Shown here: in pieces, positions 1 to 64,000 of the stretch | How positions within the stretch are numbered: the stretch's first letter is position 1 | Layout of the letters: every line of letters begins with the position of its first letter | Source: Acidihalobacter aeolianus | Lineage (GTDB): Bacteria > Pseudomonadota > Gammaproteobacteria > DSM-5130 > Acidihalobacteraceae | Assembly: GCF_001753165.1 (NCBI RefSeq) | Contig: NZ_CP017448.1 | Location: forward strand, 391,183-455,182 | Direction of reading: 5' to 3' | DNA: 64,000 nt | Program-made: the position numbers and the translations under genes | The notes under the pieces: model-generated | What the model was told of the DNA's origin: nothing | Seen by the model: the letters and a program-made list of their open reading frames with translations, nothing else | The model's database searches: none

Positions 1-997
1 GCAGGTCTTCGTCCTTGATGAAAATGCAGGCATCCACGCTGTCGAGGATCACGGCGAGCTTGGCCTCCGTGATCTGTAGGTGGCGGCCCTGTGCCAGTAC
101 CTGGCGTCGCTGCAGCCACATGGTGACGAGCGCCAGTACCAGCAGCAGATTAAGCAGACCCACGCTCCACCAGACGGAGGCCGGAATATGGGTTTCGCCG
201 ACCGCGGCCTTCCAGTGTTCCAATATCCGGTAATAGGGCGACTCGGGTGTGGTGATCCACTGGCCGAGATAGAAATCGATGGCCTCAAGCAGGTCCCGAT
301 TGGTTCCCTTGGGGACCGCGAAATAAAGCTGGCTGGGTTGGAAGATGATCGGTGTGGCCTTGAGGCCGTAGCGCCGTGCTGCGATGTCACCGAAGAAATA
401 ATTCGTGGCCACGGCGTCGATATTGCCCTGTGCTGCTTGGGCAAATGCTTGGTCGAGACTATCCAGGGGTACGATGCCGGCCTTGCGCACACCGAAATCG
501 TGCAGCATCTGGCGCAGATAGCGCTCCTGGCTGGAATCGGCGAGCACGCCGATCCGTTTACCGACCAGATCGTGCACCGTGACGATCATCACGTGGGGGT
601 TGCGGTAAAGTTCGGACCAGCCATGCAGCGCGGGGATTGAGCCGAAATCGAGAAATCTGGCGCGTTCCTCGTTGTAGGTAACGTCCGGCATCAGATCGAT
701 TTTGCCTTCGCGAAGCTCCTGCAGACACTTGCGCCATGTGCAGGCCACCGGCTGTACCTGCCAACCCTCGCGGTCGGCAATGGCATATAGCAGGTCACCG
801 AAGATGCCTGAAATTCGACCGTTCTCAATGAATATCTTGGGTGGGTTCTCATAGACGCCGACCCGAATCATGCGCCCTGCGCAGGCATCTTGGCTGTTCA
901 GCCAGGTGAATAGCGCCAGACAGGCGATGAGGAGTGGCCGCCAATAGCGCAGTGCGAATTCGCGATGGCCTTGCCCCTGGGGAAGATTACGACGCAT
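1..997 (-). CDS. Periplasmic-binding (SBP family 3) membrane sensor protein, C-terminus cut by window edge
   Basis: Translating the minus strand from the ATG at 997 gives an open frame that runs off the left edge, so only about 332 residues are visible. It has an N-terminal hydrophobic segment (about residues 20-38, ending near DACAG), then a bacterial extracellular solute-binding family 3 domain (opening RMIRVGVYENPPKIF, later GKIDLMPDVTYNEERARF), a transmembrane helix near residue 285, and the start of what looks like a PAS domain (EAKLAVILDSVDACIFI). This architecture is typical of sensor diguanylate cyclases, EAL proteins or histidine kinases; the output domain lies outside the window. 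Probable role: a periplasmic ligand sensor signalling into the cytoplasm. Confidence 0.8.
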   Translation of the reverse strand, partial: MRRNLPQGQGHREFALRYWRPLLIACLALFTWLNSQDACAGRMIRVGVYENPPKIFIENGRISGIFGDLLYAIADREGWQVQPVACTWRKCLQELREGKIDLMPDVTYNEERARFLDFGSIPALHGWSELYRNPHVMIVTVHDLVGKRIGVLADSSQERYLRQMLHDFGVRKAGIVPLDSLDQAFAQAAQGNIDAVATNYFFGDIAARRYGLKATPIIFQPSQLYFAVPKGTNRDLLEAIDFYLGQWITTPESPYYRILEHWKAAVGETHIPASVWWSVGLLNLLLVLALVTMWLQRRQVLAQGRHLQITEAKLAVILDSVDACIFIKDEDL

Positions 998-1268
998 GGA
1001 TGCTCCCGGTTCAGGGTTGGGCGCCGTTATTCGGTGCGCCAGCAAGCTTCCCAGACGGTTGATTGTCGCTCAGGAAATTTATAACAAATTCTTATTGTTG
1101 GAGTATAGCGTCTGCGAGGAACCGGGGCTGCAATCGGCGACCGTGAGATTGCCCATTTGCCTGGCGATTTGGGTTGTTGGGTATTAGTCTCAGAAGAGAA
1201 TTAAGGAGGGTGTCTCGATCAGGCCGGCGTCTGGGGTCTGCGAATTCGCTTCTCCGGCGGAGACAAGA

Positions 1269-2821
1269 ATGAGACTGAGCTTCAAGTTCGGCCTGGTGGT
1301 GGTTGTGGCCGCCTGCGTGACGGCAGGGGTGCTGGGCGCCTTGAGCTATCGCACCATGAGCAACGTGCTCCAGGAAGATGCCATCAATAGCCAGCTGGCA
1401 GCGTCTCATGGGATTCTCAACAAGGTCGATGATGCTCTCGATCGTGCGCATCCTGACCGAGGATGCATTTCTCAAACTGTATGTCACCTTCCCCGTCGAG
1501 CGAACGTCCAGTAACACCCTGCTGCTGAGCCAGGAATTGGCCGATCGTGCCGAGTACACCGGACCCTGGGACGGTCTAGAGGTGTTCGACCGACAGGGCG
1601 ACAAGCTGCTGAGCGCCGGTCAGGTGCAACAGGGCGGAGGTAATGTGCTGGATACCCTCTACGCCTCGGCATTTCGTCGGGCCCTGGGCGGAGAGACGTT
1701 CGGTGGCCTGCTGCGTCGCCGGACCAAGAACGGCGAGCCGATTCTGGTATTCGCTGCCCCGATTCGTGCCGAACAGGAGAAAAAGCCTTCACCCAGTGGG
1801 ATGGAGGTAGAGGATCCCGTGACCGGAGTGATAGTGGCGCTATATCACTGGCCTGCCATAGCCGGCATGCTCAAGCACGGTTTTCGCACCGGGGATATTT
1901 ATCTGTTCGACCGCGCTGGTGATGTCCTTGCTAGCTACGCACCCAACATGGGGCAACAGCCGCATACCCATACGGATGAGCATGCGGCGATCCAACGCAG
2001 ACTGGCGAGTTCCGGCGAAATCGAGGTTGTGCATCTGGTGCATCATGACGACCGCGCGATGCTCGCGACGCACGTCATCCAGAGCCCTGCCGTCTACCCT
2101 TCACTGGGCTGGGGTGTGGCGATCGAGCAACCCGAGGACGTGATCTTCGCTCCCGCTCGCCGGTTGGCAGGATGGAGAAAAATTGCTGCTGCCCGGCGAT
2201 TTCCTCCCGGTCGCCGAGGATACCGGACTGATTCTGCCGCTAGGCGAATGGGTGCTCGATCAGGCCTTTCGGCAGACGCGTGCATGGCATGAAGCGGGCG
2301 TTCCGCTCAAGGTGGCGGTCAATCTTTCGGCCCGCCAACTGTGGCACAGTGGAGTTGCTGATCGCATTGTCGAGGTGATTGAGCGCACCGGCGTGGACAG
2401 CCGCTACGTCGAGTTGGAAATTACCGAAAGCGTGATGGGCCAAGATCCGCAGCACATGGAATCCGTGGTGCAGTCCTTCCATACCGCCGGTTACAGCATC
2501 GCCCTGGACGATTTCGGCACCGGATATTCCTCGCTCAGCCGTTTGAAGTCGTTGCCCATCGACACGCTCAAGATCGACCGTTCCTTCGTCGACGGCGTGC
2601 CCGGCGACAACGACGATGACGCCATCGTGGTGGCCACGGTGCAGCTCGCGCACAGCCTCGGTCTGCGCTCGCTGGCCGAGGGCATCGAGACCCAGGCGCA
2701 GTGCGACTGGCTGCGCGCGCAGGGCTGCCGTTACGGCCAGGGATTCTTGTTCAGCAAACCCGTCACGGCCGAGGAGATCGCCGACCTGTATTTCCGCGAG
2801 GCGCTCTGCCGGGATGCCTAA
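1269..2821 (+). pseudogene. Decayed membrane sensor with EAL domain (frameshift plus internal deletion)
   Basis: A membrane-sensor gene is broken into three frames. The first frame (from 1269) encodes an N-terminal membrane helix and the start of a periplasmic sensor domain up to about NKVDD. The reading then continues one frame over, from about 1440 (RILTEDAFLKLYVTF), through a double-Cache-like periplasmic domain ending near 2160. The third frame begins in the middle of an EAL phosphodiesterase domain (DGEKLLLPGDFLPVAEDTG) and continues normally to 2821, with DDFGTGYSSL and LKIDRSF. The second transmembrane helix, any HAMP or GGDEF domain and the EAL signature itself are missing, so the junction near 2165 is an internal deletion as well as a frame change. 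No complete c-di-GMP enzyme can be made. Confidence 0.75.
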
Positions 2822-2830
2822 GGGGGTCTA

Positions 2831-3613
2831 CTAGTCGTAGAACCCGGGAAACGGCTTGCGCGAACGCCAGAAGGCCATGTCGTGGTTGGGCCATAGCACG
2901 GCGCCGGTCTCCTGCGCCGTGCGCTTGAGTTTGCGGATGCTCGCGACCGCCATGTCCTCGCGGTCCTGCCAGCACAGCCCCGGCGCGATCTCGTCCTCCA
3001 GGTTCTCGGTGAGGTCGGCCGCGTCGCCGGCAAGAATGATCGGCGGGCCCTTGGGCAGCTCGACGTAGAGCGACATGTGTCCGGCGGTGTGGCCGGGGCT
3101 TTCGATGGCGCGCACGCCGGGGGCGAGTTCGTATTCGCCGTCCGCGTAGCGCCAGCGGTAGTCGCCGGCGAAATCGTCCTGGAAGTAGGCCTCGTCGGCC
3201 TGCGCGCGCGCCGCCTCCCATTCGCGCCGGTGCACGTGGATTTCCGCGCCGCAGACCTCGCACAGCCCGCCGGCGTGGTCGAAGTGCAGGTGACCGACGA
3301 ACACGAGGTCGATGTCGGCGGGGGCGAGCCCGAGACGCGCGAGCCGGCTCGGCAGGCGGTCCTCCTCGCGCATCTCCGGCGGTCCGAACGGAAAGGCCGC
3401 ATGGTCGTAGTAGCGCGCGCGCCGCGCGGGATCGCTGAGCTTGCCGTAGTCACAGCCGACGTCGTACAGGATGCGGCCCTGCGGCGTCTCGATCAGGTAG
3501 GCGAGGATGGGTGCCTCGATGAAGATCCCATGCCCGCGGTTGCGCGTTGACAGGGTCTTCTCGTAGCGATGGATGCCGGTCAGCAGCGGGGCGAGTCGGA
3601 TGCTGCGGGTCAT
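2831..3613 (-). CDS. Metallo-beta-lactamase-fold hydrolase (lactonase-like)
   Basis: The 260-residue protein carries the MBL metal-binding signature HLHFDHAGG, a second-shell His in ESPGHTAGH, an Asp in LAGDAADL and a late His in WPNHDMAF, the pattern of the AiiA/AttM lactonase group. The start is the ATG at 3613, because the upstream extension of the frame is only antisense to the next gene. The ATG overlaps the stop codon of the upstream isochorismatase-like gene by 4 nt, so the two are translationally coupled. It is the last gene of the riboswitch-controlled operon. The substrate is unknown: a lactone or a cyclic amide product of the pathway is possible, but quorum-signal hydrolysis cannot be excluded. 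Confidence 0.85.
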   Translation of the reverse strand: MTRSIRLAPLLTGIHRYEKTLSTRNRGHGIFIEAPILAYLIETPQGRILYDVGCDYGKLSDPARRARYYDHAAFPFGPPEMREEDRLPSRLARLGLAPADIDLVFVGHLHFDHAGGLCEVCGAEIHVHRREWEAARAQADEAYFQDDFAGDYRWRYADGEYELAPGVRAIESPGHTAGHMSLYVELPKGPPIILAGDAADLTENLEDEIAPGLCWQDREDMAVASIRKLKRTAQETGAVLWPNHDMAFWRSRKPFPGFYD

Positions 3614-4260
3614 GCGTCGTCTCCGGGGTGCTCGGTGCGCCAGGCGCGCAGGACGGTGTCGGTATCGGCGACCGCGCCGAACACGCCGCCTTCCCCGCGG
3701 ATCATCGCGAGGGCGGCCGTGTGCAGCGCGGGGTCGGCCGCCGCGCAGGCGTCGGCGACGGTGGTGCAGCGGTAGCCGAGATCGACGGCCGCGCGCAGGG
3801 TGGAGTGTACGCAGACGTCGGTGGTCACGCCGGCGATCACCAGCCGGTGGATGCCGGCGGCCGCGAGGTGCCGGTCGAGATCGGTGGCGTGGAAGGCGCT
3901 GTAGCCGGGCTTGTCGATCACCGTTTCGCCGGGCAGCGGCGCCAGTTCGTCCACGATGTCCTGGCCGTATTCGCCGCACACCAGCAGCCGGCCGAGCGGG
4001 CCGGGATCGCCGACCGGCGCGCCCGCCGCCGCGCAGCGGTCGCGCTTCGCCGGGGTAAGGTCGGCGAGATCGGGGCGGTGGCCCTCGCGGGTGTGCACCA
4101 CGGTCAGGCCCTGTGCCCGCGCCGCGTCCAGCAGGCGAGCGATGTGCGGGATGGGCGCGCGCAGGCGCGCGACGTCGAGCCCGGCCTGCGCGGCGTAGCC
4201 GCCCGGCTCGCAGAAGTCGCGCTGCATGTCGATCACCAGCAGGGCGATGTCGGCGGCCAC
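3610..4260 (-). CDS. Isochorismatase-like cysteine hydrolase
   Basis: The 216-residue protein has the full isochorismatase-superfamily triad: Asp11 (VIDMQRDF), the Lys in VIDKPGYSAF near residue 118, and the nucleophilic Cys in GVTTDVCVHST near residue 152. Members with this triad and size are amidohydrolases such as biuret hydrolase, ureidoacrylate amidase, N-carbamoylsarcosine amidase and nicotinamidase. Given the creatininase-like gene 13 nt upstream and the guanidine-type riboswitch of the operon, an amidohydrolase acting on a carbamoyl or ureido compound is the best inference. It overlaps the downstream MBL gene by 4 nt. The exact substrate cannot be read from sequence. Confidence 0.87.
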   Translation of the reverse strand: MAADIALLVIDMQRDFCEPGGYAAQAGLDVARLRAPIPHIARLLDAARAQGLTVVHTREGHRPDLADLTPAKRDRCAAAGAPVGDPGPLGRLLVCGEYGQDIVDELAPLPGETVIDKPGYSAFHATDLDRHLAAAGIHRLVIAGVTTDVCVHSTLRAAVDLGYRCTTVADACAAADPALHTAALAMIRGEGGVFGAVADTDTVLRAWRTEHPGDDA

Positions 4261-4273
4261 GCGGCGGGTCCGG

Positions 4274-5038
4274 TCACGCGAAGGCCGCGGCGACCGCCTG
4301 CGCGAGGCCGCCGCAGACCGCCTCGGCCAGCAGGGCGCCCTTGGCGGCGCTGGCGCCGCGCGCCGAGGACAGCACGCCGGAGGGCGGCACGCGCTCGGTC
4401 TCGGGCGGGTAGAGGTCGTAGGGCGGGAATTCGGCGGGGCCGTCGTCGGGAATGCGGTCGGTCCACACCAGGTCCGGGTGGAAGTGCAGCATCAGCGAGG
4501 TTTCGATGACGGCGGCGTGCTCCAGGGCGAAGCCGGGAAAGCCGTCGGGGAACACCTCGCCGAGCACGTCCTCGGTGCAGAAATCCCAGTATTCGGTGCG
4601 CAGCACGCGCAGGCCGCAGTCGCGGCCGAGGTCGCGCAGGGCGAGATCGATGCCCTCGATCAGGAACCACTGGTTCTCGTAGTGGCCGTCGACGAGGGCG
4701 AGCTTGCGCACGCCGTGACGGGCGAACTCGCGGATCACGTCGCGCGCGAGCTGGCTGAGGTGGTCGCCGTCGAGGCTGGTGGTGCCGGGAAAATGCTGGC
4801 CGCCGCCGCAGCGCGGCTGCGACTTGTAGCCGTAGGCCAGCGCGGGGGCGACGATGCCGCCGCAGCGGCGCGCCGCCTCGCAGGCGACCGCGGTGGAGAG
4901 CATCGCATCCACCCCCAGCGGCAGGTGCGGCCCGTGCTGTTCCAGCGACCCGCAGGGCAGGAACACCACCGGATCGTCGGTCTCGACGCGGCGGCGGTAC
5001 TCCACCCAGCTCATGCGTTCCATGCGGACTTCGCTCAT
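4274..5038 (-). CDS. Creatininase-family amidohydrolase
   Basis: The 254-residue protein matches the creatininase / creatinine amidohydrolase fold: the metal-binding signature GSLEQHGPHLPLGVDA near the N-terminus, DGHYEN in the middle and EHAAVIETSL later. Family members open cyclic amides (creatinine), or hydrolyse formamides or guanidino-derived amides, using Zn or Mn. The ATG at 5038 gives the usual N-terminus; the longer open frame upstream only runs antisense through the dehydrogenase gene. It sits 17 nt downstream of the SDR gene and 13 nt upstream of the isochorismatase-like gene. A guanidine-responsive leader upstream makes a guanidino-type substrate plausible (inference). Confidence 0.87.
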   Translation of the reverse strand: MSEVRMERMSWVEYRRRVETDDPVVFLPCGSLEQHGPHLPLGVDAMLSTAVACEAARRCGGIVAPALAYGYKSQPRCGGGQHFPGTTSLDGDHLSQLARDVIREFARHGVRKLALVDGHYENQWFLIEGIDLALRDLGRDCGLRVLRTEYWDFCTEDVLGEVFPDGFPGFALEHAAVIETSLMLHFHPDLVWTDRIPDDGPAEFPPYDLYPPETERVPPSGVLSSARGASAAKGALLAEAVCGGLAQAVAAAFA

Positions 5039-5055
5039 CGGTTTCGGCTCCGGGG

Positions 5056-5808
5056 TCAGGTCATCAGTGCGCCGCCGTTCGGCCCCAGCGTCTGTCCGCA
5101 GTAGAACGAGGCGAGCGGCGAGGCGAGGAAGACGACGCTGGCGGCGATCTCCTCGGGCTGGCCGAGGCGGCCGAGGGGAATGTCCGTTTCGCGGGCGATC
5201 ACCTCGGGGCTCATCAGCGAGGGGTCGAGCATGGCCGTGGCGACGGGGCCGGGCGCGACCGCGTTGACGCGGATCGTGGGCGCGAACTCGCGCGCCAGCG
5301 AGCGGGTGAGCCCGATCACGCCGGCCTTGGCGCTGGTGTAGGCGGCGTAACCGGCGCGGCCGAGATAGCCCAGCTCCGAGGCGACGTTGACGATGCAGCC
5401 GCCGCCGCGGGCCAGCATGTCCGGCAGGGCGGCGCGGCAGCACAGGAACACGGACTTGAGGTCGGTGCCGAGTACGCGGTCCCAGTCCGCCTCGTCCATG
5501 TCGAGGAAGGGGCGTTCGAGGATGATGCCGGCGTTGTTGACCAGGATGTCGATGCCGTCGAGCGCGGCCACGACCTTGTCGATCATTGCCCCGACCTGGG
5601 CGCCGTCGGAGACGTCCGCCTCGCAGGCGATGGCGCGCGCGCCCAGCGCGCGCAGCCGGTCGACCACCTCATCGGCCTCGGCCGCGCGGTCTAGGTGGTT
5701 GACCGCCACCCGCGCGCCGGCCTCCGCGAGGGCCAGCGCGGTGGCCCGGCCGATGCCGCTGGCGGCGCCGGTGACCAGGGCGGTCCTGCCGCTCAGGTCG
5801 ATCTGCAC
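5056..5808 (-). CDS. Short-chain dehydrogenase/reductase (FabG-like)
   Basis: The 250-residue classical SDR has the cofactor motif TGAASGIG at residues 14-21, the NNAG motif, a catalytic Ser in IVNVAS and the YxxxK pair in YAAYTSAK, followed by the PG segment (APGPVATAM). It should catalyse NAD(P)(H)-dependent oxidation or reduction of an alcohol or ketone in the cytoplasm. Although FabG-like, it is not in a fatty-acid cluster: it starts 1 nt after the desaturase-like gene and is followed 17 nt later by the creatininase-like gene. A step in oxidative breakdown of an alkylated nitrogen compound is a reasonable guess. Confidence 0.9.
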   Translation of the reverse strand: MQIDLSGRTALVTGAASGIGRATALALAEAGARVAVNHLDRAAEADEVVDRLRALGARAIACEADVSDGAQVGAMIDKVVAALDGIDILVNNAGIILERPFLDMDEADWDRVLGTDLKSVFLCCRAALPDMLARGGGCIVNVASELGYLGRAGYAAYTSAKAGVIGLTRSLAREFAPTIRVNAVAPGPVATAMLDPSLMSPEVIARETDIPLGRLGQPEEIAASVVFLASPLASFYCGQTLGPNGGALMT

Positions 5809-5809
5809 G

Positions 5810-6841
5810 TCACACCGCCGTGAGGAAGGAGACGCCGACCGCGCCGACGAAGCCGTCGGCCCGCCCCGGACCTTCGCCGACCGTGCCGTAGTCGCCGTCG
5901 AGCATGCGGGCCATGCGATTGCGGTGATAGGTGCGCAGCAACTCGCGCATCGGCAGCACCTGCGGGTCGGACGCGCCGTACAGATCGCGGTGCAGCGCCG
6001 GCAGGCGGAACCAGGGCACGCTGGCGCGCGCGTGGTGGGCGTTGTGGTAGACGAAGTTGAGGGTCAGCAGGTTGAGCCAGGGGTGCGCGACCGACACCAG
6101 ATTGGAATAGGTGTTGCGGTATTCGTACTCGCGGTCGCGAGCCGGCATCTCGGGCGGCTTGCCGCTGTCGAGCAGCGGATAGGCCTCGTAGGTGTGCTGG
6201 AAGGCGTCGACGAAGCGCAGCACGCTGAGAAACAGCAGGTAGGCGAGGGCGTACAGCCACAGCGCGCGAGGCGCGTAGAAGCCGAGCGCGGCGAACAGCG
6301 CGAGGCGGATCGCCAGTACGCGCAGCACGCGTCCGCGTTCGCTGCGGCGTTCCGCGGAGATGAACGGCAGTGCGATGACGAAGCCGTGCATGAGCAGCTC
6401 CACTGCCGGTACGTACAGCCATTCCAGGCCGAACACGAGCCCGCGCAGCGGCGCCGGCAGGCGGCGCAGGAAGCCGCGGTAGTCGAAGGTGATGATGTCC
6501 GCACGGTCGGCGTGGTGGCGCAGATGCTTGCGGCGCAGGCTGTCGAAGGAGGCGTAGCAGGCGCCGGTGATCCAGGCCATGATCGCCCCGAAGCGTTCGT
6601 TGGTCGCGCGTGCACGGAACACCGTCATGTGCGCGAATTCGTGGATGAAATAGGCCGCGATCACCAGGGTGTGTGCCGTCAGCAGCACGCCGAGGGCGGC
6701 GAGCAACGGCTCCGGTTGCGTGAGCAGCCAGACGCCGAGCGCATAACCCAGGGTCGCATAGGCGAGGAAGGCCCAGGTCGCCAGGGTGCCGCCGGGTTCA
6801 CGCGGCGCCAGCGCCGCGAGTCTCGTGGTCCAGGTTTGCAT
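5810..6841 (-). CDS. Membrane fatty-acid-desaturase/hydroxylase-fold di-iron protein
   Basis: The 343-residue membrane protein has the three histidine boxes of the membrane di-iron superfamily: HEFAH (about residue 67), HLRHH (about residue 106) and HNAHH (about residue 271), separated by hydrophobic segments that would form four helices. Such enzymes desaturate acyl chains or hydroxylate alkyl groups using O2 and reducing equivalents. The neighbours (solute-binding protein upstream, SDR 1 nt downstream, amidohydrolases further on, and a guanidine-type riboswitch leader) make a catabolic hydroxylase for an alkyl-substituted nitrogen compound as likely as lipid desaturation. That assignment is inference; the di-iron fold is clear. 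Confidence 0.85.
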   Translation of the reverse strand: MQTWTTRLAALAPREPGGTLATWAFLAYATLGYALGVWLLTQPEPLLAALGVLLTAHTLVIAAYFIHEFAHMTVFRARATNERFGAIMAWITGACYASFDSLRRKHLRHHADRADIITFDYRGFLRRLPAPLRGLVFGLEWLYVPAVELLMHGFVIALPFISAERRSERGRVLRVLAIRLALFAALGFYAPRALWLYALAYLLFLSVLRFVDAFQHTYEAYPLLDSGKPPEMPARDREYEYRNTYSNLVSVAHPWLNLLTLNFVYHNAHHARASVPWFRLPALHRDLYGASDPQVLPMRELLRTYHRNRMARMLDGDYGTVGEGPGRADGFVGAVGVSFLTAV

Positions 6842-6872
6842 GGTCGTCCTCCGAATGGACCGTGCCGCCGCC

Positions 6873-7874
6873 TCAATGGCCGGCGGCGATGGCCTCCACG
6901 AAGTGGGGGTACAGCGTCTTGGCGAGGTCGGGCATCTTGTGCATCGTGCCGTTGGCGATGAGGATGCCGCCGATCACCTTGCCGCTGGTATAGAACGAGT
7001 CGATGGCCTTGGACGGCTTGAAGTTCATCACCGCCTGCGCCGGGGTCGGGTTGTGGATGCCGTCGAGCTGGCTGGCGACCTCGTCGGGCTTGATGCCCAT
7101 GGATTCGGCGATATACACCGCGGCCTTCTTCGGGTGGGCCTTCATGTAGGCCAATCCGTCGTAATACGCCTCGACCATGCCCTTGACCTCGGCCTTGTGC
7201 TTGACGATGTAGCTGTGCTTGAACACCAGCACGTCGGTGATCAGCCCCGGCGCCTTGCGACTGGAGAAGAGCACGTGGAAGCGCTTGCCGCCGTCGGCCT
7301 TGACCACCGAGGAGACGCTGGGTTCGTAGGTCACGCCGACCTTGACGTTGCCGCCGATCAGGGCCGCCGGTACCGCGCCGGGGTCCATGTTCACCGAGTG
7401 CACGTCCTTGAGGCTCATGCCGTTCTTCTGCAGCGCGTAGGCGAGCAGGAAGGCGGACGGCGAAAGGGCGTTGTAGGCGACGTTCATGCCGCGGATCTGC
7501 TTGACGCTGGTGATGTCGTCGGTGGAGACCATGGCGTCGGCGCCGCTGGAGTAGTCGATGGGCAGCGCGACCTGCAGATCCCAGCCCTTGGCGGCGCCCG
7601 GCAGTACCTGATCGTAGGTCAGGGTGGCGCCGTCGATGGAACCGCCCTCGACCGCCGCCGGCATGGTGGCGTTGTCGGAGAAGTTGGTGAACTTGACCTT
7701 GACGCCATGTTTCTCGAAGGCGTGGATGTGTTCGGCCACGTAGAGCGGCGCATAGCCGATCCAGACCACCGTGCCGATGCTGACAGTCGGCATGGCAGAG
7801 GCGGTGCCGCCGGCGAGCGCCGAGGCGGCAAGCAGGCAACCCAGGGCAAACTTGATCGTCGGTTTCGTACTCAT
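6873..7874 (-). CDS. ABC-type substrate-binding protein of the nitrate/sulfonate/taurine (NMT1/SsuA-TauA) group
   Basis: The 333-residue protein begins with a Sec signal peptide (about residues 1-27, ending GTASA) and continues as an NMT1/THI5-like periplasmic binding protein (VSIGTVVWIGYAPLYVAEH, later PAALIGGNVKVGVTYEP). It should capture a small organic nitrogen or sulfonate compound in the periplasm. It is the first gene after the guanidine-type riboswitch and terminator, so it is the immediate regulatory target. No permease or ATPase gene lies in the operon, so the membrane part of the transporter must be elsewhere or shared. SBPs of this group are recurrent targets of guanidine-I riboswitches in other bacteria. 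Confidence 0.88.
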   Translation of the reverse strand: MSTKPTIKFALGCLLAASALAGGTASAMPTVSIGTVVWIGYAPLYVAEHIHAFEKHGVKVKFTNFSDNATMPAAVEGGSIDGATLTYDQVLPGAAKGWDLQVALPIDYSSGADAMVSTDDITSVKQIRGMNVAYNALSPSAFLLAYALQKNGMSLKDVHSVNMDPGAVPAALIGGNVKVGVTYEPSVSSVVKADGGKRFHVLFSSRKAPGLITDVLVFKHSYIVKHKAEVKGMVEAYYDGLAYMKAHPKKAAVYIAESMGIKPDEVASQLDGIHNPTPAQAVMNFKPSKAIDSFYTSGKVIGGILIANGTMHKMPDLAKTLYPHFVEAIAAGH

Positions 7875-7901
7875 CGATGCTTTCTCCGTTATGGTTGGCC
7901 C

Positions 7902-7955
7902 AAAAAAAGAAAAGCCCGGGGAGGAATACGTTCGTATTCGCTCTCCCGGGCTTTT
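7902..7955 (-). terminator. Expression-platform terminator of the guanidine-type riboswitch
   Basis: Read on the minus strand, AAAAGCCCGGG pairs with CCCGGGCTTTT across an inner stem (GAATACG / CGTATTC), and the hairpin is followed by TTCTTTTTTT. This is a strong intrinsic terminator between the aptamer and the start codon of the substrate-binding protein at 7874, so it should be the switch's decision point. Confidence 0.9.
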
Positions 7956-7960
7956 ATCCC

Positions 7961-8056
7961 GCCGTGTAGCCCCGCATCCGGGGCCGGCGACTCTCGGTCC
8001 AGGCCCCGTGGGTACGGGCGGAACCCTAGTCGCCTTTAATGTGTGTTTTCGACGGC
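7961..8056 (-). promoter_or_regulatory. Guanidine-I (ykkC/yxkD-type) riboswitch aptamer
   Basis: The minus strand carries the two strongly conserved blocks of the ykkC class: ACTAGGGTTCCG (plus 8019-8030) and TGGACCGAGAG (plus 7991-8001). The expected helices can be drawn: closing stem GCCGT/ACGGC (8052-8056 with 7961-7965), inner stem GGCGACT/AGTCGCC around the conserved blocks, hairpin CCCGT-ACCC-ACGGG, and hairpin GCCCCG/CGGGGC. An intrinsic terminator follows. ykkC subtypes bind guanidine (type I) or ppGpp, PRPP and nucleotides (type 2). The downstream substrate-binding protein and creatininase-like hydrolase favour guanidine, and no amino-acid or purine synthesis genes follow. In this class ligand binding normally prevents termination (ON switch). 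Confidence 0.85.
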
Positions 8057-8304
8057 CTGCCTGTGGCTGTGTCCGTCGCTTGAATGCTGTGTGCGGTATT
8101 CCTCAGCGCTTGTCGTGTGTACGTAACCCTGCATGATCGGTGCCAGCTGGCGGACGTTCGCGACCTGTCGGCGTATCTTGTTGAAATCCTATCGATTTGC
8201 TCGGATTTTCGGTTGCGGCGTCATGGCGCCTGCGCGCGCGCGTATGCTTCGTGCCGGGGCGCGGCCGCCGCGCATGCCTCGCTGCGGTGCGCCGAGCTCG
8301 CCTC
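8057..8304. other. Intergenic leader between the oxoprolinase gene and the riboswitch
   Basis: This stretch of about 250 bases must hold the minus-strand promoter of the riboswitch operon, because the upstream oxoprolinase gene ends at 8305. I could not identify a convincing -35/-10 pair by eye and see no coding frame that resembles a protein. Confidence 0.4.
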
Positions 8305-11901
<3,597 letters not shown>

Positions 11902-12066
11902 GGGCCTTCGATCCTGCTCGCAGCGGTGGATGACGGCAGGGCGACGGCCCGCCTCGGCAAGCGAAGGATTATACGTGGACGCTTGCGCGCAATCGCCTCA
12001 CATGCCGTGCGTACACATTCCCGCAGGGCTTCGATAAGCTGTGGGTCTGCGCTTACGGAGTCCGCG

Positions 12067-12543
12067 ATGTCCGCCGAACTGATCAGAATCGAGTCCCTCG
12101 CCGAGCCGGATGCGGCGGCCGACGCCACGCTGACACTGCCCTTCGAGCTGCGTCAGCGCAGCCGGCTGCGCGCGCATCTGGACGACGGCGGCGAGGTCGG
12201 GCTGTTCCTGCCGCGCGGCGGCGTGCTGCGCCACGGCGACCGCCTGCGCGCGGCGGACGGGCGAGTGGTGGAGGTGCGTGCCGCGCCGGAGACGGTCTCC
12301 ACCGCGCGTGCGGCGAGCCGGCTCGACCTGTTGCGCGCCGCCTATCATCTGGGCAACCGCCATGTGCCGCTGCAGGTGGCGGAGGACTGGCTGCGCTATG
12401 CGCACGACCACGTGCTCGACGACATGGTGCGCGGGCTGGGGCTCGAGGTCGCGGTGGAGCAGGCACCCTTCGAGCCGGAGGCGGGTGCCTACGGCGGCGG
12501 CCACGGACATGGCCATCAGCACGGGCATCCGCATGAGCATTGA
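12067..12543 (+). CDS. ureE: Urease accessory protein UreE (nickel metallochaperone)
   Basis: The 158-residue protein has the UreE layout: an N-terminal peptide-binding domain ([20 protein letters not shown]), a metal-binding domain ([16 protein letters not shown], with the conserved GNRH) and a His-rich tail ([14 protein letters not shown]) that stores nickel. The ATG at 12067 fits the family N-terminus. The gene overlaps ureF by 11 nt. UreE hands Ni(II) to the UreFGH complex during urease activation. No urease structural genes (ureABC) or ureD/H lie in this window, so they must be elsewhere, or the accessory set serves another nickel hydrolase. Confidence 0.95.
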
Positions 12544-13219
12544 GCAACCCGCCGATCTCGCCCTGCTGCGGCTGATGCAGCTGGTGAGCCCGGCGCTGCC
12601 GGTCGGCGCCTATGCCTATTCGCAGGGATTGGAAGCCGCGGTCGAGGCCGGCTGGGTGCACGACGAGGCGACGGCCGCGGCCTGGATCGAAGGCGTGCTG
12701 GCCCATGGCCTGACGGGTGCCGACCTGCCGTTGCTCGCGCGACTGCACGCTGCCTGGGCGGCGCAGGACGAGGCGGCGGTCGTGCGCTGGACGGACGTGC
12801 TGCATGCGCTGCGCGAGACCGCCGAGCTGCGCGAGGAGGACATGCAGCTCGGTGCCGCGCTGGCCCGCGTGCTGGCCGGACTCGACGTGCGCGCGGCCGA
12901 GCCCTGGCAGCGGCAGCGCCCGGTCGCCTTCGCCACCCTGTTCGCGCTTGCGGCCGTGCACTGGGACATCGCGCCGCGACAGGCAATGCTAGGCTACGCC
13001 TGGACCTGGGCGGAGAACCAGGTCGCGGCGGCGATCAAGCTGGTGCCGCTGGGTCAGTCGGCGGGGCAGCGCATCCTGAGCGGGCTGATCGCCGCGTTGC
13101 CGGCGCGGGTGGACGAGGCGCTTGCCCTGTCCGACGATGCGCTGGGGCGTTCGGCGCCGGGCTATGCCCTCGCCAGCACGGCGCATGCGCGCCAGTATTC
13201 GCGCCTGTTCCGCTCGTGA
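12533..13219 (+). CDS. ureF: Urease accessory protein UreF
   Basis: The 228-residue, all-helical protein matches Ure[21 protein letters not shown] at the N-terminus, the Gly/Ser-rich turn after it, and [21 protein letters not shown] in the C-terminal half, which carries the conserved UreG-contacting region. UreF bridges UreD/H and UreG on apo-urease and gates GTP hydrolysis during nickel insertion. The start at 12533 lies inside the 3' end of ureE (11 nt overlap), indicating translational coupling. ureG follows after 31 nt. Confidence 0.95.
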
Positions 13220-13250
13220 ACCGGCGCACGGGCCATTCGAGGAGAACCTG

Positions 13251-13865
13251 ATGCAGATGGATTCGGCGGTGTTGCGGGTTGGCATCGGCGGGCCGGTGGG
13301 CTCGGGCAAGACCGCGCTGGTCGAGGCTCTGTGCAAGCACATGCGTGACCGCTACGAGCTCGCGGTGGTGACCAACGATATCTACACACGCGAGGACGCG
13401 GAGTTCCTGATCCGCCACGACGCGCTGCCGGTCGAACGCATCGTCGGGGTGGAGACGGGCGGCTGCCCGCACACCGCGATCCGCGAGGACGCGTCGATGA
13501 ATCTTGCCGCGGTGCGCGAGCTGGTCGAGCGCTTCGACAGGCTGGACCTCGTGTTCGTCGAGAGCGGCGGCGACAACCTGAGCGCCACCTTCAGCCCGGA
13601 GCTGTCCGACCTCACGATCTACGTGATCGACGTGTCCGCGGGCGACAAGATTCCGCGCAAGGGCGGACCCGGGATCACCAAGTCGGATCTGCTGGTGATC
13701 AACAAGATCGACCTGGCGCCGCACGTGGGCGCCTCGCTGGAGGTGATGGACCGCGATGCGCGCAGGATGCGCGGGGAGCGTCCGTTCGTGTTCACCAACA
13801 TCCGCGCGGGCGAGGGGGTGGCGGCCATCGCCGACTTCATCGTGACGCGCGGGATGCTGGCCTGA
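13251..13865 (+). CDS. ureG: Urease accessory GTPase UreG
   Basis: The 204-residue SIMIBI GTPase has the P-loop [11 protein letters not shown], the CPH nickel motif within [17 protein letters not shown], and the NKID guanine-specificity motif. It powers nickel delivery to urease. A clear Shine-Dalgarno sequence (GAGGAG) sits just upstream of the ATG at 13251. The last base of the stop codon region overlaps the start of the SirB2-like gene (TGATG arrangement at 13863-13867), so translation is probably coupled. Confidence 0.97.
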
Positions 13866-14245
13866 TGGACTGGCTGCTCAAGACGCATCTCACCAGCGCG
13901 ATGCTGTCGCTCGGCGGTTTCGTCACGCGCGGCGTGTGGATGATGCGCGGCTCGCCGCGCCTGCGGGCCCCGCTGACCCGCGTGCTGCCGCACGTGATCG
14001 ACACCGTGCTGCTGGTCAGCGGTATCTGGCTGGCGCTGCGTCTGCGTCTGTCGCCGTTTCAACACCCCTGGTTCGCCGCCAAACTGGTCGCGGTGGTGGC
14101 CTACGTGATCCTCGGAGCGGTGGCCCTGCGCCGCGGCCGGACTCGTACGGTCCGCACGCTGGCCTGGTTCGCGGCGCTTGCGGTATTCATATATATAGCG
14201 AGCGTGGCACTGAGCCATCGGCCCATGCCTTTTCTGCCCGCCTAG
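13865..14245 (+). CDS. SirB2-family small integral membrane protein
   Basis: The 126-residue protein has about four hydrophobic helices and the SirB2-family opening (KTHLTSAMLSLGGFVTRGVWM) followed by PHVIDTVLLVSGIWLA. The family is named from the Salmonella locus but has no firmly assigned biochemical role. It is transcribed directly after ureG with a 1-nt stop/start overlap, and 9 nt before the hemerythrin-like gene. Confidence 0.8.
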   Translation: MDWLLKTHLTSAMLSLGGFVTRGVWMMRGSPRLRAPLTRVLPHVIDTVLLVSGIWLALRLRLSPFQHPWFAAKLVAVVAYVILGAVALRRGRTRTVRTLAWFAALAVFIYIASVALSHRPMPFLPA

Positions 14246-14254
14246 GAGTAAGGA

Positions 14255-14986
14255 GTGGACGTGCAGCAAATCGATCTTGCCGAACGCGGCGAACGGACGG
14301 AACACAGCTATCTGCTCGGATATCTGCGCGAACTGACGCGCGGACAGGAGATTGCCGTATTGGCCCACGACGATCCGCGCATCCTGATGGACGCGCTGAC
14401 CTTGGAATTGCGCAACGGCATCTACTGGGACGTCGTCGAGGCCGGTCCGCCGGCGTGGCGCGTGCGCGTGCGCCGGCGCGAGGACGTGGCGGCCAGCGAC
14501 CTCGTCGACCTGCTGACCCGCGACCACCTGCGCGTCGATCACCTGTTCGCGTCCGCGCTGCACCGCTGCAATGCCGGCGACATGGCTGCCGCGTTGCCGT
14601 GCTTCCGGGTCTATGCGAGCTGTCTGCGGCGCCACGTCGAGGCGGAAAACGAGATCGTGGTGCCGGTGCTCTCGCTGCCGCGCTCGCCGCGCGGCGACGA
14701 CCCCACCTCGATCATGCTGCGCGAGCACGACGAGATCATCGAGCACACGGTGATGATCGAGGAGATGGTCGACGAGGGGATGGACGACGCCGGCATGCTC
14801 GCGCCGTTCTTCGCGATCATCTCCGGGCAGCTTGCCAAGCACGAGTGGCGCGAGGAGAACAATCTGTTCCCGCACTGGGTTCGGTTGCTGCGTCACGATC
14901 CGGCGATTGCGGCAGAACTGTTCCCGCGCGTGCAGGCGCTGGTGCGGGCGGGCGACGAGGCCGCGGCCTCCGTCGGCATCGAATAG
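14255..14986 (+). CDS. DUF2249-like plus hemerythrin-like (HHE) cation-binding protein
   Basis: The 243-residue protein combines an N-terminal module of about 75 residues resembling DUF2249 ([16 protein letters not shown], then WRVRVRRR) with a C-terminal four-helix HHE hemerythrin-like domain. The latter shows the expected ligands in [33 protein letters not shown] and [14 protein letters not shown]. Such proteins bind a non-haem di-iron site and are linked to O2 or NO sensing or iron-centre repair. The GTG at 14255 follows an AGGAG-like ribosome binding site. A truncated haemoglobin lies convergent next door. Confidence 0.85.
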
Positions 14987-15008
14987 CCGCCGGCGGCCAG
15001 CTGCGACC

Positions 15009-15410
15009 TTATTCTGGCTGGTTGCGCATGTGGTCGGCGGTGCGCATCAGCGCCTCGCGCAACTGCGTCTTCACGGTCTCGTCCAGTCCCTGTTCGTCCA
15101 GCGCGCGGTCCATGCACAGCATCCACTGATCGCGTTCGCTGCTGCCGATGGGGAAATGCAGGTGGCGCCTGCGCAGCATCGGCGGGCCATAGGCCTCTAC
15201 GTAAAGCTGCGGGCCGCCCAGCCAGCCCGACAGAAACATGAACAGCTTTTCCTCCGAACCGGCGAGCGACGGGGGGTGCATGTCACGGATCCCTTTCGCC
15301 TCATCCAGCGTGTCCATCAGGGTGTAGAAGCGATGCACCAGCCGGCGCAGGCCGGCCTCGCCGCCGAGGCGGTCGTAGGGGGAAATCACGGGGAGGGTGG
15401 ATTGCGACAT
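15009..15410 (-). CDS. Group II truncated haemoglobin
   Basis: The 133-residue protein matches group II truncated globins: [22 protein letters not shown] at the N-terminus, FLSGWLGGP and [20 protein letters not shown] around the proximal His, and [12 protein letters not shown] with the conserved Trp. The family binds O2 or NO at haem and is usually protective in the cytoplasm. The ATG at 15410 gives the normal length; the frame extends 23 codons upstream without similarity. It is convergent with the hemerythrin-like gene and divergent from typA. Confidence 0.92.
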
Positions 15411-15509
15411 GTCGGCATTCGGGCTGGGTGGACGGAGATTCAAGGATTTGCATGCGCCGCACAAGGTTTCCGGATACAATTGCGGGCCCTTAGGACAACC
15501 GTATCACAT

Positions 15510-17327
<1,818 letters not shown>

Positions 17328-17381
17328 TCCAAGACGGTCAGGCCTCCCCGAATTCGAGCGTGGTTTGCGGGAGGTGATCGC

Positions 17382-18581
17382 ATGTCGCAAGCAGTACCGC
17401 TGAAACGCCCGTCGGGTGGCGCACCCGACGACGTTGCCTTGCAACGGCCGCGTGTCCTGATCGTCGACGATTCTCCGACCATGTGTCTGGCCATGAGCCG
17501 CCTGCTGGCCACCGATTTCGAGGTGGTGGAGGCCAACGACGGCGACGCCGCCTGGGACATCATCAGCACCGACGCCAGCATTCAGGTGGTATTTACCGAT
17601 TTGATGATGCCGGCAATGAACGGCTTCCAGCTACTGCGTCTGATTCGCGAGTCGGTGCATCCACGCATCAATCAGCTTCCTGTGATCATCATCACAGGGC
17701 ACAGCGACGACGAACGCATGCAGCGGCGTGCCATGCACCTTGGCGCGACCGACTTTATCACCAAGCCTTTCGACGCCGTGCAGTTGCGTGCCAGAGCGCG
17801 TTCGTATGCGCATCTCGATCAGACCACACGCAAACTTCAGCGTGCGACCAAGGCGCTTGAGCTGGAATCCACCATCGATCCGCTCACAGGTCTGGCGAAT
17901 CGTCAGTATCTGATGAAACACGGGCCCGAGCTGCTGTCCTTTGCAATTCGGCACGCAACGGCCATCTCGCTGTTACGCATCAATATCGATCGCTTCGATG
18001 TGCTGCAACGGAAAAAGGGCGAGGCGGTCGCCGAGAAGGTGCTGGTCAATATTTCCCGCATCATCTCCTCGTGCGTGCGTGACGAAGACATGGTTGCGCG
18101 TATCGGGCAAGCCGATTTTGCCGTGCTCATGTTGGGAACGAGCTCCGCAACGGCGCGCGGCGCGGCGGAAAAAATCCATCAGATCATGCGCAAGACGGGT
18201 TATCGCAGCGGCCAAACGAGATTTCGCATGACCGTCAGCGAAGGCCTGGTAACCCCCGCGCTGACCGAATCCCTGCAGTTCGAGGAAGTGCTCAAGGTTG
18301 CCGAGTCACGCCTGCAAAAGGGTATTCGCGAGGGGGGGGATCAGCTGATCTTCGCGCATGATGACGTTGGTCAGCCACTGCTGTTGCCGCCGGAGGAGGA
18401 GGCGCTGACCCTCGACGAGGCCTTGGTGCTTGTGCGAGCGGGGGAGACTGCTAAGGTGAATTCTCAGCTGCGCCGCTTGATGGTGCGTATTTATCCGCTA
18501 TTGGTGTTCGGTAACCGTCAGCTCGATTTGGGCATGGACGAGGGTTTGTCCCGCATGCGCAGTAAACTCAAATCGATGTAA
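17382..18581 (+). CDS. Response regulator with degenerate GGDEF domain
   Basis: The 399-residue protein has an N-terminal receiver domain (about 24-145) with the acidic pair in LIVDDSPT, the phospho-accepting Asp in VVFTDLMMP and the Lys in FITKPFD. A GGDEF-fold domain follows (about 165-320; STIDPLTGLANRQYLMKHG). Where active cyclases read GGDEF the sequence is RIGQADFAVLM, so the active-site signature is lost and diguanylate cyclase activity is unlikely. A C-terminal extension of about 70 residues has no recognised domain. It lies between typA and the iron-oxidation operon, with no sensor kinase next to it. A c-di-GMP or protein-binding output is possible. Confidence 0.88.
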   Translation: MSQAVPLKRPSGGAPDDVALQRPRVLIVDDSPTMCLAMSRLLATDFEVVEANDGDAAWDIISTDASIQVVFTDLMMPAMNGFQLLRLIRESVHPRINQLPVIIITGHSDDERMQRRAMHLGATDFITKPFDAVQLRARARSYAHLDQTTRKLQRATKALELESTIDPLTGLANRQYLMKHGPELLSFAIRHATAISLLRINIDRFDVLQRKKGEAVAEKVLVNISRIISSCVRDEDMVARIGQADFAVLMLGTSSATARGAAEKIHQIMRKTGYRSGQTRFRMTVSEGLVTPALTESLQFEEVLKVAESRLQKGIREGGDQLIFAHDDVGQPLLLPPEEEALTLDEALVLVRAGETAKVNSQLRRLMVRIYPLLVFGNRQLDLGMDEGLSRMRSKLKSM

Positions 18582-18843
18582 TAACAATTGATTATCGGTA
18601 TTGCATTCATCCGCTCCAACACTAGCGGCCAAGCTAAGTATTAGACATACATAATATTCGCATATCGTAGAATAATGTGGTCTGATGGTAGTTATCATAA
18701 AGTTTGATTTTGAACATCAGGGTTATTGGGATATAAAACTGCCATTGGAGTGCCAATACCTATTACACGTCCCCGGGAGTAGAAAAGTTCCGGTGGTTGG
18801 ATAAAAGAAATCAGGAGTGACGCAAGGAAGCGATTGACGGGCA
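18582..18843. other. AT-rich intergenic region before the respiratory cluster
   Basis: This 260-base stretch is clearly more AT-rich than the preceding genes and I see no protein-coding frame that resembles a family. It marks the left edge of the lower-GC respiratory block. Several AT-rich hexamers could be promoters, but none stands out. Confidence 0.4.
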
Positions 18844-19308
18844 ATGACGTCGAGACGCCTCTTACGCAATCGAACGATGGTTTCACGCGCTGATCAATAC
18901 ATGTGGATGAAGTTGGGTGGTACGATGTTCGTCGTGCTGCTTTTCTGCGTGTTGATCAAGCCTGCGCTCGAATCCGTCGCTGCTGTGGCACAGAATGGCC
19001 CGTCCCCAGTTTCCTACGCCCATGCCAACGCCCTGCGCCGAAATCGAGGCGCCTCTCAGGGCGAGCATACGCGTGCGAGTTTGGTTGATCGTGCGGTGAT
19101 GGAAGATTGCCGCGCCATTTCCTCTTTTGTTACCTCGCAGCCGCGTTTCGATCTTGTGGCCTGCGTCTTCGCCTGTTTTGCGGCGCTTATCGCTCTGTGC
19201 GCTGCCATCAGCGCGAGTCTCGGCCGGCGGCGGTTCGATCCGATAACGGATATAACCAGTGCCCGGCAAGCCTTGGCTTATCTGTCTACGCAACGTCTGC
19301 GTATCTAG
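18844..19308 (+). CDS. Hypothetical small protein with two membrane helices
   Basis: A 154-codon frame encodes two hydrophobic segments (MKLGGTMFVVLLFCVLIKP and FDLVACVFACFAALIALCA) separated by a polar stretch of about 65 residues. I recognise no family. The start is uncertain: an internal ATG at 18877 is equally possible. It is in the same orientation as the downstream cyc2 operon but about 250 nt away. An overlapping antisense frame of similar length exists, so the coding status is not secure. Confidence 0.4.
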   Translation: MTSRRLLRNRTMVSRADQYMWMKLGGTMFVVLLFCVLIKPALESVAAVAQNGPSPVSYAHANALRRNRGASQGEHTRASLVDRAVMEDCRAISSFVTSQPRFDLVACVFACFAALIALCAAISASLGRRRFDPITDITSARQALAYLSTQRLRI

Positions 19309-19394
19309 TTGACCTTATCCATCGACGCGTCGCGGATACCCGTCTAGCGGTATCCGGTGCGGCGCGTTTCCGTGCCGCGGTTTCGGCCGTGTCT

Positions 19395-19421
19395 TTGACT
19401 GACTCGAAAATGTTGTAACTA
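19395..19421 (+). promoter_or_regulatory. Weak candidate promoter upstream of cyc2
   Basis: TTGACT at 19395-19400 is followed after 15 bases by TAACTA at 19416-19421, about 145 nt upstream of the cyc2 start. The spacing is short for sigma-70, so this is only a candidate. The rest of the 256-base gap (19309-19564) holds no other clear element apart from the GGGAGGAG ribosome binding site directly before cyc2. Confidence 0.25.
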
Positions 19422-19564
19422 GAACGGCTCGGCCTAATGTAGGTAGGCGTTTTATAGGTGCTTTAGGGTCGGGCCGCGCATGGGGTGTCGTATCTAGGAA
19501 TCGGTGAGCTTCACCGGTGTTTGTGCGCATGGTCGAGAGACCTTGTTCAATTTGGGAGGAGAGT

Positions 19565-20959
19565 ATGAATCGAAAGAAACTTTCAGTCGGCAAGCTGGCT
19601 GCGGCCATCGTGGCCGGTGGTGCCGCGATGGTGGCTGCGCAGGAAGCGCATGCCGTCCCGGCGTTCGCCAGGCAGTTGGGCGTGTCCTGCGCGGCCTGTC
19701 ACACCGTCGAGCCGCAGCTGACCTCGTTCGGTCGCCAGTTCAAGTCGCTGGCCTACACCTTCAATTCGGGCAGCAACAACACGATCAGCTATGAGCAGAA
19801 TGGTGAGAAGCGCTTGGCTATCGACAAGATTCCGCCGATCGCGCTGATGATGATTGCGGATGAGAGCTGGTCGGGGAAGGCCAACAACGCAAGTGGTACG
19901 CCGAATCCCTCCGCGGATTTCCCGGGCCAGTACAGCTTGTTCTACGCGGGCCGCGCGGGCACCGATCTGGGCGTGTTTTCGCAGTTGACGTGGGATCCGA
20001 CGACCAACTCGGTGGGTATCGACAACACGGACGTGCGCTATGCCAAGGAGACGCCGGTTGGTAATGGCAACCTGGTCTGGGGCCTGGATGTGAACAATGC
20101 CCCAGGTGTGGGTGACCTCTGGCAGGATACGCCGATTTGGGGTTTCCCATTCTATTCGCCGGTACAGGGTAATGCAGGCAATGGTGGGCCCATCGGTACA
20201 GTGTTGGGTAATGTTACGTTGCAGGCGAATTCTGTAGGAGCAGGCGGTTACGTTTGGTACAACAATACCTACTATGCACAGGTCATGCTCTACCGCGGCA
20301 TGGTTCCTGGCAGCACTGTAAATACGCTTAACGGAACCATTTCCAACGTGGCTCCTTACTGGCGGTTGGCCTATTCCCACGAAGGTGGGGTCAATTCCTG
20401 GGAAATCGGCACTTTTGGTATCTATGGAAAATCTTATGCTGTTGGGATGACCTCAGGCCCGCAGGCGAAATACCTCGATACCGCACTGGATGGACAGTAT
20501 GAGCACGTTGCCACGAATTACAGCTATACGATTCGTGCGTCATATATCCATGAGTCCTTGAAGGTTCCGAACGCGATGGTTCCGAACAGTACTACCGCGA
20601 GCGGCAATACGACTGGCAGCGTAAACCAATACCAGATCAACGGGCAGTATTACTGGCATCGTAAATATGGGGTTGTAGGCCAGTACTTCGGCGTTAGCGG
20701 GTCTACTAATGCCAATTTGTGGGGTGATTCGGGTGCTAATACACCAGTTGCCGCGCCTGCGTTGCTGTCAAATGGTGGTGGCACATCTAGTATCAATGGC
20801 AGCCCGGACACCAGCGGTGAAATCCTGCAGGTGAATTATCTGCCGTGGATCAACACCAAGTTTGGTGTGCAGTACGTTGCATTTAATAAGTTCGATGGCA
20901 GCAGCACCAATGCTTCGTATAACAACACCTTGTCCGTGTTCATGTGGCTCATGATGTGA
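19565..20959 (+). CDS. cyc2: Outer-membrane monohaem cytochrome c Cyc2 (Fe(II) oxidase)
   Basis: The 464-residue precursor starts at the ATG at 19565 after a strong GGGAGGAG ribosome binding site. It has a signal peptide (1-30, ending AHA), one c-type haem motif CAACH at 42-46, and then about 410 residues of alternating, aromatic- and Gly/Asn/Ser/Thr-rich sequence typical of a beta-barrel, ending in a terminal aromatic/Met strand (SVFMWLMM). This fused cytochrome-porin layout and length match Cyc2, which takes electrons from Fe(II) at the cell surface. It is the first gene of the iron-oxidation operon. A strong hairpin terminator follows directly, which may favour higher expression of cyc2 than of the oxidase genes. 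Confidence 0.92.
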   Translation: MNRKKLSVGKLAAAIVAGGAAMVAAQEAHAVPAFARQLGVSCAACHTVEPQLTSFGRQFKSLAYTFNSGSNNTISYEQNGEKRLAIDKIPPIALMMIADESWSGKANNASGTPNPSADFPGQYSLFYAGRAGTDLGVFSQLTWDPTTNSVGIDNTDVRYAKETPVGNGNLVWGLDVNNAPGVGDLWQDTPIWGFPFYSPVQGNAGNGGPIGTVLGNVTLQANSVGAGGYVWYNNTYYAQVMLYRGMVPGSTVNTLNGTISNVAPYWRLAYSHEGGVNSWEIGTFGIYGKSYAVGMTSGPQAKYLDTALDGQYEHVATNYSYTIRASYIHESLKVPNAMVPNSTTASGNTTGSVNQYQINGQYYWHRKYGVVGQYFGVSGSTNANLWGDSGANTPVAAPALLSNGGGTSSINGSPDTSGEILQVNYLPWINTKFGVQYVAFNKFDGSSTNASYNNTLSVFMWLMM

Positions 20960-20968
20960 TCTAGCCAC

Positions 20969-21006
20969 TTGTCCCGCTGCGGAATGTCGCAGCGGGACAA
21001 AATTTT
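20969..21006 (+). terminator. Hairpin terminator/attenuator after cyc2
   Basis: A perfect 13-bp stem (TTGTCCCGCTGCG at 20969-20981 with its complement at 20988-21000) encloses a 6-base loop and is followed by AATTTT. It begins 10 nt after the cyc2 stop codon. Because acoP and the cox genes continue on the same strand, it probably acts as a partial terminator or a 3'-end stabiliser of a cyc2-only transcript. Confidence 0.8.
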
Positions 21007-21084
21007 AGTGCGGAAACGAATCTGAATTTGCGGCAAATTCTTTTTTTTTAGATCAACAGCGCTTAATTTTTGGAGAGATCGATA

Positions 21085-21657
21085 ATGGCTCAGTCAAGCA
21101 CACCCGGGGTCGCACCAAAGGGAGGTGGTCAGGTACTGATCGCGCTGATCATCTTTGTCATCCTGTTTGTCATAGGATGGTGGTGGACTCAGACGACTCA
21201 ACCGACCGCTGGCGGCACAATGACCTCAGACGGCTATCATCATTACACCATTGATGAGCATGATTTCTATTATGAACCCGGTCACCTGACCTGGCACGTG
21301 GGAGAAAAGGTCGAGCTGACGCTGTTTAATGCCAATCATGCGCAGCCTGGTCAGAACCACCAATGGAATATGGGACGTAACCTCGCTACCAGCTCCACTG
21401 GTTTTGCGCAGCACCGTCAACCCGATGGCTGGGATCAGAACTTCTTCGCGGGTGTCACCATCGACACCAAGTCCGGTTCTGAAAAAGTGCAGAAGGATTT
21501 TTCTGTGAGTCTGACGCCGGGTCAGCATTTTACTTTTAAATTCACCGTGCCCAACAAGCCCGGTAAGTGGACCTACGCGTGCTTTCTGCAGAACGGCCAG
21601 CATTACCTCAGCGGTATGCATGGGACTGTCGATGTCGTGCCTGCGAATGCGGGTTGA
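21085..21657 (+). CDS. acoP: Membrane-anchored cupredoxin, AcoP-like partner of the aa3 oxidase
   Basis: The 190-residue protein starts at the ATG at 21085, which has GGAGAG 7 nt upstream; the longer frame from a TTG only includes that ribosome binding site. It has one N-terminal membrane helix (about 17-35, LIALIIFVILFVIGWWW) and a periplasmic cupredoxin domain. C166-x6-H173-x4-M178 near the C-terminus gives the Cys, His and Met ligands, and an upstream His lies in NANHAQPG or QNHQW. In Acidithiobacillus the rus operon encodes a similar cupredoxin, AcoP, between cyc1 and coxB, which supports electron entry into the oxidase. Here it lies between cyc2 and coxB and no cyc1 is present. Confidence 0.8.
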   Translation: MAQSSTPGVAPKGGGQVLIALIIFVILFVIGWWWTQTTQPTAGGTMTSDGYHHYTIDEHDFYYEPGHLTWHVGEKVELTLFNANHAQPGQNHQWNMGRNLATSSTGFAQHRQPDGWDQNFFAGVTIDTKSGSEKVQKDFSVSLTPGQHFTFKFTVPNKPGKWTYACFLQNGQHYLSGMHGTVDVVPANAG

Positions 21658-21726
21658 ACCCCATCAAAATGACGACAAACGCGGAATAGGAGCGGGCATT
21701 TCAGCCTTGACTGAGGTATTCAGCGC

Positions 21727-22482
21727 ATGAAAAGAAATCTTTGGAGAGACTTTGTAAACGTGGTGATCATTTGGGCGATTCTGGTACCTATCGCCCAAAC
21801 GTTCGTCTTCTGGTCGATAGACCATTTGTGGCCAGCCGTGGCAAGTTTGCAGGGCGAGATCACTAAGGACGCGCTCACATTCATTTACCATGTGACCGTG
21901 ATGGTGTTCGTTCTGGTGACGGTGCCCTTCGTTTATGCGGCCATCGTTCACAGGGTGCCGCTTGACGACAAGCAAAGCGCGCAGATCCATACTCATGCCT
22001 TTGGTCCGTACACACTGGCCTGGCTGGGCTTGTCGATCATGATCAACACGGTCGTGTTCGTGTATCCGGGTATGGTCGGTCTGGAGCAGCTCTGGAACAT
22101 CGCTGCGGATGCAAAGGACCCGCTGGTTGTCGATGTGACGGGTCAGCAGTGGCAGTGGTCATTCAGCTATCCCAAGCAGGGCATCATGAATTCCCCGGTG
22201 CTGGAAGTCCCGGTGGACCAGCCGATCAAGTTCATTGTTAAGTCCGATGACGTCATGCACTCGTTCTGGGTGCCGATCTGGGGCATCAAGAAAGCGCTAG
22301 TGCCCGGTGAGACCCGCTCGATCGTGATCACGCCAACCGCGTTGGTTGATACCAGCCAGAATCCATTGGCTCGAGTCCAGTGCAGTTGGGACTGTGGTCT
22401 CGGACATGCGCAGATGCGCGCCGTGGTGAAGGTAGTGACCGACAAGGACTTCAAGGCCTGGGTTGCTAGCCAGAGCTTCTAA
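21727..22482 (+). CDS. coxB: Cytochrome c oxidase subunit II (CuA)
   Basis: The 251-residue protein has the CuA site C219-x3-C223-x3-H227-x2-M230 (CSWDCGLGHAQM) plus the upstream His in VMHSFWVP and the aromatic QWQWSF patch for electron entry. The N-terminal part shows three hydrophobic segments (about 8-30, 50-72 and 95-118) instead of the usual two, so the topology differs from standard CoxB. It is the periplasmic electron acceptor of the terminal oxidase, receiving electrons from rusticyanin, AcoP or a c-type cytochrome. It lies between acoP and coxA. Confidence 0.95.
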   Translation: MKRNLWRDFVNVVIIWAILVPIAQTFVFWSIDHLWPAVASLQGEITKDALTFIYHVTVMVFVLVTVPFVYAAIVHRVPLDDKQSAQIHTHAFGPYTLAWLGLSIMINTVVFVYPGMVGLEQLWNIAADAKDPLVVDVTGQQWQWSFSYPKQGIMNSPVLEVPVDQPIKFIVKSDDVMHSFWVPIWGIKKALVPGETRSIVITPTALVDTSQNPLARVQCSWDCGLGHAQMRAVVKVVTDKDFKAWVASQSF

Positions 22483-22536
22483 GTGCATCTGAACAGCGAT
22501 ATTCGAACAATTCAGTCATGACAAGAGGTATGTGAA

Positions 22537-24435
22537 ATGTCATCGGTAATTTCATCGAGTCAAGACAGGGCAGCAGGTAGCCCGCGGGGGATTACCTTCG
22601 CGGACTGGTGGCCTCTGGCACGTGGCGTGCTATGGGCAGCTATTGGTTACATCATCGGCACGCTGCTCGTCGGCATCATCGAACACTCACTGTATGGCGG
22701 CAGCCATGGGTCGCTGGCCTCCCCGCGTGAATTGACGGTCGGCTATATTTTTGGGCTGGTTGGCTGGTTCATGGGGATTGGCGTATGGGAAGGCTGGGTC
22801 AAGCCGTCATTCGGCGGTGAAGAAACCTGGCTTAACAAGGGCGTCGGCCGTTATTTCCGCTTCGGTACGGAAGCCAAGGCCACCGCCACGCGCTATACGA
22901 TCTTCGCCATCGCCACGTTTTTCATCGCCGGTATGCTGGCAATGGCGATTCGCGTGGATCTGTTGTCGCCGCACGGGATGTTTTTTGCTACGAAGGAGCA
23001 GTACAACGAAGCCTTCAGTATCCACGGCACCTTGATGTTGCTTGCCGTTGCGGCGCTGGCGATCTTGGGCGGCATCGGCAATTACATACTGCCGCCGATG
23101 ATCGGTGCACGTCAGGTGGTGTTCCCGAAATTGATGGGTTTAAGCTCGTGGTTCGTGCCGCCGGGCGTGGTAGCCGTTGCACTCAGTCCGCTCGTGGGTG
23201 GTTATGAAAGTGGCTGGATGGGTTTCCCCCCGCTGTCCACGATGGGCGGCACCGGTATCATCTTCTACTTCATGGGCGCCGCAACACTGCTGCTGTCATC
23301 CTGGGCGGGTGCGATTAACTTCGTGGCCACGCTGGTGTTCCTGCGTACCAAGGGGATGACGCTGTCACGTGTGCCCATGTTTGTCTACGGTGTTGCATCG
23401 GCCTCCGTGCTGCTGATCATTTTCGTTCCTTACACAGCGACAGCGTTCCTGTTCAACCTGTTTGACATGGTTGTCGGAACCCAGTTTTACGCGCTGAAGG
23501 GCGGATTGACCCTGGCCTACCAGGATATGTTCTGGTGGTTGTTCCACCCTGAGGTGTACGTGTTCGTGCTGCCTGCCTGGGCGCTGTGGCTGGAGATCAT
23601 CACGGTCTTCTCGCGCCGCAGTCTGTTTGGCCGTGGTTGGGCCGTGGCTGGTTTCGTCGGCATCATGGCGATCTCCGGCGCGGTCGGTGTTCACCACTTC
23701 TTCACCCAGGTTGGTGACGCGCGTCTGCCGATCATCATGGGTATCACCGAGATGGTTTCGGTCCCGACGGGTTTCTTCTACCTGGCTGCAATCGGCACCC
23801 TGTGGGGTGGTCGCGTCCGTATCACATCCCCGCTGTTGCTGATTCTGATGTCGATGGTGAATTTCCTGATCGGTGGTCTGACGGGTGTGTTCAACTCCGA
23901 CGTGCCTGCCAACCTGCAGATCCACAACACGTTCTTCGTCGTGGGTCACTTCCACTACACGATCCTTGGCGGCATGTTGTTTACCTGGATCGGCGCGCTG
24001 TACTACTACTTCCCGAAGGTAACGGGTCGCATGGTCAACGAGTTCTGGGCCAAGTTACATGCCTGGTGGTTCTTCATCTTCTTCAACTTCACCTTCATGG
24101 GTTTCTTTGTGGTGGGTCTGGACGGCATGAATCGTCGCATCGCGACTTACCTGCCGTACCTGCAGCCCATGAATGACTGGATCTCCATCAACGCCTTCCT
24201 GCTGGGAGCCGGCTTCCTGATCCCGCTGGTAAACCTGGTGTACAGCTACTACCGCGGGCCACTGGCCGGCCAGAACCCCTGGGGTGCGAAAACGCTGGAC
24301 TGGCAGATGCCTTCTCCGCCGCCTTACGAGAACTTCCCGTTTGGCAAGGAGCCGGTTGTGGTGAGCGACTTCTACAACTACGAAGAAAACGCTCCGGAAC
24401 CTGTCATTTGGGTGGATGCCAAGCAGAGCACTTAG
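22537..24435 (+). CDS. coxA: Cytochrome c oxidase subunit I (haem-copper oxidase)
   Basis: The 632-residue polytopic protein has the CuB and cross-linked Tyr motif HPEVYVFVLPAW, the CuB His pair in AVGVHHFFTQ, and the haem ligands in FVVGHFHYTILGG. It reduces O2 to water and pumps or consumes protons. Two canonical proton-uptake positions are changed. The D-channel entrance Asp of GAPDMAFP is Q193 (GARQVVFP), and the K-channel Lys of VPTGIKVF is F414 (VPTGFFYL). The helix-VI Glu of HPEVY is kept. This is the catalytic subunit of the downhill branch of iron respiration. Confidence 0.97.
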   Translation: MSSVISSSQDRAAGSPRGITFADWWPLARGVLWAAIGYIIGTLLVGIIEHSLYGGSHGSLASPRELTVGYIFGLVGWFMGIGVWEGWVKPSFGGEETWLNKGVGRYFRFGTEAKATATRYTIFAIATFFIAGMLAMAIRVDLLSPHGMFFATKEQYNEAFSIHGTLMLLAVAALAILGGIGNYILPPMIGARQVVFPKLMGLSSWFVPPGVVAVALSPLVGGYESGWMGFPPLSTMGGTGIIFYFMGAATLLLSSWAGAINFVATLVFLRTKGMTLSRVPMFVYGVASASVLLIIFVPYTATAFLFNLFDMVVGTQFYALKGGLTLAYQDMFWWLFHPEVYVFVLPAWALWLEIITVFSRRSLFGRGWAVAGFVGIMAISGAVGVHHFFTQVGDARLPIIMGITEMVSVPTGFFYLAAIGTLWGGRVRITSPLLLILMSMVNFLIGGLTGVFNSDVPANLQIHNTFFVVGHFHYTILGGMLFTWIGALYYYFPKVTGRMVNEFWAKLHAWWFFIFFNFTFMGFFVVGLDGMNRRIATYLPYLQPMNDWISINAFLLGAGFLIPLVNLVYSYYRGPLAGQNPWGAKTLDWQMPSPPPYENFPFGKEPVVVSDFYNYEENAPEPVIWVDAKQST

Positions 24436-24481
24436 TGCTCTGCGAGGTCCACGCGTCCAAAATTAGTTGAGGAATAAGGCA

Positions 24482-25051
24482 ATGGAAATTGATGAAGCAA
24501 AAGCATATGAGAGCGGGATTCTGGATATCGCTCCAGCGCGAGCCAAACGTGGCGCGTTCGGGTTGATCCTGCTGTCAACGACCATGTTTTTCATACCGCT
24601 CTTTGCGGCCCGATTCCTGTGGGCCTATGCAGACAAGCCTGCAGGCGTGAACTACGTACTGTGGTCGGTGCTGACATTGATCATGATCGCTACATTGTTT
24701 CCGACATCGAGTGCGGTGAAGGCGGCATACCAGGGTGATAACAGTGCGATCGGCCGAAATCTGTCGGTGGCTCTACTTATGATCACGGTGGTCGTGATCG
24801 GAATCATCTATGACTGGTTTACCGGCTCGATCCCGGTCGGTAGCCGTTTCGGCGAAAACATGTATACCGATTCGGTGGGTTTCATTCTGATGATGTCGCT
24901 CGCACATTTCGCGTTCATGGCCTATGTGTCGGCCGCATCGAAAGGAAAAATCCGCAAGGAACAGTCGTGGAAAGTACATAACGCCGTAGATTTCTGGCGT
25001 CTGATCGTAGTCATGTGGGTCTTGTTCTACGTGATTTACTTCATCATTTAA
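24482..25051 (+). CDS. coxC: Cytochrome c oxidase subunit III-like membrane protein
   Basis: The 189-residue protein starts at the ATG at 24482 (AGGAATAAGG upstream) and has about five hydrophobic helices. It occupies the coxC position between coxA and coxD and shows the general features of oxidase subunit III (FFIPLFAARFLWAYADKP, SLAHFAFMAYVSAAS), although sequence similarity to classical CoxC is modest. Its role is structural support of subunit I. The assignment relies partly on gene order. Confidence 0.8.
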   Translation: MEIDEAKAYESGILDIAPARAKRGAFGLILLSTTMFFIPLFAARFLWAYADKPAGVNYVLWSVLTLIMIATLFPTSSAVKAAYQGDNSAIGRNLSVALLMITVVVIGIIYDWFTGSIPVGSRFGENMYTDSVGFILMMSLAHFAFMAYVSAASKGKIRKEQSWKVHNAVDFWRLIVVMWVLFYVIYFII

Positions 25052-25067
25052 CGGGGAGGATCTTGTA

Positions 25068-25286
25068 ATGGATATCCCAGCACATTCTCACGCGCTGCCG
25101 CATTTGCATATCCCAGCGCTGCATTTCATCATTCCGCATACGGTTGACCTGCCCGCGTGGTGGTGGACCGGGACTTATATGCTGGTGCCTTGGACTGCCA
25201 TCGTTGTATTTATGTGGTGGTTCAACAAGCAAACGAAGAAAGAGGAAGAAGTGCGAATCAAGAAAATTGAGGAAGCGCTGAAGTAA
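25068..25286 (+). CDS. coxD: Small oxidase subunit (CoxD-like), one membrane helix
   Basis: The 72-residue protein has a His-rich N-terminus (HSHALPHLHIPALHFIIPH), a single Trp-rich membrane helix (WWWTGTYMLVPWTAIVVFMWWF) and a charged C-terminal tail (KKEEEVRIKKIEEALK). The ATG at 25068 follows a GGGGAGGA ribosome binding site 16 nt after coxC. The position after coxC matches the small CoxD subunit of the Acidithiobacillus rus operon. Small size limits certainty by sequence alone. Confidence 0.75.
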   Translation: MDIPAHSHALPHLHIPALHFIIPHTVDLPAWWWTGTYMLVPWTAIVVFMWWFNKQTKKEEEVRIKKIEEALK

Positions 25287-25306
25287 GTCAGTCAATGCCA
25301 GAAATG

Positions 25307-25335
25307 TCTCCCGGCGCTAGCGTGGCGTCGGGAGA
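25307..25335 (+). terminator. Intercistronic hairpin between coxD and ctaA
   Basis: An 11-bp stem with one G-T pair (TCTCCCGGCGC at 25307-25317 with GCGTCGGGAGA at 25325-25335) and a 7-base loop lies 20 nt after coxD. No T-run follows, so it is more likely a processing or stability element than a full terminator. Confidence 0.5.
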
Positions 25336-25381
25336 TTCAACCAGAAAAGAAGATTACTGAATTTATAGAGCCAGTCAGTCG

Positions 25382-26488
25382 ATGGAACAGCGCCTCCCTT
25401 CTGCAATGCAAGATCCGATGCGTTGGCCGCGTCGACTATCTGTCGTGGCTTTGCTGCTGACCTTCGGGATGATCGTGCTGGGTTCTTACGTGCGATTGTC
25501 CAAGGCCGGGTTGAGCTGTCCGAGTTGGCCATTATGCTACGGGCATGTAACGCCACCGCATGTGCCCCATGCGGATATGGCAGCGCAGATCGTCCATGCG
25601 CCGGCTCCGGTACAGGACACTACGGCCCGCGAATGGAAGGAGATGGTTCATCGCTATGTGGCGGGGACCTTGGGCATGACGATTCTCGCACTGCTGGTGG
25701 CGACCTTGAGGGTGCGCAAGCGGGTTGCCGCTGCGCCGGTCAAGCTGGTCGTGTTCACCGCCCTATGGGTGGTGGTGCAGGCACTGCTCGGCATGGTCAC
25801 CGTGACCATGTTGCTGGATCCGCTGATTGTGACCGGGCACCTGGTTGGGGGCATGGTGATGCTGGCCAGCCTATTGTGGCTGGTTTTTAGATGCACGCAT
25901 TTTATGCGGCTCAACAAAGCCGATTTGCAGAGCGCCTCGCGGATGCGCGGCCTGCGCTGGTGGGGACTGGCCGCGCTGGCCGTTGTCTGCACGCAGATCT
26001 TTCTCGGCGCATGGACCAGTACGAATTATGCGGCCTGGGCCTGTTACGGCTTTCCGACCTGCAATGGCCATTGGTGGCCTGCGGGTATGAATTTCGACAA
26101 GGCGTTTGTCTTCTGGCATCGACTGGGTGTCGATTATCAGGGCGGCATTCTTGACGGTGGAGCGCGTGTCGCGATCCAGGTAGTGCACAGGATGGGCGCT
26201 ATGGTGACGGCGCTGGTTGCCGGTGGGCTCGGGATTTATCTCATGCTCGCAGGCGGCGTTGCGAAGCTGCGCCTGCTCGGCGGATTGCTGTTGGCGAGTA
26301 TCGCACTGCAAATCGCCTTGGGCGTGTCGATGGTGAGTTTTGGCCTGCCTTTCTATGTGGAATGGGCACATACCCCGGGGGCCGCGCTGGTTTTGTCTGC
26401 TGTGCTGTCGGTGAACTTTTTACTGTGGTCGACGCGCGATGCCTATGTGCATAGCGGGGTCGCGCTGGCTCACGCTAATTTGGCGTGA
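25382..26488 (+). CDS. ctaA: Haem A synthase CtaA/Cox15
   Basis: The 368-residue, eight-helix membrane protein has the CtaA opening GSYVRLSKAGLSCPSWPLCYG with the N-terminal Cys pair, and the matching C-terminal half (WTSTNYAAWACYGFPTCNG with its own Cys pair, VVHRMGAMVTAL). It oxidises haem O to haem A for the aa3 oxidase. It follows coxD after a hairpin and precedes ctaB, so the operon carries its own haem A supply. Confidence 0.95.
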   Translation: MEQRLPSAMQDPMRWPRRLSVVALLLTFGMIVLGSYVRLSKAGLSCPSWPLCYGHVTPPHVPHADMAAQIVHAPAPVQDTTAREWKEMVHRYVAGTLGMTILALLVATLRVRKRVAAAPVKLVVFTALWVVVQALLGMVTVTMLLDPLIVTGHLVGGMVMLASLLWLVFRCTHFMRLNKADLQSASRMRGLRWWGLAALAVVCTQIFLGAWTSTNYAAWACYGFPTCNGHWWPAGMNFDKAFVFWHRLGVDYQGGILDGGARVAIQVVHRMGAMVTALVAGGLGIYLMLAGGVAKLRLLGGLLLASIALQIALGVSMVSFGLPFYVEWAHTPGAALVLSAVLSVNFLLWSTRDAYVHSGVALAHANLA

Positions 26489-26533
26489 GCCGATGACAAC
26501 TAAATTACAACGGTAATCTCGGGAGAGTCGAAT

Positions 26534-27520
26534 ATGCGTCAAGACGAGGAGAGCACCCTGAGCGGAGAAGCGGAAATCAGGGCTCCCGGCATCACGCCGG
26601 GTGAGCTGAATCTGCCGGTCTGGAGCTGGGCCAATATCTGGCGTCAGGTACAGGCTTACTACGCGCTGACCAAGCCTCGTGTGGTCGCGTTGATTCTGTT
26701 CACCGCGATTGTCGGAATGTTGCTCGCGACGCCCGGGATCATTGCAATAGGCACGTTGGTTTTCGGTACTCTGGGAATAGGCCTAGGCGCCGCAGCTGCA
26801 GCAGCGGTGAACCACGTCATCGATCAACACATGGACGCAAAGATGAGCCGCACGGCCTGGCGTCCGATTGCCACGGGGGGGCTGGGTACGTTCCAGGGGC
26901 TTACGTTTGCCACCATCCTGGCGTTGCTGTCGATGTGGGTGCTGGTCGAATGGGTCAACGTGGAAACCGCCGTCCTGACCTTCCTTGCGATGATCGGCTA
27001 CGCGGTGATTTATACGGGCTTTCTTAAACGCACCACACCACAGAATATAGTCTGGGGCGGTGCTGCTGGTGCCGTACCACCGGTACTTGGTTGGTGCGCC
27101 GTGAGCGGGCATGTCAGCTACGAGTCAATCGTCCTGTTCTCGATTATTTTCTTCTGGACGCCGCCGCACTTCTGGGCGCTCGCGTTGCACTACAAGGACG
27201 ATTACGCCAAGGCCAAGATTCCTATGCTGCCCGTGACCCACGGCGAGGAGCACACGCAGACACAGATCCTGGTTTATACGGTCATCCTGGTGCTGGTGAC
27301 GCTGTTGCCGTTCATCATGGGTCACGCCGGTTGGCTGTACCTCGCCGGGGCTGCAGCCTGCAATGTGGGTTTCCTGGGCTACGCCGTTAAGCTGAAGTTC
27401 AGGCGCAAGCCGCATACTGCAATCAGGATGTTTGCGTTCTCCATCGTGTATCTCATGGGGATTTTCAGCGCACTGCTGATAGATCACTATTTCACGATAT
27501 TGCGCGGCATCCTAGCGTAA
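26534..27520 (+). CDS. ctaB: Protohaem IX farnesyltransferase (haem O synthase) CtaB
   Basis: The 328-residue UbiA-fold membrane protein has the prenyl-diphosphate/Mg motif NHVIDQHMDAKMSRT, a second Asp-containing region (YKDDYAKAKIPMLPVTHG) and the CtaB signature around WTPPHFWALAL. It transfers farnesyl to protohaem to make haem O, the substrate of CtaA. A hydrophilic N-terminal extension of about 35 residues precedes the first helix. It lies 45 nt after ctaA and 19 nt before a 43-residue membrane peptide gene. Confidence 0.96.
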   Translation: MRQDEESTLSGEAEIRAPGITPGELNLPVWSWANIWRQVQAYYALTKPRVVALILFTAIVGMLLATPGIIAIGTLVFGTLGIGLGAAAAAAVNHVIDQHMDAKMSRTAWRPIATGGLGTFQGLTFATILALLSMWVLVEWVNVETAVLTFLAMIGYAVIYTGFLKRTTPQNIVWGGAAGAVPPVLGWCAVSGHVSYESIVLFSIIFFWTPPHFWALALHYKDDYAKAKIPMLPVTHGEEHTQTQILVYTVILVLVTLLPFIMGHAGWLYLAGAAACNVGFLGYAVKLKFRRKPHTAIRMFAFSIVYLMGIFSALLIDHYFTILRGILA

Positions 27521-27539
27521 GCATAAGGAGATGAATGCC

Positions 27540-27671
27540 ATGCAGCAGGATGACAATCGCCAGGAGAAAGGCACGATCGGGGGTCGCCGAGTGTTGCTGC
27601 TGAGCGCGGTATGGGCGATCGCCATGCTGGGAGGTTTGTACGTGTTCATCGACCAGGTCTTCTGGCATTGA
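27540..27671 (+). CDS. 43-residue single-helix membrane protein in the rus operon
   Basis: A short frame, MQQDDNRQEKGTIGG followed by a hydrophobic helix (VLLLSAVWAIAMLGGLYVF) and the tail IDQVFWH, begins 19 nt after ctaB. AAGGAG lies 9 nt before the ATG at 27540; an in-frame ATG at 27531 abuts the AAGGAG directly and is less likely. The charged N-terminus and lone helix resemble small oxidase subunits or assembly peptides, but I recognise no family. Its tight position suggests that it acts with the oxidase. Confidence 0.65.
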   Translation: MQQDDNRQEKGTIGGRRVLLLSAVWAIAMLGGLYVFIDQVFWH

Positions 27672-27819
27672 TTAGAAAAATTGGATTTGAAGGGTGCATG
27701 TTTGAGTGAAGTGTGAAGTATGTCATGCCATGGGAGCGACGAGTGATCCCGCTGTCATCAAATGGTTATGACGATGGCTGTGCAACCACTGGTGCACAAT
27801 TTTGTCTTAGGAGGAAAGT

Positions 27820-28383
27820 ATGAAGAAGGAGCAGTTCGTGAAGAATCGCATCGTCAAGACGATCGCCGGCGCGGCCGGTATGGGTGCCATGCTGGCCATG
27901 GGTATGGCGCACGCTGGTGTGACGACGATCGGCAAGCCGGGCGTCATCAAGCTGATGAAGGAAGACACGGGCAAGGTGACGGGCCATAATCAGGTCACCT
28001 ACTCGGGCGCTAACCCGCACACGGTGATTGAGCAGGTGCTGCCTGGCTTCCCCTTCCCGTCGTTTGAAGCCGATAAGCAGACCAACCCGACCTTGATTTA
28101 CGGAGCCGGTGTGAAAAAGGTGACGATCTCTGTGATCAACACCAACGGCGGGGCCGAACACAGCTTCATGATCACCAAGAAGGGCCCTCCTTACAGCGCC
28201 ATGCCGAATCCCAGCAGCCTGCATGCGATGGCAGTGGTGCCTGAGCTGCCCGCTGCCAGCGGTGGCCAGTTCAACACCGATACCGTGGAATGGACGCCCC
28301 CAGGCCCAGGCACCTATTACTACCTGTGCAAGACCCCTGGCCATGCCTCGACCGGCATGCACGGCAAGATCGTCGTCAAGTAA
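27820..28383 (+). CDS. rus: Rusticyanin (type I blue copper protein)
   Basis: The 187-residue precursor starts at 27820 after AGGAGG and has a signal peptide (about 1-32, ending MAHA). The cupredoxin domain carries the four copper ligands of rusticyanin: H114 (GGAEHSFMI), C170, H175 and M180 (CKTPGHASTGM). The mature sequence is collinear with Acidithiobacillus rusticyanin, a highly acid-stable, high-potential periplasmic electron carrier between Cyc2 and downstream cytochromes. It is the last large gene of the operon, 148 nt after the 43-residue gene. That gap holds its ribosome binding site and possibly its own promoter. Confidence 0.95.
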   Translation: MKKEQFVKNRIVKTIAGAAGMGAMLAMGMAHAGVTTIGKPGVIKLMKEDTGKVTGHNQVTYSGANPHTVIEQVLPGFPFPSFEADKQTNPTLIYGAGVKKVTISVINTNGGAEHSFMITKKGPPYSAMPNPSSLHAMAVVPELPAASGGQFNTDTVEWTPPGPGTYYYLCKTPGHASTGMHGKIVVK

Positions 28384-28455
28384 GGGATTCTAGGTTAGTG
28401 TAGGCCACTGGTAGTGGCGCGCGGTCAGGTAACTTGCTGGCAGCGCACAAAAACC

Positions 28456-28482
28456 CCGGCAAACCGGATATCGGTTTGCCGG
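28456..28482 (+). terminator. Hairpin after rus without T-run
   Basis: A perfect 11-bp stem (CCGGCAAACCG at 28456-28466 with its complement at 28472-28482) and 5-base loop lies 72 nt after rus. ATTCAACAT follows, so it is probably a partial terminator or RNA-stability element at the end of the rus message. Confidence 0.55.
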
Positions 28483-28510
28483 ATTCAACATCAGCGAGTG
28501 GAGTAATACC

Positions 28511-28669
28511 ATGACGCCATTAGATATCGCTGCCTTGATTGTGGGTTCCGCCATTATTGTTGTTGCTAAGTTAATGGCGACGGGTGTGACGATGATCGCG
28601 ATTTCGGCGCAACGCACCGAACAAGAGATGCGTGAAAAGCAGGAAGCTGTTTTCGCTAATCGCGGATAA
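28511..28669 (+). CDS. 52-residue single-helix membrane protein downstream of rus
   Basis: An ATG at 28511, with GGAG about 10 nt upstream, opens a 52-codon frame. It has a membrane segment (IAALIVGSAIIVVAKLMA) and a charged C-terminal helix (QRTEQEMREKQEAVFANRG) that could form a short coiled coil. A strong intrinsic terminator follows at 28732, so the frame is the last cistron of the rus transcript. I recognise no family. Confidence 0.6.
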   Translation: MTPLDIAALIVGSAIIVVAKLMATGVTMIAISAQRTEQEMREKQEAVFANRG

Positions 28670-28731
28670 GAGTCTCGGCCTCGAGGATTATCAACACCCT
28701 CCTTCCAAAAGAGATCTCTGAACGTGCAGTG

Positions 28732-28762
28732 ACTGCCCGCGTTCGCGCGGGCAGTTGTTTTA
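28732..28762 (+). terminator. Intrinsic terminator ending the rus operon
   Basis: ACTGCCCGCG (28732-28741) pairs perfectly with CGCGGGCAGT (28746-28755) around a TTCG tetraloop and is followed by TGTTTTATAA. It separates the rus operon from the convergent TlpA-like gene and is the clearest terminator of this cluster. Confidence 0.9.
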
Positions 28763-28793
28763 TAACTGCTTGAATTTGTGAAATGGTATATAT

Positions 28794-29315
28794 CTAGCCG
28801 GCCACTATTCTGTCGATGAGTTGCTTCAATTTGGCCGCTGTGAGTTCGCCTCGGTGAATGGTCACAATCTGTCCGTGCGCGTTATAGAAGACCGTGGTGG
28901 GGTACCCGATGGCGCCAAAAATTTTGCTCAACCGGGTGTTCTGGTCCAATAGCACGAGTTTGGCAGGCAGGCCTGTGTGTGTCGCAAAAGTCGTCACGTT
29001 AGCCCTCGAATTTCCCTGCTCCGCAAAATAAAAATGTATGTTTGGATGCTGGTGACTGCTCTGTACTAATAAGGGCAGTTCTGCGCGGCAGGGCGGGCAC
29101 CACGTGGCCCAGAGATTGAGTACTATCGGTTTGCCTTTGAGTTGGATTAAGGAAACCTTGTGACCGCTTAGACTCTTGAGTGTGACGTCTGGTAATGCAC
29201 TGGGAGTTGGATGCGATTGGTTGTAGGACCAGTAAAATATGGCAAGCGCGATGAATACGATGAACGAGATAATGAATTTGATATTTCGGGATCGCGGAGA
29301 AGGCGAGGTTGTCAT
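28794..29315 (-). CDS. Membrane-anchored TlpA/ResA-like thioredoxin
   Basis: The 173-residue protein has one N-terminal membrane helix (FIISFIVFIALAIFYWSY) and a periplasmic thioredoxin fold with the redox motif WCPPC in NLWATWCPPCRAELP and the cis-Pro loop near GYPTTVF. Such proteins keep cysteines of apocytochrome c, CuA or Sco sites reduced. It runs against the surrounding genes, between the rus terminator and two Sco-family genes, which points to oxidase or copper-site assembly. Confidence 0.87.
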   Translation of the reverse strand: MTTSPSPRSRNIKFIISFIVFIALAIFYWSYNQSHPTPSALPDVTLKSLSGHKVSLIQLKGKPIVLNLWATWCPPCRAELPLLVQSSHQHPNIHFYFAEQGNSRANVTTFATHTGLPAKLVLLDQNTRLSKIFGAIGYPTTVFYNAHGQIVTIHRGELTAAKLKQLIDRIVAG

Positions 29316-29415
29316 ACTGTAGACTTCCTAGGGATATTGATTAGGTGCCTTGCACGCTGCAAGCCGAGGATGATGGGGCAGGCCATCACATGCATGAAGG
29401 ATTGGAGGTTAAAGG

Positions 29416-30192
29416 ATGGGCCTTGAGCAGTTCAAGCGCAACAGAACCCCGCTAGCTGGGGTCGCCCTCGGTACGGTGATTGGTCTCTTGGTAGCGTATG
29501 CGATGGCAGTCATATTGCCGTGGCGCGCACCGCCGCAGCGGCCGGATTTTGCGGCGGCGGGTGACGCCCCGAAACGGATGTTTAAGTCCCCTCATTTTGT
29601 GGGCTTCGTGAATCAGTTGGGTAACCGCGTCGGATCGCAGGATTTTTCCGGCAAAGTGGTAGTGGTTACCTTCATGTATCCGTTTTGCACGCGCGGTTGC
29701 CCGATCATTGCGTCTCATATAGTCAATCTGGAGCGCCTGCTTCGTGAACGTGATCTCCAGGGAAAAGTGCGTTTTTTGAGCTTTAATGTTGATCCGTCAG
29801 ACAGTACTCCGCGGCTGATGAGTCAATTTATGAGCCAATATGGCGCTGATCCTGCCGATGAGATGTGGCAGTTTCTGATGGCCTCACCCAAACAAACGGA
29901 TGAGGTAGTGAAGCAGGGTTACCATGCCAGCTTTGAGAAAATTCCAACCACCAAGCTGGAAGGGATATTTAAAAGGCAACGATCATCTGGCGCTTATACT
30001 TATGTGGCGGAAATGAGCAATCCCCTCGCAACAGCAAATAGGCCTGACTATACGGTTCTGCATACCACATCAGCGATTATTGTCGGGCCCAAAGGCGTAG
30101 TGAGGTATGTGCTGAGTAAAGCAGATACGATATCAGTCGCGGCGGTGCTTAACGATATCATTCGTGTGCTGCGTACAGGGAAGCCGGTATGA
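29416..30192 (+). CDS. Sco1/SenC copper chaperone for the oxidase CuA site
   Basis: The 258-residue protein has one N-terminal membrane helix (about 17-37) and a Sco-type thioredoxin fold. The copper ligands are all present: C91-x3-C95 in YPFCTRGCP and the distal His in YTVLHTTSAIIVGPKG. A Sco-specific insertion is also seen. Sco proteins deliver copper to CuA of subunit II. The stop codon overlaps the next gene, a second Sco-like protein, by 4 nt. Confidence 0.9.
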   Translation: MGLEQFKRNRTPLAGVALGTVIGLLVAYAMAVILPWRAPPQRPDFAAAGDAPKRMFKSPHFVGFVNQLGNRVGSQDFSGKVVVVTFMYPFCTRGCPIIASHIVNLERLLRERDLQGKVRFLSFNVDPSDSTPRLMSQFMSQYGADPADEMWQFLMASPKQTDEVVKQGYHASFEKIPTTKLEGIFKRQRSSGAYTYVAEMSNPLATANRPDYTVLHTTSAIIVGPKGVVRYVLSKADTISVAAVLNDIIRVLRTGKPV

Positions 30193-31025
30193 GCTCAGAC
30201 GTACAAATCGGTCAAGGCCAGCGTTCATATTTCTGGTATGCAGTCTGGGTAGGTGTTTTCGTGGGGTTGTTGTTTGGTTTTGCAGTCTCGAGTTTGGTGA
30301 GTACTGTGAAATATCATGATCTAAGAGAGAAAACAGCTACTCAACGTGAACGTGTGGTTGGTATGTTGCCATCCCAAGTAAAGCACGGACGTTTTGGAAA
30401 GGCGCCTAAGTTTACTGGGCTTATCAATCAAAATGGTCAGCCAATCAATTCAGCGAACTTGGCCGGCAAGGTGCAGGTCGTCAGTTTCCTCTCTCCTTAT
30501 GGCGTACACACTACCCCAGTGCTTGTGGCTAATCTACGGAATCTGTATCAGGATCTGGCGCAGAGTCATTTGCTGGGAAGCAAGGTTGTGTTTGTCTCGT
30601 ATAACCTCGATCCGCAGCATGCTGACCCGAAAGCCTTATCGCAATTTATGCATGATCTAGCTGATCTGGGATCGAATGATTCCGCTAACTGGCAGTTCCT
30701 GACGGGGTCCGAATCAACTATCGGAACCATCGTCGCAGGCCGCTATGGTGTTCATTATCATGTGCTTGACGATGCCGATAAGGCTGAGTACGTAGAGCGG
30801 ATGAAGAAGACTGGTGAGTACGATTACGCGAAAGCGATCAACCCATTGGCGCAAAATGCGCCAAAGCATCAGCGCATTGTTAGCCACAATGTAGTCTTCC
30901 TGGTTTCTCCGAATGGCGATATAAGGATCAGGATAAACCAAGCGGATGCCTATCCGACGAGCCGATTGCTGTATGAGATTGTATCCATGCTGAAATTACC
31001 CGGTATGGATAAAGGCGGAAACTAA
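30189..31025 (+). CDS. Sco-like protein lacking the CxxxC copper motif
   Basis: The 278-residue protein has a membrane helix (about 14-38) and a Sco/thioredoxin fold parallel to the preceding gene. At the copper site, however, the aligned segment reads SPYGVHTTP, so the two Cys are replaced by G105 and T109. The distal His region (VSHNVVFLVSPNGD) is kept. It therefore cannot bind copper like Sco1 and may be a scaffold or partner. The 4-nt overlap with the true sco gene suggests a heteromeric pair. A terminator follows. Confidence 0.82.
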   Translation: MSSDVQIGQGQRSYFWYAVWVGVFVGLLFGFAVSSLVSTVKYHDLREKTATQRERVVGMLPSQVKHGRFGKAPKFTGLINQNGQPINSANLAGKVQVVSFLSPYGVHTTPVLVANLRNLYQDLAQSHLLGSKVVFVSYNLDPQHADPKALSQFMHDLADLGSNDSANWQFLTGSESTIGTIVAGRYGVHYHVLDDADKAEYVERMKKTGEYDYAKAINPLAQNAPKHQRIVSHNVVFLVSPNGDIRIRINQADAYPTSRLLYEIVSMLKLPGMDKGGN

Positions 31026-31046
31026 GATAGCAAGAAACTACCTCCC

Positions 31047-31073
31047 GAGGGGCCCCGTCTGGGGCCCTTCTTC
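31047..31073 (+). terminator. Intrinsic terminator after the Sco pair
   Basis: GGGGCCCC (31049-31056) pairs with GGGGCCCT (31061-31068, one G-T pair) around a GTCT loop and is followed by TCTTCGTTGT. It sits 21 nt after the Sco-like stop codon and separates it from the bc operon. Confidence 0.75.
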
Positions 31074-31413
31074 GTTGTCAGCCCACGCTCCAGTACCGCG
31101 TGTGACGAGTGCGTTGCAAACCACCCAGGGACCGCAGGGTGTGGTCGCAAGAAAATCCACGTGGGGTGGCTCGCTTTGCGAAAATTCACGGCATAACTGA
31201 CTCGTTTTGCGACACTTCTGGGGGGCTGGTGAACGAGTTATGTGGCTGTGAAGACGATAGGCGATGTCTGTTATCGGGGCGCTAACTTACTGTTTCTATG
31301 CTTATAAAGTGATTCATTAACGTAATCATGCGATAAATTTATGCGTAGATAAGAAAGCTGGCATGATTCGAGCAAGAGTTGCTGGGCCCTTGGCAGACAT
31401 TCAGAGGACAGCA
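31074..31413. other. Intergenic region upstream of the bc1-type operon
   Basis: The 340-base gap holds no recognisable gene. Two imperfect direct repeats containing CTCGCTTTGCGA and CTCGTTTTGCGA lie near 31170 and 31200, followed by an AT-rich stretch (31290-31350) where the promoter of the petABC-like operon must be. I could not define a convincing -35/-10 pair. Confidence 0.4.
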
Positions 31414-32025
31414 ATGACCGTACGCAAAGAAAAGCAGGAAGAGCGCCGTGAGTTTCTGAGCTCCAGCGTCAAGCTCGCTGGAGCGGCCACCGTTGGCGCC
31501 TTAGGTGTGCCCATGTTGGACGGTCTTAATCCTAGCGCGGCAACTGAAGCGGCATCGAGCGTTGAAATAGACGTGTCCAAAATCCCACCGGCTGGCCAGG
31601 TGACCGTGCCTTGGCAGGGTAAGGCGGTGATGGTGATGAACCGGACGCCTGCGATGCTGGCGACACTGGAAAAGGTGCAGGCGCAGGGCATTCTTAAGGA
31701 TCCAGACCTCAAGGTGCCGCAGCAACCGCCTTACGCGAAGAACATCTACCGAGCGCGTATGGAGCACAAGAATCTCCTGGTCTTGGTACGCATCTGCACA
31801 CACATGTGCTGCATCCCCCTTTACAAGCCCAAACCCAACTCAGTGCGGCCAGGATGGCTGGGCGGATTTCACTGCCCGTGTCATGGCTCGATGTACGACC
31901 TGTCTGCCCGCGTCATCGTGACCTCGCCAGCACCGCGCAATATGGCGATTCCGGAATACCACTACGAAGACGGTGGCAAGAAGGTGGTGGTGACCAAGAT
32001 GTATCCCAAGGCGAGATTGTGCTGA
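31414..32025 (+). CDS. petA: Rieske iron-sulfur protein of a bc1-type complex
   Basis: The 203-residue protein (start at 31414; an upstream in-frame ATG at 31363 is less likely) begins with a twin-arginine-type anchor (ERREFL followed by SSSVKLAGAATVGALGVP). It ends in a Rieske domain with both cluster boxes, CTHMCC and CPCHGS. The disulfide Cys of box 1 is at the expected position, with Met and Cys where CTHLGC is usual. It carries electrons between the quinol site and cytochrome c1 on the periplasmic face. It is the first gene of the operon with split cytochrome b and c1. Confidence 0.95.
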   Translation: MTVRKEKQEERREFLSSSVKLAGAATVGALGVPMLDGLNPSAATEAASSVEIDVSKIPPAGQVTVPWQGKAVMVMNRTPAMLATLEKVQAQGILKDPDLKVPQQPPYAKNIYRARMEHKNLLVLVRICTHMCCIPLYKPKPNSVRPGWLGGFHCPCHGSMYDLSARVIVTSPAPRNMAIPEYHYEDGGKKVVVTKMYPKARLC

Positions 32026-32077
32026 TAGGGATGCAGTGGCGGAGTCGGACAGGTAGCGAAGATCCTAAGGAGCGGAC

Positions 32078-32725
32078 ATGAAGGCGACTGCGATGAGTTC
32101 AACGCCGGATATTGGGACCAAGGCCAAGGCCTTGCGGTCGAGATTCTGGCGTGTGCTGGGGGCGATGTCGATCGTGCTGATCGGCATCCAGTTCATCACC
32201 GGGGTGTTTCTGCTCATGAACTATCACCCGGGTGGTGAGGGAGGGTCGGCCGCATACAACTCGGTGATGAGCATTATGTACGACGTACGCTGGGGTTGGC
32301 TCGTGCGCTACATCCATACGACGGGCGCCTCGTTGTTGTTCATCATCGTGTATCTGCACATGTTCCGAGCACTGTGGGACCGAACCTACAAAAAGCGCGG
32401 CGGGAAGGTCTGGCTATGGGGAACCACGCTGCTGGTTCTGCTGATGGGTGAGGAGTTTTTCGGTTACATCCTGCCCTACGGGAACATGTCTTTGTGGGGT
32501 GGCATGGTCATTACCAATCTCTTTGGTTCCGTTCCAATCGTTGGGCATGATTTGGTGACCTGGATACGAGGCGGGCCACTCGTGAGCACGCCGACCATCA
32601 ATCGTTTCATGGCGTTCCACGTAGCTGTAATTCCGATGGCGCTGGTTGCGCTGATCGTCATGCACCTGCAGAACCTATACAGCCTTCGAATCGAGCAGGA
32701 GGCCAGCCGCTCGGCACAGCGCTGA
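32078..32725 (+). CDS. petB: Cytochrome b, N-terminal half (helices A-D), split type
   Basis: The 215-residue protein stops after four membrane helices and so is a cytochrome-b6-like half rather than a full cytochrome b. Haem ligands are H80/H94 (13 residues between) and H181/H196 (14 residues between); the latter spacing is typical of b6-type proteins. The Qo-region segment YGNMSLWGGMVITNLFGSVP is present. The C-terminal half follows in the next gene, fused to a flavoprotein. AAGGAG lies just before the ATG at 32078. Together the two halves would bind the two b haems and the quinone sites. Confidence 0.93.
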   Translation: MKATAMSSTPDIGTKAKALRSRFWRVLGAMSIVLIGIQFITGVFLLMNYHPGGEGGSAAYNSVMSIMYDVRWGWLVRYIHTTGASLLFIIVYLHMFRALWDRTYKKRGGKVWLWGTTLLVLLMGEEFFGYILPYGNMSLWGGMVITNLFGSVPIVGHDLVTWIRGGPLVSTPTINRFMAFHVAVIPMALVALIVMHLQNLYSLRIEQEASRSAQR

Positions 32726-32785
32726 GCGAGTGTAGGTCAACCGGTTTTGCACTGAGGTGAAGTTCCACTGATCGAGGTTCAACAG

Positions 32786-34765
32786 ATGGCGTCAGAACAA
32801 AAACGTGTGGTGGTGATCGGCAACGGCATGGCCGGGAGTCGATTCGTCAAGGAATTGCTTAAGCTTGCGCCGGGCGCATACGAAATCATCGTATTCGGCG
32901 ACGAACCCTATTCGGCCTATGACCGAATTCAGCTCAGCCCATTGCTGGCAAACGAGCGTTCCCTGTCCGACATCATGATCGATGACGAAGCCTGGGTGGG
33001 CGACGGCGGTAACCGTCTGTACAAGGGCCATCGCATCGTCAATGTGGATCGGGAACGACGGGTTGTAACCTCTGATAAGGGTATCACGGAGGCCTACGAC
33101 TATCTGGTGTTTGCCGTCGGTTCGAAACCCATGGTGCCGCCCATTCCGGGACGCGAGCTGCCCGAGGTCACGGTGTACCGCACCATAGACGACGTTGATT
33201 ACATGCTTGAGCGTGCCGGCAAGCATACGCATGTGGTGGTGATCGGTGGCGGTCTACTGGGTCTTGAGGCTGCCAATGCACTGCGCGTGCAGGGCGCGGA
33301 AGTGGCGGTGGTGCATATCGCCGATTGGCTGATGGACCGCCAGCTGGATGCGGGGGCATCGCAGTTGCTGCAACGTCGCCTGGAAAGCAAGGGTATTGTC
33401 TTCCACATTCCACGGATGACCGAATCCATCGTCGGCGAGGAGCACGTCGAAGCGGTACGATTCCAGCGGGGTGAGGAAATTCGTGCCGATATGGTTGTTA
33501 TCTGCGCGGGTATCGTGCCTGACACCGACCTGGCTAAAAAGATCGGCCTTAAGGTGGACCGAGGCATTGTGGTCAACGATCAACTGGAAACCAGCGATCC
33601 GGCAGTATTTGCCATCGGCGAGTGTGTCCAGCACAAGGGTAAGACCTACGGCCTTGTAGATCCTTGCTACGACCAGGCAAGGACGCTGGCGCGTTATATG
33701 TCAGGCGATATGGCGGCGGCCTACGGCGGTTCGCAGCCGTCGACGCAACTCAAGATCACCGGCATCGACCTTTATTCTCAGGGTCAGATCATGGGTGGCG
33801 AGGGCATCGATGAGCTGGTCTACGTCGATGCGAGGCGCGGTGTCTACAAAAAGGCCTGCATCAAGAACAATCGGGTTGCCGGCTGCATCCTGTATGGGGA
33901 CGTGAACCTATCCCAGTGGTTCAAGGAATTGATTCGCAGTGGCGAGGATATATCTGACCGGCGTGATGTATTACTGGTTGGCGGTAGTTCGGATGGCGAA
34001 CCCATAGATGTGATCGGTAACCTGCCGGATACCGCGGAGATCTGTACCTGCAATTCGGTTACCAAGGGCGAGATCGTCAGTGCGATCAAGATGCATAACC
34101 TGTCCACGGTTGAAGATATCAGGTTGACGACGCGTGCTGCATCTTCCTGTGGGACCTGCTCGCGCCAGGTGGATCAGATATTGTCGATGGAATTGGGCTC
34201 GGATTATGCCGAATCCACTCCGAAGACGCTGAGTATCAATATCGATCTGTTTTCGTATTTCCGTGAGAAGGATCTTTTCTTTTATGCCTTGCTCGGGACG
34301 ATATTCGCAGCGATCGTATTCTTTGAGCCGACTTTCTTCAATATTTTCATCGATCAGGATAACTCAACACCTGCCAATACGCTGAAGTCGCCGGCTGACG
34401 TGAGACCCCTGTTTTTCCTGGGCCCGTTTTACGCGATTCTGCGCTCCATTTCTGACAAGCATCTTGGCGTGTTGATGATGACACTGGCCATCGTCGTGAT
34501 GTTCCTGGTGCCATTTCTCGACAATACGCCCGAGGCTCGGGTCAAGCCGCATCCGTTGTTTGATAACACGTACAAAGTGCTGCTGTTATTCATGCTTATT
34601 TGTTACATCGTGCTCGGCTGGATCGGGTTCGAGCCTGCGACTCCGGTGCTCGCTTATTGGGGGCGCTGGTTCACCATCGGGTATTTCGCGTTTTTTGTGG
34701 CTATGCCAGTGTTGAGTCTGCTAAGGCGCTGGACCGCACATAGATTCGCCGGTGGACAAACTTAA
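32786..34765 (+). CDS. Fusion of NirB-like NAD(P)H/FAD/[2Fe-2S] oxidoreductase with cytochrome b C-terminal half
   Basis: Residues 1 to about 410 form a NirB/NasD-like pyridine-nucleotide-disulfide oxidoreductase: FAD motif GNGMAG at 12-17, nucleotide-binding motif GGGLLG at 154-159, and a second FAD motif (VFAIGEC). Residues 420-458 form a BFD-type [2Fe-2S] domain with C420, C422, C455 and C458. In place of the sirohaem domain of NirB, residues about 485-659 form four membrane helices with the cytochrome b subunit-IV pattern (DQDNSTPANTL, FYAILRSI, then LVPFLDN). The Qo motif PEWY reads PLFF at 541-544. No stop codon or frame change separates the parts. Helix E of cytochrome b starts on the cytoplasmic side, so the flavoprotein would sit next to the Qi site. 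I infer quinol-to-NAD(P)+ transfer; the reverse is possible. Confidence 0.93.
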   Translation: MASEQKRVVVIGNGMAGSRFVKELLKLAPGAYEIIVFGDEPYSAYDRIQLSPLLANERSLSDIMIDDEAWVGDGGNRLYKGHRIVNVDRERRVVTSDKGITEAYDYLVFAVGSKPMVPPIPGRELPEVTVYRTIDDVDYMLERAGKHTHVVVIGGGLLGLEAANALRVQGAEVAVVHIADWLMDRQLDAGASQLLQRRLESKGIVFHIPRMTESIVGEEHVEAVRFQRGEEIRADMVVICAGIVPDTDLAKKIGLKVDRGIVVNDQLETSDPAVFAIGECVQHKGKTYGLVDPCYDQARTLARYMSGDMAAAYGGSQPSTQLKITGIDLYSQGQIMGGEGIDELVYVDARRGVYKKACIKNNRVAGCILYGDVNLSQWFKELIRSGEDISDRRDVLLVGGSSDGEPIDVIGNLPDTAEICTCNSVTKGEIVSAIKMHNLSTVEDIRLTTRAASSCGTCSRQVDQILSMELGSDYAESTPKTLSINIDLFSYFREKDLFFYALLGTIFAAIVFFEPTFFNIFIDQDNSTPANTLKSPADVRPLFFLGPFYAILRSISDKHLGVLMMTLAIVVMFLVPFLDNTPEARVKPHPLFDNTYKVLLLFMLICYIVLGWIGFEPATPVLAYWGRWFTIGYFAFFVAMPVLSLLRRWTAHRFAGGQT

Positions 34766-34816
34766 CTCGCGAATATTTTTTTCGCTGGCCAGAAATCTAA
34801 TACGGAGTCGAGTCGA

Positions 34817-35503
34817 ATGGGAATGAATATCCGCAGAGCAGCCTGGCTAACCCTTGCGTTGGGGCTGGTATCGACAAATTCATGCCTTGCAGAAGCGGCG
34901 CCAGCTTTGCGCGCTCCGCATTACACGATGAATCGCTCAACTATTATCAAGGGAGCTGAATATTTTGGGCAGAATTGCCTTTCATGCCATAGCGTGAAAT
35001 ACCTTCGTTATATCAATCTCATGAAGGGCCTTGGTATGAGTCAAAAGGAGCTTACGCAGTTTGTGATGCGACCTGACGGCGCCAATATTCACGAAGGGAT
35101 GACCGTCACTATGACCAAGAAGGAGGCTTCAAAATTCTTTGGGAAACCACCGCCTGATCTATCGCAAATCGAACGCTACCTGGGTCCGGGTTTTATCTAT
35201 ACCTATCTGACCAGTTTCTACCTAGATAACAGCCGGCCGACCGGCTGGAACAATCATGTGTTCCCGGATGTGGCGATGCCCAACGTCTTGGCACCGTACG
35301 GTGGTCAGTATCTGAAGGATGGAAAGCTTTACCACAAGGGGTCGATGACACCGAAACAGTACAAGACGATGGTGGCCGATATTGTTGCGTTCTTGCGTTA
35401 TGCAAGTGGCCCCTCTGTGCTAGAGCGCCATGAAATCGGACCTTATGTGGTGGGCGGATTTGGAATCGCTACCGTGATCGGATTCATCATCGCGATTCTG
35501 TAA
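34817..35503 (+). CDS. petC: Cytochrome c1
   Basis: The 228-residue precursor has a signal peptide (about 1-28), the haem c motif CLSCH at 54-58, the c1 hallmark region ending in the Met ligand (NHVFPDVAMPNVLAPYGGQY) and a single C-terminal membrane anchor (IGPYVVGGFGIATVIGFIIAIL). This is standard cytochrome c1, linking the Rieske protein to soluble c-type cytochromes. It follows the cytochrome b fusion gene by 51 nt. In this organism it could run in reverse, taking electrons from a high-potential cytochrome. Confidence 0.95.
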   Translation: MGMNIRRAAWLTLALGLVSTNSCLAEAAPALRAPHYTMNRSTIIKGAEYFGQNCLSCHSVKYLRYINLMKGLGMSQKELTQFVMRPDGANIHEGMTVTMTKKEASKFFGKPPPDLSQIERYLGPGFIYTYLTSFYLDNSRPTGWNNHVFPDVAMPNVLAPYGGQYLKDGKLYHKGSMTPKQYKTMVADIVAFLRYASGPSVLERHEIGPYVVGGFGIATVIGFIIAIL

Positions 35504-35547
35504 TGCATTTGGCATAACGGAAATCGAGAACAAATCGAGGAACGGAC

Positions 35548-35892
35548 ATGGATGCAGGATTGACGAATTCGACGTCTGGAAACAGCTTTAAGAACGGGCT
35601 TTGGGCAATTGTCTTTGGCATGCCGCTAGTGCTCGATCTTGGTATACCAGGGATTGTGAATTTGATTCTGTTCTTCTTGGTGATGCTGGCTTTGAGCATG
35701 ACTTATCGAATGGCTGCGCATGCTGAAAGACGTGCCTTGCTGTTGTCGGCTATGAGTGCCGGCTTCTTCGTGACTGCGCCTAATTTTAGAGAAATGTATC
35801 CATTGACAGCGCCGCTTGTAGTGCTGCTGCTAGTGCTGACCTTTTATTACATTTTTCTATTTATCCGTGAAATTCTGGGGAGTGAGAAATGA
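35548..35892 (+). CDS. 114-residue membrane protein of unknown function in the bc operon
   Basis: The protein has three or four hydrophobic segments (LWAIVFGMPLVLDLG, IVNLILFFLVMLALSMTY, LLSAMSAGFFV and APLVVLLLVLTFYYIFLFI) and no metal-binding motif I can see. It lies 44 nt after petC, and its stop codon overlaps the dihaem cytochrome gene by 4 nt. It may be an accessory subunit of the bc complex, but no family was recognised. Confidence 0.75.
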   Translation: MDAGLTNSTSGNSFKNGLWAIVFGMPLVLDLGIPGIVNLILFFLVMLALSMTYRMAAHAERRALLLSAMSAGFFVTAPNFREMYPLTAPLVVLLLVLTFYYIFLFIREILGSEK

Positions 35893-36638
35893 TGGGGCGG
35901 CGTTGGTTCGGAATGGATGGTCGGCAATTCGCGTCCGGGGTCCTCGTTGTTTCAATGGCTTTGCTCGCTGTCCCATCGCACGCCGGGCCTAAAAATGGCG
36001 TTATCGGCGTGATTAATGGTGGCGGCAACCCGGAGTTGGGCAAGGCCGATGCCAAAACCATGTGCATCGTGTGTCACGGAGCAGATGGTATATCGCCGGT
36101 CAATGGCTTCCCCGACCTGGCCGGGCAGTGGCCGCAATATTTGTTGAAGGAATTGCATAATTTTGCTTCAAAGAAGCGAGATGATCCGTTGGCCAAGGGT
36201 ACGATGATCGACGCCGTGAAAACTATTCACGGCGAGACTGAAATGCAGGATCTGGTCGCCTTTTTCAGTTCGCTCGCGCCGCCGAAGGCAAAGCCCGTGC
36301 CTACCAAAACGAAGGATCTCGCGATGTGGAAGGCGGGTAAGAACATTTTCTATGGTGGGATACGCGCTACCGATGTCCCCGCCTGTGAGGCATGCCACAG
36401 TGCGACAGGCGCCGGCATTCCGCCCGAGTTCCCGCGGTTGGCGGGCCAGAATAAAACCTATCTTGTGGAACAGTTGACCTACTTCCACGACGGGACACGC
36501 GCGAATGATCCCAACGGCATTATGCGTGACATCGCCGGTCGTTTGGATAAACAGGAAATTTTGGCGCTGGCTACATTCATTCCCACATTGTCGGGTGGAG
36601 CGCCGACGACAAGATTGCCCGCATCCCAGCGACGTTGA
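35889..36638 (+). CDS. Dihaem cytochrome c4-type protein
   Basis: The 249-residue precursor has a signal peptide (about residues 10-32) and two class-I c haem motifs, CIVCH and CEACH, each followed by the c4-type FPDLAGQ or FPRLAGQ segment and a distal Met. Two similar halves indicate a cytochrome c4. In Acidithiobacillus, c4-type cytochromes (CycA1) encoded with bc1 genes are periplasmic partners that pass electrons from the rusticyanin pool to the bc complex. The location after c1 supports that role here. The ATG at 35889 overlaps the previous stop codon. Confidence 0.93.
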   Translation: MMGRRWFGMDGRQFASGVLVVSMALLAVPSHAGPKNGVIGVINGGGNPELGKADAKTMCIVCHGADGISPVNGFPDLAGQWPQYLLKELHNFASKKRDDPLAKGTMIDAVKTIHGETEMQDLVAFFSSLAPPKAKPVPTKTKDLAMWKAGKNIFYGGIRATDVPACEACHSATGAGIPPEFPRLAGQNKTYLVEQLTYFHDGTRANDPNGIMRDIAGRLDKQEILALATFIPTLSGGAPTTRLPASQRR

Positions 36639-36678
36639 CAGCGGAGAATGAGGCTATGGCAACCGTAAGAGAGATGGA

Positions 36679-37194
36679 ATGAACGATACGGGCAATTCCA
36701 GTGACGGTTCAGGGCTAAAAGCAGCGAACTTCCAGGTGGAATGCCATGGCCTGGAGTGCGTCAACCGAGGCATTACCCTCATGCTCGGCATTGGCGTCCT
36801 GCTGCAGCTGATCAGTGGTAATGCATTATTTCACGCCGGCATCTTCGACCATATGTGGGTGCATGACGCACTTGCAGTGAGCTTGTTGCTCGCGATGGCC
36901 TTCCAGTTGCGCTGGTGGTATTCGATTCGCCCCACTTCGAAAAGTGGGCTCGGCGGTGTATGCGCACAAGGGGTAGGTGTCTGTGCGATCAGCCTGCTGT
37001 GCTTGACTGGCTTTCTCGGTGCACTGTTCAGCGTATTTTCCAGCGCTGACGCTGGCGGTCTGTTTAAGGAAGATCTGCTGGCACACCACTATCTAGTCTA
37101 CGGCGTCTGGGCTTATCTCACTGTTTATTTGGTTTTTACGCTGGCACGTCGTTTCGGCGGTCAGCCCTCCGATCAGGGCCCTAGCAGGGCCTGA
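36679..37194 (+). CDS. Four-helix membrane protein of unknown function, possible b-haem protein
   Basis: The 171-residue protein has about four hydrophobic helices (ITLMLGIGVLLQLISG, ALAVSLLLAMAFQL, VGVCAISLLCLTGFLGALF, YGVWAYLTVYLVFTLA). Several His residues lie near membrane boundaries (FHAG, FDHMWVHD, LAHHYLVY) and could ligate haem b as in small b-type cytochromes. I do not recognise the family, so the haem idea is only a suggestion. It is the last gene of the bc operon and is followed by a terminator. Confidence 0.7.
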   Translation: MNDTGNSSDGSGLKAANFQVECHGLECVNRGITLMLGIGVLLQLISGNALFHAGIFDHMWVHDALAVSLLLAMAFQLRWWYSIRPTSKSGLGGVCAQGVGVCAISLLCLTGFLGALFSVFSSADAGGLFKEDLLAHHYLVYGVWAYLTVYLVFTLARRFGGQPSDQGPSRA

Positions 37195-37213
37195 CCGAGC
37201 ACCTCGGGATTCT

Positions 37214-37244
37214 GGGTGCGGGCTCTCCGCACCCGGCTTCTTTC
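37214..37244 (+). terminator. Intrinsic terminator at the end of the bc operon
   Basis: GGGTGCGG (37214-37221) pairs with CCGCACCC (37227-37234) around a 5-base loop and is followed by GGCTTCTTTCTCCC. It lies 20 nt after the stop codon of the last membrane protein gene. Confidence 0.75.
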
Positions 37245-37415
37245 TCCCTTCTCTCCCATTACGAATCCCTCTGTTTGCAGCGCCAGCGGGACTGTGGCCT
37301 ACGCTCAGGCATCGCAATACCCGCTGAATTATCGGACGATGCATGCCGCGTACCTCAATGGTGCTTTGCGCATGGATATGCGTCTGCCAAAGCGAACAAA
37401 TATGATACTGACCAC

Positions 37416-37725
37416 CTGAGCATCCGCTCCAAGCTTATCTATGCGACCGGGCCGTCGGTCTTGCTGATGTCGACTGCATTGCCGTGCGTTGCTTTCGATC
37501 CGAGATCTCCGTGATCGCGATCACGACCGCCGTTGAGATGGTTGCCCGCCGTCGGCGCACTCAAGGAACAGCTCGCCTCGGCGGGGGACTAAGCAGAACG
37601 TGCCACGCATCAGCGAAGTGGCCGAATCCAGCGCCGAGAGCGCGCAGCAGGCCACGACCGCGAGCGAGGAACTCAAGGCCTATGCGACACAGCGGCGCAC
37701 CTTGGTTTCGCGCTTTCGAATCTGA
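37416..37725 (+). pseudogene. Remnant of a methyl-accepting chemotaxis protein
   Basis: Two short pieces look like the ends of one chemoreceptor. Around 37416-37490 a frame reads LSIRSKLIYATGPSVLLM, like an N-terminal membrane helix of an MCP. In 37597-37725 another frame reads ISEVAESSAESAQQATTASE, then ELKAYA, like the C-terminal part of the signalling domain, ending at a TGA. Everything between is missing, so this is a strongly deleted pseudogene. The rest of the 37245-37773 gap holds no recognisable gene. Confidence 0.45.
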
Positions 37726-37773
37726 TGCCCGGGGCGACACGGAGGCCGTCGTCCATCTGGTAAACTCGCGCGG

Positions 37774-39948
37774 ATGGATGTCACCGATCTGCTCTCCGGC
37801 CTCAACGACGCGCAGCGCGAGGCGGTCACCGCGCCGCCGGGTCCGGTCCTGGTGCTGGCCGGGGCGGGCAGCGGCAAGACGCGCGTACTGACCCACCGCA
37901 TCGCCTGGCTGATCCGCGTCGAGGGGTTGTCGCCCTACAGCCTGTTGGCGGTGACCTTCACCAACAAGGCGGCGCAGGAGATGCGCGGGCGCATCGAAAC
38001 GCTGATGGGAATGCCGGCCGGCGGGCTGTGGATCGGCACCTTTCACGGGCTCGCCCATCGCCTGCTGCGGGCGCACTGGCGCGAGTCGAGGCTCCCGCAG
38101 GGCTTCCAGATCCTCGACAACGAGGACCAGCTGCGCTTGGTCAAGCGCGTGTTGCGCGGCCTGAATCTGGACGAGGCGCACTGGCCGCCCAAGCAGGCGC
38201 AGTGGTTCATCAACGGACGCAAGGACGAGGGTTTGCGTCCACAGCATCTCGACGACACCGGCGATCCCACCCAGGCCCAGTTCGTACGCATCTACAGCGC
38301 CTACGAGGCCGCCTGCCAGCAGGCGGGCGTGGTGGATTTCGCCGAGCTGCTGCTGCGCGCGCTGGAGCTGATCCGCGACAACGACACCCTGCAGCAGCAC
38401 TACCGCCAGCGTTTCCGGCATCTGCTGGTGGACGAATTCCAGGACACCAACGAGCTGCAATATGCCTGGTTGCGGCTGCTGGCCGGGCCGAAGACGCCGG
38501 TATTCGCGGTGGGCGACGACGACCAGTCGATCTACGGCTGGCGCGGTGCGCGCATCGAGCACATCCAGCAGTTCGCGCACGATTTTCCGGGCACCCAGAC
38601 CGTGCGTCTGGAACAGAACTACCGTTCCACCCAGACCATTCTCGACGCCGCCAACGCGGTCATCGCGCACAACCGGGGTCGTCTCGGCAAGGAGCTGTGG
38701 GCGCAGGGCAGCCGCGGCGAGCCGGTAAGCTTCTACCTCGCGTACAACGATCTGGACGAGGCACGCTATGTGGCCGAGCAGATCGAGGACTGGACGGTGC
38801 AGGGCGGGCGGCGCGACGAAGTGGCCGTGCTCTACCGCTCCAACGCGCAGTCGCGTGTGCTGGAAGAGGCCCTGATCGCGCGCGGGCTGCCGTATCGTGT
38901 CTACGGCGGTTTGCGCTTTTTCGAGCGCGCCGAGATCAAGGATGCACTGGCCTACCTGCGCCTGCTCGCCAATCGCAACGACGACACCTCGTTCGAGCGG
39001 GTGATCAATCAGCCCACGCGCGGCGTCGGCGAACGCAGCCTGCAGGCAGTCCGCGAGCGGGCCCGCGAACGCGGCTGCGCACTGTGGCCCGCGGCGCGCG
39101 AGCTGGTAGAGGACGGCAGCCTGGCAGCGCGTGCGGCCAAGGCGGTGGGCGCGTTCCTGGCGCTGATCGAGGGTCTTGCCGCCGCCTGCGAGGGCCTACC
39201 GCTGTATGAACAGGTCGAGCGCGTGGTGGCCGGCAGCGGTCTGCGCGCGCACTTCGAACAGGACCGCAGCGAACGCGCCGAGGCGCGGGTGGAGAACCTG
39301 GACGAACTGGTCAATGCCGCGCGCGGTTTCATCCCCGATCCCGAGCAGCATGCGGAGATGGACCCGCTGACGGCCTTCCTCTCGCACGCCGCGCTCGAGG
39401 CCGGCGAGGGCCAGGGCGACGCCTGGGAGGACTGCGTGCAGCTGATGACCCTGCACAGCGCCAAGGGACTGGAGTTCCCGCTGGTGTTTCTGGCCGGGAT
39501 GGAGGAGGGGCTGTTCCCTCACCGCATGTCCATCGAGGAACCGGGCCGGCTGGAGGAGGAGCGGCGGCTGTGCTACGTGGGCATCACCCGCGCGCGCACC
39601 CGCCTGGTGCTCACCGCCGCGGAGACCCGCCGTCTGCACGGCCAACAGACTTACAACCTGCCCTCGCGCTTCATCGGCGAAATCCCGGCCGAGCTGGTCG
39701 AGGACGTGCGCCCGCGGGTGCGCCTGCATGCTTCGTCCGCCACGCCGCCGCGTGCGCCCGCGCGCGGCGTGCGCGAGTCGGCCGGCGGGCTCGCGGTCGG
39801 TCAGCGCGTGCGTCACGCCAAGTTCGGCGAGGGCGTGGTGCTCGACTGCGAGGGCGAGGGACCGCAGGCGCGCGTCGAGGTCAACTTCAGCGGCCACGGT
39901 AGCAAGTGGCTGGTGCTCAGCTATGCCAAGCTCGAACCCGTTACCTGA
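37774..39948 (+). CDS. uvrD: DNA helicase II UvrD
   Basis: The 724-residue superfamily-1 helicase opens LLSGLNDAQREAVTAPPG, with the Walker A motif AGAGSGKT, Walker B region VDEFQDTN, the GDDDQSIYGWRGA motif, motif IV QNYRS, and late motifs LMTLHSAKGLEF and YVGITRAR. Length and C-terminal Tudor-like region (VGQRVRHAKFGEGVVLDCEG) match UvrD. It unwinds DNA 3'-5' in mismatch and nucleotide excision repair. It is monocistronic and convergent with two slp genes. Confidence 0.97.
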   Translation: MDVTDLLSGLNDAQREAVTAPPGPVLVLAGAGSGKTRVLTHRIAWLIRVEGLSPYSLLAVTFTNKAAQEMRGRIETLMGMPAGGLWIGTFHGLAHRLLRAHWRESRLPQGFQILDNEDQLRLVKRVLRGLNLDEAHWPPKQAQWFINGRKDEGLRPQHLDDTGDPTQAQFVRIYSAYEAACQQAGVVDFAELLLRALELIRDNDTLQQHYRQRFRHLLVDEFQDTNELQYAWLRLLAGPKTPVFAVGDDDQSIYGWRGARIEHIQQFAHDFPGTQTVRLEQNYRSTQTILDAANAVIAHNRGRLGKELWAQGSRGEPVSFYLAYNDLDEARYVAEQIEDWTVQGGRRDEVAVLYRSNAQSRVLEEALIARGLPYRVYGGLRFFERAEIKDALAYLRLLANRNDDTSFERVINQPTRGVGERSLQAVRERARERGCALWPAARELVEDGSLAARAAKAVGAFLALIEGLAAACEGLPLYEQVERVVAGSGLRAHFEQDRSERAEARVENLDELVNAARGFIPDPEQHAEMDPLTAFLSHAALEAGEGQGDAWEDCVQLMTLHSAKGLEFPLVFLAGMEEGLFPHRMSIEEPGRLEEERRLCYVGITRARTRLVLTAAETRRLHGQQTYNLPSRFIGEIPAELVEDVRPRVRLHASSATPPRAPARGVRESAGGLAVGQRVRHAKFGEGVVLDCEGEGPQARVEVNFSGHGSKWLVLSYAKLEPVT

Positions 39949-39960
39949 AACCTTGCCCGC

Positions 39961-40488
39961 TCAGAAGCGGGTGCCGACGCCTATGCCGATGCCGAACTGG
40001 AAGCGCGGCGAGGTCTGCAAGGGCTGCAGCGGCCACAGGTGCATGGACTGCGGCGCCACCACCGGGTAATTGTAGGGCAGCTGGCCGATCGTGCCGCCCT
40101 CGATGCCGGTGACTCGGCCGATGACGCTCAACTCTCGCCCCGGCGCGTAGATCAGGGGCTCGACAAAGCCCTTGGCGCGCACGATGAAGCGCCCGATGGT
40201 GGTTGCGCGAAGCCGCGGTCTCATCTCGCTGTCCAGCGGAAAGGCGAGCACCGTGATCAAGGTGTCGTGGGCCTGGTTCACGACGCTGACGATGGTGCCA
40301 CCCCAGGCCACGGGAGCGGTCGGGACGCGGGCGTTGCGCGCCACCGCATCAGGGGCGGGAACGGTGTGCGCCTGCTGCGTCAGCGCCGGGGGGAACGGCG
40401 GCGCCACGGCGCAGCCACCGAGCGCGAGCAGGGCCGCCGCGGCTGCCAGCGCACGTCCTCGCCTGGTGTATCCACCGGGCCGATTCAT
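39961..40488 (-). CDS. slp: Slp-family outer-membrane lipoprotein (second of two)
   Basis: The protein of about 175 residues (start at 40488, sharing one base with the upstream stop in a TGATG arrangement) has a lipoprotein signal with the lipobox LALGGCA. It continues as an Slp-type domain (VAWGGTIVSVVNQAHDTLITVLAFPLDSEMRP, GRFIVRAKGFVEPLIYAPGR). Slp proteins are starvation- or acid-inducible outer-membrane lipoproteins of unclear mechanism. It is translationally coupled to a paralogue directly upstream. Confidence 0.88.
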   Translation of the reverse strand: MNRPGGYTRRGRALAAAAALLALGGCAVAPPFPPALTQQAHTVPAPDAVARNARVPTAPVAWGGTIVSVVNQAHDTLITVLAFPLDSEMRPRLRATTIGRFIVRAKGFVEPLIYAPGRELSVIGRVTGIEGGTIGQLPYNYPVVAPQSMHLWPLQPLQTSPRFQFGIGIGVGTRF

Positions 40489-41015
40489 CAGCGCCACCAA
40501 GGGGCGTAAGGGTACGGACCCGGCCAGCCCCAGGGACCGCAGAACGGGTCATTCCAGCACGGACCGGGGAGGTAGCGTACCGGCAACTCGCGCGGCCATA
40601 GATGCGGGGCTCCGGCATCAACTACCGGGAAGCGGTATGCGTAGCCACCAATGTGATGGGTCTCCACTTTCGTGATGTCGCCGGCGACCGTGATCTCGCG
40701 GCCCTTGGCATACAACGCGGGATCGTAGAAACCAGGTGAGCAGGCGATGAAGCGCCCCTCGCTGAGACTGTGTTCGCGTTCCGGTCGACCGTCGCCGTCG
40801 AGCGGCAATCCCAGCACCTCGAAGCAGGTGCGTGCCTTCTCCGGGTGGACGTCGACGATGACGCCGCCCCAGCGGACGCGGCTACCGGTATCGGTGCCTG
40901 CAGCCGCCATCTGTGGTGTGACGGCGGCGTAGGGTCCAGGAGGAGATACGGGGTTGACGGCGCAGCCGCCCGCGAGCAGCAGTGCGGGCAATGCCATCCA
41001 GAGACGTTTGACCAT
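40488..41015 (-). CDS. slp: Slp-family outer-membrane lipoprotein (first of two)
   Basis: The 175-residue protein has a signal peptide with lipobox LLAGGCA and an Slp-type domain (VRWGGVIVDVHPEKARTCFEVLGLPLD, GRFIACSPGFYDPALYAKGREITVAG). Its C-terminus is Trp/Pro/Gly-rich (GPWGWPGPYPYAPWW). It precedes and overlaps the paralogous slp gene. Acid-stress linkage in other gammaproteobacteria suits the inferred acidophile. The promoter probably lies in the 160-base gap shared with the divergent cls gene. Confidence 0.88.
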   Translation of the reverse strand: MVKRLWMALPALLLAGGCAVNPVSPPGPYAAVTPQMAAAGTDTGSRVRWGGVIVDVHPEKARTCFEVLGLPLDGDGRPEREHSLSEGRFIACSPGFYDPALYAKGREITVAGDITKVETHHIGGYAYRFPVVDAGAPHLWPRELPVRYLPGPCWNDPFCGPWGWPGPYPYAPWWR

Positions 41016-41178
41016 GCGATCCTCGCCGGCTAACGGCCGGTCACGTCAGGTGACGCATACATCTTCCCATACCCACAGGACAACGCGGAAGTGGATGCAC
41101 GGTCATTAGAGCGCATCTGTCGTCGTGAGTTCTGCGTGCGGGCTATTGCACAGGCCCTCGCTCTGGCACACTCCGGCC

Positions 41179-42615
41179 ATGTTTGGAGAACCTATCACCT
41201 CGTTGGCGGTTGCCGGTGAATTCCTGCTCCGCCTAGCCGTGGTCGTGCGCATCCTGGTGCGCCGACGCGGGCAGCCCAGTACACGCCTTGCCTGGATCGT
41301 GGTGGTCATGCTGGTACCGATAGGTGGGCCGTTGCTGTATCTCCTGGTCGGTGAGGTGCGGCTGGGCGCACGTCGCCTGCGCATGCATGCGATGCTGCGC
41401 GAACACCAGCGCGAGAAGCTTGCCGAGCCGCATGGCGAGCATTCTGCGGTGCTCCCGGCGGACTACGCACCGATCGCCGCCCTGGCACGCTCGGTGGGTA
41501 GTACCCAGGCCCGTGGCGGCAATCAGATCCGCCTGATCGGCGATTCCGGCGCGTTGATCGATGCGCTGGTCGCCGACATCGACGGCGCCGAACTGCACTG
41601 CCACCTGCTTTCCTACATCTTTCTGCCTGACGGTTCGGGACACAAGGTCGCCGATGCGCTGATCCGCGCCGCCGCACGCGGTACCGCCTGCCGACTGCTG
41701 GTGGATGCGGTCGGTTCCAAGGCATTTCTGAGCTCGCCGTTGCGGCGCCATCTGCAGCGTGCCGGGGTCGAGGTGGTCGCTTCATTGCCGGTCAATCCGC
41801 TGCGCGCCTTGCTCGCGCGCATGGACATCCGCAACCACCGCAAGCTGGCCGTGATCGACGGAGTGATCGCCTACGCCGGCAGCCAGAACATCGCCGACGC
41901 CGCATTCGCGCCGAAGGCACGTTATGCGCCCTGGGTCGATGCCTCGGTACGCATCCGCGGTCCGGTCGCTTGGGACCTGCAGCGGTTGTTCGTGGAGGAC
42001 TGGTATCTAGACAGCCACGAATGGCTGGGCGAGGTGCTGGACATCGTGCCGGAGGTGGAACCGGACGGGATCGATGCCCAGATCATTGGTACCGGACCGA
42101 TGTCCTACAACTACGCCATGCGTCAGGTGCAGCAGGCCGCGCTGCATCTGGCTCGCGAGGAGGTGGTGATCACCTCGCCCTATCTCGTTCCCGACGAGGG
42201 CACCATCGCTTCGATACACGCCACCGCGCGCTGCGGCACGCATACCCGGCTGGTGGTGCCTGCGCGCAACGATTCGCGCATGGTGGCCGCGGCCAGCCGC
42301 AGCTTCTATGCCGACCTGCTCGAGAGCGGGGTGGAAATTCTCGAATACCGACGCGGTCTGCTGCATGCCAAGACACTGACCGTGGACGGGCGACTGTGCA
42401 TTCTCGGTTCGGCCAATCTTGACCGGCGAAGCTTCGAAATCAACTTCGAGGTGTCGGTCATCGTCTACGACGAGCCGTTCACGCGCGAGCTGCGCGCGCT
42501 GCAGGGGAGCTACATGGACGACGCCGAGAAGGTGGAACCCGGGCGCTGGCTGCGCCTGCCGTGGCCACGGCGACTGTACTACAACACCGTCGGGCTGCTC
42601 GGCGCCCTGCTCTGA
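41179..42615 (+). CDS. cls: Cardiolipin synthase (phospholipase D superfamily)
   Basis: The 478-residue protein has two N-terminal membrane helices (LAVAGEFLLRLAVVVRILV and LAWIVVVMLVPIGGPLLYLLVG). Two HKD motifs follow, HRKLAVID in the first half and HAKTLTVD near residue 398, each with the downstream GS/N pattern (AGSQNIAD, LGSANLDRRS). It condenses two phosphatidylglycerols into cardiolipin at the inner membrane. The ATG at 41179 gives the usual ClsA N-terminus; an upstream GTG-type extension has no similarity. Confidence 0.95.
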   Translation: MFGEPITSLAVAGEFLLRLAVVVRILVRRRGQPSTRLAWIVVVMLVPIGGPLLYLLVGEVRLGARRLRMHAMLREHQREKLAEPHGEHSAVLPADYAPIAALARSVGSTQARGGNQIRLIGDSGALIDALVADIDGAELHCHLLSYIFLPDGSGHKVADALIRAAARGTACRLLVDAVGSKAFLSSPLRRHLQRAGVEVVASLPVNPLRALLARMDIRNHRKLAVIDGVIAYAGSQNIADAAFAPKARYAPWVDASVRIRGPVAWDLQRLFVEDWYLDSHEWLGEVLDIVPEVEPDGIDAQIIGTGPMSYNYAMRQVQQAALHLAREEVVITSPYLVPDEGTIASIHATARCGTHTRLVVPARNDSRMVAAASRSFYADLLESGVEILEYRRGLLHAKTLTVDGRLCILGSANLDRRSFEINFEVSVIVYDEPFTRELRALQGSYMDDAEKVEPGRWLRLPWPRRLYYNTVGLLGALL

Positions 42616-42713
42616 AAGCGTTCGGCGGTTCCCGCATCGGAACCCGGTTCGTTAGTCTTTTCCTCTCGGACGCATGCACGCCGGGTCCTTGTCGCCGCGC
42701 GTGCCGGAGGGGC

Positions 42714-42818
42714 AAAAAAAAAGCCCCGGCACGGGGCCGGGGCCATGAAGTTCGACTTGAAGGGGGGGAGACAAGTCGATCCGCCTTGCGGCGGCGAGCG
42801 CCGGGCTAAGCGCTCTAA
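42714..42818 (-). ncRNA. C-rich-loop small RNA, copy 1
   Basis: Read on the minus strand this is a compact RNA of about 105 nt with four hairpins. They are GAGCGC/GCGCTC with loop TTAGCCCG (42796-42815), CCGCC/GGCGG with a GCAA tetraloop (42781-42794), CGACTTG/CAAGTCG with the pyrimidine loop TCTCCCCCCCTT (42753-42778), and the terminator GCCCCGG/CCGGGGC followed by nine T (42714-42743). A sigma-E-like promoter lies directly upstream. The 92 bases 42724-42815 are identical to copy 2 at 50243-50334. The C-rich loop could pair with purine-rich Shine-Dalgarno regions. No open frame on either strand resembles a protein. Confidence 0.8.
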
Positions 42819-42821
42819 AAC

Positions 42822-42848
42822 TATGACCGGGGGCGTCAGGAAAAGTTC
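42822..42848 (-). promoter_or_regulatory. Sigma-E-like promoter of small RNA copy 1
   Basis: On the minus strand GAACTT (42843-42848) is followed after 16 bases by TCATA (42822-42826). The -35 box and spacing match the RpoE-type promoters of the other copies; the -10 box departs from TCTGA/TCAAA by one or two bases, so this copy may be weaker. Confidence 0.55.
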
Positions 42849-42923
42849 ATGCGGGCGTGCCGGAGGGCAAAAAGGGTATCCGGAAGATCGTGTTGATACT
42901 GTGGTTTATGCTTAAATTCAGTC

Positions 42924-44717
42924 ATGAAAGCGACAACAGACGCTCCCGCCAACGCCGACTGCCTGCGCGAACTGCATGCGCTGCTGGTCGAACACTTTAC
43001 CGAGTTCGACGCCTTCGCCGAAGCCTGTCTCGACCGCGGCCGGCGCATGCTCGGACTTACCACCGGCATCATCAGCCACATCAGCGGGCAAGACTACGAA
43101 GTCGTCAAGGTGCGCACGCCACTCGACGGGCTGCACGACGGCGATCACTTCACCTTGGCCGACACTTATTGTGCCGCGGTGATCGAGCGCGTCGCGCCGG
43201 TCGGCTATGCGCATGTCGGCGAACTGCCCGACATGCGCAATCATCCGGTGTACGTTGGCCTGCAGCTGGAAAGCTATCTCGGCGTGCCGCTCCGGGTCGG
43301 CGGCGCCATTTACGGTACGCTCAATTTCAGCGACACGGCAGTGCGCAGCCAAAACTTCACGGCGCTGGAGATCGAATGCATTGAGGCGATGGCCGCGCTG
43401 CTCGGCCGCTTCATCGAAGCCGAGCAGGCCGACCGGGCGCTCGCCGAGCGCGAACAACTGTTCGCGCAGAGCTTTCGTCACGCCCTGATCGGCAAGGCGC
43501 TGGCCACGCCCGAGCGGCGCATCATCGAGGTCAACCCGGCCTTGTGCCATTTGCTTGGATATCCGCGTGAGGCGCTGATCGAGCATACGCCCGACGCGTT
43601 CACCCATCCCGATGACCGGCATTTGACTGACGACCTGTACCGTGAGCTGTTCGCGGGCGAGCGTGAGCATTTCGAGATCGAAAAGCGCTATCTGCATGCC
43701 GACGGCCGGATCGTCCACGCCCGGCTCGGCATCGCCCTGGTGCGCCACGCCGACGGCCGACCCTGGCTCGCGATCGGCCAGCTTGTCGACCTCACCGCCG
43801 CGAAGCAGCGTGAGCGCGAACTGTATGCGCTGCTTGAAGCGGTGCCGGAAGCGCTGGTGGTAGTCGGCGAAGCCCTGGAGGTGGTGCGGGTCAATGCTGC
43901 GGCAGAACAGTTGTTCGGTTATTCGCGGGGTGCGCTCATCGGGCAGCCGGTGGGATTGCTCATGCCCGAGCAAGTGCGCAAGCGCCAGCTTGAGTTGCTG
44001 CGGGACGGGCCGGCCCAAGCGCACGACGTGCGGCACGTGGATAACACCGAATTGCGCGGCCTGCGCGCCGATGGCTCGGAATTTCCGTGCGAAATCAGCA
44101 TGACGGCGACCGAAATCGAGGGTCAGCAGCGGTCGCTGGTGGCGGTGCGCGACGTCACCGAACGTCGCCGCATGCAGGCGGAGCTTGTGCGGCTGGCCGA
44201 GAGCGACCCGCTCACCGGCCTGGCCAACCGGCGGGTCTTCGACCAGACGCTGACTCGCGAACACGCCCGGCTGCGCCGCGGCTGCCCGGCGCTGTCACTG
44301 GTGCTGCTCGACCTGGACCACTTCAAGCGCGTCAATGACCGCTTCGGACACGCGGTCGGCGACCGCGTACTGGTGCGGCTTGCGCAGGTGCTGCGCGAGA
44401 TCGTGCGCGAAACAGATCTGCCGGCGCGGCTCGGTGGCGAAGAATTCGGTGTGCTCCTGCCGGATACCGGGCTGGCCGCGGCGGGGGTCTTTGCCGAGCG
44501 CTTGCGCAAGGCCCTGCACAGGGCCGACTGGCCGATTCCGGAGGTCACCGCGAGCATCGGCGTGGCCGCATTGTGCGATGCGAGCGTGTCGACCGAGTCG
44601 CTTTACCGCGCCGCCGACCAGGCGTTATATGCCGCCAAGGGCGCGGGGCGCGACCGTGTGATGCTGGCCGATACACCCTGCGTGGGCCGACCGATTCCCA
44701 TTCAGGGAAAAGCCTGA
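42924..44717 (+). CDS. GAF-PAS-PAS diguanylate cyclase (GGDEF)
   Basis: The 597-residue protein contains a GAF domain (about 15-165), two PAS domains (about 180-290, opening HALIGKALATPERRIIEVNPAL, and about 295-415, opening LYALLEAVPEALVVVG) and a GGDEF domain (about 425-580) with the active signature GGEEF. It lacks a signal peptide or membrane helix, so it is a cytoplasmic sensor making c-di-GMP. No EAL domain is present. It starts 100 nt after small RNA copy 1 and is followed by a hairpin at 44791. Confidence 0.92.
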   Translation: MKATTDAPANADCLRELHALLVEHFTEFDAFAEACLDRGRRMLGLTTGIISHISGQDYEVVKVRTPLDGLHDGDHFTLADTYCAAVIERVAPVGYAHVGELPDMRNHPVYVGLQLESYLGVPLRVGGAIYGTLNFSDTAVRSQNFTALEIECIEAMAALLGRFIEAEQADRALAEREQLFAQSFRHALIGKALATPERRIIEVNPALCHLLGYPREALIEHTPDAFTHPDDRHLTDDLYRELFAGEREHFEIEKRYLHADGRIVHARLGIALVRHADGRPWLAIGQLVDLTAAKQRERELYALLEAVPEALVVVGEALEVVRVNAAAEQLFGYSRGALIGQPVGLLMPEQVRKRQLELLRDGPAQAHDVRHVDNTELRGLRADGSEFPCEISMTATEIEGQQRSLVAVRDVTERRRMQAELVRLAESDPLTGLANRRVFDQTLTREHARLRRGCPALSLVLLDLDHFKRVNDRFGHAVGDRVLVRLAQVLREIVRETDLPARLGGEEFGVLLPDTGLAAAGVFAERLRKALHRADWPIPEVTASIGVAALCDASVSTESLYRAADQALYAAKGAGRDRVMLADTPCVGRPIPIQGKA

Positions 44718-44790
44718 TGACGCAGTACCTTACCGCGTTGTAAGCCGCGTGCCAGAGCCGCGCAACACGCCTGCCGTACGCTTCTTGCCA

Positions 44791-44816
44791 ACGACGCCGC
44801 ACTGGCGTCGTCCTTC
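44791..44816 (+). terminator. Hairpin terminator candidate after the GGDEF gene
   Basis: ACGACGCC (44791-44798) pairs with GGCGTCGT (44804-44811) around a 5-base loop, followed by CCTTCC. The weak T content makes it a moderate terminator candidate. Confidence 0.45.
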
Positions 44817-44836
44817 CAAACGCAAGGAGTGACCCC

Positions 44837-45240
44837 ATGCAAACCAAGATTCTGATTGCCTCGACCCTGGCTCTGATGGGCCTTTCCGCCGCCGGCGTGG
44901 CGCTGGCCTCCAACGCCAGCGAGAATCACCACGAACAGTCGCCGGCCGCCGAAGCGCAGATGCTACACACGGCCAAGGTCGGCCTCGACCAGGCCGGACT
45001 ATTGCGCAGAATGCAGTTGCGGGCATGCTGAGCGATGTCGGCTTCAGCAACGAGAACGGCAAGGGTGTCTGAGATGCGACGGTGCTCGATGCCAAAGGGC
45101 AGGCACATACCGTCAAGATCGATGCCTCGAGTGGCAAGGTGCTCGCCCAGGGACTTGAGTCCGTGCAGGACGCAGAGGGCGGCGACGGCGAACAGGGCGA
45201 AAGCGCCGATGGCGACGGTCAGGGTGTCATGAATCAGTAA
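44837..45240 (+). pseudogene. PepSY-domain secreted protein, frameshifted and with a premature stop
   Basis: The first frame encodes a signal peptide (ILIASTLALMGLSAAGVALA) and the start of a small secreted protein. Near 45000 the reading shifts by one frame to IAQNAVAGMLSDVGFSNENG, continues to an in-frame TGA at 45070 where a Trp codon would fit, then runs DATVLDAKGQAHTVKIDASS to a TAA at 45240 with an acidic tail. The pattern fits a PepSY-type domain. One frameshift plus one nonsense change make it a pseudogene unless sequencing errors are involved. Confidence 0.75.
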
Positions 45241-45325
45241 GGGCCAGCGTCCGTTCGTGGTGCCGGCCGGGCGGGAACCCGTCGGGCACTCTGTCATTTG
45301 GTAACATTTTCATCCCGTCACGCCC

Positions 45326-45946
45326 GTGTTTGGAGCACGTCCCTCGAATTCGCTCAACGAACGCCTGTTCCGGGCGATCAACGCCGGCGCGAACTCGCCA
45401 CCCGCGCTGGTCGATTTCGGCCTGTTCTGCGCCCAGTGGCTGGTGCCGCTGACGGTGGCGCTGTTCGTGCTGCTGTGGGTCCGGCTCACCTATCCCGAGC
45501 ACCGCGCAGCGCTGATTACCGCGACCGCCGTGATGCTGATCGGTCTGGGCGTCAACCAGGTGCTCGGCGCGCTGTACTTTCATCCGCGACCGTTCATGAT
45601 CGGTCTGGGCCATCAATACCTGCCGCATCCAGCCGACAATTCTTTTCCCAGTGATCACGCCACCTTCATGTGGAGCTTAGGGTTTGCGCTGCTGGCGGTA
45701 GGAAGGCTGCGCGCCTGGGGGGTGGCGCTGACGCTGGGCGGCTTCGCCGTGGCCTGGGCGCGGGTCTACGTCGGAGTGCATTTCCCGCTGGATATGCTCG
45801 GCTCGTTCTGCGTCGCGCTCGCGGTGGCGTTCCTTGCCCGGCACTTGTCGCGACCGGTGGAGCGCTGGGCACAGCCATTTTTCGACCGAATCTACCGTCG
45901 TCTAATCGATGCGCTGCGTCTACCGCCGAAGGCGTTCCCGCGCTGA
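45326..45946 (+). CDS. PAP2-family membrane phosphatase (undecaprenyl-diphosphatase-like)
   Basis: The 206-residue protein has five or six membrane helices and the three PAP2 acid-phosphatase motifs: a Lys/Arg motif near YFHPRPFMIG, the central SFPSDHATF, and RVYVGVHFPLDML with the nucleophilic His. The opening NERLFRAINAGA resembles BcrC-type undecaprenyl pyrophosphatases. It would recycle lipid carrier on the periplasmic face. The GTG at 45326 is the likely start. A DedA remnant follows, a common partner of PAP2 genes. Confidence 0.9.
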   Translation: MFGARPSNSLNERLFRAINAGANSPPALVDFGLFCAQWLVPLTVALFVLLWVRLTYPEHRAALITATAVMLIGLGVNQVLGALYFHPRPFMIGLGHQYLPHPADNSFPSDHATFMWSLGFALLAVGRLRAWGVALTLGGFAVAWARVYVGVHFPLDMLGSFCVALAVAFLARHLSRPVERWAQPFFDRIYRRLIDALRLPPKAFPR

Positions 45947-46003
45947 GCCCGACCGGTTGACGCGCGACTCCAGCCGCCGCGGGAGAAACCAGGGGGCCAC
46001 TGC

Positions 46004-46399
46004 ATGCTCGACAGCTGGCTGATGTCCATGATGCCGATCATCCAGTCGCTGCATGGCTGGATCTACTGGATCGCACTGCTGGCGGCGTTGGTCGAAACGG
46101 TATTGGTCGTCGGCCTGTTCCTGCCTGGGTCGACGCCGCTGCTTCTGTTGGGGGCATCATCGGCTGGTGCGCGCGGCCCGAGCTTCATCGGTATGCTGAT
46201 CTTCGCCGTTGCGAGGGCGACGCTGGGCGATAACGTCAACTATTCGCTGGGACGCCGCTACGGACAGCGCTGGACTCGCGACGGCCTCGTCAAAATCCGC
46301 GAGCATGCTGCGCGAATTAAAACTACTAAGACCCGTCGACCAACTATCCGTCTTGTGTCCTGGTATTACGAACCGGGATTTGCAGATTTTCATTCCTGA
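46004..46399 (+). pseudogene. Truncated DedA-family membrane protein
   Basis: The first 100 or so residues match DedA proteins (SLHGWIYWIALLAALVETVL, VVGLFLPGSTPLLLLGA, GDNVNYSLGRRYGQRW). After about residue 108 the sequence turns into unrelated residues (KTTKTRRPTIRLV) and stops at 131, against a family length of about 200. The C-terminal amphipathic and membrane segments are missing. The following 120 bases (46400-46523) contain no continuation in another frame that I can see, so this is most likely a truncated gene. Confidence 0.65.
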
Positions 46400-46523
46400 T
46401 CAATGTTTGTCGTTACTTTTCCAGCCATAGCCCGCGTAATACACAGCGCTTTCAGGCAAGGGGGCAATGTTGATATCCGAGTTCCTTGGGAGCAGACGCG
46501 TCCCAGTCCGGTTTTGAAGTCAA

Positions 46524-49500
46524 TCACCCTTCCTGTCGCGCCCTTTCGATCAGTCTTTGCATCAGAGACTCCCGGGCCTGATCGAATTTATCGTCGAGCA
46601 CGCCCCGCGCGGCCAGCGAAGCCAATTGCTCGCAGGCTTCGATGAGCAGCGGCGCGTCTTGTTCGTCCAAGGCATGGATGTAGGCTTGTACCGAGTTGTT
46701 TCCCAGGCAAAAGCTTTGCAAACGATCGTCTTCATTCAAGAATCGGTTTCTATCGGCAATGTAGGGGGTGCCGCCGCCGTTTTCGAGATAGACGGCCAAT
46801 GCGCCCAGTGCGGTGCCAGGCATCTCAGCTGCCGTGACGGGCGGGCGGGCAGCGACCCAGTCCGGCACTTTTTCGGCTGGCATGGGGCGGGCGATGGCAT
46901 ACCCTTGCCCGTAATCAGCGCCCAGGAAGGCACTGGCCTCGATCATGCCCTGGCTTTCCAGCCCTTCCACGGTCACGCGCTTGCCCATGTCCTGAGCCAG
47001 CCGGGTAAGATGGAGGATGAAGGCGAGCGCGCGCAAGGGGTTCTGTAGGTAGTGGCGCACCAGCGCCTGGTCGATCTTGACGCCATCGAAGGGCAAGCGA
47101 TCGAGGCGCAGCAGACTGCTGAAACCGGAACCGAGGTCGTCTTCGACCAGCCACACACCCAGCGCCTTGAGGCCGGCCAAAGTACGGTCGCGGGCGGGAA
47201 CATCCAGATTTTCGTCACTTTCCAGCACTTCGAGCTTGAGTCGTGCCGGATCGATCGCCTGCTGCGCGAGTGCCTGTTCCACCATCCCGAGGTAACGGCT
47301 GTCATTCAGCCCTTGCGCGGGCAGATTGAGCGATACCGAGAGCTTCAGCCCTTGCTCTTCCCAGCGGTGCAGGGCTTCGAACGCCAAGTACAGTCCCCGC
47401 TCGAACAAGCGCCTGAGTTCCCTGTCGCCATAGCTTGGCAAAAACCGGCCGGGCATGACGATCCCGCCATCGGGCGCACGCAGCCGGGCGAGGGCCTCGA
47501 CGCCGATCAACGCGCCGCTTTTGAGGTCGACCAGCGGCTGATAGTGCAGGATCAGGCCGTCATGGTGTTCGAGCCGTTCGCGCCACTGCCGACGCACCGG
47601 CTCGGCCAGCACGCTTTTTTCCTCGAGTTCAAACCGTCGCAGCGCCAGCGCGAAATGGTGTTGGAGCTGGTGCAGGAAGCGGATTTGTTCTCTGCCTGAA
47701 AAGCCGTTTGGGCGATCGCAGTAGAGAGACAAGACCGCCTGGGGCGAGCTGTTCGATGTGAGCGGGACGGCGACTAGGGAGCGGACGCCGATTTCGCACG
47801 CCAGATCCCGCCATGGCGCAAGGCCCGGGGCGGTGGCATAGTTGATGCCGTGTTCGATGCGGCCGCTGCGCCAGGCGCGGGCGGACGGCCCCTGGCCGAG
47901 CTCGCCGGGGGTGACCTCGATCTGAGGGGCGAGCCCCGCATGCACCCGTTCGAGATAATCCATGAACGCCTCGCCGGCAACGAATTCAAACACGAAACGC
48001 CCCTGGGGGTCCGGACGCCCGAGGGTGACCGAGACAACGCCCGGGAGTTTGTACAGCGCCTCGATGCATCCTTCGGCGAGTTCGTCAAAACTGCCCACCT
48101 GCGCCGCCACGGCGTCGATGTGTTGCAAGGTGTTTTCGTATTCGACCTCCACCTCGGCCTGCCCTTCGAGCTGAGCCTGCTGATCGACCGAAAGCCGCCT
48201 GACAAGAATGCTGAGCAGGGCCGCGGAAGCCGGTAGGCCGGCCAGAAGTCGCTCTACGATCAGGCCATAGGTGCCAACCATCCATTCGGGGCGCATGCCG
48301 GTGACCGCGTGCTCGCGGCCAAGCGCTAGCGCAAGATCACGATGCGCGCGCTCGTCCAGCTTTGGGTCCAGCAGGCGGCGCAGATGCTCGCCGAGGCGGG
48401 CGCGATGATGGCTTTGTTCCTCGGGCGACAGAGCGCCGATCACGCGGCCGGCTTCCGGCTGCCCGGCGAGAAGCCGGTAGACCGACTCGACCACCGCCGG
48501 CAGCGCGGCGGCCAGCAGCCCTTGCGCGCGCTCGAGCACCTGGCGGGCCGCCGGTCCGTACGCGGGCAGGGACTGCGCGTCGTCCTGTTCCTGTTCGACG
48601 GACACCCGCCCGTCCATGGGGCTGCTGGCATCGAACAGTGTCCACCAGCGGCTTCGATGCCCTTTTTGCGCCTTGGCCTGATACAGCGCCTGATCGGCCG
48701 CGCGCAGCAGTTGGCCTGTGGCATCGCTAGAGCAATCGAAACACAAGGGGTAGAGTACCAGCCCCATGCTCATGTCGACGGTGACTTCCGTCTGTTCGTC
48801 CAGGCGCACCGGCGCGATGAGCGCCTGGTGCAAGCGATCGAGCAGGATCTCGAGGTCGTCCAGGTCTTCGAGGTCCTCGATCAAAAGCACGAATTCGTCG
48901 CCGCCCAGGCGGCAGGCGAAATCGTTCTGGCGCAAGGCGGATTTCAGACGACTCGCCAGTTCGATCAGCAAAGCGTCGCCGGCCGCATGGCCGTAGAGAT
49001 CGTTCACCGGCTTGAAATCGTCGAGATCGAACAGGGCGACGGCCAGCAGATGCTCGTGTCGCTCTGCCCGCGCCGGCGCTTCTTCCAGGCGCAGGTCCAG
49101 CGCGGCGCGGTTGGGCAGGTCGGTCAACGGATCGTGAAAGGCCAGGCGAGTAAGCTTTCGTTTCTCTTCTTCCAGCTCGGCATCGCGCGCAAAGACTGCG
49201 CCGAGAAAATTTGCCAGCTCCTCAAGCTGGGTCTGTGACTGGTGACGGCCGAAGGCGCCGGGCGTACGGCTATAGAGACTGAGTGCATAGACGCGATCAC
49301 CGTCCCCTATCGGCAGGGTGGCGCTGGAGCGCCAGCCGTGGCGGCGCACAGCGGGCAAAAAAGGCAGGGACGAGTCGGCGTCTTCCCAGTCCGTAATGTA
49401 GCTGGGCTTACCGCTACGTATCGCCTTGGCAGTGGGTCCTTGCGCCCATGAGCCCAGATTCCAGGGCAAGTCCAGCGCTTCGAGATAGGCGGCCATCTCC

Positions 49501-49697
49501 TGGTTAGAGGTGTAATCGACGAGGAGGCGTCCGTCCGCTTCGACATGACCCAGCCAATAGCTGTCAACCTTCCAGATGGCGAGCAGCGAGGAGAGATCCG
49601 CGAGCAGCGCGGGCGTGGATTGCGCCTTGGCGAGCAAACGCGCCAACTGGTGGAAAAAAGCAGCTTCGTCGTCGAGGGATGGGATATTGTTATTCAT
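46524..49697 (-). CDS. GAF-GGDEF-globin-like-GAF-EAL composite c-di-GMP protein
   Basis: The 1057-residue protein (start ATG at 49697) has, in order, a GAF domain (about 10-175), a GGDEF domain (about 190-350) with intact RLGGDEF, a helical segment of about 140 residues resembling a protoglobin/globin-coupled sensor (SVEQEQDDAQSLPAYG onward), a second GAF domain (about 520-690), and an EAL domain (about 710-950) with VEALARL and VEDDLGSGFSSL. The final 110 residues have no recognised domain. Both catalytic domains look intact, so it may make or degrade c-di-GMP depending on ligand. It is cytoplasmic, with no membrane segment. Confidence 0.9.
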   Translation of the reverse strand: MNNNIPSLDDEAAFFHQLARLLAKAQSTPALLADLSSLLAIWKVDSYWLGHVEADGRLLVDYTSNQEMAAYLEALDLPWNLGSWAQGPTAKAIRSGKPSYITDWEDADSSLPFLPAVRRHGWRSSATLPIGDGDRVYALSLYSRTPGAFGRHQSQTQLEELANFLGAVFARDAELEEEKRKLTRLAFHDPLTDLPNRAALDLRLEEAPARAERHEHLLAVALFDLDDFKPVNDLYGHAAGDALLIELASRLKSALRQNDFACRLGGDEFVLLIEDLEDLDDLEILLDRLHQALIAPVRLDEQTEVTVDMSMGLVLYPLCFDCSSDATGQLLRAADQALYQAKAQKGHRSRWWTLFDASSPMDGRVSVEQEQDDAQSLPAYGPAARQVLERAQGLLAAALPAVVESVYRLLAGQPEAGRVIGALSPEEQSHHRARLGEHLRRLLDPKLDERAHRDLALALGREHAVTGMRPEWMVGTYGLIVERLLAGLPASAALLSILVRRLSVDQQAQLEGQAEVEVEYENTLQHIDAVAAQVGSFDELAEGCIEALYKLPGVVSVTLGRPDPQGRFVFEFVAGEAFMDYLERVHAGLAPQIEVTPGELGQGPSARAWRSGRIEHGINYATAPGLAPWRDLACEIGVRSLVAVPLTSNSSPQAVLSLYCDRPNGFSGREQIRFLHQLQHHFALALRRFELEEKSVLAEPVRRQWRERLEHHDGLILHYQPLVDLKSGALIGVEALARLRAPDGGIVMPGRFLPSYGDRELRRLFERGLYLAFEALHRWEEQGLKLSVSLNLPAQGLNDSRYLGMVEQALAQQAIDPARLKLEVLESDENLDVPARDRTLAGLKALGVWLVEDDLGSGFSSLLRLDRLPFDGVKIDQALVRHYLQNPLRALAFILHLTRLAQDMGKRVTVEGLESQGMIEASAFLGADYGQGYAIARPMPAEKVPDWVAARPPVTAAEMPGTALGALAVYLENGGGTPYIADRNRFLNEDDRLQSFCLGNNSVQAYIHALDEQDAPLLIEACEQLASLAARGVLDDKFDQARESLMQRLIERARQEG

Positions 49698-49917
49698 AAG
49701 GCCGATGGATTCCGATTCTGCCTTGTCATACTTCCGACGACTGTCGAAGGTTGGAATCGCTGAGTGAACATCATCTTCTGTGAATTGGTGCCCCGCCAGT
49801 TTTGAGGCGCGTCCTCTGACGGCCCAGCCCCCAGGCGATTTCTTCGGGGCATTCTGGCACCCACCCACGAAGGTGTCGACACAATGGCATGCAAGAGCTT
49901 TGTCTGTGGCGCTATCT

Positions 49918-50160
49918 TCAAGGATAGCGCATGTCTCGGGAAATCAACCTTGATTTAGTTCCGAGCCACAGGCGGCGTAACGTTTCGTTCAGGCATCGCC
50001 GCCACAAAGCCTTACGCGTCAAAGTGCTTGTCCGCGCCCAGCGCGATCCAGTGACTCCCATCGGGGCGCATCGCCTGCACGACACTTCCTCGCGCTCGGC
50101 CTTGCCGGTGGCCTGGGTTCTCTGGGACTTGACTCTCAGACCGTGCAGGGAAGTACACAC
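49918..50160 (-). mobile_element. Remnant of an IS5/IS1182-type transposase gene
   Basis: Minus-strand translations in two frames give the C-terminal pattern of an IS5/IS1182-like transposase: ATGKAERE in one frame, then ALGADKHFDA, a stop, GFVAAMPERNVTPPVARN and another stop in the other frame. These resemble the ATGxAERxAA, LGADKxYD and VTPHVAQN blocks of that family. At least one frameshift and two stop codons make it a dead fragment. I could not find terminal inverted repeats. The rest of 49698-50233 contains no recognisable gene. Confidence 0.55.
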
Positions 50161-50233
50161 GATATTCCGATTTCAAGGTTTGCGAGATATTACAAAGCCA
50201 CACGTCAAATCAACATGATGTTCCGGATGCCCC

Positions 50234-50337
50234 AAAAAAAAACCCCGGCACGGGGCCGGGGCCATGAAGTTCGACTTGAAGGGGGGGAGACAAGTCGATC
50301 CGCCTTGCGGCGGCGAGCGCCGGGCTAAGCGCTCGAA
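50234..50337 (-). ncRNA. C-rich-loop small RNA, copy 2 (first of tandem array by coordinate)
   Basis: This copy has the same four-hairpin design as copy 1: GAGCGC/GCGCTC with loop TTAGCCCG, CCGCC-GCAA-GGCGG, CGACTTG/CAAGTCG with loop TCTCCCCCCCTT, and a GC-rich terminator followed by nine T at 50234-50242. Bases 50243-50334 are identical to copy 1. It has its own promoter upstream and its own terminator, so it is an independent transcription unit of about 100 nt on the minus strand. Confidence 0.82.
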
Positions 50338-50340
50338 AGT

Positions 50341-50367
50341 TCAGACTGGGGGCGTCAGGAAAAGTTC
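50341..50367 (-). promoter_or_regulatory. Sigma-E-like promoter of small RNA copy 2
   Basis: On the minus strand GAACTT (50362-50367), a 16-base spacer and TCTGA (50341-50345) match the RpoE consensus closely. The predicted RNA start, about 5-8 bases downstream, coincides with the first hairpin of the RNA. Confidence 0.7.
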
Positions 50368-50388
50368 ACACGAAATTCGTATGCGACA

Positions 50389-50489
50389 TAAAGAAGCCCC
50401 GGCACGGGGCCGGGGCAGTCGCATCGACTTGAAGGGGGGGAGACAAGTCGTACCCGTCTTGCGACGGGTGAGTACGGGCTATGCACTCA
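50389..50489 (-). ncRNA. C-rich-loop small RNA, copy 3
   Basis: This copy diverges in sequence but keeps the fold. The first stem is GAGT/ACTC around ATAGCCCG, the second is CCCGTC-GCAA-GACGGG, the third is the same CGACTTG/CAAGTCG stem with a loop containing seven C, and the terminator hairpin at 50396-50416 is followed by TTCTTTA. The paired changes in stems 1 and 2 relative to copies 1 and 2 preserve base pairing, which supports selection on RNA structure. It has its own upstream promoter. Confidence 0.8.
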
Positions 50490-50494
50490 AAGCC

Positions 50495-50522
50495 TCAGAC
50501 AGGGGATCGAGTGGAAAGGTTC
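50495..50522 (-). promoter_or_regulatory. Sigma-E-like promoter of small RNA copy 3
   Basis: On the minus strand GAACCT (50517-50522, preceded by G) is followed after 17 bases by TCTGA (50495-50499). The layout matches the other copies with one extra spacer base. Confidence 0.6.
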
Positions 50523-50553
50523 CCGGGGAGATGATCGGGATTGGCAATGGCAT

Positions 50554-50658
50554 AAAAAAGAAAACCCCGGCATGGCCGGGGCAACTGTTCATCGACTTGA
50601 AGGGGGGACAAGTCGAGCCCGCCTAGGGAGACGGCGGGAGCGCCGGGCTAAGCGCTTA
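50554..50658 (-). ncRNA. C-rich-loop small RNA, copy 4 (nearest polA)
   Basis: Minus-strand hairpins are AGCGC/GCGCT around TTAGCCCG, CCCGCC/GGCGGG around the C-containing loop GTCTCCCTA, CGACTTG/CAAGTCG around TCCCCCCTT, and a shorter terminator CCCCGG/CCGGGG followed by TTTTCTTTTTT (50554-50581). The second loop differs from the GCAA of the other copies. It is the first unit met when transcribing leftward out of polA, but has its own promoter 30 nt downstream of the polA stop codon. Confidence 0.8.
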
Positions 50659-50663
50659 CTGAC

Positions 50664-50690
50664 TTTGATCCCCTGGAGTCGTGGGAGTTC
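50664..50690 (-). promoter_or_regulatory. Sigma-E-like promoter of small RNA copy 4
   Basis: On the minus strand GAACTC (50685-50690), a 16-base spacer and TCAAA (50664-50668) fit the canonical RpoE promoter, including the TCAAA form of the -10 box seen in Escherichia coli. Confidence 0.7.
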
Positions 50691-50726
50691 GCGAAATTTT
50701 GATCGGAAACTCTTATGTGATTTCTG

Positions 50727-53426
50727 TCAGTGAGCGGCGTCCCAGTCGAGGCCGCTGCCGATGTCCACCACCAGGGCTACGTCCAGTTCGGCGGCACTCT
50801 CCATATGTGTGCGCAGTGCCTCGCGGGCGGTGTCGGCCTGTGCCTCCGGGACTTCCAGCACGAGTTCGTCGTGCACCTGCATGATCAGCTTCACTGCGGG
50901 TGCCTCGCGCTGGATCCAGCCGTCGACGGCGATCATGGCGTGCTTGATGATGTCCGCGGCGGTGCCCTGCATCGGGGCGTTGATGGCGACGCGCTCGGCC
51001 TGGGCGCGTCGCTGGCCGTTGCGCGAGTTGATTTCCGGCAGGTACAGACGGCGACCGAACAGGGTTTCCACGTAGCCGAGGTCGGCTGCCTGCCTGCGCG
51101 TCGATTCCATGTATTCCCGTACGCCGGGATAGCGCTCGAAGTAGCGGTCGACGTAGGCCTGGGCCTCGTTGCGGCCGATACCGAGCTGCTTGGCAAGCCC
51201 GAAGGCCGACATGCCGTAGATCAGGCCGAAGTTGATCGCCTTGGCGGCGCGACGCTGATCCGCTTCCACCGCCTCGGGTGCCACGCCGAAGACCTCGGCG
51301 GCGGTGGCGCGGTGGATGTCCTGGCCCGCCGCGAAGGCGCGGCGCAGGCCCTCGTCGCCGGACAGGTGCGCCATGATGCGCAGCTCGATCTGCGAGTAGT
51401 CCGCGGCCAGCAGGATGTGGCCCGGCGAGGCCACGAAGGCCTGGCGAATGCGCCGGCCGGCCTCGGTGCGCACCGGGATGTTCTGCAGGTTGGGGTCGGA
51501 GGACGACAGCCGGCCGGTGGAGGCAACGGCTTGATGGTAGGAGGTGTGCACCCGCCCGGTGTCTGGGTCGACCCGCTCGGGCAGGCGGTCCGTGTAGGTC
51601 GACTTGAGCTTGGACAGAGTGCGGTGTTCCAGGATCACGCGCGGCAGCTCGTGCTGCGTCGCCAGCTCCTCGAGCACGTCCTCGGCGGTCGAGGGCTGCC
51701 CCTTGGGCGTCTTGCGGATCACCGGCAGCTTGAGCTGATCGTACAGGATCTCCTGGATCTGCTTCGGCGAGCCGAGGTTGAAGGCGCTGCCGGCGATCTC
51801 GCGCGCCTGACGCTCCAGGCGGCTCATCTCGGCGGCCAGTTCGGCGCTCTGCGCGCGCAGCCGGTTCGCGTCCACCCGCACGCCATGCCATTCCATGCGC
51901 GAGAGCACGGGTACCAGCGGCATCTCGATCTCCTCGTAGACCCGTCGCTGGCCCTCCGTCTGACTCAGCCGCGGCCAGAACACCCGGTGCAGCGAGAGCG
52001 TCATGTCGGCATCCTCGGCGGCGTACGGGGTGGCGTCGTCGATCGCGACGGCGCTGAACGGGATCTGTTTGGCGCCCTTGCCGGCGACGTCCTCGTAGGC
52101 GATGTTGCGGTGCCCGAGGTGCGCTTCGCATAGGGTGTCGAGATCGTGCCGGGTCGCGGTCGAGTCGAGTACGTAGGACTCGAGCATGGTGTCGTGGCGG
52201 ATGCCGTCGAGCGCGATGCCGTGGTGCAGCAGCACGTTGCGGTCGTACTTGAGATGGTGTCCGACCTTGGCGCGCGAGGGGTCCTCCAGCAGAGGTTTAA
52301 GACGGGCGAGCACCGCTTCGCGGTCGAGCTGGTCGGGGACGCCGGGATAGTCGTGCGCGAGCGGGACGTAGGCCGCCTCGCCGGGCTCGACCGCGAACGA
52401 CAGCCCGACCACGCGCGCCTGCATGTAGTCGAGACTGGTAGTCTCGGTGTCGAAGGCGAACAGCTCGGCGGCCTCGAGCCGTTCGAGCCAGCGCGTCAGC
52501 GCGGCCTCATCGAGCACGGCCTCGTAGTCGGCGCCGCTCGCCGCGGTCGGGTCGGCGGGGGCGGGTTCGTCCGTGGCCGGTTCCAGCTCGCGCAGCCAGG
52601 TGGTGAAACCGAGGTCCGCCAGCTGAGTGCGCAGCGCCTGCGTATCGCCGGCCTGCAGCGCCAGCGCCTCGGGGCGGTAGTCGAGGTCGAGTTCGGTGCG
52701 CAGAGTGACCAGTTCGCGCGAACGCGGCAGGTCGTCGAGCGCGCGGCGCAGGTTCTCGCCGACCTTGCCGCCGATTTCGTCGGCGTGGGCCATGACGCCG
52801 TCGAGGTCGTCGTAGGCGGTGAGCCACTTCACCGCGGTCTTGGGGCCGCATTTCTCGACACCCGGGACGTTGTCCACGCTGTCGCCGATGAGTGCGAGGT
52901 AGTCGATGATGCGCTCCGGCGGCACGCCGAACTTCTCGATCACGCCGGTGCGGTCGAGCACGCTCCCGCTCATGGTGTTGATCAGGGTGATGCGGTCGTC
53001 GACCAGCTGGGCGAGGTCCTTGTCGCCGGAGGAGATCACCACCTGTTCGCCGCGCCGGGCGGCCTGCCGCGCGAGCGCGCCGATCACGTCGTCGGCCTCC
53101 ACGCCCTCCTCGACCAGGATCGGCAGGCCCATGGCGCGCAGCAGCGAGTGCAGCGGTTCGATTTGCGCGGCAAGGTCCTCCGGCATCGGCGGGCGGTGTG
53201 CCTTGTATTCGGGGTAGAGGTCGTCGCGGAAGGTCCTGCCCTTGGCGTCGAACACCACCGCGAGGTGACTGGGCTGGTAGTCCTTGAGCAGCCGGCGCAG
53301 CATGTTGGCGACGCCGTAGACCGCGCCGGTGGGTGCCCCGGAAGGACTGGTCAGCTCCGGCAGCGCATGGAAGGCGCGGTAGAGATAGGAGGAGCCGTCG
53401 ACGAGGACGAGTGGTGATGGTTTCAT
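50727..53426 (-). CDS. polA: DNA polymerase I
   Basis: The 899-residue protein (start ATG at 53426, giving MKPSPLVLVDGSSYLYRAFH) has the three standard parts. The N-terminal 5'-3' nuclease spans about 1-290. The 3'-5' exonuclease domain (about 310-500) keeps the acidic motif in FAFDTETTSLD, so proofreading is probably active. The polymerase domain (about 510-899) includes DYSQIELRIMAHLSGDEGL, RRAAKAINFGLIYGMSAFGL and QVHDELVLEVP. It serves repair and Okazaki-fragment maturation. The small RNA array follows its stop codon. Confidence 0.98.
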   Translation of the reverse strand: MKPSPLVLVDGSSYLYRAFHALPELTSPSGAPTGAVYGVANMLRRLLKDYQPSHLAVVFDAKGRTFRDDLYPEYKAHRPPMPEDLAAQIEPLHSLLRAMGLPILVEEGVEADDVIGALARQAARRGEQVVISSGDKDLAQLVDDRITLINTMSGSVLDRTGVIEKFGVPPERIIDYLALIGDSVDNVPGVEKCGPKTAVKWLTAYDDLDGVMAHADEIGGKVGENLRRALDDLPRSRELVTLRTELDLDYRPEALALQAGDTQALRTQLADLGFTTWLRELEPATDEPAPADPTAASGADYEAVLDEAALTRWLERLEAAELFAFDTETTSLDYMQARVVGLSFAVEPGEAAYVPLAHDYPGVPDQLDREAVLARLKPLLEDPSRAKVGHHLKYDRNVLLHHGIALDGIRHDTMLESYVLDSTATRHDLDTLCEAHLGHRNIAYEDVAGKGAKQIPFSAVAIDDATPYAAEDADMTLSLHRVFWPRLSQTEGQRRVYEEIEMPLVPVLSRMEWHGVRVDANRLRAQSAELAAEMSRLERQAREIAGSAFNLGSPKQIQEILYDQLKLPVIRKTPKGQPSTAEDVLEELATQHELPRVILEHRTLSKLKSTYTDRLPERVDPDTGRVHTSYHQAVASTGRLSSSDPNLQNIPVRTEAGRRIRQAFVASPGHILLAADYSQIELRIMAHLSGDEGLRRAFAAGQDIHRATAAEVFGVAPEAVEADQRRAAKAINFGLIYGMSAFGLAKQLGIGRNEAQAYVDRYFERYPGVREYMESTRRQAADLGYVETLFGRRLYLPEINSRNGQRRAQAERVAINAPMQGTAADIIKHAMIAVDGWIQREAPAVKLIMQVHDELVLEVPEAQADTAREALRTHMESAAELDVALVVDIGSGLDWDAAH

Positions 53427-53559
53427 GGACTGCGCCCGGGCTGCGATAAGCGCCATAGGTTAACCGCCCCCGCCATGCTTGTGCAGCGCCCGGCTTATGC
53501 GGGTGGCCAGTTTTGTGTTAAAACGGCCGCCCTTCCCGCGACATTCGGGCGGTAAATCG

Positions 53560-54291
53560 ATGGATAAGCAGGATCGCGCGCATACGCAGCACCTTGAGCT
53601 GTGGCCGATGAACGACTCGGAGCTCACTCGCGAGAGCTGGAAGATCTTCCAGATCATGGCCGAGTTCGTGGAGGGTTTCGAGCGCCTGGCGCGCATCCGC
53701 CCCTCGGTCAGTATTTTCGGTTCTGCGCGCACGCCGCCCGGGAGCCCGCTGTACCGCCTGGCCGAGGACATTGCCCTGCGTCTGTCCGAGTCCGGTTTCG
53801 CGGTGGTCAGCGGCGGTGGCCCGGGCATCATGGAAGCCGCCAACAAGGGGGCGTTTCAGGGCAAATCCCTGTCCGTGGGTCTCAATATCCAGCTGCCGCA
53901 CGAGCAGAGCAGCAACGATTACCAGGACCTGTCGCTGACCTTCCGTCATTTCTTCTCGCGCAAGGTCATGTTCGTCAAATACGCCTCGGCCTACGTGGTG
54001 CTGCCCGGTGGCTTCGGCACGTTGGACGAACTGGCCGAGATCCTCACCCTGGTGCAGACCGGCAAGACCCGACGCATTCCCATCGTGCTGGTACACAGCC
54101 CGTTCTGGGAGGGGCTGCTCAAGTGGTTCCGCGAGGTGCTGGTCAAGGAGGGCACCATCAGTGCGGAGGACATCGATCTCATGACCGTGGTCGATAATCC
54201 CGCGGACGTGGTGAACGCGATTTTCGATCATTACGAGCAGCGCGACATCGAACCCTCGCCCGAGGAACGCGAGCGCCTGCTCGATCTGTAG
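53560..54291 (+). CDS. LOG-family protein (TIGR00730-type, nucleotide 5'-monophosphate nucleosidase-like)
   Basis: The 243-residue protein has the LOG (lysine decarboxylase-like) signatures SGGGPGIMEAANKGA and PGGFGTLDE within a Rossmann fold, plus the opening SVSIFGSART. Proteins of this group cleave nucleoside monophosphates at the N-glycosidic bond; some make cytokinins. It is cytoplasmic, divergent from polA, and 2 nt upstream of the homoserine-kinase-like gene. The ATG at 53560 gives the usual length. Confidence 0.9.
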   Translation: MDKQDRAHTQHLELWPMNDSELTRESWKIFQIMAEFVEGFERLARIRPSVSIFGSARTPPGSPLYRLAEDIALRLSESGFAVVSGGGPGIMEAANKGAFQGKSLSVGLNIQLPHEQSSNDYQDLSLTFRHFFSRKVMFVKYASAYVVLPGGFGTLDELAEILTLVQTGKTRRIPIVLVHSPFWEGLLKWFREVLVKEGTISAEDIDLMTVVDNPADVVNAIFDHYEQRDIEPSPEERERLLDL

Positions 54292-54293
54292 GC

Positions 54294-55193
54294 ATGGCGC
54301 TTTCCTCGCTGCCGGACGCCGATGAGCTGCGTGCGTTTCTCACCGCCTATCCCGGCGTGGTAGCGGTTGCTCAGCCCGTGCCGACGGGCTTGGTCGACAC
54401 GTGGCGGCTCGCGACTGAAAGCGGTCCCCGGCTGCTGAGCCTGTTCGTGCAGGATGCGGCCGCGGCGGCCGAGCAGGGTGCCGCCCGGCTCGGGCGGTTG
54501 CGCGAGGCCGGGGTTCCCGCCGCAAGTCCGCTGGCCGACCGGACCGGTCATCTCGTCGGACGTCTGGGCGCTTTCCCCGCCATGCTCCTGTTGCCACCGC
54601 CGGGCGAGTCCTTGCCGGAATGTGCTGCCGTGCACTGCGCTGCCGTGGGCGAGGCGCTGGCGGGCCTGCATCGGCTGCCCGCGGACGCGGATGCAGCGCC
54701 CCGTCCGGGCGTGCGCGAACAGGCACAGGCGCTGCCGCCGGCGCTGCCCACGGAAGATGCCGGGCTGGTGCAGGACGAGCTGCGCTTCCAGGGGCTGTAT
54801 CGCCTGAACGACCTGCCGCGCGGGCTGGTACACGGCGGACCGATGCGCGCGGCGCTGTTCGAGGGAGAGCGGCTCGGCGGGCTGCTCGGCCTGGAACGGG
54901 CGGGCGAGGATGTGCTGCTGCGCGATCTTGCAGCGGTGGCGGTCGCGGGCTGCACAAGCTCCGGAGGCGCCCTGGACCCGTCTCGCGTACTGGCCCTGCT
55001 CGGGGCCTACCACGCGCTGCGCCGGCTCAAGCCCATCGAACGTGGCGCCTGGCCGGTGGCGCTGCGCGGCGAGGCGTTGCGCCGCTGGCTGGATGCGCTG
55101 GAGGCCGGGGCGGCGGACGAGGCGCGGTCGGCGAAGACCCTGCTGCTCGCCTGCCGCGAGGGCGAGCGGGAGCTAGCCCGCCTCTGGCCCTGA
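54294..55193 (+). CDS. Homoserine-kinase-like (ThrB2/APH-fold) protein with lost catalytic residues
   Basis: The 299-residue protein aligns in layout with APH-fold homoserine kinase: YPGVVAVAQPVPTGLVDTWR at the front and LPRGLVHGGPMRAALFEGERLGGLLGLERAGEDVLLRDLA in the catalytic region. Active ThrB has HADLFRDNVLF, then GVIDF. Here residues 180-187 read HGGPMRAA, so the catalytic Asp and the Mg-binding Asn are gone, and the later Asp of GVIDF is Gly (GLLGL). The gene keeps the usual place near polA and engB. Kinase activity is therefore unlikely; a pseudoenzyme or decaying gene fits better. It overlaps engB convergently by 21 nt. Confidence 0.82.
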   Translation: MALSSLPDADELRAFLTAYPGVVAVAQPVPTGLVDTWRLATESGPRLLSLFVQDAAAAAEQGAARLGRLREAGVPAASPLADRTGHLVGRLGAFPAMLLLPPPGESLPECAAVHCAAVGEALAGLHRLPADADAAPRPGVREQAQALPPALPTEDAGLVQDELRFQGLYRLNDLPRGLVHGGPMRAALFEGERLGGLLGLERAGEDVLLRDLAAVAVAGCTSSGGALDPSRVLALLGAYHALRRLKPIERGAWPVALRGEALRRWLDALEAGAADEARSAKTLLLACREGERELARLWP

Positions 55194-55823
55194 GGTTTCC
55201 GCCGCGGCGTCCGCGCCAGCGGGTGGCCCGAAGCCCAGCCAGTCGTCCAGCCGTGCCTGCACGGCTTCGAGTCCTTCGCCGTTGAGGGCGGAAAACAGCT
55301 GCACCTCGGCGTGCAGGCCTTCGGCCTCCAGGCGTTTCTTCACCTCGCGGCGGGCGGTCGTCGCCTGGCCGCGCTTGAGCTTGTCTGACTTGGTCAGCAG
55401 CACGTGTACCGGCACCCCGGCTTCGCGGCATAGATTCAGCAGCTGCTCGTCCAGCGGCGTGAGCGGATGGCGGATGTCCATCAGCAGGATCAGGCCGCGC
55501 AACGCTCCTCGCTCCAGCAGATAGTGCTGCAGGAACGCCCCCCACTGACGTTGACGGGATTTCTCCACGCGGGCGTAGCCGTAGCCAGGGAGATCGACGA
55601 GATGGCGTCCCTCGCCGACGTCGAAGAAATTGATCTGCTGCGTACGCCCCGGCGTCTTGCTGGTCCGCGCCAGCGCCTTCTGATGACAGATGCGGTTCAG
55701 GGCGCTCGACTTGCCGGCGTTGGAGCGCCCGGCGAAGGCCACCTCGGCTCCGGTCTCGGGCGGGAGGCTGGCAACCGAGGCGGCGCTGGTGACGAAACGG
55801 GCGTTCTGGTAGCGCTTGTGCAT
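55173..55823 (-). CDS. engB: Ribosome biogenesis GTPase EngB/YsxC/YihA
   Basis: The 216-residue GTPase has the G1 motif GRSNAGKSS, the EngB switch region ARTSKTPGRTQQINFF, the G3 motif DLPGYGYA and the G4 motif TKSD. It supports 50S ribosomal subunit assembly. Its position between polA/thrB-like and cytochrome c4 is the usual gammaproteobacterial arrangement. The C-terminal tail of about 15 residues is Ala/Gly-rich and extends into the convergent kinase-like gene. Confidence 0.97.
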   Translation of the reverse strand: MHKRYQNARFVTSAASVASLPPETGAEVAFAGRSNAGKSSALNRICHQKALARTSKTPGRTQQINFFDVGEGRHLVDLPGYGYARVEKSRQRQWGAFLQHYLLERGALRGLILLMDIRHPLTPLDEQLLNLCREAGVPVHVLLTKSDKLKRGQATTARREVKKRLEAEGLHAEVQLFSALNGEGLEAVQARLDDWLGFGPPAGADAAAETSGPEAG

Positions 55824-56133
55824 GGAGTGTCTTTTGGCCTAATTGGGGGCTATGGTATAAGCGCTGGATCATTACGACTACAGACAACAATAACAATACG
55901 GTGGCCTGGGCGGGTCAGCATAGGGCAAGGGGCTGAATCGACAGGGGCGATGGTTATAAAAGGATAGCGTCGACCACAGGTGCCGCCTGTTATGGCGTCA
56001 CGGGTAGCGATTCGATCCTCAACATCCCACTCTCGCTGTGCGTGGCCCGGGCCCAATGAAGGCGCTTTGCGCCGAAGAATTCAACGGGACAGCACTAGTG
56101 GTCCCGCACAATATAACGATGTGGGGGAAGACC
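55824..56133. other. Intergenic region between engB and cytochrome c4
   Basis: The 310-base region separates the divergent engB and c4 genes and must hold both promoters. A small GGCGC/GCGCC hairpin lies near 56060. I see no coding frame that looks real; an in-frame ATG at 56038 could extend c4, but the added residues do not form a signal peptide. Confidence 0.4.
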
Positions 56134-56757
56134 ATGAAGGGATTGAGTTACTTGTTTGGATTCGCGGCATTGTGTGCCGTGGGCGCAGTCAATGCCGCCG
56201 AACCGGCGCCGCCGGTTGGCAGCGCTGCCGCTGGCAAGGCGCTGACCGCGACCTGTGCCGCCTGCCACGGTGCGGCGGGCGTCGGGGTTTCCCCGGATTT
56301 CCCCAATCTGGCCGGGCAGAGCGAGGTCTATCTGAACAAACAGCTGGACGACTTCAAGAGTGGCGCGCGCAAGAACGTGATCATGAATGCGATGGTGGCG
56401 ACGCTGACACCGCAGAACGTGCGCGATATCGCAGCCTACTATGCCAGCCTGCCCGCGGCGGCACCGTCGGTTACGCCCGCGGCGGACCCCAAGACGCTCG
56501 CGCTGGGTGCGCGGATTTACAACGACGGGCTGGCCGGCGTCACTGCCTGCGTTCGCTGCCATGCGGCAGGCGGGGTCGGACAGTTGGGACATTTCCCACG
56601 GCTGGCAGGACAGCACGCCAAATACCTCGCGGCGCAATTGGAGGCGTTCAAAAAAGGCGTGCGCGGCAATGATGCGGGCAAGATGATGGCGCATGTCGCT
56701 GCCGGCATGAATGCCCAGGACATGCAGGCGGTCGCGCAATATCTGCAAAGCCTGTAG
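56134..56757 (+). CDS. Dihaem cytochrome c4
   Basis: The 207-residue precursor starts at the ATG at 56134 and has a signal peptide (about 1-21, ending VNA). Two similar cytochrome domains follow, with haem motifs CAACH and CVRCH, each followed by FPNLAGQ or FPRLAGQ and a C-terminal Met ligand region. This is the housekeeping-type c4 found next to engB and ccsBA in many gammaproteobacteria. It shuttles electrons to terminal oxidases in the periplasm. A second, more divergent c4 is encoded in the bc operon at 35889. Confidence 0.96.
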   Translation: MKGLSYLFGFAALCAVGAVNAAEPAPPVGSAAAGKALTATCAACHGAAGVGVSPDFPNLAGQSEVYLNKQLDDFKSGARKNVIMNAMVATLTPQNVRDIAAYYASLPAAAPSVTPAADPKTLALGARIYNDGLAGVTACVRCHAAGGVGQLGHFPRLAGQHAKYLAAQLEAFKKGVRGNDAGKMMAHVAAGMNAQDMQAVAQYLQSL

Positions 56758-56820
56758 AGTCGCGCAGTCTCGTTCCCCTGATGCTGCGGCATGCTGTCGC
56801 GGCGGAACTTTCGGCTGGCG

Positions 56821-56849
56821 TTGGACACTAATTTAGTCCAGGCTGTAAA
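56821..56849 (+). promoter_or_regulatory. Candidate promoter and operator for ccsBA
   Basis: TTGGAC (56821-56826) and TGTAAA (56844-56849) are 17 bases apart, about 30 nt before the ccsB start. The inverted repeat ACTAA-T-TTAGT (56827-56837) lies between the two boxes and could be an operator. Match quality is moderate. Confidence 0.35.
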
Positions 56850-56879
56850 CTTTTTATCCAAGCATCCGCGAAATCAATC

Positions 56880-58892
56880 ATGAGTCAAGCCGCCACCATG
56901 ACGCCGCCGAATCCTTCGCGCGAGCGTCCGAGTACGTCCCGCATCCTGTTGGAATTTCTCGGCTCGATGAATCTGGCGGTCACGCTGCTGGTGATCGTGG
57001 CGATCGCGGCGATCATCGGCACCGTACTCAACCAGGACAAGCCCTACAGCGACTATCTGCTTGAGTTTGGTCCCTATTGGTTCAAGGTGTTCCGCGATCT
57101 GGGGCTGTACGACGTCTACTCGGCGACCTGGTTTGTCCTGATCATGACCTTCCTGGTCATCTCGACCAGCGTCTGCGTCTACCGCAATGGCCCGCGCATG
57201 CTGCGCGAGATGCGCCAGTACCGTGTCAATGTGCAGGCCAAGTCGTTGCGCCTGATGCGCCACCACGAGGAACGGGAGACCGCGGTGGAGATTGCCGGAG
57301 TCGAGGCACGCGCAAAGCGTCTCCTGCAGAACCATGGCTATCGGGTGCGCGAGGAGGACCACGGCGATCACCGCGTGCTGGCAGCGATGCGCGGCCGATA
57401 CAACCGCTTCGGTTACCTGCTCACGCACATCGGCATCGTGGTGATCCTGATCGGCGGGATGCTCGACAGCAACATGTTCCTGAAGATGGCGGTGGCGCTC
57501 GGCAAGCTCAAGGTGGAGACGCACGACGTTCCGGTGTCCCAGGTCCCTGCAAGCAGCCGGATCGGCACCTGGAATCCGTCCTACCGTGGTAACGTCAGTA
57601 TTCCTGAGGGCCAGTCAGCCAATGTGCTGTTCCTGCAGCTCAAGGATGGTTATGTCGTGCAACAGTTACCGTTCACGGTCACCGTCAAGAAATTTACCGT
57701 CAAGCATTACATCACCGGACAGCCTAAGGATTTCCAGAGCGAGGTGGTCGTGCATGACCCGCGTACCGGCAAGACCGTGCATGACACGATCCGGGTTAAC
57801 CACCCGCTGGATTTCGACGGAGACAAGATCTTTCAGGCCAGCTTCGGTGACGGCGGTTCCAAGCTGCAATTCAAGATTTGGTCGCTGGCGGGTGTGAGCA
57901 AGCCGCTCGATTTCAAGGGTACGGTATTCGGCAAGTACGCACTGGACACGCAGGATGGCAAGCGGCAGCTCGAAATCGATAACTTCCGCATGTACAACAT
58001 CGAACAGAAGCCAGGTGAGAATGGGATTTCCAAACCAGTCGATCTAGGCCCAAGTGTGACCTTTAAGCTGCGCAACTCACAGGGCGAAGCCAATGAATAC
58101 GTGAACTATCTTGTGCCTCGTCGTGTCGATGGCATCAGCTATTTTCTGAGTGGTGTACGTTCAGAGCCGAACAAGCCATACCGCTACCTGCACATCCCAG
58201 CCGGACCCAACGGTGGTGTGCATCGTTTCATGCAGTTTGCCGAGGCTATGCATTCCAAGACTATGCTCGACAAGGTCTCGGGTAGCATGGCTGAGAATAC
58301 ACTCGCGGCAATGGGTAAGAACGGCGATGCTGCGACCCTGAGCAAGATCAAGTCCTCGATCCGTCAGATCCTGCAATTGTTCGCTCAGGGGGGGTATACT
58401 GCGGTGGTGCAAAGTGTGCGCGAGCGCGTGCCCGCAGACCGCCAGAAGGAGGCTGCCGATGCCTTTCTCAAGGTACTCAACGCCGGACTTGAGGGCGTGT
58501 ACCGAGACGTTCTGGCGCAGGACGGCGTGAACTCTCCGACGCAGCAGGACTGGAACTTTTTCCAGGCTGCGGTCCCGTCGCTCAGTGTGCTGCCGCTCTA
58601 TGGTGCGCCCGTCTACTTGCAGTTGACCAACTTCAAGCAAATTCAGGCTGCCGGTCTTCAAATCACGCGTTATCCGGGTGCCAAGGTGGTGTGGATTGGC
58701 GCGCTTATGCTGTTGTCGGGAATTTTTCTGATGTTTTTCGTGTCGCACCGTAGGATCTGGTTACGTACCGAGCCCCGGGGAGACGGTGGCACCCGTGTGC
58801 TCTTTGCGGGTACCAGCAACCGTAATATGATGGAATTCGATCGCCATTTCGGCCAGTTAAAAGACGCGCTGTTCAGTAAGCTTCGGCCATGA
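56880..58892 (+). CDS. ccsB: Cytochrome c biogenesis protein CcsB/ResB (System II)
   Basis: The 670-residue membrane protein matches ResB/CcsB: LEFLGSMNLAVTLLVIVAIAA in the first helix, paired early helices (GTVLNQDKPYSDYLLEFGPY, FVLIMTFLVISTSVCVYRN), a third helix (FGYLLTHIGIVVILIGGML), a large periplasmic domain, and a last helix near residue 605 (VWIGALMLLSGIFLMFFVSH). With CcsA it moves haem across the membrane and attaches it to apocytochromes c. It lies directly upstream of ccsA (42 nt gap) and downstream of cytochrome c4. Confidence 0.96.
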   Translation: MSQAATMTPPNPSRERPSTSRILLEFLGSMNLAVTLLVIVAIAAIIGTVLNQDKPYSDYLLEFGPYWFKVFRDLGLYDVYSATWFVLIMTFLVISTSVCVYRNGPRMLREMRQYRVNVQAKSLRLMRHHEERETAVEIAGVEARAKRLLQNHGYRVREEDHGDHRVLAAMRGRYNRFGYLLTHIGIVVILIGGMLDSNMFLKMAVALGKLKVETHDVPVSQVPASSRIGTWNPSYRGNVSIPEGQSANVLFLQLKDGYVVQQLPFTVTVKKFTVKHYITGQPKDFQSEVVVHDPRTGKTVHDTIRVNHPLDFDGDKIFQASFGDGGSKLQFKIWSLAGVSKPLDFKGTVFGKYALDTQDGKRQLEIDNFRMYNIEQKPGENGISKPVDLGPSVTFKLRNSQGEANEYVNYLVPRRVDGISYFLSGVRSEPNKPYRYLHIPAGPNGGVHRFMQFAEAMHSKTMLDKVSGSMAENTLAAMGKNGDAATLSKIKSSIRQILQLFAQGGYTAVVQSVRERVPADRQKEAADAFLKVLNAGLEGVYRDVLAQDGVNSPTQQDWNFFQAAVPSLSVLPLYGAPVYLQLTNFKQIQAAGLQITRYPGAKVVWIGALMLLSGIFLMFFVSHRRIWLRTEPRGDGGTRVLFAGTSNRNMMEFDRHFGQLKDALFSKLRP

Positions 58893-58934
58893 CCGGGCTA
58901 GGTGGCACAGCCTATCAGAGGAGGAATCACCGCG

Positions 58935-60125
58935 ATGTCGTCCGTACCACATGATCTAATGGAGGGCCTGGAAAAGCCCTCGTTGCTGCGCCAGTTGAAG
59001 CCCACCGACTGGGCGTGGGCGGCCACGGTGCTCGCCGGCGCCCTGTTCGTCTACTTCCATTTCATCCAGGAAATGTGGATGTGGCAGGAGATAATCCTGA
59101 CCATGGCCGCCGTCGGGCTGATCGGAGTCGGTTGGCGCTGGCGGCAGATGCAGGTGTTCAGCCTGGTGGTGGCCGCCATCAGCCTGTTCGGCATCTGGCT
59201 CTACGGCTCGGACTACAATGCGGCGACGACCAACCCGATTCTGCATTACGTGCTGTCCAGTCCGTCGGCCATTGCCTGGATGGACGGCATTCTGGTGGCC
59301 TCGACCGTGGCCTATCTGCTGGGCTTGGTCGCGAAGAGCGATCGCTTTTCCGAACTTGCGCTGCGCGCCGGCAGCTGGCTAGCCTGGAGCGGCGTCACCA
59401 TGGGCTTCTCGGCGCTGATGATCCGCTGGCGCGAGTCGTACCTGATCCGCCCCAGTTTCGGACACATTCCGGTCAGTGATCTGTTCGATGTGTTCGTGCT
59501 GTTCTGTTCACTGACCACGTTGATGTACCTCTACTTCGAAACCAAATATAAAAATAGAGCGCTTGGGGCGCTTGCTATGCTGATTGTCAGTGCGGCCGTC
59601 GGTTTCCTGATCTACTACACGGTGGTCTGGCATGCGGACAAGATCGAGCCTCTGATCCCCGCGTTGCAGAGCTTCTGGATGAAGATTCACGTCCCGGCCA
59701 ATTTCATCGGCTACGGCGCGTTCTCCTTCTCCGCGATGGTGGGCGCGGCCTATCTGGTGCGACTGCGCGCCGAACGTGTCAATCCCCAGGGCCGTATTGC
59801 ACGCCGCCTGCCCAGCCTGGATCTGATGGACGAGGTGATGTACAGCTATAACGCTGTAGGATTTGCTTTCTTTACCTTGGCGACCATCCTCGGCGCGCTG
59901 TGGGCGGCGGAGGCCTGGGGCGGCTACTGGTCCTGGGATCCGAAGGAGACCTGGGCGCTGATCGTGTGGCTCAACTACGCAGCCTGGCTGCACATGCGCT
60001 TCACCAAGGGCTGGCGCGGTAAGCCGATGGCGCTGTGGTCGCTGATTGGTCTTGGCGTCGTTACCTTCTGTTTCCTGGGCGTCAACATCTGGCTGTCGGG
60101 TCTGCATTCCTACGGCAAGCTCTGA
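58935..60125 (+). CDS. ccsA: Cytochrome c biogenesis protein CcsA/ResC (haem handling)
   Basis: The 396-residue protein has about eight membrane helices and the WWD-type haem-binding motif WGGYWSWDPKETWAL, with the conserved His in VWHADK, WMKIHVPANFIGYGAF and LNYAAWLHMR. GAGGAGG lies upstream of the ATG at 58935. It forms the System II haem lyase with CcsB. Seeing System II rather than CcmA-H here indicates that the many c-type cytochromes of this window are matured by CcsBA. Confidence 0.95.
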   Translation: MSSVPHDLMEGLEKPSLLRQLKPTDWAWAATVLAGALFVYFHFIQEMWMWQEIILTMAAVGLIGVGWRWRQMQVFSLVVAAISLFGIWLYGSDYNAATTNPILHYVLSSPSAIAWMDGILVASTVAYLLGLVAKSDRFSELALRAGSWLAWSGVTMGFSALMIRWRESYLIRPSFGHIPVSDLFDVFVLFCSLTTLMYLYFETKYKNRALGALAMLIVSAAVGFLIYYTVVWHADKIEPLIPALQSFWMKIHVPANFIGYGAFSFSAMVGAAYLVRLRAERVNPQGRIARRLPSLDLMDEVMYSYNAVGFAFFTLATILGALWAAEAWGGYWSWDPKETWALIVWLNYAAWLHMRFTKGWRGKPMALWSLIGLGVVTFCFLGVNIWLSGLHSYGKL

Positions 60126-60159
60126 TCGGACCGTTTGCAGCGTCCGATAAGGAGACTAC

Positions 60160-60849
60160 GTGCGACGTCTGTTCGCAGCCTTCCTGTTCCTGCTGCCGCT
60201 GGCCGCGATGGCCGGCGGTCAGCAGAAAACCTTTGACGAAGGTATTGAGTACCAACTGATCAGTCCGCGGCCGACATTGCCGCTCAACGTTTCAAAGGGC
60301 AAGGTGCAGGTGGCCGAGTTCTTTTGGTATCAGTGCCCGCACTGCGCCCATCTGGAGCCAACGCTGGAACACTGGCGGCGCCACGACATGCCGGCGGACG
60401 TGGAGTTCGTGCGCGTGCCCGCGGTGCTCGCGCCCAACTGGTACTTCATGGCACGGGTCTACTACACCGCACAGTTGCTGGGTGTCGAAGCGCGTATGAC
60501 GCCCATCCTGTTCAAGGCCATTCAGGCCGATGGCAGGAAAATGGAGGATCTTAAAGGCGTGGAGGCCCTGTTTGCTCGGCAGGGTGTGCCTGAGAAGCGC
60601 TTCAAGGAAGCTTTCGAATCGCTGGCGGTGTCGACCCGGGTGCGCAGAGCGATACAGCTTACGCATGAATACGGAATTACCGGTGTACCGACCCTGGTGG
60701 TTAACGGACGATATCGGGTGGATCCAAACCGTGTCGGTAGCTACCCACGCATGCTGCGCGTGGTCGACTATCTGGTCCACCACGTACACGATGAAAACGT
60801 GCATGCAGGTCATGCACAGCAGCATACCGACTTGAGCCGGGCCGAATGA
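60160..60849 (+). CDS. dsbA: Thiol:disulfide interchange protein DsbA
   Basis: The 229-residue precursor starts at the GTG at 60160 after AAGGAG and has a signal peptide (about 1-19, ending AMA). The DsbA fold shows the active site CPHC in FFWYQCPHCAHLEP and the cis-Pro loop GITGVPTLVV. It oxidises cysteines of exported proteins. The tail is His-rich (VHHVHDENVHAGHAQQH). The stop codon overlaps the next gene by 4 nt. It belongs to the conserved c4-ccsBA-dsbA neighbourhood. Confidence 0.96.
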   Translation: MRRLFAAFLFLLPLAAMAGGQQKTFDEGIEYQLISPRPTLPLNVSKGKVQVAEFFWYQCPHCAHLEPTLEHWRRHDMPADVEFVRVPAVLAPNWYFMARVYYTAQLLGVEARMTPILFKAIQADGRKMEDLKGVEALFARQGVPEKRFKEAFESLAVSTRVRRAIQLTHEYGITGVPTLVVNGRYRVDPNRVGSYPRMLRVVDYLVHHVHDENVHAGHAQQHTDLSRAE

Positions 60850-61694
60850 TGTTCGACACTGGCACGATGAATAGCGTACTCGCCAGCCCACACCCCAGCC
60901 GTCAGCTGATCCGACTGCTCAGCTACAACATACAGGTTGGCATCACCACCTCGCGTTACCGCCACTATCTCACGCACAGTTGGAAGCACGTGCTGCCCTA
61001 TCCCGAGCGCATGGCCACGCTGCGCGGGATCGCGCATTTCATCTCGGATTTCGATCTGGTCGGTCTTCAGGAAATCGATGCCGGCAGTTTGCGTACCGGC
61101 TTCGTCGACCAGGCCGAGTATCTCGCCCACACCGCGCCCTTCCCGCACTGGTACAGCCAAACCAACCGTCGCCTCGGACACTTCGCGCGGCATGCTCTGG
61201 GACTGATGGGACGCTTCAGCGCACATCGTGTGGTGGCGCACCGGCTGCCTGGGCCGATACCCGGTCGCGGCGCGCTGGAGGTGCATTTCGGTTCGCAGCA
61301 GGAACCCCTGGTCGTAATCCTGGTGCATCTGGCGCTGGGGCGGCGCACCCGTCGGATGCAGTTTGAGTATGTCGCCCGCCTGGCTAGCCAATACCGGCAT
61401 GTGGTGGTGATGGGCGATCTCAACTGTCCGCCCGAGGCGCACGAACTGCTCGCGCTCACCCAGACCACGGATCTGCGCGTGGCCGATCACGGGGTCGCGA
61501 CCTACCCGAGCTGGCGCCCCGCACAGTCCTTCGATCATATCCTGACCAGTCCGACGTTAGAGGTGCGTAGATCGCAGGCGTTCCCCGTCAACTATTCCGA
61601 TCATCTACCCGTGGGACTGGAGCTGATTCTGCCTGCCGGGCTCAATCTATACCATGAGCAAGCAGACGTGCTGCCAAGGATTGTGGAGCACTGA
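60846..61694 (+). CDS. Endonuclease/exonuclease/phosphatase-family protein
   Basis: The 282-residue protein has the EEP-fold signatures: LLSYNIQVG at the start, the metal-binding Glu in LVGLQEIDAGS, VILVHLALG, VVMGDLNCPP and the terminal SFDHILTS and NYSDHLPVGL. It is a metal-dependent phosphodiesterase or nuclease-like protein without signal peptide. In gammaproteobacteria a gene of this family often follows dsbA, as here. The 4-nt overlap with dsbA suggests coupled translation. The substrate is unknown. Confidence 0.88.
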   Translation: MMFDTGTMNSVLASPHPSRQLIRLLSYNIQVGITTSRYRHYLTHSWKHVLPYPERMATLRGIAHFISDFDLVGLQEIDAGSLRTGFVDQAEYLAHTAPFPHWYSQTNRRLGHFARHALGLMGRFSAHRVVAHRLPGPIPGRGALEVHFGSQQEPLVVILVHLALGRRTRRMQFEYVARLASQYRHVVVMGDLNCPPEAHELLALTQTTDLRVADHGVATYPSWRPAQSFDHILTSPTLEVRRSQAFPVNYSDHLPVGLELILPAGLNLYHEQADVLPRIVEH

Positions 61695-61724
61695 GCTACA
61701 CCGCCGCGAATTGAGGAGGGTGCG

Positions 61725-62603
61725 ATGGATCGTTTTCCCGTCATCATCGGCGAGGTACTGTTCGATTGTTTCGGTGCCGACTGCACGCTCGGCGGTGCGC
61801 CGTTCAACGTGGCCTGGCATCTACAGGGTTTCGGCCTCGCACCGCGTTTTGTCAGCCGGGTTGGCGAGGATGCGCTGGGCGCCGAGGTGTTGGCACGCAT
61901 GGCCGACTGGGGGATGGACTGCCGCTGGGTCGGGCGCGATGCAGATCACCCGACAGGCCGAGTCGCGGTAAGCGTCGTTGGCGGTCAGCCGAGCTACGAC
62001 ATTCTTCCCGCGCAGGCCTATGACTACGTCGCACCGCCCACAGCCTTGGGTGACTGTGCAGACAGCCTCTTCTATCACGGCAGTTTGGCCGCGCGTAGCG
62101 AAGTAACCCGCGCCACCCTGCTCGGGTTGCGCGCCGCCTTTGCTGGACGCGTGTTCGTCGACGTCAACCTGCGGGCGCCATGGTGGTCGGCCGATTCACT
62201 GTGGCCGCTGCTGCTCGATGCCGCCTGGCTCAAGCTCAACGATGAGGAGGCTATGCGCCTGGTCGAGGACGGCGAAGGAAGCCACCTGGCACGCGAGCGC
62301 AGGGCCGGACAGGTCATCCTGACTCGGGGTGCCGAGGGCGCGGATGTGTATGATGGTCATGGTCACCTGCAGCATGTCACGCCACCGGTGGTAGGCGGCT
62401 TGGTCGATACCGTGGGGGCCGGCGATGCCTTCAGTGCGGTGGTCGTGCTGGGGCTGATCGAGGGTTGGTCATGGCCACTCTTGCTCGGCCGAGCGGTGAC
62501 CTTTGCTGCGCGTGTGTGCACTTGGCGCGGTGCGCTGAGTGACGACCGGACCATCTACGAGGAGATCGTACGTGAATGGAGGGGAGCCGAAACGCACGGC
62601 TGA
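61725..62603 (+). CDS. PfkB-family carbohydrate kinase (fructokinase-like)
   Basis: The 292-residue ribokinase-fold protein has GGAPFNVAWHLQGFG near the N-terminus and the PfkB signature DTVGAGDAFSA with the catalytic Asp. FVDVNLRAPWW and ILTRGAEGADVY are further family landmarks. Its partner 32 nt overlapping downstream is sucrose-phosphate synthase, so a fructokinase balancing fructose-6-phosphate for sucrose turnover is the best reading. The ATG at 61725 follows GAGGAGG. Confidence 0.9.
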   Translation: MDRFPVIIGEVLFDCFGADCTLGGAPFNVAWHLQGFGLAPRFVSRVGEDALGAEVLARMADWGMDCRWVGRDADHPTGRVAVSVVGGQPSYDILPAQAYDYVAPPTALGDCADSLFYHGSLAARSEVTRATLLGLRAAFAGRVFVDVNLRAPWWSADSLWPLLLDAAWLKLNDEEAMRLVEDGEGSHLARERRAGQVILTRGAEGADVYDGHGHLQHVTPPVVGGLVDTVGAGDAFSAVVVLGLIEGWSWPLLLGRAVTFAARVCTWRGALSDDRTIYEEIVREWRGAETHG

Positions 62604-64000
62604 GCAACGCGGCTGGTATCTGATGCATATCAGCCTGCACGGCCTAGTGCGGGGCAGCGACATCGAATTAGGCAGGGATGCCGATACCGGCGGGCAGATC
62701 CAATATGTGATCGAGCTGGCGCGTGCGCTGGCGGGCCTGGATGCGGTGGAGCGCGTCGATTTGCTGACGCGGCGAATCGACGACCCGCGCGTGGACGACA
62801 GCTACCGCAGCGAGGAGGAGTTGCTGGGCGCGGATGGCCGTGCACGTATCGTGCGTGTTCCCTTCGGTCCCCGTCGCTACCTGCGCAAGGAGCGCTTGTG
62901 GCCCTATCTCGACTGCTTCGTCGATCTCGCACTGCAATACGTTCGCAAGGTCGGCCGGCTGCCTGACGTGATCCACGCGCATTATGCCGATGCCGGCCAG
63001 GCGGGCGCCCGCCTGGCCGCCTTGCTCGGTGTCCCCTTTATCTTCACCGGACATTCGCTGGGACGTGAGAAACGCCGCCTGTTGATGGGACAAGGACAGC
63101 AGGAGGCGCAGATCGAGCGCCGCTATCACATCAGCCGCCGCATCGAGGCGGAGGAACATGCGCTCGATTTGGCCTCGCTGGTGGTGGCGAGCACCCGTCA
63201 GGAAGCCGAGGGGCAATACGCCCTGTATGACAATCATAAGCATCGCCGTGTCGCGGTGATCCCGCCTGGAGTCGACATTGCGCGTTTCCGCCCCGCAGGC
63301 AAGGGTGATCGTGTGGACGATTGCGGCTGCGACATCGCGCGCTTCCTGCGGCATCCGCGCCGGCCCTGGATACTCGCGCTGGCGCGTGCCGACGAACGCA
63401 AGAACCTCGCCACGCTGGTGAAGGCCTATGGCGCTCATCCGCGTCTGCGCGAACAGGCCAATCTGGTCATCGTCGCTGGCGTGCGTGAGCGTATCGGCGA
63501 GCTGGACAAGGGGGCGGCACAGGTCTGGCGCGAACTGCTCGAACTGATCGACGACTACGATCTTTACGGCCACGTGGCCTATCCCAAACAGCATGCGCCC
63601 GATCACGTGCCGTGCATCTACCGCAGCGCGGCGGCCAGCGGCGGACTGTTCGTCAACCCGGCCTGGACCGAGCCTTTCGGCCTGACCTTGATCGAGGCGG
63701 CGGCCAGCGGCCTGCCGGTGGTCGCCACCGATGATGGCGGGCCGCAGGAGATCCTGCGTCACTGCCGCAACGGCCTGCTCATCGACCCGCATGACGCCGA
63801 GGCGCTGGGCCGCAGCCTGTCGGATGCCTTGTCCGACCGCAGGCGCTGGCGCCTGTGGTCACAGCGCGGCCTGCAGGGCGTGCGCCAGCACTACACCTGG
63901 AAGGGACATGCAGAGCACTACCTGCGTGAACTGGCACGGATCTCGCGGCAGCGCCAGCGCCGACGGGTGCAGCGCAGCCGTCTGCCCACGGTCGATCGCA
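62572..64000 (+). CDS. Sucrose-phosphate synthase-type glycosyltransferase, 3' end cut by window edge
   Basis: The GTG at 62572, with GAGGAG 7 nt upstream, opens a frame of about 476 residues that runs off the right edge. It has the GT4 sucrose-phosphate synthase pattern: YLMHISLHGLVRGSDIELGR and DADTGGQIQYVIELARAL at the front, HAHYADAG, FTGHSLGREKRRLL, and the C-terminal-domain motif FVNPAWTEPFGLTLIEAAA. The reaction is UDP-glucose (or ADP-glucose) plus fructose-6-phosphate to sucrose-6-phosphate. Sucrose is a compatible solute, consistent with osmotic stress. A C-terminal phosphatase domain could lie beyond the window. Confidence 0.93.
   Translation, partial: MNGGEPKRTAEQRGWYLMHISLHGLVRGSDIELGRDADTGGQIQYVIELARALAGLDAVERVDLLTRRIDDPRVDDSYRSEEELLGADGRARIVRVPFGPRRYLRKERLWPYLDCFVDLALQYVRKVGRLPDVIHAHYADAGQAGARLAALLGVPFIFTGHSLGREKRRLLMGQGQQEAQIERRYHISRRIEAEEHALDLASLVVASTRQEAEGQYALYDNHKHRRVAVIPPGVDIARFRPAGKGDRVDDCGCDIARFLRHPRRPWILALARADERKNLATLVKAYGAHPRLREQANLVIVAGVRERIGELDKGAAQVWRELLELIDDYDLYGHVAYPKQHAPDHVPCIYRSAAASGGLFVNPAWTEPFGLTLIEAAASGLPVVATDDGGPQEILRHCRNGLLIDPHDAEALGRSLSDALSDRRRWRLWSQRGLQGVRQHYTWKGHAEHYLRELARISRQRQRRRVQRSRLPTVDR

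Follow-up and report, generated by a model that had tools for sequence, protein, structure and literature searches.

The locus raises the question of why half of a cytochrome b is joined in one gene to a NirB-type flavoprotein, beside an iron-oxidation cluster, and of what a respiratory complex built in this way would do. The window in which it lies is a stretch of 64,000 nucleotides from Acidihalobacter aeolianus, and all features named below are on its forward (+) strand. The fusion gene (32786..34765) is an open reading frame of 659 residues with no internal stops, in which a NirB-type NAD(P)H/FAD/[2Fe-2S] module precedes cytochrome b helices E-H, as assigned from the frame itself, Pfam and relatives. 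Above their gathering cut-offs, Pfam placed Pyr_redox_2 at residues 7-285 (2.1e-58), Rubredoxin_C at 318-386, Fer2_BFD at 419-467 (1.8e-14) and Cytochrom_B_C at 529-634 (1.2e-23), while no separate acceptor domain attached to the fusion was found by the same means. On the DNA, these correspond to the FAD and NAD(P)H binding domains at 32804..33640 with their motifs NGMAG and GGGLLG (Pfam, alignment and AlphaFold model), a reductase C-terminal domain at 33737..33943 (Pfam), the BFD [2Fe-2S] domain at 34040..34186 with Cys420, 422, 455 and 458 (Pfam and alignment) and cytochrome b helices E-H at 34211..34762 (residues 476-659; Pfam and alignment). In the alignment used for motif counts, from which rows L015 and L016 were left out, all four BFD cysteines were present in 20 of 20 rows and the FAD, NAD and BFD motifs of the module were intact, as in NirB-type FAD/NADH and BFD proteins. 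The NirB model TIGR02374 matched the fusion over model positions 1-479 of 794 only (490 bits, below the cut-off of 578) and, therefore, the sirohaem/[4Fe-4S] part is lacking. The initial annotation had described an uninterrupted frame of 659 codons with these domains and these four cysteines, and a membrane part in place of the sirohaem domain, and it holds on each of these points.

Leaving fusion proteins aside, the 14 best NirB-like matches were 45-51% identical over the module, and a separate NirB-length frame of 871 amino acids is found elsewhere in the same genome. On whether the module stems from the NirB of the genus itself, a module tree of 22 rows, which includes the two very long NirB-like rows L015 and L016, gave the fusion a stem length of 1.6 and, in the AU test of one clade with that NirB, p 0.17. 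The flavoprotein part of the AlphaFold model, mostly at pLDDT >90, resembles NADH-dependent (ferredoxin) reductases, with Z of 38.7 to 40.1 in the best 19 rows; these matches cover about residues 240-650 of the modelled chain, and the absence of cytochrome b folds from the list excludes nothing. Both models had a pTM of 0.56 with a membrane part of low confidence: the input alignment of the first had full-length cytochromes b misaligned and none across petB-N, and the second (alignment A4) was weak in the C half. A further alignment, A3, covered C halves at 13-21% identity and was set aside unused, and only the flavoprotein part of the models was taken as evidence.

That the fusion is an assembly, frameshift or annotation artefact has practically no chance of being right, because the stop-free 659-residue frame recurs in two other genomes of the genus at 89-90% identity. 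It is uninterrupted and syntenic in the three genus genomes examined (3 of 3), with the same pet operon gene order in all three, so that neither an interrupting stop or frameshift nor a consistent separation of the two parts, which the initial annotation had named as grounds for giving up the fusion, was seen there. The dN/dS values were 0.02-0.07 in seven of nine segment comparisons, the computable ones, with dS near saturation; the fusion is under purifying selection.

Outside the genus, a search of 369 genomes of the class (1e-25) found no fusion in the 367 others sampled, and one of 398 genomes of the phylum (1e-36), a sample overlapping that of the class, had the own genome as sole match and found none in the 397 others; in both searches scoring was confined to the best 6-7 candidates of each genome, and diverged fusions could escape. 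An order-level search covered 5 genomes, and 31 genomes of the order of G030 (1e-36) gave two ordinary cytochromes b and no fusion. A pattern scan of genome contigs, with poorly chosen patterns, had six loci among the matches listed, all of NirB length. Strain V8 of the same family, an iron oxidiser according to its genome paper, is without the fusion; it has an SDR-Rieske-cytochrome b operon whose cytochrome b is full length, with HRVGSNNP and APWY. Around the rusticyanin-like gene of V8 (L101, L102), tblastn gave no match to cyc2, cup, coxB, coxA, ctaA or ctaB of the window and, consequently, the rus cluster of the V8 genome paper was not located here. The architecture, for which the initial annotation had proposed a search of other genomes, was recovered within the genus and nowhere else in the sampled genomes.

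The other half of the cytochrome b is encoded immediately upstream by petB-N (32078..32725; PF00033 and alignment), with helices A-D and the haem ligands His80, 94, 181 and 196. Against solved structures, petB-N scored 173.5 bits to the bc1 complex PDB 8smr and 96.4 to the best b6, and the C half, which aligns across the entire E-H part of full-length cytochromes b, scored 84.2 bits to 8smr and 33.2 to the best subunit IV. Of all solved structures, 8smr, whose gammaproteobacterial cytochrome b is full length, is nearest to both halves, which places the cut in the gene between helices D and E; these scores rule out a b6f-type origin, and the b6f-like halves once supposed are not retained. The wide ligand spacing of helix D was also considered as a b6-like sign and rejected, as gammaproteobacterial rows share it. 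The comparison set consisted of 25 full-length cytochromes b, the non-redundant full-length frames from top-scoring loci rather than a random draw, leaving out second copies of the same genes, one partial frame of 200 residues (L049) and the V8 protein; part of the loci came from a search in which petB-N had a match in 287 of the 369 class genomes.

All three split rows and all 25 full-length rows carry the four histidine ligands of the two b haems. The Qi site is eroded: at petB-N residues 201-207 (32678..32698; alignment), where relatives have His-x-x-Gly-Ser-Asn-Asn, the window encodes Tyr-Ser-Leu-Arg-Ile-Glu-Gln, and the Qi His, Ser, Asn and Asn found in 25 of 25 full-length cytochromes b are Tyr, Ile, Glu and Gln in all three split rows. 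Excerpts of PMC9162462 give yeast His202 and Asp229 as ligands of the Qi quinone. The Qi Lys/Asp pair (yeast 228/229), which lies in the helix E-H part, is retained in 3 of 3 split rows and, therefore, some quinone binding may remain. The Qo motif is changed as well, to Pro-Leu-Phe-Phe at residues 541-544 of the fusion (34406..34417; alignment); it is PLFF in 3 of 3 split rows and so not P-x-W-Y, with W in 25 and Y in 22 of the 25 full-length rows. The W-to-F change is peculiar to the split form, and Y-to-F also occurs in three of five conventional cytochromes b of the genus. A missing PEWY glutamate was rejected as a special mark, L or V standing there in 25 of 25 full-length relatives compared. 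By its parts this is a Rieske/cytochrome b complex, yet it is not classed as a Q-cycle bc1 because the Qi histidine and the SNN loop are absent in 3 of 3.

Around the fusion, the operon lies between terminator-like hairpins at 31047..31070 (10 pairs, 8 GC) and, 3' of its last gene, at 37212..37236 (11 pairs, 8 GC), both from a consensus scan that found 16 such hairpins in the region against 7.5 expected. It holds the Rieske gene petA (31363..32025; TIGR01416, 183 bits over a cut-off of 97.4), 94-95% identical in the two other genus genomes, petB-N, the fusion, the cytochrome c1 gene petC (34817..35503; PF02167, 53.4 bits over a cut-off of 22.8), a small membrane protein of 114 residues (35548..35892) that has no family above cut-off and is conserved in the genus, a c4-like dihaem cytochrome c (35889..36638; two PF00034 stretches, the c4 name resting on reading and position) and a membrane protein of 171 residues with no family above cut-off (36679..37194). 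About 3 kb upstream is a rusticyanin gene (27820..28383; TIGR03095 at 131 bits, below its cut-off of 146.7, and PF00127), 87% identical and in the same place in the two other genus genomes, followed by two SCO1/SenC-like proteins (29416..31025; PF02630). A Cyc2-like outer-membrane cytochrome of the iron-oxidation cluster is at 19517..20959, an open reading frame labelled by sequence reading and by the rus operon order in excerpts of PMC10654088. The neighbourhood agrees with the iron-oxidation one that had been proposed. Elsewhere in the genome, a second bc1 operon is of the conventional kind, its Qi loop being intact, and a NuoD scores above cut-off, which leaves the fused complex free for another job.

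Taken together, a full-length gammaproteobacterial cytochrome b has been cut between helices D and E and a complete NirB-type NADH/FAD/[2Fe-2S] module joined ahead of helix E, the Qi histidine and the loop beside haem bH having been lost and the haem ligands, Rieske protein and c1 all retained. Helix E of bc1 structures begins on the cytoplasmic side. Because the Qi histidine and SNN loop are gone and all four haem ligands are kept, the module appears, from sequence comparison, to be fused where Qi was eroded, a combination that is new here. The cytoplasmic placement near haem bH in the initial annotation stands, while the Qi site next to which it had put the flavoprotein is itself eroded, and the residues point to exchange of the module with haem bH rather than with a Qi quinone.

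The module may accordingly stand in for the Qi quinone in exchanging electrons with haem bH, and a dedicated second bc1-type complex, with an NAD(P)H port in place of the cytoplasmic Qi half of the Q cycle, has in our judgement slightly less than an even chance of being the correct reading. In bc1 chemistry, quinol at Qo reduces haem bL and its other electron goes to the Rieske protein. Electrons would here pass among FAD, [2Fe-2S], bH, bL and the quinone at Qo, so that the complex would couple NAD(P)(H), quinone and cytochrome c. For the direction of flow, which we infer with less certainty, a confurcating reverse complex III can be pictured in the acid periplasm: one electron from Fe(II) would arrive through c4, c1 and the Rieske protein and one from NADH through the b haems, together reducing quinone at Qo with protons taken from outside, and the resulting quinol would feed complex I in reverse. 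One NADH would prime the making of two, in a low gear that spends 12 protons on each net NADH where the usual route spends 8 (our bookkeeping, at 4 H+ per complex I turnover). Such a quinone-based confurcating enzyme, a low-gear, NADH-primed reverse complex III for iron oxidisers in salt with the Qi quinone exchanged for a covalent NADH/FAD/[2Fe-2S] module, is put forward tentatively, as possible rather than probable.

Calculated from midpoint potentials, with concentrations set equal and donor potentials assumed, the forward reaction to NAD+ carried a deficit of 229-427 meV per turnover across six settings (periplasmic pH 1.8-3, donor at +640 or +700 mV), a balance that extreme concentration ratios could move by about 0.3 eV by our estimate. 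The reverse reaction, from NADH and reduced cytochrome c to quinol, is favourable by +229 to +427 meV in the same six settings. At pH 2 with a donor at +500 mV, the forward reaction was unfavourable by 567 meV. Of the six acid settings, two favoured the usual 8-proton route and four disfavoured it, and in the seventh, with the donor at +500 mV, this ordinary route suffices (+461 meV). The wiring for uphill transfer from Fe(II) to NAD(P)+ in the initial annotation is not upheld by these values, nor by V8, which oxidises iron without the fusion. Against the NADH-primed scheme stand its waste of energy, the ordinary route being enough in the seventh setting, the fact that V8 manages without the fusion, and the Qi Lys/Asp pair kept in 3 of 3.

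The same values bear on an anammox-style forward bifurcation, in which quinol, for example from sulfur oxidation, would part with its two electrons at Qo, sending one to cytochrome c and oxygen and the second by way of the b haems and the module to NAD(P)+. The host oxidises sulfur besides iron (PMC5255921), and such a bifurcation is proposed, in excerpts of PMC12954380, for two Rieske/cytochrome b complexes of Kuenenia that include NAD(P) oxidoreductase subunits and follow the same part logic, the low-potential chain ending at a flavoprotein and Qi being doubtful in both. With protons released at pH 1.8-3 it carries the deficits given above, and the operon adjoins the iron cluster; it is unlikely. 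As two near-neutral settings with ubiquinone were unfavourable too (-439 and -415 meV), acidity is not the sole reason.

Use as an NADH dehydrogenase, with NADH electrons entering at bH and reducing quinone at a residual Qi as an extra entry on a bc1 whose Q cycle is otherwise kept, would suit the retained Lys/Asp pair and the fact that NirB-type modules are, as a family, NADH oxidisers. Against it, 3 of 3 split rows lack the Qi histidine and SNN loop, the genome has a NuoD-containing complex I, and NADH is scarce in an autotrophic iron oxidiser; this reading is quite doubtful. A module standing outside the electron path to the b haems, and serving either as a redox sensor that tunes the complex or as an NADH reductase anchored in the membrane with some other acceptor, would agree with the membrane part lacking a confident model, but its fusion at the Qi-side loop, accompanied by Qi residue loss in 3 of 3, and the lack of a separate acceptor domain render it very unlikely. 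A direct wire from Fe(II) through c1, the Rieske protein and the b haems to NAD(P)+, skipping the quinone pool and complex I, is highly improbable, since each electron would have to climb about 1 V along a path that has no proton-coupled step to pay for it, the link between Rieske and bL runs by way of quinone chemistry at Qo, and bc1 chemistry reaches NAD+ solely by the forward reaction, unfavourable in every setting tried, even if rus cluster, c4 and c1 are close by and iron oxidisers need uphill electrons (excerpts of PMC2754497).

The NAD(P)H port in place of Qi suggests an undescribed link between iron respiration and NADH in salt-loving, iron-oxidising Acidihalobacter. A real port would mean that a classical bc1 can have its Q cycle rewired when a nucleotide-linked flavoprotein takes over from one of the quinone sites, separately from the anammox systems and in an organism that can be grown in culture; NADH formation in Fe(II) oxidisers would become directly testable by spectroscopy, and the locus would be a natural experiment on the dispensability of Qi.

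In titles and abstracts of the literature outside subscription papers and preprints, no description of this fusion was found, and the claim that no such complex had been described stands for the fusion itself; it yields where the reductase is a separate protein, as in the anammox Rieske/cytochrome b complexes, which appear to be the closest precedent. According to excerpts of PMC12954380, the Kuenenia stuttgartiensis complexes (Kuste4569-4574 and Kustd1480-1485) have in common with the fusion complex a split cytochrome b, a putative NAD(P) oxidoreductase on the negative side, a doubtful Qi (Qn) and proposed NAD(P) chemistry coupled to Qo. They have a b6-like cytochrome b with subunit IV and haem cN, and a separate reductase (Kuste4570, Kustd1483) modelled with [4Fe-4S]/[3Fe-4S], whereas here the cytochrome b is of bc1 type and a NirB-type FAD/NADH/BFD [2Fe-2S] module is fused to helix E; multihaem c, menaquinone and proposed forward bifurcation there stand against c1 and a c4-like cytochrome in an acidophile here. 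With neither the separate [4Fe-4S] reductase nor the b6-like cytochrome b of that description, the fusion complex is set apart from the anammox group, and it likewise falls outside the b6f-type complexes, its cytochrome b not being of the b6/subunit IV type. NirB/NasB assimilatory nitrite reductases share the FAD, NAD and BFD motifs of the N-terminal 480 residues and have a sirohaem domain where the fusion has cytochrome b helices. The Pseudomonas aeruginosa bc1 8smr, the closest solved structure to both halves, has the same Rieske and c1 families, but here cytochrome b is split and fused, the Qi His/SNN lost and Qo PLFF instead of P-(V/L)-W-Y. Finally, the petI operon of Acidithiobacillus (cycA-sdrA-petA-petB-petC), which serves uphill electron flow, is likewise from an iron oxidiser and sets bc1 and c4 genes beside one for an NAD(P)-binding protein (excerpts of PMC2754497 and PMC10654088); its unexplained SdrA, which the module here may parallel, is a separate short-chain dehydrogenase unlike the fused one, and the V8 operon, with HRVGSNNP kept in a full-length cytochrome b, is the counterpart of petI in the family of the host.

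The fusion gene (32786-34765, forward strand) forms a single frame of 659 residues without a stop, in agreement with the initial annotation of a continuous NirB module and cytochrome b, and the three domain types expected there were recovered by Pfam in that one frame: Pyr_redox_2 (residues 7-285, followed by Rubredoxin_C, 318-386), Fer2_BFD (419-467) and Cytochrom_B_C (529-634). The match to the NCBIfam NirB model, with a score below the cut-off, ends at model position 479 of 794. Consequently, the NADH/FAD/[2Fe-2S] part of NirB is present and the sirohaem part absent, as had been proposed for the region after the BFD domain. The GGGLLG motif and the four BFD cysteines, these also claimed beforehand, are common to all 20 aligned module rows (three fusions and 17 NirB-like), and the NGMAG motif is found in 19 of them. 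Structure prediction gave a pLDDT mostly above 90 for the module, and structure comparison placed its model close to NADH-dependent reductases (best row 1xhc, Z 40.1), with [2Fe-2S] ferredoxin reductases such as BphA4 among the likenesses (Z 39); the membrane part was fixed by neither of two structure models.

For both cytochrome halves the best solved relative is the Pseudomonas aeruginosa cytochrome b, far above b6 and subunit IV, and the closest full-length protein, from genome G030, is flanked by a Rieske and a c1-like ORF in what reads as the ordinary petABC order. Accordingly, the ancestral gene was a gammaproteobacterial cytochrome b of full length, which was cut in the D/E loop, and the flavoprotein was joined ahead of helix E. 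Among 22 modules placed in one tree, the three fusions formed a single branch (99/99) with a long stem, outside a 14-row group which holds the NirB of the genus and is not strongly supported (87/84); a possible descent of the fusion module from this NirB had p 0.17 in the AU test. A separate NirB-length frame of 871 aa is present in the window's own genome.

For the residue comparison, the split cytochromes b of all three genus genomes were aligned with 25 full-length ones, five of the latter from the same genus. The four haem ligands are present in all 28 proteins, as are the Lys and Asp of the Qi site (yeast 228 and 229), while two other Qi elements, the histidine at yeast position 202 and the Ser-Asn-Asn of the following loop, occur in 25/25 full-length and 0/3 split proteins. 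In the Qo motif, Phe stands in all three split proteins for both the Trp of every full-length protein and the Tyr of 22 of the 25; PLWF is found in three of the 25, each a conventional cytochrome b from this genus. The conventional bc1 of the window's own genome (locus L024, G000:C1:1385063-1385542) has this PLWF, with Phe for Tyr. PMC9162462 assigns the binding of the Qi quinone in bc1 structures to His202 and Asp229, and therefore, judging from the residues lost, the module is attached where one wall of Qi is gone.

The gene row, between terminator-like hairpins at 31047 and 37212, is petA (Rieske), petB-N, fusion, petC (c1), orf114, a c4-like cytochrome and orf171. It begins 3 kb downstream of rus, the gene for rusticyanin (27820-28383), and the two other genomes of the genus have the same gene order from rus through orf171. 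The genes preceding rus are presumably cyc2, cup, cox, ctaA and ctaB, labels given by reading of the ORFs. Between petB-N and the fusion (32726-32785) lie 60 bases, in frame and with TGA stops only; readthrough is not implied, given that this gap is 58 bases in the two other genomes. The small membrane protein orf114 (35548-35892, 114 aa), between c1 and c4, is 85-88% identical there and gave no family above the cut-off. At the end of the operon, orf171 (36679-37194) encodes a 171-aa membrane protein with 55-64% identity in the same two genomes, whose relatives in 185 class genomes were its own genome and one weak match (3.3e-4); it could be an extra subunit.

The fusion was found in three of five genomes of the order, that is 3/3 of the genus and 0/2 of the sister genus. 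The search for the same architecture recovered it in the three genus genomes and in none of the other genomes sampled from the class and phylum, all searches being inside one phylum with overlapping samples. Of 369 class genomes, 145 matched the BFD-plus-cytochrome-b profile at 1e-25; among the matches listed, only those of the two genus members in this sample spanned both parts, the others beginning at profile position 64 or later, beyond the BFD part. The window's own genome alone passed 1e-36 in 398 phylum genomes, and in the order of G030 (31 genomes) the two that passed were ordinary cytochromes b. The other two fusions are 89-90% identical to the window's. Across the three genomes dS was computable in seven of nine segment comparisons, and dN/dS in these was 0.024-0.068, values which are rough because dS is near saturation; dN was 0.038-0.067 for the flavin part, 0.055-0.123 for the BFD part and 0.051-0.073 for the cytochrome part.

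A second operon of the window's own genome is taken to encode a Rieske protein, a c4-like cytochrome, a full-length cytochrome b (HQVGSNNP) and c1, the family being assigned by Pfam for cytochrome b only (PF00032); therefore, a conventional bc1 exists besides the fusion. Two conventional cytochromes b each are present in G001 and G002, the other genus genomes, and NuoD was above the cut-off in all five genomes. A rusticyanin-like stretch of G002 (G002:C3:742814-743137), broken by four internal stops, is likely a dead copy, and more rusticyanin-like matches occur in G001 and G002.

Strain V8, of the same family, oxidises iron and carries genes of the rus operon according to its genome paper (PMC5477407), and no fusion was found in its genome; iron oxidation in itself therefore does not require the fusion. 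Its rusticyanin-like gene scored 97 bits, below the cut-off, at 35% identity to the window's, with no match to cyc2, cup, cox or cta around it. Its operon (L072:4344-7840), with a short-chain dehydrogenase, Rieske, full-length cytochrome b and a fourth gene, recalls the sdrA-petABC order (petI) of Acidithiobacillus as outlined in PMC10654088 and PMC2754497. The frame in c1 position (L072:7103-7840) has neither a CxxCH motif nor a Pfam match, from which the V8 bc1 may lack a normal c1.

The fusion, its intact cofactor sites, the Qi residue loss and the operon are established at sequence level, and the fused module would exchange electrons with haem bH. Which way these electrons would flow was approached by bookkeeping of midpoint potentials with a cytoplasm of pH 6.5, 10-50 mV inside positive, Qo protons exchanged with the periplasm, an assumed donor potential of +640 or +700 mV, and +90 mV for ubiquinone and -320 mV for NAD, as given in PMC9162462 and PMC2754497 respectively. 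Anammox-like bifurcation, from quinol to cytochrome c and NAD+, came out as unfavourable, by 229-427 meV for each turnover, in the six settings of periplasmic pH 1.8-3 and is thus less likely; the reverse, NADH and reduced cytochrome c to quinol, is therefore favourable by the same amount. Extreme concentration ratios could shift this by about 0.3 eV (our estimate), which would matter at pH 3 and not at pH 2. Forward bifurcation was also disfavoured (-439 and -415) in two near-neutral settings (+250 mV donor, ubiquinone), which do not represent the menaquinone-based anammox case, so that acidity is not the sole reason. With energetics opposing forward bifurcation at an acid periplasm, a putative NAD(P)H port feeding electrons into the b chain is preferred, V8's lack of the fusion counting against it. 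The ordinary route, with bc1 and complex I both reversed and 8 protons spent on each NADH, gave +181, -59, -176, -296, -533 and +156 meV/NADH in the six settings, and the NADH-primed route, at a cost of 12 protons for each net NADH, was positive throughout (+176 to +1228); both were favoured in a seventh setting, also acid, whose donor was at +500 mV (+461 and +1486). The direct wire from Fe(II) to NAD(P)+ of the initial annotation was not borne out, being less likely than the port on the same midpoint energetics.

No published description of this fusion was found in the literature searched, as the initial annotation anticipated, but related complexes are known. According to PMC12954380, a putative NAD(P) oxidoreductase belongs to each of two Rieske/cytochrome b complexes of Kuenenia, for which NAD(P)H formation by bifurcation is proposed and the Qn sites are in doubt. 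Their cytochrome b is b6f-like and here of bc1 type; their reductase is a separate protein on the negative side with modelled [4Fe-4S]/[3Fe-4S] clusters, whereas here a different flavoprotein is covalently fused; and Kuenenia uses mainly menaquinone, while the present host is an acidophile. The NAD(P)-linked Rieske/cytochrome b complex of Kuenenia type has already been proposed, itself unproven, and the covalent fusion in a bc1-type complex is new.
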